DNA of 27,704 bases from a virus, in the IMG/VR virus record IMGVR_UViG_3300021373_000309, positions 1 to 27,704 of that record; one strand, 5' to 3'. The translations under genes and the position numbers were made by a program. Positions 1-27,704 of the stretch are shown in pieces (position 1 is the stretch's first letter; each line of letters opens with the position of its first letter). A model generated the notes under the pieces. It saw only the letters and a program-made list of their open reading frames with translations, had not been told where the DNA came from and did not search any database.

Positions 1-4
1 TCAT
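1..4 (-). CDS. 5' end of a truncated minus-strand gene
   Basis: An ATG on the minus strand starts at base 4 and runs off the left edge. It is preceded at about seven bases by a good Shine-Dalgarno sequence (AGGAG on the minus strand, around 11-15) and follows the adaptor gene stop by 49 bases. Only the start codon and one base are inside the window, so no product can be named. Position after the adaptor suggests another virion or tail gene. Confidence 0.5.
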
Positions 5-53
5 GTTGTTCTCCTAGATATATCTGATCTTGTTATACACTATTTTGCAGCGT

Positions 54-674
54 TTAGTAAGTGTTGACCTGTATTCTCATGCCGCTGCTTGATTGGCTTG
101 TTTTTAGGCTTACACGGTTGATGTCTGCAACTGCTTTTGCATAGAGGCTTGACCATACAGCCACACGCTCATCCTCACCCAGATATGGCGCTGCTTGCAT
201 CAGTGATCCGTACAAGTATGCATCTGGCGCATCTCCCAGTAACCAGTTGGTTGTTTGGCTGTCTGATAGCTTGGGAATGTCTTGGTAATAGATCAGTTCC
301 ATTGTGTATGTCTGATCTGGTGTTGGGAATAGCTCAAATGTCTCGCCGATATGCGCATAGAACTGTGGGCGACCTTGCGTGTTCTGGTTGCTTTCGCGCC
401 GCGTCATCATGTCATTCAGCGTTGTCATTTCCAGCTTAAACGTGTCACCCGTTGTAATGCTGAAGCGTACTGTCTCCAACCAATCGGCAGGCACTGCGCT
501 GTATTGGCTATCTAATGCTCCTGATGACCGTTCAATCATCTTGTAGTGGCGTATCTCACGCTCCATTTGCTTTTCTGCAATGGTGATGAAATCAGGTATG
601 ACTGACGTTAAATCATCCCGATCTAGCCAGTTTGCTATTGCTGTTTTTAGCTCTGAGTATGTTGTTATAGCCAT
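54..674 (-). CDS. Head-tail adaptor protein (DUF6682-like phage adaptor)
   Basis: A 206-residue protein resembling the phage adaptor family placed between portal and tail in short-tailed phages. The visible family pattern is an N-terminal helix (TYSELKTAIANWLDR), then the segment FITIAEKQMEREIR, a central beta-rich part with an ELFPTP motif near residue 115, and a C-terminal helical part (DAYLYGSLMQAAPYL). Its ATG overlaps the upstream stop by one base (TAATG), so it is probably translationally coupled. In the particle it would form the ring that extends the portal and receives the tail. Family assignment is by pattern memory; no catalytic residues apply. Confidence 0.7.
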   Translation of the reverse strand: MAITTYSELKTAIANWLDRDDLTSVIPDFITIAEKQMEREIRHYKMIERSSGALDSQYSAVPADWLETVRFSITTGDTFKLEMTTLNDMMTRRESNQNTQGRPQFYAHIGETFELFPTPDQTYTMELIYYQDIPKLSDSQTTNWLLGDAPDAYLYGSLMQAAPYLGEDERVAVWSSLYAKAVADINRVSLKTSQSSSGMRIQVNTY

Positions 675-1093
675 TATTTACCTCTTATAAAATCTATAAG
701 GCTCATTACAGCAGACATACGGCGCATAGGAACCGGAGAGGCTCCCTGCATTGCAGCGCTACCCAAACTGCTGGCAAACAAACCATAGTCACCCTCTTTA
801 CGAGCCTCGTTGGCCGTAGTTAAATCCTCTTGCACATTCTTGTAGGCTACACTCGGACTATTAAGCAAACCCATGCGCGTTAGAGGTGCTCCACGTTGTG
901 GGCCATAATCTTTCATCGCCTCTGCATAAGTTTCACGATCAGACATTCTAGCACTTTCTAGGTCATCAATCGCTCGCATAATAATTTCGTCAGAATACAA
1001 GTAACCCTCTGGGCCATCTTCGCGCATCGCAAAAGCGTTTTTCGTGTCGCCTGTCAGTTGTGCATAATATTCTCTTAAACCAATAGTATCCAT
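674..1093 (-). CDS. Uncharacterised virion-region protein, 139 aa
   Basis: I do not recognise this protein. The ATG at 1093 is preferred over a GTG two codons upstream because it overlaps the preceding stop as TAATG, and its own stop overlaps the adaptor start the same way. The protein is soluble-looking: a charged N-terminal half (DDLESARMSDRETYAEAMKDYGP) and an Ala/Met/Ser-rich C-terminus ending SLIDFIRGK. There are no membrane segments or cysteine clusters. Coupling to the adaptor gene suggests a structural or assembly role, but that is inference from position only. Confidence 0.6.
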   Translation of the reverse strand: MDTIGLREYYAQLTGDTKNAFAMREDGPEGYLYSDEIIMRAIDDLESARMSDRETYAEAMKDYGPQRGAPLTRMGLLNSPSVAYKNVQEDLTTANEARKEGDYGLFASSLGSAAMQGASPVPMRRMSAVMSLIDFIRGK

Positions 1094-1356
1094 TACCACT
1101 TAACCTTGTTCGCCCAGTATGCCGCGCTCATTTTGCCCTTTGCGATGTTCTTAGCATGTCTTGCTTTGAATGACTTAGAACGTGCTGTATTGCCCTTATC
1201 CCCTGAAACGCCCTGCTGACCAAAGCGGATTGTCTTGGTCTTATCACCCACCTTCGCCACAACAACGTGTGACTTGGTTTTGTGACTTGGTGTACGCTTG
1301 GGCTTGTTGTAGCCGCTCACACCTGCACGAGCTAGTTTAGGGTCTTTAGTAGCCAA
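1093..1356 (-). CDS. Small highly basic conserved phage protein, 87 aa
   Basis: Very rich in Lys and Arg, with the pattern SHVVVAKVGDKTKTIRFGQQG near residues 29-49 and a C-terminal KARHAKNIAKGKMSAAYWANKVKW-type segment. I recall near-identical C-terminal motifs in many marine podovirus genomes, where the function is not assigned. Strong positive charge fits a nucleic-acid-binding or DNA-packaging-associated virion protein; that is inference. It overlaps the 271-residue gene upstream by 11 bases and the downstream gene by one base, so all three are probably made from one message. Confidence 0.7.
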   Translation of the reverse strand: MATKDPKLARAGVSGYNKPKRTPSHKTKSHVVVAKVGDKTKTIRFGQQGVSGDKGNTARSKSFKARHAKNIAKGKMSAAYWANKVKW

Positions 1357-2161
1357 CTGGATATTGTCCTGTTTCCATCATTTGCTTTTGCGCCATCAGA
1401 TAGCTGTATTCTACTGGGCTTGTTCGTGGATCATTCAATCGCTGCAAAATCGCAGAATATGCTGTGTCACCAGTCGGAGTGATCTGATTACCCGCTGTTG
1501 CAACACCCATTTCTGGCACGCCCGAGGCAGGTGTCGTAAGACCTGTTTCAGCTTGTGCCAATGGTGCAGGTGGTGCTGTTTGCTCAAATCCACCGCCTAC
1601 TCCATAAGGGTTCGTCATTGCAGGTGGTGCTGTTACATCAAAACCGCCGCCAACACCATAAGGATTAGTTTCTGGACGCAGCATAGGCCGCAGGCTTGAT
1701 ATTGCATTGCGTGTAGCCTCTGGAACCGCACCATTTGTGCTTTTGACTGATGCCTCTGCTTTGATCTTTTCGTAAGGTGTACGCTCTCCAAACTCTTGAC
1801 CGCTTAAAGCATGCGCCAAGTTAGCCATTAAACTATAACCGCCTGCGCCTTGATACATCCCCCCAGATGCGTATGGCCCACCACGGTCAAACATATCCTC
1901 ATAATCGCGATAACCTAAAAGTCTGGCTAAGAATGGACGATCACCGTCTGATTGGCTGCTAGAACCGCTATCTGATCCACCACCCATAAATGACAAAAGG
2001 CCAGCGCGTTTTGGCTTGCCCTTGAATGCTCGGGATTGACGATAGGTTGCTTCACGACCTGCGCCTTGTGTGCGACCCAGCGTCTGGGCTGTGCGCTCAT
2101 AGTAATCATCGTCGCGTTCTTTCAGGCCAAGGCCCATAGATAGATCATCAAGCAGTCCCAT
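1346..2161 (-). CDS. Gly/Pro-rich virion-type protein with an 18-residue repeat, 271 aa
   Basis: Unrecognised. The N-terminal third is charged and Gly/Ser-rich (DDDYYERTAQTLGRTQGAG; GGGSDSGSSSQSDGD). Residues around 168-205 carry two copies of an 18-residue unit beginning NPYGVGGGF and ending TAPPA, matched at DNA level by a 54-bp direct repeat. The C-terminus (SPVEYSYLMAQKQMMETGQYP) looks helical. Low-complexity Gly/Pro linkers of this kind are common in ejection or tail proteins of marine podoviruses. It starts four bases after the stop of the 34-residue gene. Role in the virion is inferred from position. Confidence 0.6.
   Translation of the reverse strand: MGLLDDLSMGLGLKERDDDYYERTAQTLGRTQGAGREATYRQSRAFKGKPKRAGLLSFMGGGSDSGSSSQSDGDRPFLARLLGYRDYEDMFDRGGPYASGGMYQGAGGYSLMANLAHALSGQEFGERTPYEKIKAEASVKSTNGAVPEATRNAISSLRPMLRPETNPYGVGGGFDVTAPPAMTNPYGVGGGFEQTAPPAPLAQAETGLTTPASGVPEMGVATAGNQITPTGDTAYSAILQRLNDPRTSPVEYSYLMAQKQMMETGQYPVGY
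1565..1672 (-). repeat. 54-bp in-frame tandem repeat, two copies
   Basis: The stretch TGCAGGTGGTGCTGTT occurs at 1565 and again at 1619, 54 bases apart, and similarity continues through both units. Each unit encodes one 18-residue Gly/Pro-rich block of the 271-residue protein. The copies differ at several third positions, so the duplication is not recent. Confidence 0.75.
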
Positions 2162-2164
2162 AAC

Positions 2165-2269
2165 TTATCCTTTCGCTAAACATTTACCAGCCATTGCGCA
2201 CTTGCTTGGCGTTGGGCAACCTTTACACGGCGTGAACTTAGCTGATGAACCGTATTTTCCTGTTCTCAT
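2165..2269 (-). CDS. Cys-rich micro-protein, 34 aa
   Basis: A minus-strand ORF of 34 residues with start ATG at 2269 overlapping the upstream stop as ATGA, and stop TAA four bases before the next gene. It is short, basic, and has four cysteines spaced CxxC-x5-C-x5-C (positions 15, 18, 24, 30), a layout that could bind zinc. It exactly fills the space between its neighbours, which supports it being a real gene. Function unknown. Confidence 0.6.
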   Translation of the reverse strand: MRTGKYGSSAKFTPCKGCPTPSKCAMAGKCLAKG

Positions 2270-2421
2270 TTCTTTTTCTTCTTTGCTGTTTTGGCGGCTG
2301 CTTTGAACGCCTTGGCAGTAGGCGCACCTTTTGAACCGGGTTTACGCATTTTCTCGCCCGATCCCGCTGCAATCCGCTTACGCTTTGCATGAATGTTGGA
2401 ATACAAACCTTTTTTGGGCAT
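2266..2421 (-). CDS. Lys-rich small conserved phage protein, 51 aa
   Basis: An ORF of 51 residues starting MPKKGLYSNIHAKRKRI, with a middle segment GSGEKMRKPGSKGAP and a poly-Lys tail. A strong Shine-Dalgarno sequence (AGGAG) lies about six bases upstream of the ATG at 2421. I recall very similar sequences next to terminase or tail genes in many marine phages, without known function. The extreme basicity suggests nucleic-acid binding, which is inference. It follows the terminase stop by 34 bases. Confidence 0.75.
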   Translation of the reverse strand: MPKKGLYSNIHAKRKRIAAGSGEKMRKPGSKGAPTAKAFKAAAKTAKKKKK

Positions 2422-2455
2422 GGGCAACTCCTGTATTTAGCTGCACCTTACCACA

Positions 2456-3730
2456 CTAGGCTATGCCGCGCAAATTCCTTCTGATTGGCTCGCCCCAATC
2501 GCTTTGCCTGCGATAACCTACCGCAAGATACCTGAAAGCATCTGCGCCGTGTGATGTCCAATCGTGTAGCGGTCCACCCCGCCAAGTCTTTAACTTTTCG
2601 TCAAAATCTCTGCGGTATTGTCTTAAAGCCTCTACGCCTCTCGTGCAGTTCTCATCATCAAACCAACACTTGGGGATCATGGTACGCGCAGCCTGTATGC
2701 CATCCTCTACCGATAGTTTCGGCGCAATCTCAATGTTCCGTATGCCCAGCGCGTCAAGCGTTTCAAGCCTGCTTTTCCCTGTTCCCAGTTCCTTGACTTG
2801 GACATCATGCGGCAAAATGTGTTGCTCGTAGTGATATTCTTTGTCCAAGAGAACTTTTGCATAGTGATCTAATCCTACTCCGCTGCTTTCGTAATAGTCC
2901 ACAATCCTGATTTCTTGGCCTACGAACTGAGCAAACCATATTGCTGTACTGTCGCCTATTCCCAAGTCCCATGCAGTAATGACAGATGCAGCCCGGTCAT
3001 ACGGTACGCGCGTTATTCTGCCATCCTCTGTGGCCTGTTTCATTTCTTTTGCGTAAAAAGCCCCTTGGATTGCCGCTTCAAAGCTGCACTCAAATTCTTG
3101 CTCGTAGCGGTCATCGCCCATTGTACGTCTTGCCTCATCAAGTTCTTCTTGATCCAATATTGACGTATCTGATGCTTTGAGCATTGCGGTGAACCAGTTA
3201 GGATCGTCTTGCGCTTCATGCCACAGTTCCCAAAACTCGTTCTTTCCTTTAGGCGTTGAGATAAAGGTAGCAGAACCGCGTCTATCTGCCAACGCGGGAC
3301 GGATAACATTTGACCAAGCTGACGCAGGGAAATCTGCCATCTCATCAAGTACCACTGCATCAAAGTACAGACCACGCATTGCGTTGTAGTTATCTGCACC
3401 AAACAAGCGGAACCGCGCACCATTCAGAAAGTCTATGCGCAATTCACTGTGGTTTACTTTTATCTCTGGAATATCTCTGGTGAACTCCAATGCATAATCC
3501 CACGCAACTGCTTTAGCTTGGGAAAGGTATGGAGCAATGTAGGCTACCCGTACATTCGGGCGATCTATTTCAAAGCAAGAACGGATTAGATCATTGATAG
3601 CTGCTACGGTTTTGCCAAAGCGTCTGTGTGCTACGATGATCGCAAAGCGTTCTTTCCTGTTGTGGAATGCTCTGATCTGATCGCGTGGCTTGTAGTCTAT
3701 CTCTTGTACGACTTCTACTACTCGCGCCAT
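2456..3730 (-). CDS. terL: Terminase large subunit (ATPase plus nuclease)
   Basis: A 424-residue DNA-packaging motor. The ATPase part has a Walker A-like HRRFGKT at residues 35-41, Walker B AVVLDEM at 125-131 (Asp129, Glu130) and coupling motif FISTPKG at 156-162. The C-terminal RNase H-like nuclease part has AWDLGIGDSTAIW at 253-265 (Asp255 a likely metal ligand), an acidic pair near 358-359 and SHGADAFRY near 393-401 with Asp397. Length is typical or slightly short for the family. It would bind the portal, cut concatemers and pump DNA into proheads. The start overlaps the small-subunit gene by 13 bases. Confidence 0.95.
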   Translation of the reverse strand: MARVVEVVQEIDYKPRDQIRAFHNRKERFAIIVAHRRFGKTVAAINDLIRSCFEIDRPNVRVAYIAPYLSQAKAVAWDYALEFTRDIPEIKVNHSELRIDFLNGARFRLFGADNYNAMRGLYFDAVVLDEMADFPASAWSNVIRPALADRRGSATFISTPKGKNEFWELWHEAQDDPNWFTAMLKASDTSILDQEELDEARRTMGDDRYEQEFECSFEAAIQGAFYAKEMKQATEDGRITRVPYDRAASVITAWDLGIGDSTAIWFAQFVGQEIRIVDYYESSGVGLDHYAKVLLDKEYHYEQHILPHDVQVKELGTGKSRLETLDALGIRNIEIAPKLSVEDGIQAARTMIPKCWFDDENCTRGVEALRQYRRDFDEKLKTWRGGPLHDWTSHGADAFRYLAVGYRRQSDWGEPIRRNLRGIA

Positions 3731-4071
3731 TTTAGACTAACCACATGCTGCACTTCACCTTCTACTTCTGCATTTACCTGCATTGGCAACACTTTACCCA
3801 TCAGGCTCATAAATGCCGTTGGCTGCGCCTCTGCCATAATTTGCAGGTAGGCTGTCATGCCATCTTTCTTAGCTTGCTCTACAAAACGCTGATCAGCTTC
3901 ATCTTGGCTTTTGCCATAGAGCTTCTCTACCATTGCTTGCCCTGATCTTTCTGCGGCAATAATGATGCTTTCTTTCATCAGCTTTGAAGTTTTATTGGGG
4001 GTGCCTTTTTTTCGGCCTGATCCCTGTACTTTAGAAAAATGTTCCTGTTTCGTACTCATAGTACCGTCCAT
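3718..4071 (-). CDS. terS: Probable terminase small subunit
   Basis: A 117-residue basic protein directly upstream of and overlapping terL. Residues 17-27 read GSGRKKGTPNK, a Gly-Arg-x-x-Gly-Thr-Pro-Asn-Lys motif often found near the N-terminus of small-terminase-like phage proteins. The rest is helical (MKESIIIAAERSGQAMVEKLYG) with a conserved-looking MAEAQPTAFMSLMGKVLPMQV segment. It would recognise packaging DNA and recruit the large subunit. Two starts are possible: ATG at 4071, or ATG at 4059, which has a weak GGACGG upstream. Assignment rests mostly on position. Confidence 0.7.
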   Translation of the reverse strand: MDGTMSTKQEHFSKVQGSGRKKGTPNKTSKLMKESIIIAAERSGQAMVEKLYGKSQDEADQRFVEQAKKDGMTAYLQIMAEAQPTAFMSLMGKVLPMQVNAEVEGEVQHVVSLKWRE

Positions 4072-4095
4072 AGTGGGTGCGTCTATATGTTGTGT

Positions 4096-4124
4096 ATATT
4101 AGTGTATTTGTGTGGGAAATGAAA
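4096..4124 (-). promoter_or_regulatory. Candidate promoter for the terminase operon
   Basis: On the minus strand a TTTCAT element (4119-4124) is followed after exactly 17 bases by TAATAT (4096-4101), about 25 bases ahead of the terS start. The -35 is a poor match and the region is AT-rich, so this is tentative. Confidence 0.35.
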
Positions 4125-4127
4125 GAC

Positions 4128-4154
4128 CCCCTGAACGTGACCGCGCTCAGAGGG
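4128..4154 (-). other. Imperfect hairpin in the 4072-4299 gap
   Basis: CCC-CTGA at 4128-4134 can pair with TCAG-(A)-GGG at 4147-4154, leaving one bulged A. Read on the minus strand the hairpin is followed by GTCTTTCATTT, a weak U-rich tail. It may be a second, leaky terminator or a leader structure ahead of the terminase genes. The rest of the 228-base gap has a GAGCCA motif at 4165 and 4178 with its complement TGGCTC at 4211, but no convincing gene. Confidence 0.4.
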
Positions 4155-4244
4155 CCAGTGAGGAGAGCCAGTGTATGGAGCCACACAAACCAACAGGGAG
4201 GGAGAAAGGTTGGCTCTTGCTGAGAAGGTAACACAATTCTATGC

Positions 4245-4281
4245 AAAAAAATACCCCCTGCGGAGCGATCACGCGAGGGGG
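4245..4281 (-). terminator. Rho-independent terminator of the replication block
   Basis: CCCCCT plus GCG at 4254-4262 pairs with CGC, one bulged G, and AGGGGG at 4272-4281, giving a 9-bp GC-rich stem. On the minus strand the stem is followed by TA and a run of seven T (4245-4251). It lies just after the stop at 4300, so it would end leftward transcription of the replication block before the terminase genes. Confidence 0.8.
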
Positions 4282-4299
4282 CAGTTCAGTGAGGCAAAC

Positions 4300-4803
4300 C
4301 TATGAGATAGGTGGGTCAACCCTAGCAGGTATATTGTTTGCTGACAAGTATTCTAAATACGGCTGCAAATGTGCGTCTGAGATAAGACCCATCTCTACCA
4401 TCTTGTCTGCCAGCTTACCGCGTATATACATCTCGCCTACTGGTTCGCCTGCGATGATACGCTTTGCGTTTAGCTGTAGTGTGTCAGGCTTCCACGGGCC
4501 GCTGCTTACTGTGCGCGTGGATGCAGATGTCATAGACTTAGAAACTGCTGCGCTGATTTCTGCTGATGTAGGCCAAGAGCGTGACTTGTGCGCCTCTTTC
4601 AGTTTCAGCATTGCACGATCCATTGTGCCGCGAATGTGATCCTCATTTGTGTCGTTAGGGAACTTCTGGTTAATCAGACGACAGATACCCTCTACCTCTG
4701 CCTGCGCTCGTTTCTCATCTTCTAAGTGCTTTGGAATAGAGTAAGTGCCAAGGATGTTCATTAGCTCGTTACGGATTAGCTGCATTCTTGTTTCATAGTT
4801 CAT
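4300..4803 (-). CDS. Replication-block protein, possible helicase-loader partner, 167 aa
   Basis: Not firmly recognised. It is the last gene of the leftward replication block and overlaps the upstream gene by 11 bases. The N-terminal half is helical (MQLIRNELMNILGTYSIPKHLEDEKRA). A segment KEAHKSRSWPTSAEISAAV near residues 69-87 resembles the Trp-Pro-Thr stretch seen in phage proteins that sit next to replication initiators, so a helicase-loading role like lambda P is possible but unproven. The C-terminal part (GEMYIRGKLADKMVEMGLISDAHLQPYLEYL) is also helical. No nucleotide-binding motif is visible, so it is not a DnaC-type ATPase. Confidence 0.6.
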   Translation of the reverse strand: MNYETRMQLIRNELMNILGTYSIPKHLEDEKRAQAEVEGICRLINQKFPNDTNEDHIRGTMDRAMLKLKEAHKSRSWPTSAEISAAVSKSMTSASTRTVSSGPWKPDTLQLNAKRIIAGEPVGEMYIRGKLADKMVEMGLISDAHLQPYLEYLSANNIPARVDPPIS

Positions 4804-5251
4804 AGATCATCTCCCCGTTTGGCCCTAAACGCATTCCCTGATTTAACCATAACTCATGGATTATATCATCATCAATATAGTCATCTATTTCTTTTGTAAG
4901 ATTTATCATCGCCCGATCTTTGTCGTAATCATACATCTTACGCATATCGTTTCTTATTTCTTTGCTTCTGTGATCTACATTCACAAACTTTTGAATTGAC
5001 TGCTTGGCTTCTATAATCTGAAACCAAACTATCTCATCACCACCGCTTATCTGTTCTAATAACCAATCTACACACAACTCTTTCGTAGGAAAAGTCATCA
5101 CACTGTCATGCAAATCATATGGGTAACGACCACCTACGGAGCGGGTAAGATTTACAAGCCAATAATGCTTTCCATCATATTTATTACCCTCTTGCTCAAT
5201 CATGTATCTTTGATTTTGTAACTTTCTTAGATTTTCATATTTATCTTTCAT
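4793..5251 (-). CDS. Uncharacterised replication-block protein, 152 aa
   Basis: Unrecognised. I chose ATG at 5251 (four bases after the upstream stop at 5256, with GAGG nine bases before it); GTG at 5281 or ATG at 5266 would lengthen the protein by ten or five residues. It is rich in charged and aromatic residues, with WLVNLTRSVGGRYPYDLHDSVMTFP near residues 31-55 and an acidic stretch EIDDYIDDDIIHELW near the C-terminus. Its codons are visibly more AT-rich than those of the structural genes. Co-transcription with the initiator suggests a role in replication or early takeover. Confidence 0.55.
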   Translation of the reverse strand: MKDKYENLRKLQNQRYMIEQEGNKYDGKHYWLVNLTRSVGGRYPYDLHDSVMTFPTKELCVDWLLEQISGGDEIVWFQIIEAKQSIQKFVNVDHRSKEIRNDMRKMYDYDKDRAMINLTKEIDDYIDDDIIHELWLNQGMRLGPNGEMIYEL

Positions 5252-5255
5252 GGCA

Positions 5256-5879
5256 TTATACCTCATCTGCCCAGCGCTCACCGTTTAGCCAAGTAGCTAG
5301 GTGAGGCATGTATTGTTTGTCTTTACCGTCTAGTGTTGCAACGTATGCTTCCAGTTTAGGCAACAGATCAAAGAAGTCTATCTTCTTAGAAGCTGCTACA
5401 TATGCTTTTCTGGCCTGCCCCTTTCCTACCTTGCGTGGGTACATTTCCCATAATTGGTCAAAGTAATAATTCACCTCATCATCCTTTGATGATGTATTAG
5501 TATCTGGTTTACTATTTGGTTTACTATCTGGTATAGGTTCGCCCTTTTGGGCAGTTCCATTTGCCTTTTTGGGCAAATCCATTTGACCTGTGGGGCAATA
5601 CCATTTTGTTCTATCGTATCCAGCTTTGTTAAAGTTACCAACTAAGATCAAATCACACTCTATTAGCTTCTCTAAAGCAGTTCTGATTTGCTTTTGACTT
5701 AGGTAAGCAAACAGCTCCTCAAAAGCTCTCATACTATTATATGTCCAATAACGGCCCTCATGGAAATGCTTGTTGTTGGCTTGATTTTTCTCAACCCAGA
5801 ATAATAAATTCTGATAGATAACTGCGGCATTTACACCAACCTTTGCTGCAATCTTTGGATCAAATGAATGTAAAGCCAT
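5256..5879 (-). CDS. Replication initiator (winged-helix plus C-terminal loader-type domain)
   Basis: A 207-residue protein. ATG at 5879 overlaps the upstream stop as TAATG and has GGAG before it; a TTG further upstream is less likely. Residues 1-95 look like a phage winged-helix domain (AAVIYQNLLFWVEKN; TYNSMRAFEELF; LSQKQIRTALEKLIECDLI). Residues 97-137 are a low-complexity linker (SKPNSKPDTN). Residues 138-207 carry the YFDQLWEMYPRKVGKGQARKAY and QYMPHLATWLNGERW motifs found at the end of lambda O-like and DnaD-like phage initiators. It would bind the origin and recruit the host helicase. The linker-coding DNA contains repeats that may be the origin itself. Confidence 0.8.
   Translation of the reverse strand: MALHSFDPKIAAKVGVNAAVIYQNLLFWVEKNQANNKHFHEGRYWTYNSMRAFEELFAYLSQKQIRTALEKLIECDLILVGNFNKAGYDRTKWYCPTGQMDLPKKANGTAQKGEPIPDSKPNSKPDTNTSSKDDEVNYYFDQLWEMYPRKVGKGQARKAYVAASKKIDFFDLLPKLEAYVATLDGKDKQYMPHLATWLNGERWADEV
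5477..5585. repeat. Repeat cluster inside the initiator gene, candidate origin iterons
   Basis: Three kinds of repeat lie side by side: a 7-bp inverted repeat CATCATC/GATGATG with a 4-base loop (5477-5494); three 12-bp direct units like TATCTGGTTTAC (5501-5512, 5513-5524, 5525-5536); and two 22-bp direct units (5542-5563, 5564-5585), each containing a small GCCC/GGGC-type inverted repeat. The 22-bp period is not a multiple of three, so it is not simply a protein repeat. In lambda the origin iterons sit in the linker region of gene O; the same placement here suggests an origin. Confidence 0.5.
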
Positions 5880-6172
5880 TATCTCCACTCCAAACAAACA
5901 TAATTTTTTTCTTCTTCTGTCCAATATAGGTCAAAAATCTGAAAATTTGGGTCTTCGTGAAGCGCCGCAAACCTATATTCATCGCCAAAATTACCGACCG
6001 TCATCTCAATTCTGTGATGCGTAAAATCCGCAACCTTCTCTATGTAATCAAATGATGCCTTATATCCCTCACCATGAGGACACTCAGCAAGCACCATCAA
6101 TAAACGAAACTCGCTATCATCAACTAATGCACCTAAAGACATTACATTTGCTATTAATCTTGATGAAGACAT
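5879..6172 (-). CDS. Small replication-block leader gene, HTH-like, 97 aa
   Basis: First gene of the leftward block; strong AAGGAG Shine-Dalgarno about seven bases before the ATG at 6172. The N-terminal half (LGALVDDSEFRLLMVLAECPHGEGYKASFDYIEKVADFTHHRIEMTVGNF) has the spacing of a winged helix-turn-helix domain like those in phage replication or regulatory proteins. The C-terminal part is acidic and aromatic (FQIFDLYWTEEEKNYVCLEWR). It is coupled to the initiator by a one-base overlap, so it may help the initiator or regulate the block. I do not recognise a named family. Confidence 0.6.
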   Translation of the reverse strand: MSSSRLIANVMSLGALVDDSEFRLLMVLAECPHGEGYKASFDYIEKVADFTHHRIEMTVGNFGDEYRFAALHEDPNFQIFDLYWTEEEKNYVCLEWR

Positions 6173-6195
6173 TTTTTCACTCCTTGTTTTTTGGA

Positions 6196-6220
6196 GCAGG
6201 GTGTTCTATCATTACCCTGC
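6196..6220 (-). other. Leader hairpin ahead of the replication block
   Basis: GCAGGGT (6196-6202) and ACCCTGC (6214-6220) form a perfect 7-bp inverted repeat with an 11-base loop, 24 bases upstream of the start at 6172. On the minus-strand RNA the next bases can also pair CUCC with the GGAG of the ribosome binding site, sharing one C with the stem. This could modulate translation. Confidence 0.5.
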
Positions 6221-6238
6221 GGTTTGAGACATTCGCAC

Positions 6239-6253
6239 TGTAACATAGTTACA
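6239..6253. promoter_or_regulatory. Palindromic operator candidate
   Basis: TGTAACATAGTTACA is a perfect 6-3-6 palindrome in the gap between the repressor terminator and the replication block. It lies upstream of the leftward block, and its minus-strand copy contains a TTGTAA -35-like element. The adjacent repressor gene is an obvious candidate binder; that link is inferred. Confidence 0.5.
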
Positions 6254-6262
6254 ACTTCTTAC

Positions 6263-6296
6263 AAAGACCCGTTGCTCTGCTAGGCGCGGGTCTTTT
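6263..6296 (-). terminator. Hairpin terminator after the repressor gene
   Basis: AAAGACCCG (6263-6271) and CGGGTCTTT (6287-6295) form a perfect 9-bp stem immediately after the repressor stop at 6298. Read leftward the 3' arm ends in TTT followed by G, so the U tract is short. It would insulate the repressor from the replication block and could work in both directions. Confidence 0.65.
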
Positions 6297-6297
6297 C

Positions 6298-6483
6298 CTA
6301 TTCTACATCCATAAAATAATCAGACAAGACTTTTACCGTATCGTATGTGACGTTTCCCACGCCATCCCGCACACGGTAATAGGTATGCCGCGATAGACCT
6401 GTAGCTTCACAGACTTTTGACGGTTGCCGATCCTTCATCAGTCGTTGGATATGCTCCAAGTTATACATCATCTTGCTATTCAT
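6298..6483 (-). CDS. Cro-like HTH repressor, 61 aa
   Basis: Start ATG at 6483 is chosen because AAGGAG lies six bases upstream; the longer reading frame upstream has no such signal and would cover the promoters. The protein is a compact DNA-binding domain: residues 19-36 (QPSKVCEATGLSRHTYYR) fit a helix-turn-helix of the Xre/Cro class, followed by VRDGVGNVTYDTVKVLSDYF, the usual third and fourth helices. There is no room for a dimerisation or protease-sensitive domain, so it resembles Cro rather than CI. It is divergent from the rightward early operon and likely controls both directions. Confidence 0.8.
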   Translation of the reverse strand: MNSKMMYNLEHIQRLMKDRQPSKVCEATGLSRHTYYRVRDGVGNVTYDTVKVLSDYFMDVE

Positions 6484-6510
6484 GCGTTCTCCTTTTTTGC
6501 ATTCTTGGGG

Positions 6511-6539
6511 TTGTATATAAGCTACACATGATATATATG
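6511..6539 (+). promoter_or_regulatory. Rightward early promoter candidate
   Basis: TTGTAT (6511-6516) and TATATG (6534-6539) are separated by exactly 17 bases. The predicted start of transcription is about 25 bases before the ATG at 6570. The element occupies the same DNA as the leftward promoter on the other strand. Confidence 0.55.
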
Positions 6540-6542
6540 CAA
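6514..6542 (-). promoter_or_regulatory. Leftward repressor promoter candidate
   Basis: On the minus strand TTGCAT (6537-6542) is followed after exactly 17 bases by TATATA (6514-6519), a good sigma-70 match, with the repressor ATG about 30 bases downstream. Its -10 overlaps the -35 of the rightward promoter and vice versa, so the two promoters probably exclude each other. Confidence 0.65.
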
Positions 6543-6569
6543 GAGACAAACAGTAAAACGAGGTAAACA

Positions 6570-6746
6570 ATGCATAAACATCCTGTACCAGCGCGTATTA
6601 AGTACCATGTCATGGAAAAGATGATAGAGTTAGGTTCTGACGTAGACAGCGCAACAATGAATAAAATGTTCAAAGCACTTGATGAAGGTATCAAGGCTGC
6701 GAACTTGCACCACGATCAAATGATGGAGAGCCTACATGACCAATAA
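6570..6746 (+). CDS. Small first gene of the rightward early operon, 58 aa
   Basis: An ORF read directly: ATG at 6570 preceded by GAGG at a suitable distance, ending TAA at 6746 and overlapping the next gene by 11 bases. The protein starts MHKHPVPARIKYHVMEKM, is helical and charged, and ends HHDQMMESLHDQ. It is unrecognised. Position directly behind the early promoter suggests an early regulatory or takeover function. Confidence 0.65.
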   Translation: MHKHPVPARIKYHVMEKMIELGSDVDSATMNKMFKALDEGIKAANLHHDQMMESLHDQ

Positions 6747-7350
6747 GTTTCAAACAGCAATGGATTTCGTTGCAGACCTCAACAAGTCACATGGGGTCAT
6801 GCAGCGAGGTGGTAAACAGTACACAGAGGTAGCAAAGCGCGTTGAAGCGTTCCGCACTGTGTTTGGTGGTGAATACGGTATTGATACTGACATTATCCAC
6901 AATGACGGTCAGACAGTGGTGGTCAAAGCTACGGTCAAAGACAAAGACGGTTTTGTTGTTGGATCGGGTCTGGCAGAAGAAATCCGTGGATCGTCACACA
7001 TTACAAAGACATCTGCTGTAGAGGTATGCGAAACATCAGCGATTGGACGCGCTCTGGCTTCTATGGGTATGCATGGCGGTCAGTATGCATCAGCTAATGA
7101 GATGGAAGGTGTTAAGCGTAAAGAGCAAGCAATTAAAGCATCAGACGCTGCTCCAAAGCCATCAATGGAACTTGATCTCGCAGCGCGTGTAGATGCTGCA
7201 CTGACATTCTATGAACACTGCGATGCCCAGCGCTTTGCAAGCAATGAGAGCCGCTATAAGAAACTAATCAACAGCCCTGATTTGTCAGAGCCACAATATG
7301 AACAGCTTGTAGAAGCACATGACAAGCGTAAAACGGAGCTAATGGTATGA
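6736..7350 (+). CDS. Erf/Rad52-like single-strand annealing protein
   Basis: A 204-residue recombinase. Residues 76-112 carry the signature of the phage annealing family: GSGLAEEIR, then TSAVEVCETSAIGRALASMGM, as in Erf and related Rad52-fold proteins. The N-terminal part (residues 1-75) has the beta strands of the fold (TDIIHNDGQTVVVKATV) and the C-terminal tail from about 120 is charged and helical. It would anneal complementary single strands during phage recombination, working with SSB encoded next (four-base overlap ATGA) and RusA. A GGAGAG ribosome site precedes ATG 6736. Confidence 0.8.
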   Translation: MTNKFQTAMDFVADLNKSHGVMQRGGKQYTEVAKRVEAFRTVFGGEYGIDTDIIHNDGQTVVVKATVKDKDGFVVGSGLAEEIRGSSHITKTSAVEVCETSAIGRALASMGMHGGQYASANEMEGVKRKEQAIKASDAAPKPSMELDLAARVDAALTFYEHCDAQRFASNESRYKKLINSPDLSEPQYEQLVEAHDKRKTELMV

Positions 7351-7727
7351 AAGTATGCACTATTATCGGGCGTGTCACCAAAGACAGTGAAATTCAACAG
7401 AACGAGAGAGGGGGATTTCTCAAGTTTTCAGTCGCAGTTGATGATGGCTATGGAGCAAATAAAGGCACGATCTTCTTTGACGTTGACTATAACCGAACAG
7501 GAATTGCCCAGTACGTTACGAAAGGAAAACAAGTAGGCGTGTCTGGTGAGTTAAAGACCCGTGAGTATAACGGTAAAACTTACCTGAGTATTCGCGCTAA
7601 TGACGTTAAGCTGATCGGTGGTGGTCAACAGCGTGGACAAGTATCGCACACTGAGCATGAACCACAGCGCATGGCAGAGGGCCAGAAGTTTACAGAAAAC
7701 GAACTAGACGATGAAATTCCATTCTAA
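7347..7727 (+). CDS. ssb: Single-stranded DNA-binding protein
   Basis: A 126-residue OB-fold protein. N-terminal strands (TIIGRVTKDSEI; GGFLKFSVAVDD), the central TIFFDVDYNRTGIAQYVTKGKQV and the GELKTREYNGKTYLSIRANDVKLIG segment follow the bacterial SSB pattern. The C-terminus is a flexible linker ending DDEIPF, the acidic tip through which SSB contacts partner enzymes. It would coat single strands at forks and during annealing. Coupled to the annealing protein by ATGA overlap. Confidence 0.9.
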   Translation: MKVCTIIGRVTKDSEIQQNERGGFLKFSVAVDDGYGANKGTIFFDVDYNRTGIAQYVTKGKQVGVSGELKTREYNGKTYLSIRANDVKLIGGGQQRGQVSHTEHEPQRMAEGQKFTENELDDEIPF

Positions 7728-7735
7728 GAACAGAG

Positions 7736-7789
7736 GCAGATCAAAATAAACTCCAAATGGCTTTGGATTTTAATTGGGTTTTGATCTGC
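7736..7789 (+). other. Nested inverted repeats, possible structured RNA (element A)
   Basis: GCAGATCAAAA (7736-7746) and TTTTGATCTGC (7779-7789) are perfect 11-bp complements. Inside them TCCAAA (7752-7757) and TTTGGA (7762-7767) form a 6-bp hairpin with a TGGC loop. The element starts nine bases after the ssb stop and no U tract follows, so it does not look like a simple terminator. Confidence 0.6.
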
Positions 7790-7802
7790 TATCCACCCGC
7801 AT

Positions 7803-7845
7803 GGGGGGGATGTGTTGCAGCACATCGGGTCTGTAAAGCCCCCCC
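7803..7845 (+). other. G7/C7 stem with inner hairpin, possible structured RNA (element B)
   Basis: Seven G (7803-7809) can pair with seven C (7839-7845). Enclosed is ATGTG (7810-7814) with CACAT (7821-7825) around a six-base loop, then an unpaired GGGTCTGTAAAG stretch. It lies 20 bases before the next start codon at 7865, so it could influence translation of that gene or be part of one larger RNA with element A. Confidence 0.55.
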
Positions 7846-7864
7846 ACTAAACACAAGGGCAAAT

Positions 7865-8257
7865 ATGACAAAATTACAAATGGAACTGAGGAATGGGTAC
7901 TTAGTACCTGTTTCTCAATATGACGCAGAGCGCATGGAAGACTTGCCAGACGGGACACTGTTTAACCTGTCACAAACAGGCAAGCGATCTAACCCGCATC
8001 ATAACCTGTATTGGTCCACGCTGCGCAGGGTAGCTAGGGACACAGGCAAATGGCCCACAGAGCATCACCTGCACGATGAGCTAAAGATTGCGTGTGGTTA
8101 TGTGCGGATCAAGTTATCTGCGCTGAACGGGGAACTGGTAAACATACCTGATAGCATCAGCTTTGATAAAATGAACCAAGCAGAGTTTTTCAAATACTTT
8201 GAGATGGCAATGAAGAAGCTGGCAGAAGGAATAGGATATGACCCACTGGAAACCTAG
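7865..8257 (+). CDS. DUF1367-like phage protein, 130 aa
   Basis: The start at ATG 7865 (MTKLQMELRNG) is chosen because the frame upstream runs through the structured RNA region and has no conserved-looking sequence. The protein has YLVPVSQYDAERMEDLPDGTLFNL near the N-terminus, a KRSNPHHNLYWSTLRRVA block, and SISFDKMNQAEFFKYFEMAMKKLAEGIG near the C-terminus, which matches the layout of DUF1367, a family found among the recombination genes of lambdoid phages. Function is not known; position next to ssb fits a role in DNA recombination. The ribosome site is weak (AAGGG). Confidence 0.6.
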   Translation: MTKLQMELRNGYLVPVSQYDAERMEDLPDGTLFNLSQTGKRSNPHHNLYWSTLRRVARDTGKWPTEHHLHDELKIACGYVRIKLSALNGELVNIPDSISFDKMNQAEFFKYFEMAMKKLAEGIGYDPLET

Positions 8258-8684
8258 CGAGGAAATGGTGCAGCGCGAGTTAGACTTGTGTGAGCGTTTA
8301 GGTAGGAAGTGGAAATGCACGGTTGAGATGCAGCATAAGTACAGTGTTTTTGATGCTGTAGCTCACAAGAAAAATAAACCGCAGGCATTCGTAGAATTAC
8401 GCATCATCAATTACGCTTTCTATGATCTTCCAGACATTATGATAAGTTTGACAAAATGCACTGCGGGTAAAAACCAAACTGAGATAACCGGGCTTCCTAG
8501 CCTGTTTGTGGTACACTGGAAAAAAGACGATACCATTGGCTACATAGACATCAACAAGACTTATCACGGTGAGCCAGATTACAGGGTGTCAAAGAAGGGC
8601 ATGAACAGACTGAATGATGAGGAAGAAATAGAAGTCTGCCGCCATGTCAGAACGTCACAGTTTAAGGTGCTAACAAACATATGA
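8238..8684 (+). CDS. Unknown protein with a possible PD-(D/E)XK nuclease-like core, 148 aa
   Basis: Unrecognised by family. The stretch SVFDAVAHKKNKPQAFVELR (residues 36-55) has an Asp39 and, after a short spacing, Glu53-Leu-Arg55 at the end of a beta strand, followed by a helix and SLFVVHW-x-GYIDI strands. This is the order of a PD-(D/E)XK nuclease fold, though Arg replaces the usual Lys. It overlaps the DUF1367-like gene by 20 bases and lies among recombination genes, so a DNA-processing role is plausible. Confidence that the ORF is real is high; confidence in the nuclease idea is low. Confidence 0.6.
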   Translation: MTHWKPSEEMVQRELDLCERLGRKWKCTVEMQHKYSVFDAVAHKKNKPQAFVELRIINYAFYDLPDIMISLTKCTAGKNQTEITGLPSLFVVHWKKDDTIGYIDINKTYHGEPDYRVSKKGMNRLNDEEEIEVCRHVRTSQFKVLTNI

Positions 8685-8857
8685 TTAACTTCAACAATAA
8701 ATCAAAGACTGAAATAGAGTTGATTATAGAAAGCAATAAAACGTCAGCAGGTGGGTGGACGAAAAAAACATTAGAAAGCTGGGGTGTTTCATGGCCCCCA
8801 CCAAAAGGGTGGAAGCACGACTTAATTGACAGGGGTTCAGATGACAAATCTAGCTAA
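8681..8857 (+). CDS. Small Trp-rich conserved-looking protein, 58 aa
   Basis: ORF from ATG 8681 (overlapping the upstream stop as ATGA) to TAA 8857. It reads as an N-terminal helix TEIELIIESN followed by GGWTKKTLESWGVSWPPPKGWK, with four Trp and a Pro triplet. I recall small phage proteins with the same GWT-x-TL-x-x-WG-x-x-WPPPKGW layout, function unknown. It overlaps the HNH gene by 17 bases. Confidence 0.65.
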   Translation: MINFNNKSKTEIELIIESNKTSAGGWTKKTLESWGVSWPPPKGWKHDLIDRGSDDKSS

Positions 8858-9179
8858 ACGCCCACCTCTTGGCCTAAAGAAAGACAAGCCACTGCGCAGC
8901 AAGAAGATGTTGGACAAGATACGCGAACTGCCCTGTGCGGTCTGTCAGGCCCACGGTGAGGTGCAGCTATCACCCACAACAGCGCACCATCCAATCCATG
9001 ACCGCTACGGCGTGTATAAGCGCGGAGATGATTGGGCTATTCCTCTATGCGATGGACACCATCAAGGAAACTTTGACGATAGCAAGCAGGCTATTCACAA
9101 AGACAAACGTGCATGGCGTGAAAAGTACGGCGCCGATTGGTCTTATGCGCCATTCGCAGAAGGAGAGCAAAATGAGTAA
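8841..9179 (+). CDS. HNH-type nuclease-like protein (Ref/YbcO/DUF968-like)
   Basis: ATG at 8841 with AGGGG upstream is preferred over an upstream TTG. The 112-residue protein has CxxC at 32-35 (PCAVCQ), AHHPIH at 48-53, WAIPLCDGHHQGNF at 65-78 and AIHKDKRAWREKYG at 84-97. Paired cysteines and the two His pairs match the zinc-bound HNH nucleases found among phage recombination genes such as P1 Ref and lambdoid YbcO or DUF968. It may cut DNA during recombination or replication. It overlaps the next gene by eight bases. Confidence 0.7.
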   Translation: MTNLAKRPPLGLKKDKPLRSKKMLDKIRELPCAVCQAHGEVQLSPTTAHHPIHDRYGVYKRGDDWAIPLCDGHHQGNFDDSKQAIHKDKRAWREKYGADWSYAPFAEGEQNE

Positions 9180-9450
9180 TCGCATGTCAGGGAAAGAAAT
9201 CAACACAATGCTGCGTATGTATGAGCGTGGTGAGACAGCAAAGGCTATTGGTCAAGAGCTAGGGCGATCACCTAGCGTGATAAGCTCAACTCTGAACCGC
9301 ATGAAAAAACAACTTACGTCAAGAGATTTGTCACCAGAAACAAATCAACTGATACACCAAGCCCAAGAAGAATTTATCGCTGCGTGGCAGCAATGGAAAA
9401 AAACCAAAAGCACTGAAGATTTATTCGCCATGATCAGTCCAAGACACTGA
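9172..9450 (+). CDS. HTH DNA-binding protein, 92 aa
   Basis: ATG at 9172 has an excellent AAGGAG six bases upstream and overlaps the HNH stop. Residues 7-46 (GKEINTMLRMYERGETAKAIGQELGRSPSVISSTLNRMKK) are a clear helix-turn-helix of the kind found in transposase N-termini and phage regulators. The C-terminal half is a charged helix with WQQWKKTKSTEDLF. It may be a transcription regulator of the rightward operon, for example of later genes; the target is unknown. Its 3' end overlaps the rusA 3' end by 30 bases on opposite strands. Confidence 0.7.
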   Translation: MSNRMSGKEINTMLRMYERGETAKAIGQELGRSPSVISSTLNRMKKQLTSRDLSPETNQLIHQAQEEFIAAWQQWKKTKSTEDLFAMISPRH

Positions 9451-9858
9451 TATGTAAAGCACTGGCCCACGGTCAGGATGACAGAACGTCTTTTTGACCT
9501 TCATGCTAGTTACCTGTTTGTCATCAGCAAAGATAGTACCTGACAGGCCATCCAAAGCGATCTTAGCGATGTTGTCTACGTCTGGCTTAGTCATAGGGCT
9601 TATCGCACCATATTCTGCCTCTAATCGCTTCTTCTTAGACCATGACTGAGGAATATCCATAAACGCGATGATTTCAACCGCCACTGGCCTCAGTGTCTGG
9701 TCAATATCGTGCTTTGCCATCTCTGCCCATGCAGCCGCATGAATACGCCTCTCGTACTCTTTGGTCTTCTGCGGAGTGTAAGTGTGGCCTACTTTGGTGA
9801 ACCTTGGCCTGCCTTTGCCAATCGGTTGACCTGATACTTCCAACTCAATCTCGTACAT
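9421..9858 (-). CDS. rusA: RusA-type Holliday junction resolvase
   Basis: From ATG 9858 the protein has 145 residues; a TTG 22 codons upstream is a less likely start. Family motifs are present: GQPIGKGRPRF near 10-20, KPDVDNIAKIALDGL at 91-105 (Asp93 and Asp95 likely metal ligands, Lys99) and ADDKQV at 111-116. RusA dimers resolve four-way junctions, which would process recombination intermediates before packaging. It is the only minus-strand gene within the rightward block and faces away from the 9933-9978 regulatory region. Confidence 0.9.
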   Translation of the reverse strand: MYEIELEVSGQPIGKGRPRFTKVGHTYTPQKTKEYERRIHAAAWAEMAKHDIDQTLRPVAVEIIAFMDIPQSWSKKKRLEAEYGAISPMTKPDVDNIAKIALDGLSGTIFADDKQVTSMKVKKTFCHPDRGPVLYISVSWTDHGE

Positions 9859-9932
9859 CTTGTGCCTGTCAAAATAGTAACCTCTATATTTTGCGACCTT
9901 AGTTATACTTAACTTTTTTTGCAAATACCCCC

Positions 9933-9961
9933 TTGCAATGTATCACATAAGATACTATTGT
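9933..9961 (+). promoter_or_regulatory. Rightward promoter with an internal inverted repeat
   Basis: TTGCAA (9933-9938) and TATTGT (9956-9961) are 17 bases apart. The spacer holds GTATC (9940-9944) and GATAC (9951-9955), a 5-bp inverted repeat that could be an operator. Transcription would start about 35 bases before the ATG at 10004. Confidence 0.55.
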
Positions 9962-9967
9962 ATGTGT

Positions 9968-9978
9968 ATGTTAAACAT
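9968..9978. promoter_or_regulatory. Palindrome downstream of the 9933 promoter
   Basis: ATGTTAAACAT is an 11-base palindrome (arms ATGTT and AACAT) located at the expected start of transcription of the rightward promoter. It could be a repressor site; no binder is known. Confidence 0.35.
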
Positions 9979-10003
9979 AAACGCCAACTAGCGGAGGTAT
10001 CCT

Positions 10004-10339
10004 ATGGCACATTCTCTTTCTTTTCTTCTTTCTTCTGAAGCGGCTACTGCGCGTATGGCAGAGCGCAAGCCAGCTTTTGTTGTTCACGCGGAAGTAGACA
10101 CAATGTCAGACGCTTCTATGGTTGAGCTAGACGCGGATAGCCGCGATCATGCGTACACTCTCACGCAAAACTGGTTGACACACGGACGCGCTATCAGCGC
10201 AGGCATCCGCAAAGTTCATGCTGACGGTACGCTTGGCGAGGCAGATATTTTTGATCTGTCTGATTTTGAAGATGATCTTGCTGAAGAAACTCAGTCTAAT
10301 CTTAACCGCGTCATGTCACAGTACGGCTTGGCATTCTAA
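10004..10339 (+). CDS. Acidic early-type protein, 111 aa
   Basis: Unrecognised. It has its own promoter candidate and a strong GGAGG ribosome site seven bases before ATG 10004, so it is probably made in quantity. The N-terminus is Ser/Ala-rich (MAHSLSFLLSSEAATARMAER), the middle has AEVDTMSDASMVELDADSRDHAYTL, and the C-terminal third is strongly acidic (DIFDLSDFEDDLAEE). Small acidic proteins expressed strongly from early promoters often inhibit host functions or mimic DNA; this is only a suggestion. A stable hairpin follows its stop. Confidence 0.65.
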   Translation: MAHSLSFLLSSEAATARMAERKPAFVVHAEVDTMSDASMVELDADSRDHAYTLTQNWLTHGRAISAGIRKVHADGTLGEADIFDLSDFEDDLAEETQSNLNRVMSQYGLAF

Positions 10340-10345
10340 TCAACA

Positions 10346-10361
10346 GGGGGCTACGGCCCCC
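10346..10361 (+). other. cUACGg tetraloop hairpin between genes (copy 1)
   Basis: GGGGGCTACGGCCCCC forms a 6-bp GC stem closed on a TACG tetraloop, in RNA the very stable C(UACG)G type. It lies seven bases after the upstream stop and just before the AAGGAG of the next gene. No T run follows, so it is more likely a processing or stability element than a full terminator. The same 16-mer is found downstream of the capsid gene. Confidence 0.7.
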
Positions 10362-10380
10362 ACCAACAAGGAGCAAACCA

Positions 10381-10632
10381 ATGGGATTTTTTACACTAGG
10401 ACGCACAACGCACCACGCATTCACAACAGTAACAATCAAAGGCGTGGAGATTGAGATTGTCATAGAGGGATCATTAGATCACGATGAACACTACTTTGAT
10501 CTGGATACAGTTTACCTTCAGGAACCACGCGCCAAGACCAAAGATTTTGCATTGCCAGAGCGCATCTACAACAAGCTAACTAGCGGTGCATATGATGAGC
10601 AGTTTCATGATGCAGCGTGGGGGTCAGCATAA
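10381..10632 (+). CDS. Small unknown protein, 83 aa
   Basis: Unrecognised. A clear AAGGAG lies before ATG 10381. The protein begins MGFFTLGRTTHHAFTTVTIKG, has beta-like VEIEIVIEGSLDHDEHYFDLDTVYLQ and ends in an acidic helical part. Its stop overlaps the start of the 33-residue gene as TAATG. No membrane segment or known motif is visible. Confidence 0.6.
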   Translation: MGFFTLGRTTHHAFTTVTIKGVEIEIVIEGSLDHDEHYFDLDTVYLQEPRAKTKDFALPERIYNKLTSGAYDEQFHDAAWGSA

Positions 10633-10733
10633 TGGACTACGGCAAGTTGACGTGGGAAGATGTAGTTATCGGGATCATCTTTGCAGTAATGATCCTGACT
10701 TGGACAGCAGGCACAATTAAAGGATGGTGGTGA
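10632..10733 (+). CDS. Single-pass membrane micro-protein, 33 aa
   Basis: ORF starting at ATG 10632 (TAATG overlap with the upstream stop) and ending TGA 10733, which overlaps the next ATG as TGATG. Residues 11-27 (VVIGIIFAVMILTWTAG) make one hydrophobic helix, preceded by a charged N-terminus and followed by KGWW. Coupling on both sides supports a real gene. It may be an inner-membrane protein with a role in takeover or exclusion; function unknown. Confidence 0.6.
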   Translation: MDYGKLTWEDVVIGIIFAVMILTWTAGTIKGWW

Positions 10734-10912
10734 TGAAACTAAGCCCAGCCGATGAGCAGATACTTAAATACTTGCGCAGACAGGTAGATCGGTTGCAAGA
10801 TGAACGATACCGCACAGATGCAAGACCCGGCATCAACAATGAAATATTTGCAGCACAACAAGAACTGCGGCGGTTTACATCTGAATTGAGGAAAAAAGGA
10901 TACAACATCTAA
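10733..10912 (+). CDS. Small charged coiled-coil-like protein, 59 aa
   Basis: ATG at 10733 is preferred over one three codons upstream because it overlaps the previous stop and has AAGGA eight bases before it. Nearly the whole protein is charged helix (ADEQILKYLRRQVDRLQDERYR; IFAAQQELRRFTSELRKKG), suggesting a coiled coil. Unrecognised. Stop overlaps the next start as TAATG. Confidence 0.6.
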   Translation: MKLSPADEQILKYLRRQVDRLQDERYRTDARPGINNEIFAAQQELRRFTSELRKKGYNI

Positions 10913-11271
10913 TGGTGAATTATTACGATACTTTGACGCGAGTATTGAAACGCACCCCAACAGAAGCAGAAATTGGTGCATTGATGAAACTCAAACGCGA
11001 ACAAGAGGGGTGGAAGAACTCTACGCAGCCAACACCCCCAGAGAGGCCACAGAAACGCCTGAGAGAGCCGAAACAGCCTACAGGCATCAACACTAACGAT
11101 AGGCAGTATAGGTGGCCTAAGAGAGCCACTCAGATAGCCCAGCGCATTAACCGCATGATGTTACGGCAGATTACGATAGAAAACATCGCATTCATTGAGG
11201 ATGTTTCTCAGTCAAGGATCATGCAAGAGATCAGGCAATGGGATTTGCCAAAAGTAGAAACTGATGAATGA
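10912..11271 (+). CDS. Basic protein with possible C-terminal HTH, 119 aa
   Basis: Unrecognised. The middle is Pro/Arg/Lys-rich (PTPPERPQKRLREPKQP) and probably disordered. The C-terminal 45 residues (RATQIAQRINRMMLRQITIENIAFIEDVSQSRIMQEIRQW) have the length and spacing of a helix-turn-helix, so it may bind DNA. Start overlaps the upstream stop by one base and its stop overlaps the following micro-ORF as ATGA. Confidence 0.6.
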   Translation: MVNYYDTLTRVLKRTPTEAEIGALMKLKREQEGWKNSTQPTPPERPQKRLREPKQPTGINTNDRQYRWPKRATQIAQRINRMMLRQITIENIAFIEDVSQSRIMQEIRQWDLPKVETDE

Positions 11272-11360
11272 TCGTGTGGGCGGCTGCTAGGTGTCGGGAT
11301 AAGCTAGGGGATTACCAACAAAAACTGGGTAAAAACCGCCCACCGCAAAAAGATAACTAA
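11268..11360 (+). CDS. Micro-ORF, 30 aa
   Basis: ATG at 11268 overlaps the upstream stop (ATGA) and the frame stays open to TAA 11360, filling the gap before the next gene. The peptide begins MIVWAAARCRDKLG and ends NRPPQKDN. The same DNA holds an 8-bp perfect inverted repeat GTGGGCGG/CCGCCCAC (11276-11283 and 11336-11343), so it may instead act as RNA structure. Real-gene status is uncertain. Confidence 0.45.
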   Translation: MIVWAAARCRDKLGDYQQKLGKNRPPQKDN

Positions 11361-11376
11361 ACAGAAAGTGAGTGCA

Positions 11377-11607
11377 ATGGAATTTTTCACAGCGTTATAC
11401 ATAGAATATTCACTGCGTGGGATTGACATAGAAACATATTTGATTTTGCCAGACTATGAGGCTTGTCAAATAGCAATCCGCGACAATGAAGATATGTATA
11501 AGTATTTCCATGCGGATAGCGATGTTGATATGTACTGTATACGCACCAACACCCTATCCAGATCAATCAGACCTAAACTTAGGCCAACCACCGATAAATC
11601 TTCTTAG
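11377..11607 (+). CDS. Last gene of the rightward operon, unknown, 76 aa
   Basis: ATG 11377 is used; GTG 11368 would add three residues. The protein is mildly acidic with FFTALYIEYSLRGIDIETYLILPDYEACQIAIRDNEDMYKYF, plausibly an alpha/beta fold, and VDMYCIRTNT near the end. It is unrecognised. Its last 29 bases overlap the endolysin gene tail to tail, and no terminator is visible between the two convergent operons. Confidence 0.55.
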   Translation: MEFFTALYIEYSLRGIDIETYLILPDYEACQIAIRDNEDMYKYFHADSDVDMYCIRTNTLSRSIRPKLRPTTDKSS

Positions 11608-12205
11608 TCTTATCCATGCGGTCTTCTAGGCCATGATAGCCACCGTTCACACGCTTGGTAATACTCTTGATAATACTATCAGTGACACCCTTATCAGCCA
11701 TGTTGAACAAACCGTTTTTTTCAAAGAAGAATATCGCACTGTCCATCGCTAGTTCATCTGCAATTGGCGATGGATCATCTACCAAGCTGTCACGTCCAAT
11801 ATGCTCTGCAAAGGCCCGTACATTATCTTTACCAGTTAATTGGATGAAACCCTTGCCTGCATACTTCCACCCATCTCCTGACGCTTCTGAGCCGTTCCCC
11901 ATGCGCCCTGAGTAGACTTTGTTTGCCAGCTTCTCTGGGTTACGCGCATATGGTTCCGCATCTACCTCTGACTTAAAACGTGAGGGCCAGACCCGACACA
12001 TTGTTTCTGCGCGGTAGTTTAGGTTTTCCTCAGAAATCATAAAGTTGCCGCTTTCGTGCGCTGCCTGACCAAGCAAGTGTGCGCCACGATTGGCGTTCAG
12101 TCCGTAATGCTCTGCAATAGCTCTAGCCGTGTTAGGCCCAAACGCTCCGTCTGGTGTTACGCCACAAGTCTTTTGCAGCATTTTAAGTGCATCACCTCTA
12201 GCCAT
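11579..12205 (-). CDS. Endolysin, glycoside hydrolase family 19 (chitinase-like)
   Basis: A 208-residue lysozyme that would cut the glycan of host peptidoglycan at lysis. Residues 1-36 (KMLQKTCGVTPDGAFGPNTARAIAEHYGL) resemble a short peptidoglycan-binding repeat or the first helices of the domain. The GH19 core has the catalytic Glu51 in GQAAHESGNF, EENLNYRAETM at 59-69, YAGKGFIQLTGKDN at 115-128 and TKRVNGGYHG at 183-192. There is no signal peptide, so release depends on the holin encoded directly upstream; start and upstream stop share one base. Confidence 0.9.
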   Translation of the reverse strand: MARGDALKMLQKTCGVTPDGAFGPNTARAIAEHYGLNANRGAHLLGQAAHESGNFMISEENLNYRAETMCRVWPSRFKSEVDAEPYARNPEKLANKVYSGRMGNGSEASGDGWKYAGKGFIQLTGKDNVRAFAEHIGRDSLVDDPSPIADELAMDSAIFFFEKNGLFNMADKGVTDSIIKSITKRVNGGYHGLEDRMDKTKKIYRWLA

Positions 12206-12609
12206 TACTTCGTTACTCCCTTAAACTTCTCAAAGGTGCGCATGCCACCTAAACCTAACATACCTAACAACACAGTCATCAGGCTTTGCATGTCAAACTC
12301 TGGCAATGGTGGATGCTGTAGATCAAACCACCCTGTCACAAAAAGTGTGACGGGCAAACCCAAGAAGTGCCAGAACAACGCCAACCCGCAAGTCCAACCA
12401 ACAAATGGCCGCCACCCTGCTATGAAGATGTTGCGTGACTTAGCTTCCTCTTTGTTTATTTCTATCTGACCACGCGCTAACTCCTGTGCGTGACGCTCTG
12501 CCATTGTTGCGATTTCGTGCGCAAGTTTGGCTTTCTGGTCTTTGTCCTCAACAACCTTGTCAAGAATGTTGCTTACTGGATCAACCAGCTTTCCCAACAA
12601 ATCAAGCAT
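12205..12609 (-). CDS. Holin, GTA 3TM type
   Basis: A 134-residue membrane protein. The N-terminal 60 residues are a charged amphipathic helix (DKVVEDKDQKAKLAHEIATMAERHAQELARGQIEIN). Residues 61-95 (IAGWRPFVGWTCGLALFWHFLGLPVTLFV) and 107-123 (QSLMTVLLGMLGLGGM) are membrane segments, and the C-terminus GGMRTFEKFKG matches the family named after the gene transfer agent holin of Rhodobacterales. It would open the inner membrane to let the endolysin out. The family match is one basis for suggesting an alphaproteobacterial host. Confidence 0.85.
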   Translation of the reverse strand: MLDLLGKLVDPVSNILDKVVEDKDQKAKLAHEIATMAERHAQELARGQIEINKEEAKSRNIFIAGWRPFVGWTCGLALFWHFLGLPVTLFVTGWFDLQHPPLPEFDMQSLMTVLLGMLGLGGMRTFEKFKGVTK

Positions 12610-12704
12610 TACACCATAACCCCCTGATACAGCGTCATCTCAACGCCTAGAATAATCTCTAGCAGTTTCACAACAACGTGCGTTAATAACTGCTCACCTG
12701 ACAT
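12609..12704 (-). CDS. Micro-gene coupled to the holin, 31 aa
   Basis: ATG at 12704 opens a frame that ends TAA exactly at the holin start (TAATG), filling most of the 84-base gap. The peptide starts MSGEQLLTHVVVKLLEIILGVE and is a single amphipathic to hydrophobic helix. The ribosome site is weak and the start overlaps the upstream gene by 11 bases. It may tune holin timing or simply couple translation; function unknown. Confidence 0.5.
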   Translation of the reverse strand: MSGEQLLTHVVVKLLEIILGVEMTLYQGVMV

Positions 12705-13026
12705 CTACGTTTTCTTTCCGCGACACATTGGCTTCCATTGCGTTGAACCCAAAGTATGCCGCAACAACACCACTGGCACCAATCACATAAACACTTGCTA
12801 TGTCTGTAATTAGCTCTGCCGCCCGATCTAAGCCCACCCAGACTGCGAGAAAGATAACCAGAGGGTAAACAAGCATTCCAGCCGTACACGCCACTGTGAG
12901 CCGCCTCTGCGTGTCTCTCTTAGCGTCCTGATCTTCCATGCGCCTGCGACGATCTTCCAACATGATCTCGCGCTCATCAGGATCAATCTTTCCGTTTCCG
13001 TTTAGATCGTAGTTTTCTTTGTTCAT
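12694..13026 (-). CDS. EF-hand membrane protein of the lysis cassette, 110 aa
   Basis: The N-terminus carries a canonical calcium-binding EF loop: Asp7-x-Asn9-x-Asn11-Gly12-Lys13-Ile14-Asp15-x-x-Glu18. A charged segment (EDRRRRMEDQDAKRDTQRRL) follows, then two membrane segments at about 49-67 (AGMLVYPLVIFLAVWVGL) and 73-93 (ITDIASVYVIGASGVVAAYFG). The layout suggests a cytosolic sensor domain attached to a two-pass membrane hairpin, as in class II holins. Position beside the holin supports a lysis role. AAAGG precedes ATG 13026. Confidence 0.7.
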   Translation of the reverse strand: MNKENYDLNGNGKIDPDEREIMLEDRRRRMEDQDAKRDTQRRLTVACTAGMLVYPLVIFLAVWVGLDRAAELITDIASVYVIGASGVVAAYFGFNAMEANVSRKENVDVR

Positions 13027-13120
13027 TGAAATACCTTTCGGCTATTCGCTTATGCGTGGTGATGATAACCACTTTATTATCATCCGTCAAAACAACCCAC
13101 TGACCCAGTTTATTTTCCAC
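12983..13120 (-). CDS. Small basic protein overlapping its neighbours, 45 aa
   Basis: A GTG start at 13120 overlaps the upstream gene stop and the frame runs to TGA at 12983, covering the whole 83-base gap and 44 bases of the EF-hand gene. The peptide VENKLGQWVVLTDDNKVVIITTHKR-like sequence has alternating hydrophobic residues of a small beta sheet and a Lys/Arg-rich end (RKLRSKRKRKD). It looks protein-like but the start is GTG with a weak ribosome site, so it is only a candidate. Confidence 0.42.
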   Translation of the reverse strand: MENKLGQWVVLTDDNKVVIITTHKRIAERYFNEQRKLRSKRKRKD

Positions 13121-13286
13121 TAACTTCAAGACAAACCACAGTCTGGCTGTTGTGAACAACCAAACCCTCTCTTGCCTTTCTGCGCTCTTGTTCGCATTCT
13201 TCGTATGTCGCGTGTGTTGGGCCTATTTGATAATATTTTAATTCAGCAGACGGAATGTATTGTATAAACACAAGAACGTAAATCAT
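13110..13286 (-). CDS. Small secreted or membrane-anchored protein, 58 aa
   Basis: ATG 13286 overlaps the upstream stop as TGATG. The N-terminus MIYVLVFIQYIPSAELKYY is hydrophobic like a signal or anchor, and the rest is polar with two Cys (EECEQ and VVCLE) that could form a disulfide in the periplasm. It lacks a lipobox, so it is not an obvious o-spanin, but its place in the lysis cassette and its likely export make a spanin-like or periplasmic accessory role possible. Confidence 0.55.
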   Translation of the reverse strand: MIYVLVFIQYIPSAELKYYQIGPTHATYEECEQERRKAREGLVVHNSQTVVCLEVSGK

Positions 13287-13762
13287 CACCAACGACCTCT
13301 TGCTTTACCAACAATGTAGATTGCAAGCGCCAAGATAGCACCGCCAATGACAAACGCAGTCAGGCCCACTGCCCAATTGATGCAGCTATCAACAAACTCT
13401 TGCTTGCGATATGCAGCCTCTTTGCGAATGCGGCGCTGCTCTGCTTCAATCCGCAGCACCTCATCCCATGCGCTAGGCCCATACACAAAAGAGATATGAT
13501 CCTTAATTTCTTTGCGCATTTGCTCCATTTTGCGCTTTTCATTCCAAAGCAACACGGCATTTTCGGGGTCTGACCCCTTAAACGTCTTTTCCCACCAAGG
13601 TGGGTTCTTTTGACGTTCTTCTAATCTATTGAAATCTGAAAAGGCTTGGCCCCATGTAGAAATAGTTTGACCCATTTCTTGGATGTCGCGGCCTGTTGAA
13701 ATGGCAGCTTTAAGTGTCTTGTAAGCCCCTGTTGCAAGTGCTACGCAGCTAACGGGATCCAT
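13286..13762 (-). CDS. Lysis-region protein with C-terminal membrane helix, 158 aa
   Basis: Unrecognised by name, though I recall similar proteins in marine phages. The N-terminal half is helical (VALATGAYKTLKAAISTGRDIQEMGQTISTWGQAFSDFNRLEERQ) with a WWEKTFKGSDPENAVLLWNEKRKMEQMRKEI block, then SFVYGPSAWDEVLR. Residues 130-153 (WAVGLTAFVIGGAILALAIYIVG) form one membrane segment and the end is basic (KARGRW). Probably anchored in the inner membrane with the bulk in the cytoplasm. A lysis or membrane-disruption role is inferred from neighbours. Confidence 0.6.
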   Translation of the reverse strand: MDPVSCVALATGAYKTLKAAISTGRDIQEMGQTISTWGQAFSDFNRLEERQKNPPWWEKTFKGSDPENAVLLWNEKRKMEQMRKEIKDHISFVYGPSAWDEVLRIEAEQRRIRKEAAYRKQEFVDSCINWAVGLTAFVIGGAILALAIYIVGKARGRW

Positions 13763-13766
13763 AGCA

Positions 13767-14033
13767 TCACTTTTCGCGACCGCGTTCGTCTATTCTCTGA
13801 ACGCTTTCTCTAATCGCCGCCATATCGCCTGCAATACGAGCCAACAAAACTTCTTGTGCATGAACAGATTTTTCTAACGTATCTATCCGCGTCATGTTGC
13901 GGTCAATATCACGCACCGCTGTTTCTACATCAGACGCAATGCCAGTGATATAACCTACCAATAAGATAGTCTGAACAATCAAAGCCAAACCAAAAGACAT
14001 GGCTTGTAGATTTACTTTTATCGGTGTCGCCAT
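13767..14033 (-). CDS. Single-TM coiled-coil protein, 88 aa
   Basis: ATG 14033 (MATPIKV) lies one base after the upstream stop; ATG 14045 or TTG 14051 would add four or six residues. Residues 11-32 (AMSFGLALIVQTILLVGYITG) are one membrane helix, followed by a long heptad-like coiled coil (IDRNMTRIDTLEKSVHAQEVLLARIAGDMAAIRESVQRIDE). This is the layout of an i-spanin or of haemolysin-type XhlA proteins, both used in lysis. Given the cassette, either is plausible. Confidence 0.6.
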   Translation of the reverse strand: MATPIKVNLQAMSFGLALIVQTILLVGYITGIASDVETAVRDIDRNMTRIDTLEKSVHAQEVLLARIAGDMAAIRESVQRIDERGREK

Positions 14034-14034
14034 T

Positions 14035-14319
14035 TTAGTATCCATTTGCAATCAGCTTGCTAAATTCGCCACTCATCAACTTCTTTTTAACATATTCTGC
14101 GAACTCTTGCGACCCGATTTTGGCTCCGCATTCCCGCGACCACATTTCAGCAACCACAAAAGGTATAGACCCAGCTAAACGCATGTCAGACTTACGATTG
14201 TGACCGTCAATATTACGCTCTTTGTTGAAGTCCAAAATCTTCTGAATATCTTGAGTGCGCTTTACGACAACCTTGTCATCTTCTGTATGCCACTCAGTGT
14301 TTAGAATAGTGTCAGACAT
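14035..14319 (-). CDS. Unknown virion-region protein, 94 aa
   Basis: ATG 14319 (MSDTILNTEWH) is chosen: it overlaps the upstream stop by eight bases, whereas the longest frame would overlap the neighbour by 62 bases. The protein is charged with a DDKVVVKRTQDIQKILDFNKERN segment and a C-terminal helical part (EFAEYVKKKLMSGEFSKLIAN). Not recognised. It lies between capsid and lysis genes and may be a minor head or completion protein. Confidence 0.6.
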   Translation of the reverse strand: MSDTILNTEWHTEDDKVVVKRTQDIQKILDFNKERNIDGHNRKSDMRLAGSIPFVVAEMWSRECGAKIGSQEFAEYVKKKLMSGEFSKLIANGY

Positions 14320-14578
14320 TCTTCTTGGGCCTTCCGCGTTTCTTAGGTGCTTTCCCGCCTTCCCACGCTTCATTTACATCTGGCGTAGAAGGGTCATCAG
14401 CTTTTAGTTTTCCTTTGGCATCACGCGCTCGTTTGGGTGCTGCCTTTGTAATTTCTTCACCGAAACCATTTGCAATAAGTGCCTTTGCTTCTGCTGCTGT
14501 CACTTCATAGGTTTGGCCTTTTTCAGCTCTCTTGCCGCCAACCCATGTTCTATCTGTTGTGATTTTAATTTTAGCCAT
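14312..14578 (-). CDS. Small basic capsid-adjacent protein, 88 aa
   Basis: GAGGTGG precedes ATG 14578. The N-terminal half has a small beta/alpha domain (IKITTDRTWVGGKRAEKGQTYEVTAAEAKALIANGFGEEI), resembling short domains in phage head-decoration or DUF7210-type proteins. The C-terminal tail is disordered and Lys/Arg-rich, ending KKRGRPKK, an AT-hook-like motif that could touch packaged DNA. It directly follows the capsid gene and the stable hairpin. Confidence 0.65.
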   Translation of the reverse strand: MAKIKITTDRTWVGGKRAEKGQTYEVTAAEAKALIANGFGEEITKAAPKRARDAKGKLKADDPSTPDVNEAWEGGKAPKKRGRPKKNV

Positions 14579-14598
14579 ACTACCACCTCAAAGTGAAA

Positions 14599-14614
14599 GG
14601 GGGCCGTAGCCCCC
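14599..14614 (-). other. cUACGg tetraloop hairpin after the capsid gene (copy 2)
   Basis: On the minus strand this reads GGGGGCTACGGCCCCC, identical to the hairpin at 10346-10361. It lies six bases after the capsid stop and is followed by TTTCACTTT, giving a weak U-rich tail. It may attenuate transcription or protect the abundant capsid message. Confidence 0.7.
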
Positions 14615-14620
14615 AATCTA

Positions 14621-15586
14621 TTATGATGTTGTACAGTCTGCGACAACACCGTGTGCTTTCTGTGAAGTGACCTGTAGGCCATACTCCGCAGAGATCAAAC
14701 GGCGCTCTGACAAACCAGTTTTTGCAAGAGCCTCTTGCTTTGCTGTTTGCAAGTAAGCAACTGATGCATAGTTTGGATCAAGAACGAACACGTCACGCGC
14801 ACGAATGTGACGCGCTGGAACGATCTGAAGCTCACCGAAATCAGAGATGTATACGTCAATCGCTGCGTTCAGTTTGCTATCTTCTGCTTCTTTGTAACGT
14901 GTCGCGTTACCTGTAAAACCAGAGATAGTTTGCTTGTTGAACGATCCACATAGAACAACTGATGGTTCTGCGCCTGCGTCCCAACAATCAGCAATAACAC
15001 CTTTTAAGATGTCCTCTGTGATTGCACGTTGTGTGCCATCTGTAGCTGCCGCATCTGGGTAGCCTGCTTCACCAGTTCCAGATGTTGTGCCATCTGCACC
15101 AGATGTGCCACGCGCAGTGTTAGATGTCAAAAACGCTGGTAGACCCGCAGTTTGACGCGCTGTGCCTGATGCCCCTGCGCTCGCACTGACATTATCCAGC
15201 AGCATCTTTTCCATGTCTCGCTTCATTTCAGCCAATTTGTAAGCAACTTGCTTCGCAACTGTTTGAGCATCTGCAACACCGTTTACCGCTTGGTTTGTTG
15301 ATGATACTTCAACAACTTTCGCAGAAATCTGTGTGTAGTTACCCTTACGAACCGCATTTGTTGGTGCAGTGTTGGATAGGCCAACGTCACCTTCAATCTG
15401 ACGGTTTGATGCAGCCGCCGCAAGATCAACTTCACTCCACTCAAAGTAAGTGTTGTCTACGTTGCGTGTGCCGATTGTTGACATGAAAATAGTTTCAGTC
15501 GGTGTGATAGACGCAAGCGCTGGCGCTAGGTCTTCACGAATTGTAGAGACATCATATGTCTCATTGGTGTTTGCTGTTACAGCCAT
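14621..15586 (-). CDS. Major capsid protein, SU10/DUF5309 type
   Basis: A 321-residue HK97-fold capsid protein. The N-terminus TYDVSTIREDLAPALASITPTETIFMSTIG and the following NTYFEWSEVDLAAAASNRQIEGD match the SU10-like capsid family (DUF5309). Further along are NYTQISAKVVEVSSTNQAV, a Gly/Ser/Ala-rich insertion near residues 145-180 and the ISDFGELQIVPARHIRARDVFVLDPNYASVAYL stretch typical of the axial and peripheral domains. It would assemble the prohead around the scaffold encoded just upstream. A strong AAAGGA ribosome site fits high expression. No head-maturation protease is encoded nearby, so the shell is probably not processed. Confidence 0.9.
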   Translation of the reverse strand: MAVTANTNETYDVSTIREDLAPALASITPTETIFMSTIGTRNVDNTYFEWSEVDLAAAASNRQIEGDVGLSNTAPTNAVRKGNYTQISAKVVEVSSTNQAVNGVADAQTVAKQVAYKLAEMKRDMEKMLLDNVSASAGASGTARQTAGLPAFLTSNTARGTSGADGTTSGTGEAGYPDAAATDGTQRAITEDILKGVIADCWDAGAEPSVVLCGSFNKQTISGFTGNATRYKEAEDSKLNAAIDVYISDFGELQIVPARHIRARDVFVLDPNYASVAYLQTAKQEALAKTGLSERRLISAEYGLQVTSQKAHGVVADCTTS

Positions 15587-15609
15587 TGTCTTATTCCTTT
15601 AGACAAAAG

Positions 15610-16593
15610 TTAAGAGGTAAGCCAGTTGGCAACATCATCTATGCCACCTCGCTTGTTCATAACCGCCGTTGCTTTCTTCGCTTTGGTTGCTTTTCCAGCC
15701 GTTGCCGCGCGTCTGGCTGCTGGCTTAACTACTGGACGCGCCCCTTCTGCCTTTTGTTGGGCAGCAGGTTTGTTAGCCTGTAGTTCTCGCCACTTTAGAG
15801 CGTCATTCAAGATCATAACTTCCTCTGCCGTGCGAACAGTACCAATTTGCTCATCTGTGAGCTGGTAGTGCTTTTTAGCTTTGGTTGTTACGTCTTGAAT
15901 AAATGCACCACGCTTCTCAGGATCATTAAACTCTGGCATCCATTCAGCTAGGCGCATTGCCTGTTGCTCTAGGAATTGATTGTTTAACTGCTGATTACGC
16001 GCTTGCTCTTGCTGCGCCAAATAAGAAGCCTGCCGCTCCCATTGCTGGCGCATTTCCATTCCGCGACGATATGCTTCCGCTTGCTCCTGAAAACCAAGAG
16101 GGTCACTTTCTCTAAGCTCCTCTGACGGGTATTCAGGCACTACTGGGATGCCTTGCGTCTGAACTTGCTGTACCATTTGATACAAAACTTGGCGTTCTTG
16201 GTCTACTTGCTGCTGTAGCGCTTCAAATTGCTTTCTTTGCTCCGCTACTTCGCTCATACCCTTTTGGATGTACTTTTGCCCAGAGTATCCACGGGTTAGC
16301 TCATCTAGGTCTACCTGCTTTGTCTCACCATCAACTTTGACAGTATATAAAACAGGCTCCTCTTGAGCTTCCTGATACCCATCCTCAACATCCTCATCAT
16401 ATGTCTCTGTGTCGTCATATGATACGTCATCATCCTGATCTTGTGCTTCAATCTCCACTGCTTCAGGCCGAGTGTCCCCAGTTACCTCAACAGCTTCCTC
16501 TGATGCATCATCAGAATTATTAGGCGTTTCTAAAATCAAGTTTTCGGTAACCGCCTCTAAATCGTTACCGTTGATTGGGTTAGTCGTTTCCAC
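15610..16593 (-). CDS. Capsid scaffolding protein
   Basis: A 327-residue, highly charged helical protein immediately upstream of the capsid gene. Residues 20-78 are extremely acidic (DDDVSYDDTETYDEDVEDG). VDGETKQVDLDELTRGYSGQKYIQ at about 88-111 is a motif common in podovirus scaffolds. Residues 115-215 form a Gln-rich coiled coil, and the C-terminal 60 residues turn basic (KPAARRAATAGKATKAKK), the part that usually contacts the capsid. It would guide prohead assembly and then leave. Start overlaps the 82-residue gene by 14 bases. Confidence 0.8.
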   Translation of the reverse strand: METTNPINGNDLEAVTENLILETPNNSDDASEEAVEVTGDTRPEAVEIEAQDQDDDVSYDDTETYDEDVEDGYQEAQEEPVLYTVKVDGETKQVDLDELTRGYSGQKYIQKGMSEVAEQRKQFEALQQQVDQERQVLYQMVQQVQTQGIPVVPEYPSEELRESDPLGFQEQAEAYRRGMEMRQQWERQASYLAQQEQARNQQLNNQFLEQQAMRLAEWMPEFNDPEKRGAFIQDVTTKAKKHYQLTDEQIGTVRTAEEVMILNDALKWRELQANKPAAQQKAEGARPVVKPAARRAATAGKATKAKKATAVMNKRGGIDDVANWLTS

Positions 16594-16828
16594 GGTGCTT
16601 TCCCTTCCGTTTTACAAGCGCCAAGGCATCTACATCTGCCTGTAGTTGACGCTCTATTGCTGTTAATGCCCTCAAAATGGCGTGAGCATCCTCACGTTTC
16701 TCCACCTCTTGGGCGCTGCTATCTGCGAAAGTCCTCATTTGGGTGTCCCGCAAATCCTTTATGGTTTCCATGAACCATTCATTCTCTAACAGTGATTTTG
16801 AGCGTTTAGCTCTTTGCTCAATATCCAC
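16580..16828 (-). CDS. Small helical protein between portal and scaffold, 82 aa
   Basis: Overlaps portal (11 bases) and scaffold (14 bases) genes. All-helical and charged: AKRSKSLLENEWFMETIKDLRDTQMRTFADSSAQEVEKREDAHAILRALTAIERQLQADVDAL. Similar short helical proteins with a Glu-x-Arg-Glu-Asp-Ala core occur at this place in other phage head operons. It may assist portal or prohead assembly. Function not known. Confidence 0.65.
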   Translation of the reverse strand: MDIEQRAKRSKSLLENEWFMETIKDLRDTQMRTFADSSAQEVEKREDAHAILRALTAIERQLQADVDALALVKRKGKHRGND

Positions 16829-18929
16829 CTTGCATTCCCATCATCTGCGCGTTGTGTTCGCGTACCGCGTCTTGCTCTGCTTTCACGCTTGCAACATCAA
16901 CCGCTGTTCCGTACTTGCCAAGTATCTCAGCAACCTTAACCGCCAAGTCTTGAACCATGTCATCACGCGCCAAATCGTCATCCATGCCCAGCTTGTGCAT
17001 CTTGTACTGATAGTCCATCTGCGCTTTGGTCATGTCTACTTGCGCCCGTGTCTGCGCTTTCATCTGTTCAGCTTGCATAAATGCTGCATTTGGATCAGGC
17101 TGTTGCGCTGCCATTGCTTGCTGCTCTTGCGCCATCTGCTGTTGCTGCATCATCATCTGCTGTTCAATCTCTGGTGACATTGGCATGAAGTAACGATCCG
17201 CATTTCTCAGGCCACCAATTGCCAACAAGTCTGCCAGAGTGTTTCGTATCTGCGTCAAAGTAACCACGCCATTCATTGGGCCATACTGTGCAAATATCTG
17301 TTGCTGTATTTGAAAGGCTTGCTGTAAGGCCGCTGCGCGTTCATTCTCGCGTCCCGTGCCAATACCTACGTTCACAATCAAATCCATGTCTGTGTCCCAC
17401 GCTCTGGGGTCTACAGGCACAAATGAACCGTTGAGGCGCATGATTTCTTCATTGTCGGTGTTCTTAACCATCAAATCCAACATCAAGCGGAACAACTGGC
17501 GCATGCCGCCCTCTGCAAAGTTACGCGCAATAACCTCTGCTTGGCCTGTCTGACCTTCCATAGATGCTGCAACCGCTGTTGCTGTAGAAGACTTTAGAAC
17601 GTCTGGATCAAGACCCTGCGCCATCTTAGAAACGCCCGTCTTGTTATCTACCAACTGGTCAAAGTATTGCAGTGCTGGGAGTGTCTGACCCGCTGTAAAC
17701 GGCACTGCCATCTCCATGACGCTGTTAGGTGCTTTCACACGCACAATGCGCCCAATCTCGTTGTTCAGCAAATCATCTACCGCAACCTGACCGTCAACAA
17801 TCTGCAACGCTGGGTTATTGGTCAACGCCACGTTATCAAGAACACCGCGCAGCATCGCTGTAGCCGCGTCCTGATCGTCCATTACCAAATCAACCAATGA
17901 TGAACCAAAGAAAGCATGTGGCTCTGGATCGCACTCAAAGATTGCGTATGGTGCTGTATCTGCTTCGTAGAAGTTCAGCAGCTTGTAAGTAGAGCCAGCG
18001 CACAAGAACTGATACAGGCGCGGGATACCCGTTCCCTCAATATCCAACTCCATATATGCATTTGTGACAGTGATTTTCTTAGATGCAGCAGTGATGTTTT
18101 CATCCTCGCCCTCATCTACTGCATAACCACGGCGCTCAAATTCCGCTTCATCATCTACAACGCTATATTCTGTACTGTCTAAACCAATCAAATCGTCTGG
18201 GCTAAATCCCATCGCAATCAGATCAGACACCCGCATTTCTGTGCTATGACCACAAATATAAAAGTTGTCTATGCTACGCGCGTTGCGATCTACAAAGAAA
18301 TCTTCTGGGGGAACGCTCTCAATACAGATGTCGCCATGAGGAATAGACCGTGCAATCTTTACATCATGCTCTGGTACTTCAATCTCCATCCCCATCTGAT
18401 CCATAGAAATGCTCATACGCATCTCATGCTCAAGAACCTCTACGTCATCATCTTCAATGATTACCGCAAATTCTTCGTCAGTTAGATTAGTGAAGGTATG
18501 GATTTCTGTTTCCATTTCCTCATTGTAATAAACGTATGCAATCCCAGCTTTCTTAACCATCGCGTCTTGGAATACATCGTTTAGTACGCGGTATCCGTCA
18601 TGCTGTTGGAACTTATAAGAAACATAGCTTGTAGCTTGCTCTGCAATCGCAACATCCTCTGGGCCACGCGGCACAAACTCTACAGGCTTTTCGCTAGTGA
18701 GGAATATGCGCTGTATGCTTGGCTTTAGGCCACGAACAACCTCACGGCACTTTGTTGCCACAACTCTGCTGCGACCATCCTCGTAGCCGATGTCTACCTC
18801 GCCATCAAAGTAGCGTTGGGCCTTGATCCGCTGTGGCGCAATCTCGCTGTCTACAAAGTCCACTGCATCTTGGATTGCTTTGGAAACAATGCTTTCAATC
18901 TGTGTTTGATCTAGTGGTTCTAACCGCAT
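16818..18929 (-). CDS. Portal protein (P22-like)
   Basis: A 703-residue protein forming the dodecameric DNA channel at one capsid vertex. Recognisable parts are AQRYFDGEVDIGYEDGRSRVVATKCREVVRGLKPSIQRIF near 39-77 (clip and wing), KKAGIAYVYYNEE near 127-139, NNPALQIVDGQVAVDDLL near 365-382 and GQTGQAEVIARNFAEGGMRQLFRLML in the stem region. From about residue 586 the C-terminus is a long Gln/Met-rich helix, like the barrel of P22 portal. It binds the terminase during packaging and the adaptor afterwards. AGGAG precedes the start. Confidence 0.9.
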   Translation of the reverse strand: MRLEPLDQTQIESIVSKAIQDAVDFVDSEIAPQRIKAQRYFDGEVDIGYEDGRSRVVATKCREVVRGLKPSIQRIFLTSEKPVEFVPRGPEDVAIAEQATSYVSYKFQQHDGYRVLNDVFQDAMVKKAGIAYVYYNEEMETEIHTFTNLTDEEFAVIIEDDDVEVLEHEMRMSISMDQMGMEIEVPEHDVKIARSIPHGDICIESVPPEDFFVDRNARSIDNFYICGHSTEMRVSDLIAMGFSPDDLIGLDSTEYSVVDDEAEFERRGYAVDEGEDENITAASKKITVTNAYMELDIEGTGIPRLYQFLCAGSTYKLLNFYEADTAPYAIFECDPEPHAFFGSSLVDLVMDDQDAATAMLRGVLDNVALTNNPALQIVDGQVAVDDLLNNEIGRIVRVKAPNSVMEMAVPFTAGQTLPALQYFDQLVDNKTGVSKMAQGLDPDVLKSSTATAVAASMEGQTGQAEVIARNFAEGGMRQLFRLMLDLMVKNTDNEEIMRLNGSFVPVDPRAWDTDMDLIVNVGIGTGRENERAAALQQAFQIQQQIFAQYGPMNGVVTLTQIRNTLADLLAIGGLRNADRYFMPMSPEIEQQMMMQQQQMAQEQQAMAAQQPDPNAAFMQAEQMKAQTRAQVDMTKAQMDYQYKMHKLGMDDDLARDDMVQDLAVKVAEILGKYGTAVDVASVKAEQDAVREHNAQMMGMQGGY

Positions 18930-18939
18930 CTATTGTCTC

Positions 18940-21291
18940 CTACTGCGTCAACAAGCCTACGCCCATCATGGGCAAGCCGCTTTCTGGCCTTTGACCTGTC
19001 GCTTCCATAACTTGTTGCTCTGTGGGCTTTTGCGCCCCTACACCAAGATAATACATTGCGCGGTTGTATGCATAGTCTCTTGCTTCTTGCGAAACTTTGC
19101 GACCCATCTGCACTTGACGCATGACATTTAGTGCGCGGAGCGCATCATCTGTGCCTACTTCGGTCAACGCTTTTGCAATGTCATTGTAAATAGCCATGCG
19201 TTGATTTTCGCTAAACTCATCGGTAAATCCTGTCAGTTCACTTACGAGCTTGCGTGTGGCCTCTAAAGGTTGACCGCGTAGCAATGCCGTAGCTGGGCCT
19301 GCCGATGTCATTTCCTCTATGCCTTTTTGCGTTGATTGGCGAATAGCAGTGGCACTATTGCGTGACAAGCCAGCGCGGGTAATTGCAGCCTGCCCGACTT
19401 CATCAATTTGACGCAAGAAGTCATCAGTCATATCACCCATCACAGCAGCAATTTTTTCTCTTGCGCTGCCAGATGATGTTAAACGATAGAACGCATCTAA
19501 CTGACGCGCCTCTAAATCAGGATCGCTAGGGACTGCACGAACATCTTGCAAAATATTACGCACATACTGTGACATTCCCATGCGCAACGCTTCTAGCTGC
19601 GCCTCTGATGGATCATCACCCAATGTTTCCATAACATCCTCAATTTTTGTCTGAGGACGCAATAAGTCTTGGCCCATACGGAATGCGTTTTCTTCTGCAA
19701 TGGTGTTACCACCAAGCGTTACCGCCTCATCGTAAACTCGCGCACCAGTGTCAGGATCAACGATACCCTCACCTAACTCTCTGCGCAGATCACTTGCTAG
19801 ACGTGAATATCTACGCCCTTGCGGTGAAAACTTGTATGTTACTGCATCACGATTGTTTTCTGCTAATGTTTGCAATGCGCGTTTCACATAATCTAACTGC
19901 TGAACATTCATGTCATTAGTGATCTTTGTGACGTTTCCACTTGCGTCTACACGCACACGAATTTGCATGTTCTGAACGCCATCAGCAAGCATGTCTGCGT
20001 TTGCTTCCTCAATCGCTGCTGTAAGTGTTTTCTTATCAATCCGATCAATCACAGACATAATGCGCTCACCCGCGCCACCTGTTGAGTAATCAATTGGGGT
20101 ATTGTATGCGCGTGAATAAGCATCACTTCGTAAGTCCTGAGTGCGGTCACGAATAGCTTTTACCGCCGCTTGCGGCCCGATTAACGGATCACCAAGCGTG
20201 TCTAGCAATGTTTCTTCAAGCTGACCTTTCACTGCTTCAGCGCGACGACCTACATTTGTGGCTACAGTTTGCGCAGGCTCTGGCCCCGCTTGTGACGCTG
20301 CATCTGCCAAAGCTCTGGCTGCAATTCCTGCATCAGCAAGCATTCCATTGTCACCCGCACGTTGAATGTTCTGAATAGCAGTGTTTATATCGCCACCTTG
20401 CGCAAATGCACTTTTAATGACCATTGCTGCTGATCTGCTGATACCTAACGCACTTTGAATTGCTTTTAGCTCAGAGGCTTTGATAAACTCGCCTAACCGA
20501 TTAGCGCCCTCTGCCGCAAGTGGCAAGCCTGTTGAAACCGCCAAACCCGTACCCGCCGCGATCCCACCAGTTTTTAAACCTTCCGTCAAACGCTGACCAC
20601 TTTCAGCCTCACCAGATGCTTGTATGCCAGCAGGCACGCCAGCACCTACCAACCCTGCCCCAGCAGCACGCATAACATTTGGCAAGCGACCCAAGCTAGG
20701 ATCACGACCAAATAATTTTGCTAATTGTGGGAACGCTTTAAGTGCGCGTGACGCATCATATGCTCCAACGCCAGCTTGTATCAAAAATGTTTCTAAAGGC
20801 TTTTGTGAAGACTGCGCTTTTCGTAACGCATCACTATAACGCTTATAATCACCACCAAATATTTTCTGCACGATTTCATCAGCGTATGAGCCTGCGCCAA
20901 ACAGCATTGCTTGTTGACCAACAACAGCCCTAGCCAAGTTAGGGTTTTCTTGCAGCAGTGCCTGTTGCTGTACATCTGTAATCATTTGCTCTGTAGACAT
21001 GCCCTCTGCAAACGCCTTTATGCGCTCTGGGTCTGTCCCTGAGTAACCCTCACCGACAAGATACTGTGTACCATCTGGACGCTGCATAACAGCATCCGTA
21101 CCACGCGCAAGTGGCTTGCCATCCGCGCCTGTCGCAACAACTGCCGCTGTCTTTGGGTCAATCTTATCAGCAAGTCTATCTGCTTCCGCTTGGGAAGTAG
21201 CCGTTACACGAACAATCTTGTCCGTTCCTTGCAAACGAAAGTAAAACGGTTTCTTTTTCTTTTTGCCGTAGAAGGTATCTTTGTCAGCCAT
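18940..21291 (-). CDS. Large internal virion or ejection-type protein, 783 aa
   Basis: Placed between the transglycosylase and portal genes, where short-tailed phages keep ejection proteins. The N-terminus is Lys-rich (residues 10-14) with a small beta domain. Residues 205-262 are Gly/Ala-rich and moderately hydrophobic (AGAGLVGAGVPAGIQASG; TGGIAAGTGLAVSTGLPLAA), possibly membrane-inserting when ejected. The rest is long alpha-helix with little low complexity. No enzymatic motif is seen. It most likely leaves the capsid with the DNA to span the host envelope; this comes from position and composition. Confidence 0.65.
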   Translation of the reverse strand: MADKDTFYGKKKKKPFYFRLQGTDKIVRVTATSQAEADRLADKIDPKTAAVVATGADGKPLARGTDAVMQRPDGTQYLVGEGYSGTDPERIKAFAEGMSTEQMITDVQQQALLQENPNLARAVVGQQAMLFGAGSYADEIVQKIFGGDYKRYSDALRKAQSSQKPLETFLIQAGVGAYDASRALKAFPQLAKLFGRDPSLGRLPNVMRAAGAGLVGAGVPAGIQASGEAESGQRLTEGLKTGGIAAGTGLAVSTGLPLAAEGANRLGEFIKASELKAIQSALGISRSAAMVIKSAFAQGGDINTAIQNIQRAGDNGMLADAGIAARALADAASQAGPEPAQTVATNVGRRAEAVKGQLEETLLDTLGDPLIGPQAAVKAIRDRTQDLRSDAYSRAYNTPIDYSTGGAGERIMSVIDRIDKKTLTAAIEEANADMLADGVQNMQIRVRVDASGNVTKITNDMNVQQLDYVKRALQTLAENNRDAVTYKFSPQGRRYSRLASDLRRELGEGIVDPDTGARVYDEAVTLGGNTIAEENAFRMGQDLLRPQTKIEDVMETLGDDPSEAQLEALRMGMSQYVRNILQDVRAVPSDPDLEARQLDAFYRLTSSGSAREKIAAVMGDMTDDFLRQIDEVGQAAITRAGLSRNSATAIRQSTQKGIEEMTSAGPATALLRGQPLEATRKLVSELTGFTDEFSENQRMAIYNDIAKALTEVGTDDALRALNVMRQVQMGRKVSQEARDYAYNRAMYYLGVGAQKPTEQQVMEATGQRPESGLPMMGVGLLTQ

Positions 21292-21300
21292 AACCGTTCC

Positions 21301-22662
21301 TTAGAAATTAAGTCTTTCGTTGCCGCCAGCAGTCGTTGTACTTGAAGTGTTTTTCTTTAGTTCCTCACGCTGCTTGTTATATTCTTCTGTGCCGAAAAGT
21401 GGGTTCAACTGCTTTGCAAACTGCGCTGCTTGGTCTTTTGCGTATTGTGTAGCATTAGGCCCAGACGCTGCCAGCATCATCGTTGTAGCTAGTTCACGCG
21501 CTGCGCGTTTTTGTGCAATCACCTCTGGTGTATCAAACGGCTGTGGGAAATACTGTTGGTTAGCGCTTTCAAATTCACTTTCAGCAATAGCCGCGCCACT
21601 TTCACGCCGCAAGATTGCGTTTACAAAAGTTCGCCGCGCTTGGTCATATTGTTTAAACTCTGGGCTTGTCAACGCACCACCAAATATTGGTATTTTGCTA
21701 AAGAACTGTTCACCCAGATTTGTCCCCAATTGTTCAGTATTTTCTAAGATGCTATTAGCAAACGTCATGCGTGAACCAAAGTCCATTGATCCAGCTTGCG
21801 TTTCTGTTTGCTTACCTAAAGCAATAACCGTCCCATCTGATAATTTAATCGTACCTTGTGATTGCGCAGTGCTTGGCGCAGTGAAGATAGGTTTACCTGT
21901 TTTGCGATCTACAAGAGTTTTACCAACAACAACGTAATCACCAGTTTGTGCTTTCAGGTATGCACTATAAACATCACCAATCGGGACACCCATTTCAATG
22001 GCCTGTGCGTATACTTCGCCACCTTCTTGTGACTTTAGCCACTCCATAGTCTTATTACGTCTTTGCTTGTCCAAACGCTGCGCTCCACGCGCTCTAATCT
22101 GCTCACCCATGCGCTGTTCTGGCAACAATAAAGGATCAAGTGCAGCGCCAAAACGCTCCATTGCTGTCATCCCGGTTGCTTCGTCTGGTCTGCGCATGAT
22201 GTCCATGAAACCTAGTAGGCCAGTGCGTTGTGGTGCATTTGGGTTCATACTCATGTTCATATCCTTTGGCTTTGATTGTGGGCCTTTATAGCCTTGCCAA
22301 GCGCCAGTGCCTTGTGTCTGGTAAATCCACTGACCAACCTTGTCTTGTGTCGCCTTATCAAACTTTTGGTTTGGGTCTAAGTTAAGAGCTTTTACTGCGT
22401 CACGCAGCGTTGCACCAACAACCTGATAAGCACCTACTGGTGTAGCAACGCCCATTTCTGGGTCTGGTCTAGCTGATGCAACATACTGTCCGTATTCACC
22501 GCGAGGGTCTGCAAACTGCAATACATCCGCGATGCTCATATCACTCACGCGAACATCAGAGAATATACCATTAGGACGGTTTTGATAGTTAAAGAGAGCG
22601 TTGTAATCACCGCCGCTCTCCCCTGCGAAAATACCGCGCTGTATGTCAGACCAGCTTGCCAT
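21301..22662 (-). CDS. Virion-associated lytic transglycosylase
   Basis: A 453-residue protein with an N-terminal lysozyme-like domain (residues 1-125): catalytic Glu15 in GIFAGESGGDYNALFNY, then SIADVLQFADPRGEYGQYV, the GVATPVGAYQVVGATLRDAV segment typical of the second half of the fold, and KVGQWIYQTQGTGAW. The remaining 320 residues are helical and include TGDYVVVGKTLVDRKTGKPIF, which may be a small beta domain. It would open a hole in peptidoglycan during DNA entry, as T7 gp16 does. It ends nine bases before the next gene. Confidence 0.75.
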   Translation of the reverse strand: MASWSDIQRGIFAGESGGDYNALFNYQNRPNGIFSDVRVSDMSIADVLQFADPRGEYGQYVASARPDPEMGVATPVGAYQVVGATLRDAVKALNLDPNQKFDKATQDKVGQWIYQTQGTGAWQGYKGPQSKPKDMNMSMNPNAPQRTGLLGFMDIMRRPDEATGMTAMERFGAALDPLLLPEQRMGEQIRARGAQRLDKQRRNKTMEWLKSQEGGEVYAQAIEMGVPIGDVYSAYLKAQTGDYVVVGKTLVDRKTGKPIFTAPSTAQSQGTIKLSDGTVIALGKQTETQAGSMDFGSRMTFANSILENTEQLGTNLGEQFFSKIPIFGGALTSPEFKQYDQARRTFVNAILRRESGAAIAESEFESANQQYFPQPFDTPEVIAQKRAARELATTMMLAASGPNATQYAKDQAAQFAKQLNPLFGTEEYNKQREELKKNTSSTTTAGGNERLNF

Positions 22663-22665
22663 TTA

Positions 22666-24231
22666 TCATCTCAAACTTGCAAATGTTTGTAAGTAATTCA
22701 AGAAGCCCGGCTGGAATGAGCTAGTCTGTCCAGTCGGTACGCCTGCCCCTGTCAAACCACCTAGAAGCGTATTCAAGCCACCTGTGGGTGCGCCTGTATA
22801 TTGACCAAAGTTTTGCTGCCCAGCACCAATCAAACCTTGCATGATGCCACGCTGTAGTGCGCCTTGCTGCATTTGCTGCTGCTGAATTGATTGACCCATG
22901 TTGAACTGCTGTTGACCCAAACCTGCTAAACCGCTTGCCGCACCTTGGCGAATGCCTGCGCCTTGGAATTGACCTCCAAACGTAGCTTGACGCGCGGCTT
23001 GCTCCCGCGCTGCCTGCTGTTGAGCCGCAGTATTCATTGCGCCCATGCTTGCTAATCCAGCAGCTTGCGTTAAGCCAGCCTGCTGACCTGCGCGTGCCGC
23101 ATCCTGCGCTGCGCCTGCAAGGCCAGCCTGCTGAGATAAGTTGGCTTGTAGTTGCGTCATGGCATTTTGCGCCTGCATATTTGCCTGACCTGCTTGCTGC
23201 TCAAATTGAGCTTGCTGAATAGCAAACTGATTAGCCGCTGCCATATTACCTGCACGAGCCGCTTGCTCGCGAGCCGCTGCCGCTTCGCGAGCTTGTTGAC
23301 CAAGCTGCTCCGCTTGGAAGCCTTGCTGTGATGCAAGTGTGCGTGCAGCTTGTGTTTGACCGATGTCAAATTGGCCTGACTGTAAGGCTGTCTCAAATCC
23401 ACGTTGACGCTGTTGAGCAGAAAGCTGACCCGCTTGACGTAATGCCTCGCCAGCCAAAACACCCTCTTGCACGGCTTGGCGAGAGCCACCGAATGCACCT
23501 GCGCGCTGAGCTTGAGCCGCGAGGTTTTCTGACGCGAGTTGGCGCTGGCGTTCAATGTCAGCCTGACCAGCCTCAATGACTTGCTGCTGGTATGGCGACA
23601 TGTATTGACCGATGTCAGTTGTTGCAAGCTGATTGACTGCAATTTGCTCTGGCGCTTGAGCCGCCTGAACTGCACCAACACCCTGCATACGTTCGGCCTC
23701 GCCTAGCTGCGCTGCCTGCATAGTTGCCGCTGGGCCTACAGTTGCCTCCGCAAAAGGAGTTGTGCGCTCAACAGTCGCTCCCTTGTAGATTGCTGTTGGG
23801 CCAGCCGTTGCTGCTTGCATGGGCTGCGGCTGGAACTGAGAAAGACCAGTTAGCGTGCGCTGGGCTTGATTTAAGGCACCAGAAGATTGTTGAAAAATGT
23901 TAGGCCCAGTGGGCTGCACCATTTGTGGCTGCTGCGGCTGTGGGCGAAAAAGCGAAGTATTAGCAGGATTTGGCGGCATAACCGCTGGCTGTACGCCCAT
24001 GCCGCCATAGCCCGTACCCCTGTTTGGCGGCATGACCGCTGGCTGAACACCTTGTCCACCATACCCCGGCATTCTGTTTTCTGGAAACTGCGTTTGCATA
24101 ACCGCTGGACGCATTGCACCGGGGATCAAACCACCGCCTAACTGCCTTTGTGCGTTACCTGTTGGTGTGCTTCCACCTTGTCCCGCTAAACCACCGCTTG
24201 GAAGTCTTTGTCCACCTGCTGATGCACCCAT
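22666..24231 (-). CDS. Gln/Ala-rich coiled-coil virion protein, 521 aa
   Basis: Residues 1-160 are Gly/Pro/Gln-rich and disordered, with a repeated VQPAVMPPN unit near 63-93. From about 200 to 440 the sequence is almost entirely Ala/Gln/Arg heptads (QRQLASENLAAQAQRAGAF; AAREQAARAGNMAAANQFA), a very long coiled coil. This composition fits internal-core or ejection proteins such as T7 gp15-like proteins. No enzymatic motif. A clear AGGAG precedes ATG 24231. Confidence 0.65.
   Translation of the reverse strand: MGASAGGQRLPSGGLAGQGGSTPTGNAQRQLGGGLIPGAMRPAVMQTQFPENRMPGYGGQGVQPAVMPPNRGTGYGGMGVQPAVMPPNPANTSLFRPQPQQPQMVQPTGPNIFQQSSGALNQAQRTLTGLSQFQPQPMQAATAGPTAIYKGATVERTTPFAEATVGPAATMQAAQLGEAERMQGVGAVQAAQAPEQIAVNQLATTDIGQYMSPYQQQVIEAGQADIERQRQLASENLAAQAQRAGAFGGSRQAVQEGVLAGEALRQAGQLSAQQRQRGFETALQSGQFDIGQTQAARTLASQQGFQAEQLGQQAREAAAAREQAARAGNMAAANQFAIQQAQFEQQAGQANMQAQNAMTQLQANLSQQAGLAGAAQDAARAGQQAGLTQAAGLASMGAMNTAAQQQAAREQAARQATFGGQFQGAGIRQGAASGLAGLGQQQFNMGQSIQQQQMQQGALQRGIMQGLIGAGQQNFGQYTGAPTGGLNTLLGGLTGAGVPTGQTSSFQPGFLNYLQTFASLR
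23972..24108 (-). repeat. 54-bp in-frame repeat in the coiled-coil protein gene
   Basis: GGCGGCAT-ACCGCTGGCTG recurs at 23972 and 24026, exactly 54 bases apart, and a third partial copy of GCATAACCGCTGG lies at 24096. Each full unit encodes 18 residues containing GVQPAVMPPN. The period equals that of the repeat in the 271-residue protein. Confidence 0.7.
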
Positions 24232-24241
24232 GTCTTTTCTC

Positions 24242-24691
24242 CTACTTTCCGCCGCCGCCGCCCTGTAGCTCTAACTCTACAGGTTGGTTCTGTGGTGCGC
24301 GTGATCCAACTTCACCAGAAACAGGATCAATTCCAAAACTTTCACGATATTTTGCTTGCTCTGGGCGCTCTGCTTTAAACTGGCTAATCATTCCCTCAAC
24401 CATTGGACGCGCTGAGTAACCTTGAATGCCGCCCTCATAAGTTTGTGCTTGCGGCAAGTATTGCTGACCACCAGTTGTAGGCATCCCAAATGCACCTGCC
24501 ATCATGTCTGTGCCCTGCATCCCAGCCTGCTCCATTGGAGATAAAGCTGCGACTTGAGGCCCATACAGAGGTGTGTAAGTATCTTGCAAAGGTGCAAGGT
24601 CTGTTGCCATTCCGATGCCCTGCTGCATTGCTGTTTCAGCAAATTTAGGAACATATGGTTTATCTGTTCTTGTGCCGCCGCCGCCTGACAT
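24242..24691 (-). CDS. Gly/Gln-rich virion protein, 149 aa
   Basis: Unrecognised by name, but common in marine podovirus contigs as I recall. It begins SGGGGTRTDKPYVPKF, has GTDMMAGAFGMPTTGGQQYLPQAQTYEGGIQGYSARPMV in the middle and ends in poly-Gly. AAGGAG precedes ATG 24691, which overlaps the upstream stop by one base. The composition suggests a flexible component of the internal core or tail. Confidence 0.6.
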   Translation of the reverse strand: MSGGGGTRTDKPYVPKFAETAMQQGIGMATDLAPLQDTYTPLYGPQVAALSPMEQAGMQGTDMMAGAFGMPTTGGQQYLPQAQTYEGGIQGYSARPMVEGMISQFKAERPEQAKYRESFGIDPVSGEVGSRAPQNQPVELELQGGGGGK

Positions 24692-25095
24692 TATTCTGTC
24701 TCCTTAACAAAATGGGAATGTGCTAACTTCCACCCCATTGGTTCTAACACTTTTTTCCATCCTACACGACCTGTGAGGCTACCGCCAGTGCATCCTTGCT
24801 CTATGGCCCATGCATTCATCGCGTCATTCATATCCTTTAACTGGTCTAAATCACCGCCTGCTAAGAAAATGTTTAGAACCTTCTTTCTAGGATATACCAC
24901 AATTTCCGTTACCATGCACCCCCTTGGTGCAGGCCAGAATTGCATCTTACTCTCCGCAATGCCTTTTACAATGTCCTCAAATTCATGCGTACCATTGCAA
25001 TATTCCAAAGCATCCTCAATATACGGTCTGCAACGCGCTAGGTCATCACTTAGCACATACTCGCCAACAACCATCTTTTGAGACATGTCATTCAT
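24691..25095 (-). CDS. GNAT-fold protein in the virion module, 134 aa
   Basis: The layout matches a compact N-acetyltransferase fold: helices at 17-34, strand MVTEIVVYPRKKVLNIFLAGGD at 61-82, then helix DMNDAMNAWAIEQGCTGGSL and the final GRVGWKKVLEPMGWKLAHSHFVKE with the Gly-Arg-x-Gly-Trp turn typical of the GNAT C-terminus. GNAT-like proteins sit in the tail/internal-core region of several short-tailed marine phages; whether they acetylate anything or are structural is not known to me. ATGA overlap with the upstream gene. Confidence 0.65.
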   Translation of the reverse strand: MNDMSQKMVVGEYVLSDDLARCRPYIEDALEYCNGTHEFEDIVKGIAESKMQFWPAPRGCMVTEIVVYPRKKVLNIFLAGGDLDQLKDMNDAMNAWAIEQGCTGGSLTGRVGWKKVLEPMGWKLAHSHFVKETE

Positions 25096-25748
25096 CCATG
25101 CAACCTCGTTATTGATAGTGTTGATGCCGGAATATTTGGCACTGGTGAAGATGCGGCGGTGGCATTTAAAAAGCCATCTGTGCTATCCACCATCCAATTA
25201 ACTTCTAAATAATCATTTGCGGCAACCGTGAAAACTTGCGTTCTTGCGGCAACTAAAGTGGCGTTGTTTTGATGTAAAGCAGTAGTCATTGCACTGTTAC
25301 TGATGTCAGTTCCATTGACGCTAGGCCAGAAGTAAAAATGCACAGTGCTTGCTGACGTTGAGGATATTTGCGCTGAGAACGCTATGACGTATTGGCCAGC
25401 CTCCTCAAACACAATCCTACTTGCAGGCGTTCCCAAGGTAATCCCGCTATTGGACGCTTCTGCTGTGTAGGTCAGTTTATATGCTGTGTTTGCGCTTGAT
25501 GCCGTAACATCCGCAGAAATGTAAAAGTCTCCGTGACCATCTTCTAAAACGATTTGACGCCATTCGCCGTTTTTACTGACAACAGGGTACTTGTATTCAC
25601 GATCCCACAGAATAACGCCATCTTCTGCCGCGCTGTCATAATCGCGTCTGTGCGTAAGAAAAGAGCGTGTCCTCATAAGCCACGCACTAAACTTCTCTGC
25701 CCATACCTTGAAATCTGGGCCTACTGGGGGTGCGCCGTAAAAGCTCAT
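25092..25748 (-). CDS. Tail protein with C1q/TNF-like jelly-roll C-terminus
   Basis: A 218-residue protein. The N-terminal 75 residues (VGPDFKVWAEKFSAWLMRTRSF; DGVILWDREYKYPVV) look like a virion-attachment part. The C-terminal 130 residues have beta strands in the order of a C1q/TNF-like domain: IVFEEAGQYVIAFSAQISS, TVHFYFWPSVNGTDI, TQVFTVAANDYLEVNWMVDST, LSITRL. Such trimeric jelly rolls often bind receptors at phage tail tips. It overlaps the hub gene by four bases. Confidence 0.65.
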   Translation of the reverse strand: MSFYGAPPVGPDFKVWAEKFSAWLMRTRSFLTHRRDYDSAAEDGVILWDREYKYPVVSKNGEWRQIVLEDGHGDFYISADVTASSANTAYKLTYTAEASNSGITLGTPASRIVFEEAGQYVIAFSAQISSTSASTVHFYFWPSVNGTDISNSAMTTALHQNNATLVAARTQVFTVAANDYLEVNWMVDSTDGFLNATAASSPVPNIPASTLSITRLHG

Positions 25749-27253
25749 CGTTTACTACCCTGCCGCGCATCTAGTCGCATGACACCAACACGCCAATCTG
25801 CTGCCTCTGCACCCTCAACTCGCATTCTAACCTGACGACCTTGGAAGCGTACAGATGTTGGGTTTGCAGTGTTGAACGGCCCCTTTTCTGTCTCGGTTGC
25901 ATTAGGGTAGTTGCGCACCTTAAACTTCAAGTCTACATCGCCCTGCGTCTTTTCATCAGGTATGACGTTGGTGACTTTCATCAGACGCTCACCAGTGCCA
26001 ATAGCAATTGGGCCTGTTTCTGCGTATGGTGTTGCGCCATCGTAATCAAAGCCAACTTCATGCTCATACACAACGCCATCCGATTTTACTAAAAACGGTA
26101 AGCGGAATACGCCGCGATCTACACCCGCCGTGCGATCCATGTCGCCAGTTGTCCAGATGTTTTCAACGTAATCGTATGCAACGTATTTGTCGCACTCGTC
26201 GCTATCCTGTGATTGATACACCCACCAGATTTCATTCCACTGGCTGTTGACCATCGCCTGCACTTTGGATGCTTGGTCATAGTTAATATTGCTAAACACT
26301 AAATCGGCAACTTCACACGGTATTTCACGCACCTGACCGCCAGAGTAAATAAAGAAGCCACGACGACCCATCCAGATCACGCCAGCATCTACAGAGGCAT
26401 ATGCACCCGCTGCAATCAATCCACACGCCGTGCCGACACGCTCAAAGCCGTACACAAACGGTGGGCCTTGGTATGTCATTGTATGCGCGTCTTGGTCTGT
26501 CAGGATTAAAGACTGACCGCGTGTGCGTACACCCGCTAGGATCGTGCCATTGGTTTGCAGTTCAATGTCACCAGCTTGGTTTGTCGCTGCCGCTGCCCAT
26601 GTGTTGTAATCTTCCTGATCTGACCACGCCACACGCTTAGAAGATGACTGTGACACGCTGTAATCCGCTGCAAGAGCAACCAAAAAGCGTTCCTCTGTTA
26701 CAAATGCAGCCGTGCAGCCTGTAGGCGCATTTGTGACTGCTGTAAGATCGTTAGACGTATTCAAGTCCCATGAATAAATAACGCCATCGTCAGATGAACA
26801 CGCGATTAGCTCCTCACCCCAGTTATCTAGCGACCATGTGGTTGCGCGTAGAATAGAACCTAAGTCTGGACGTGCTACACCCCAACCAAACAAACCCCAA
26901 CCGCCAGAACCCCAGCCAGTGTTGACCGTTGCATCTACGCGGCCTGTCGTAAGTGCGCTGGGCGTAATGTCTGCCGTGATAGAGCTTTCCAGCATGGCTG
27001 TCACAGTATCGTGCGATCCAAATGCAGCGAAACGCTCACCGTCATTATCTACCCAAGTATGAACACCGCGAACAACGCCGCCTGCATCTACTGGACTATT
27101 GTCAGACTGTGCGCGTGGCCTCCAACCGCCAATCGGACGTAAGGCATCTTCATGCCAGCGCACTAGGTTTACGTCACGCCAGCGACCCTGAGATTGATAC
27201 TCTGTGCCGTTTGCGTACTGCCCCTTAGGGATGTTTAGCGGGACTAAAGGCAT
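25745..27253 (-). CDS. Tail hub or stabilisation-type protein, 502 aa
   Basis: The N-terminus (LNIPKGQYANGTEYQSQGRWRDVNLVRWHEDALRPIGGW) matches a family I recall widely in marine phage tails. The body has repeated strands of the kind LIACSSDDGVIYSWDLNT, VALAADYSVSQSSSKRVAWSDQ and DAGVIWMGRRGFFIYSGGQVREI that resemble a beta-propeller. A Trp/Gly-rich stretch (WGSGGWGLFGWG) is near residue 115. The likely role is the central tail hub or plug beneath the adaptor; family assignment is by general likeness only. Confidence 0.65.
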   Translation of the reverse strand: MPLVPLNIPKGQYANGTEYQSQGRWRDVNLVRWHEDALRPIGGWRPRAQSDNSPVDAGGVVRGVHTWVDNDGERFAAFGSHDTVTAMLESSITADITPSALTTGRVDATVNTGWGSGGWGLFGWGVARPDLGSILRATTWSLDNWGEELIACSSDDGVIYSWDLNTSNDLTAVTNAPTGCTAAFVTEERFLVALAADYSVSQSSSKRVAWSDQEDYNTWAAAATNQAGDIELQTNGTILAGVRTRGQSLILTDQDAHTMTYQGPPFVYGFERVGTACGLIAAGAYASVDAGVIWMGRRGFFIYSGGQVREIPCEVADLVFSNINYDQASKVQAMVNSQWNEIWWVYQSQDSDECDKYVAYDYVENIWTTGDMDRTAGVDRGVFRLPFLVKSDGVVYEHEVGFDYDGATPYAETGPIAIGTGERLMKVTNVIPDEKTQGDVDLKFKVRNYPNATETEKGPFNTANPTSVRFQGRQVRMRVEGAEAADWRVGVMRLDARQGSKR

Positions 27254-27262
27254 GGCGTATCC

Positions 27263-27704
27263 TTATGGTTTAGTAGGCCAATCGCTGTCGTTTAGGTGGG
27301 GCCAGTTAGAGTGGCTCGTAATGTCACGCAAGGCTTGGCGGTATGTTGTCATTGCCTCTGACATTGTAACGTCAGATAGGCCATGCCAATCTGTTTCGGA
27401 CAGCAAACGATCACGCTCTGCGCGGTTGCGCTCTGCTGCCTGACTGTCTTGCTGCGTTTGATATGCCGTTTCCTGTTCAGCTTTTGTGCCTAATTCATCA
27501 TCATCAGCAAACATGTCAACAATCTGCCATGCTTGCACCCAATTCCCATCGCTATCTTGCTCCGCGCCATTGCGAACAACATGCTGATACTGCCCGATGC
27601 CGTCCACTGGTCTGGACTGATGCAAAACAGGGTCTACGTTGAAAGCATCATGTGTATACTCATTCCACACTTTTGGCGTGGAAATGTTAGGGTTTTCCTC
27701 TCTA
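27263..27704 (-). CDS. Tail-fibre assembly/XkdW-like protein, partial
   Basis: The frame is open to the right edge; GTG 27670 is an internal codon, so the start lies outside the window. The visible 147 residues include ISTPKVWNEYTHDAFNVDPVLH, VQAWQIVDMFADDDELG and a C-terminus RAERDRLLSETDWHGLSDVT followed by AMTTYRQALRDITS and WPTKP. The Arg-x-x-Leu-Leu-x-x-Thr-Asp-Trp and Tyr-Arg-Gln-x-Leu-Arg-Asp-Ile pattern is typical of the C-terminal domain of tail-fibre assembly or XkdW-type proteins. It probably acts as a chaperone for, or part of, the fibre. Confidence 0.7.
   Translation of the reverse strand, partial: REENPNISTPKVWNEYTHDAFNVDPVLHQSRPVDGIGQYQHVVRNGAEQDSDGNWVQAWQIVDMFADDDELGTKAEQETAYQTQQDSQAAERNRAERDRLLSETDWHGLSDVTMSEAMTTYRQALRDITSHSNWPHLNDSDWPTKP

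Follow-up and report, generated by a model that had tools for sequence, protein, structure and literature searches.

Introduction

In phages T4 and RB69, the gene 32 operator is a pseudoknot located 5' of an unstructured leader that holds the ribosome-binding site, and T4 gp32 autoregulates through its own mRNA (PMC535899). STAXI, a candidate RNA with pseudoknots whose neighbours include SSB genes and others for DNA handling, consists of two or three tandem pseudoknots with frequent UUCG loops (Weinberg et al. 2010, PMC2864571). The L17 downstream element of Lactobacillales and Listeria, together with other 3'-UTR candidates, places structured RNA past the stop codon of bacterial-type transcripts (PMC2864571). 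In translationally coupled gene pairs, structured intercistronic regions open depending on the ribosomes of the upstream gene; these structures are usually pair-specific and hide the start site (PMC12548453).

Here we analyse a phage locus from IMG/VR record IMGVR_UViG_3300021373_000309 (positions 1-27,704, hereafter the window, 27,704 nt), in which the gap between ssb and ninB is filled by what is almost certainly a structured RNA element. As in the gene 32 operator, a pseudoknot is followed by an open leader with a ribosome-binding site, in a phage replication/recombination operon that encodes an SSB. However, the T4 pseudoknot is about 28 nt long and lies upstream of the ssb gene itself, whereas our element follows ssb in most phages, carries two extra helices, has ninB or other genes downstream, and its binding by SSB is putative. 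It shares with STAXI the pseudoknot and the neighbouring genes, but it is a single copy built as a P1/P2/P3 junction, the window copy has no UUCG loop, and STAXI gave no cmscan hit. The L17 downstream element has the same placement past a stop codon, but it does not come from phages and gave no cmscan match. Unlike the coupled-pair structures, our element forms a conserved family and leaves the start site open. We regard the likenesses to T4 gene 32 and STAXI as a resemblance of layout, and we claim membership in neither.

The gap between ssb and ninB

In the window, 137 bases separate the ssb stop codon (7725-7727) from the ninB start (7865). This is the sole real gap in the + strand block 6570-9179, where the remaining junctions overlap. 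The features of the region are the following:

7347-7727, + strand: ssb, encoding an SSB OB-fold protein with C-terminus DDEIPF (Pfam SSB, E 1.9e-11; PHROG 44, E 3.9e-18)
7728-7849, + strand: whole predicted intercistronic structured RNA element, 122 nt (match to covariance model R2 at 7726-7849, E 2.6e-27)
7730-7734, + strand: 5' strand of P1, ACAGA, beginning 3 nt past the ssb stop; in all members
7736-7746, + strand: 5' strand of P2, GCAGATCAAAA, the outer arm of the originally noticed repeat; P2 pairs in 16/16 aligned members
7752-7767, + strand: inner hairpin TCCAAA/TTTGGA, capping P2; the family does not conserve it, other members having different apical sequences
7779-7789, + strand: 3' strand of P2, TTTTGATCTGC
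7796-7799, + strand: 5' strand of P3, CCCG (64/64 standard pairs, with G-C/T-A and C-G/A-T covariation)
7803-7809, + strand: G run in the P3 loop, putative 5' strand of the pseudoknot; at least 5 G in all members, invariant
7810-7825, + strand: extra small hairpin ATGTG-TTGCAG-CACAT in the P3 loop; window's subclass only
7826-7829, + strand: 3' strand of P3, CGGG
7830-7834, + strand: 3' strand of P1, TCTGT, followed by a conserved AAA
7839-7845, + strand: C run outside P1, putative 3' strand of the pseudoknot; invariant
7846-7864, + strand: A-rich leader, unstructured, carrying a Shine-Dalgarno site (AAGGG, 7855-7859); distance to the ninB ATG, 19 nt
7865-8257, + strand: ninB/Orf recombination mediator, the downstream cistron (PHROG 319, E 7e-13)

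As had been read from the letters, the two P2 arms are perfectly complementary over 11 bases and enclose a second hairpin, TCCAAA (7752-7757) with TTTGGA (7762-7767). With loops limited to 60, no perfect inverted repeat in the window is longer. Taken alone, this repeat is weak evidence and unremarkable, since 26 of 100 dinucleotide-shuffled windows hold at least one perfect inverted repeat of 11 or more. The 139-nt gap RNA is more stable than shuffles, with z -2.8 when folded as RNA and -4.5 as DNA. An intrinsic terminator was rejected because no T run follows either P2 or the C run; the earlier observation to this effect stands, and the site is not among the terminator-like sites. Elsewhere, at 23971-24034, a minus-strand ORF contains a perfect 10-bp inverted repeat (CATGCCGCCA/TGGCGGCATG) together with overlapping repeats of 9 bp, perhaps originating from repeated codons.

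The interval first proposed, 7736-7789, does contain the repeat, but it covers just one of the four helices of a larger, pseudoknotted element. The architecture comprises P1 (ACAGA/TCTGT), a variable P2 hairpin, P3 (CCCG/CGGG) and a pseudoknot between runs of five to seven G and five to seven C, whose partners lie in the P3 loop and in the sequence 3' of P1. The extra hairpin in the P3 loop is also present in L089, L155, L247, L248 and L250, with changed letters in both loop and stem. Folding of the leader after the pseudoknot is no better than that of shuffles, so this stretch is open.

A family of elements in uncultured phages

The comparison with relatives is the decisive evidence for a structured element. 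As relatives we took viral contigs carrying ssb and ninB (143 loci), and the family was searched for with covariance models R1 and R2 and with pattern scans aimed either at the core or at the subclass of the window. The element was found in at least 28 further uncultured phage contigs, some of them near-duplicates, in ssb/recombination gene clusters. The subclass of the window escapes detection by R1. For R2, five contigs other than the window served as input, and its match to the window copy therefore places that copy in the family through a model made from other members. R2 also matches L019 and recovers the divergent R1 branch at E-values from 1.7e-8 to 4.6e-3 (L087, 1.7e-8; L169, 6.3e-8; L157, 1.7e-6; L012, 3.7e-4), which are approximate because the calibration was short, although the bit scores separate clearly. 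No match was obtained on six loci that lack the element. In the 21 viral records searched in full, R1 found at most one match per record.

A search of viral contigs for the exact arms returned one contig, which was unrelated, and neither the window region nor the element of L011 has DNA similarity to cultured phages. Among 84,980 bacterial and archaeal species, each represented by one genome, the pattern gave 29 hits, mostly with Chlamydiae titles; none of the 17 tested with R1 was confirmed (best E 1.1), and comparable hits among viral contigs resembled tRNA-Tyr. Note that the core CTGTAAA with its flanking G and C runs (GGG..CTGTAAA.CCCC) is also the anticodon arm of tRNA-Tyr, so simple pattern searches for the element catch tRNA genes as well. 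A tRNA or tRNA-like identity was considered and rejected: ARAGORN found none in the window, and a Tyr-like anticodon arm (GGGACTGTAAATCCC), possible in L019 and L169, is broken in most members. A loose descriptor search was too noisy to use, with 92 hits in shuffled sequence.

Rfam 15 (all 4227 families) gave no hit in the window at the gathering cut-off. With cmscan at E 10, nothing was found over the element in L006, L011, L019 or L169, and the window had only sub-threshold chance hits. Literature searches on related terms, covering open-access papers, yielded no description of the element. The best reading is that it represents a previously unlisted family absent from Rfam.

Pairing is preserved through sequence replacement

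Next, we aligned 16 members by hand and verified the alignment against the DNA. All 127 of 127 P2 pairs are standard, across five unrelated sequence types. In support of this, exchanging the P2 arms between members left 49% paired. On the sense strand, the 16-member alignment holds nine G-U and no A-C pairs in P2; three members added later contributed one A-C mismatch position, in L247 and L248. P3 pairs in 64 of 64 cases; pair 1 is C-G in some members and A-T in others, and pair 4 likewise switches between G-C and T-A. Thus, the compensatory changes that the sequence-only reading had proposed to look for were found, the P2 arms pairing through complete replacement of their sequence. In the tool alignments, covariation of the whole structure exceeded that of all 500 shuffles and of all slid versions. 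Note that model alignment A6 misplaces P2 in L006, L170 and L155, so the per-pair counts of P2 and P1 for those rows are unusable.

P1 (ACAG/CTGT) shows no covariation and one G-U, and its fifth pair fails in L019, L169 and L182; the G and C runs of the pseudoknot do not vary across members. Since neither helix varies, covariation offers no proof of them, and we infer that both are real. For the pseudoknot this relies on the covariation of P3, the conservation of both runs and a pattern scan that did not require G5/C5, which found no family member without the runs and thereby excludes search bias. Programs unable to draw pseudoknots often favour competing nested hairpins in their minimum free energy folds, and by z-score most members are no better than shuffles. 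Compensatory changes, the presence of G-U with almost no A-C, the sense-only orientation and the covariance-model matches together argue for a functional RNA structure, and we have little doubt that a structured RNA element exists here.

The ssb-ninB junction is polymorphic

Among relatives, the ssb-ninB junction differs. At ten loci with ssb at least 89% identical, only TG or TA precedes the ATG, giving a 1-nt stop/start overlap. The element is inserted in the window, L006, L011 and L012, with an extra gene after it in L006 and L012. In the inserted elements a common core runs from GAACAG, at the stop codon, through a hairpin that varies to CCCn, GGGGG, nGGG, CTGTAAA and CCCCC. The absence of the arms in relatives, or non-compensatory changes in them, had been named as the observation that would count against the repeat; the outcome is mixed, since most close relatives indeed lack the whole element and have the 1-nt ssb/ninB overlap in its place, but the carriers keep the arms paired. 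Since most near relatives manage without it, the element is dispensable.

In all members the element is in sense orientation. It starts 0 nt from the upstream stop in most of them (7 nt in L022, 12 nt in L025 and L027), and in the other members 16-39 nt separate its end from the next ATG. Readthrough of the stop codon or frameshifting into ninB was rejected, since the gap length modulo 3 differs among members. A small peptide in the gap was also rejected: although no stop interrupts the ninB frame across the gap in the window, gap lengths and frames differ in the relatives. Anti-Shine-Dalgarno pairing with P3 or the C run is possible in single members and, judged by eye, is not conserved.

The ssb gene lies directly upstream in 22 of 29 contigs, including the window, and belongs to several divergent types. 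Four contigs of the L155 type (L155, L164, L173 and L175) have instead an Erf-like annealing gene upstream (PHROG 2324, E 1.7e-35). In these, a 124-aa protein encoded after Erf and the element (L164:4071-4445) ends in the SSB-like tail DDEIPF, has no detectable SSB domain and is not recognised as SSB; it is possibly an unrecognised one, judging by this tail. Its AlphaFold model in L164 has a pLDDT of 38, too low for any conclusion. In L025 (4058-4433) and L027 (5354-5729), ssb is followed by an additional small gene and only then by the element, which can therefore part from ssb. Together with Erf in the L155 type, this indicates that the linkage to SSB is not strict. In L100/L156 the contig is cut. 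The downstream genes vary, encoding NinB, PHROG 5931 proteins, PHROG 13625 proteins or unknowns; in L146 and L012, the gene after the element encodes a PHROG 5931 protein of unknown function.

A different GC-rich hairpin occupies the same slot in L015, whose NinB protein is identical. This second structured element, motif B, has the form GGGGGTGGG, a hairpin GTCAGGTTT...AAACTTGGC, AGGAAG and CCCACCCCC. It lies at L015:5379-5463 and at the same site downstream of ssb in L023, L026 and L028-L040, and its inner stem carries compensatory changes in L030 and L038. Because a T5 run follows it, the L015 copy resembles an intrinsic terminator.

Alternative explanations

The element starts right at the upstream stop in nearly all members, the upstream ssb is nearly constant while the downstream gene is variable, and other relatives place a different GC-rich hairpin in the same slot. 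All this would fit a fold that guards the 3' end of the ssb message or acts there as a processing barrier, stopping 3'-to-5' exonucleases or marking an RNase cut, with ssb and downstream mRNA levels set separately. We consider this unlikely, since a mere barrier needs no conserved core, pseudoknot or CTGTAAA, and the elements of the L155 type and of L025/L027 do not directly follow ssb. Somewhat less likely again is a passive modular joint: a conserved boundary sequence that serves related phages as a site of recombination, where cargo genes come and go. Close relatives do differ in whether they have the element and in what cargo separates ssb from ninB, and L006 and L170 combine one P2 type with different 3' flanks, yet recombination needs identity, whereas P2 pairing outlasts replacement of the sequence, and the finding of at most one R1 match per record also speaks against it. 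The compact junction and pseudoknot with a conserved unpaired AAA might suggest a ribozyme that cleaves itself or a riboswitch that binds a ligand, in either case of a class not yet described, since small ribozymes and riboswitches already known are of comparable size. This is improbable, given that no Rfam ribozyme or riboswitch matched even at E 10, that the downstream genes have no common metabolic theme and that few unpaired bases are conserved.

The sequence-only reading had offered a small RNA, an RNA-binding site or a cruciform in the DNA with a part in replication. The evidence supports a functional RNA structure well, and by position a cis-acting or RNA-binding site fits best, but nothing supports the other two options. 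A cruciform or single-strand hairpin acting in replication or SSB loading would agree with the stability of the fold as DNA and with the adjoining SSB and recombination genes, and an equivalent proposal was made for STAXI by its discoverers (PMC2864571). However, the pairing is non-nested, the strand is constant relative to the genes, P2 tolerates G-T nine times in the 16-member alignment and shows no A-C there (L247/L248 have a single A-C position), and most relatives with the same replication genes lack the element, which leaves this a very remote prospect. Just as remote is an independent gene for a trans-acting small RNA: the fold is stable and intergenic, but no promoter-like site adjoins it on the + strand (promoter hits were at chance level), no intrinsic terminator follows it, and the P2 loop sequences are not conserved. 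That the repeat arose by chance in a spacer, as the frequency of 11-bp repeats in shuffled windows might suggest, is scarcely credible: the covariance-model result refutes it, and the pairing and covariation of P2 and P3 speak against it.

Discussion

The reading we prefer, and to which we give an even chance, is that of a conserved, cis-acting pseudoknot RNA occupying the space between two cistrons of the phage recombination operon and regulating the downstream one. The sense orientation, the placement past one stop and before the next start, and the open leader point to action in cis on the downstream cistron, a claim we likewise judge to be evenly balanced. That the element sits in sense within a presumed polycistronic mRNA is well supported, as is its folding into P1, P2 and P3, with a putative pseudoknot in which the P3 loop pairs with bases immediately 3' of P1. 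The 1-nt ssb/ninB overlap of the relatives would thus be exchanged for a folded RNA and an open leader with its own Shine-Dalgarno, and we infer that the element sets how the next cistron is translated. On terminating at the ssb stop, a ribosome would sit over the 5' strand of P1, so that translation of the upstream gene could open the fold.

More speculatively, and rather doubtfully, a protein may read the fold, most likely the phage SSB, which would nucleate on the pseudoknot, spread over the A-rich leader and repress the downstream gene, in the way T4 gp32 acts on its own mRNA. The hypothesis of SSB as the ligand is based on gene adjacency. The varying downstream gene argues against a gene-specific regulator, and the unrelated hairpin of motif B in the same slot elsewhere would suit a less specific role.

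The element would represent a conserved structured RNA outside Rfam, carried by uncultured phages. Its presence, absence and replacement among near-identical phages constitute a natural experiment on operon control. In a reading more tentative still than that of SSB as reader, it may define a new family of phage pseudoknot operators, through which SSBs other than that of T4 control neighbouring recombination genes, as an independently evolved gp32-like circuit with a replaceable P2 arm. If SSB is the partner, control through an SSB and a pseudoknot would not be a peculiarity of T4.
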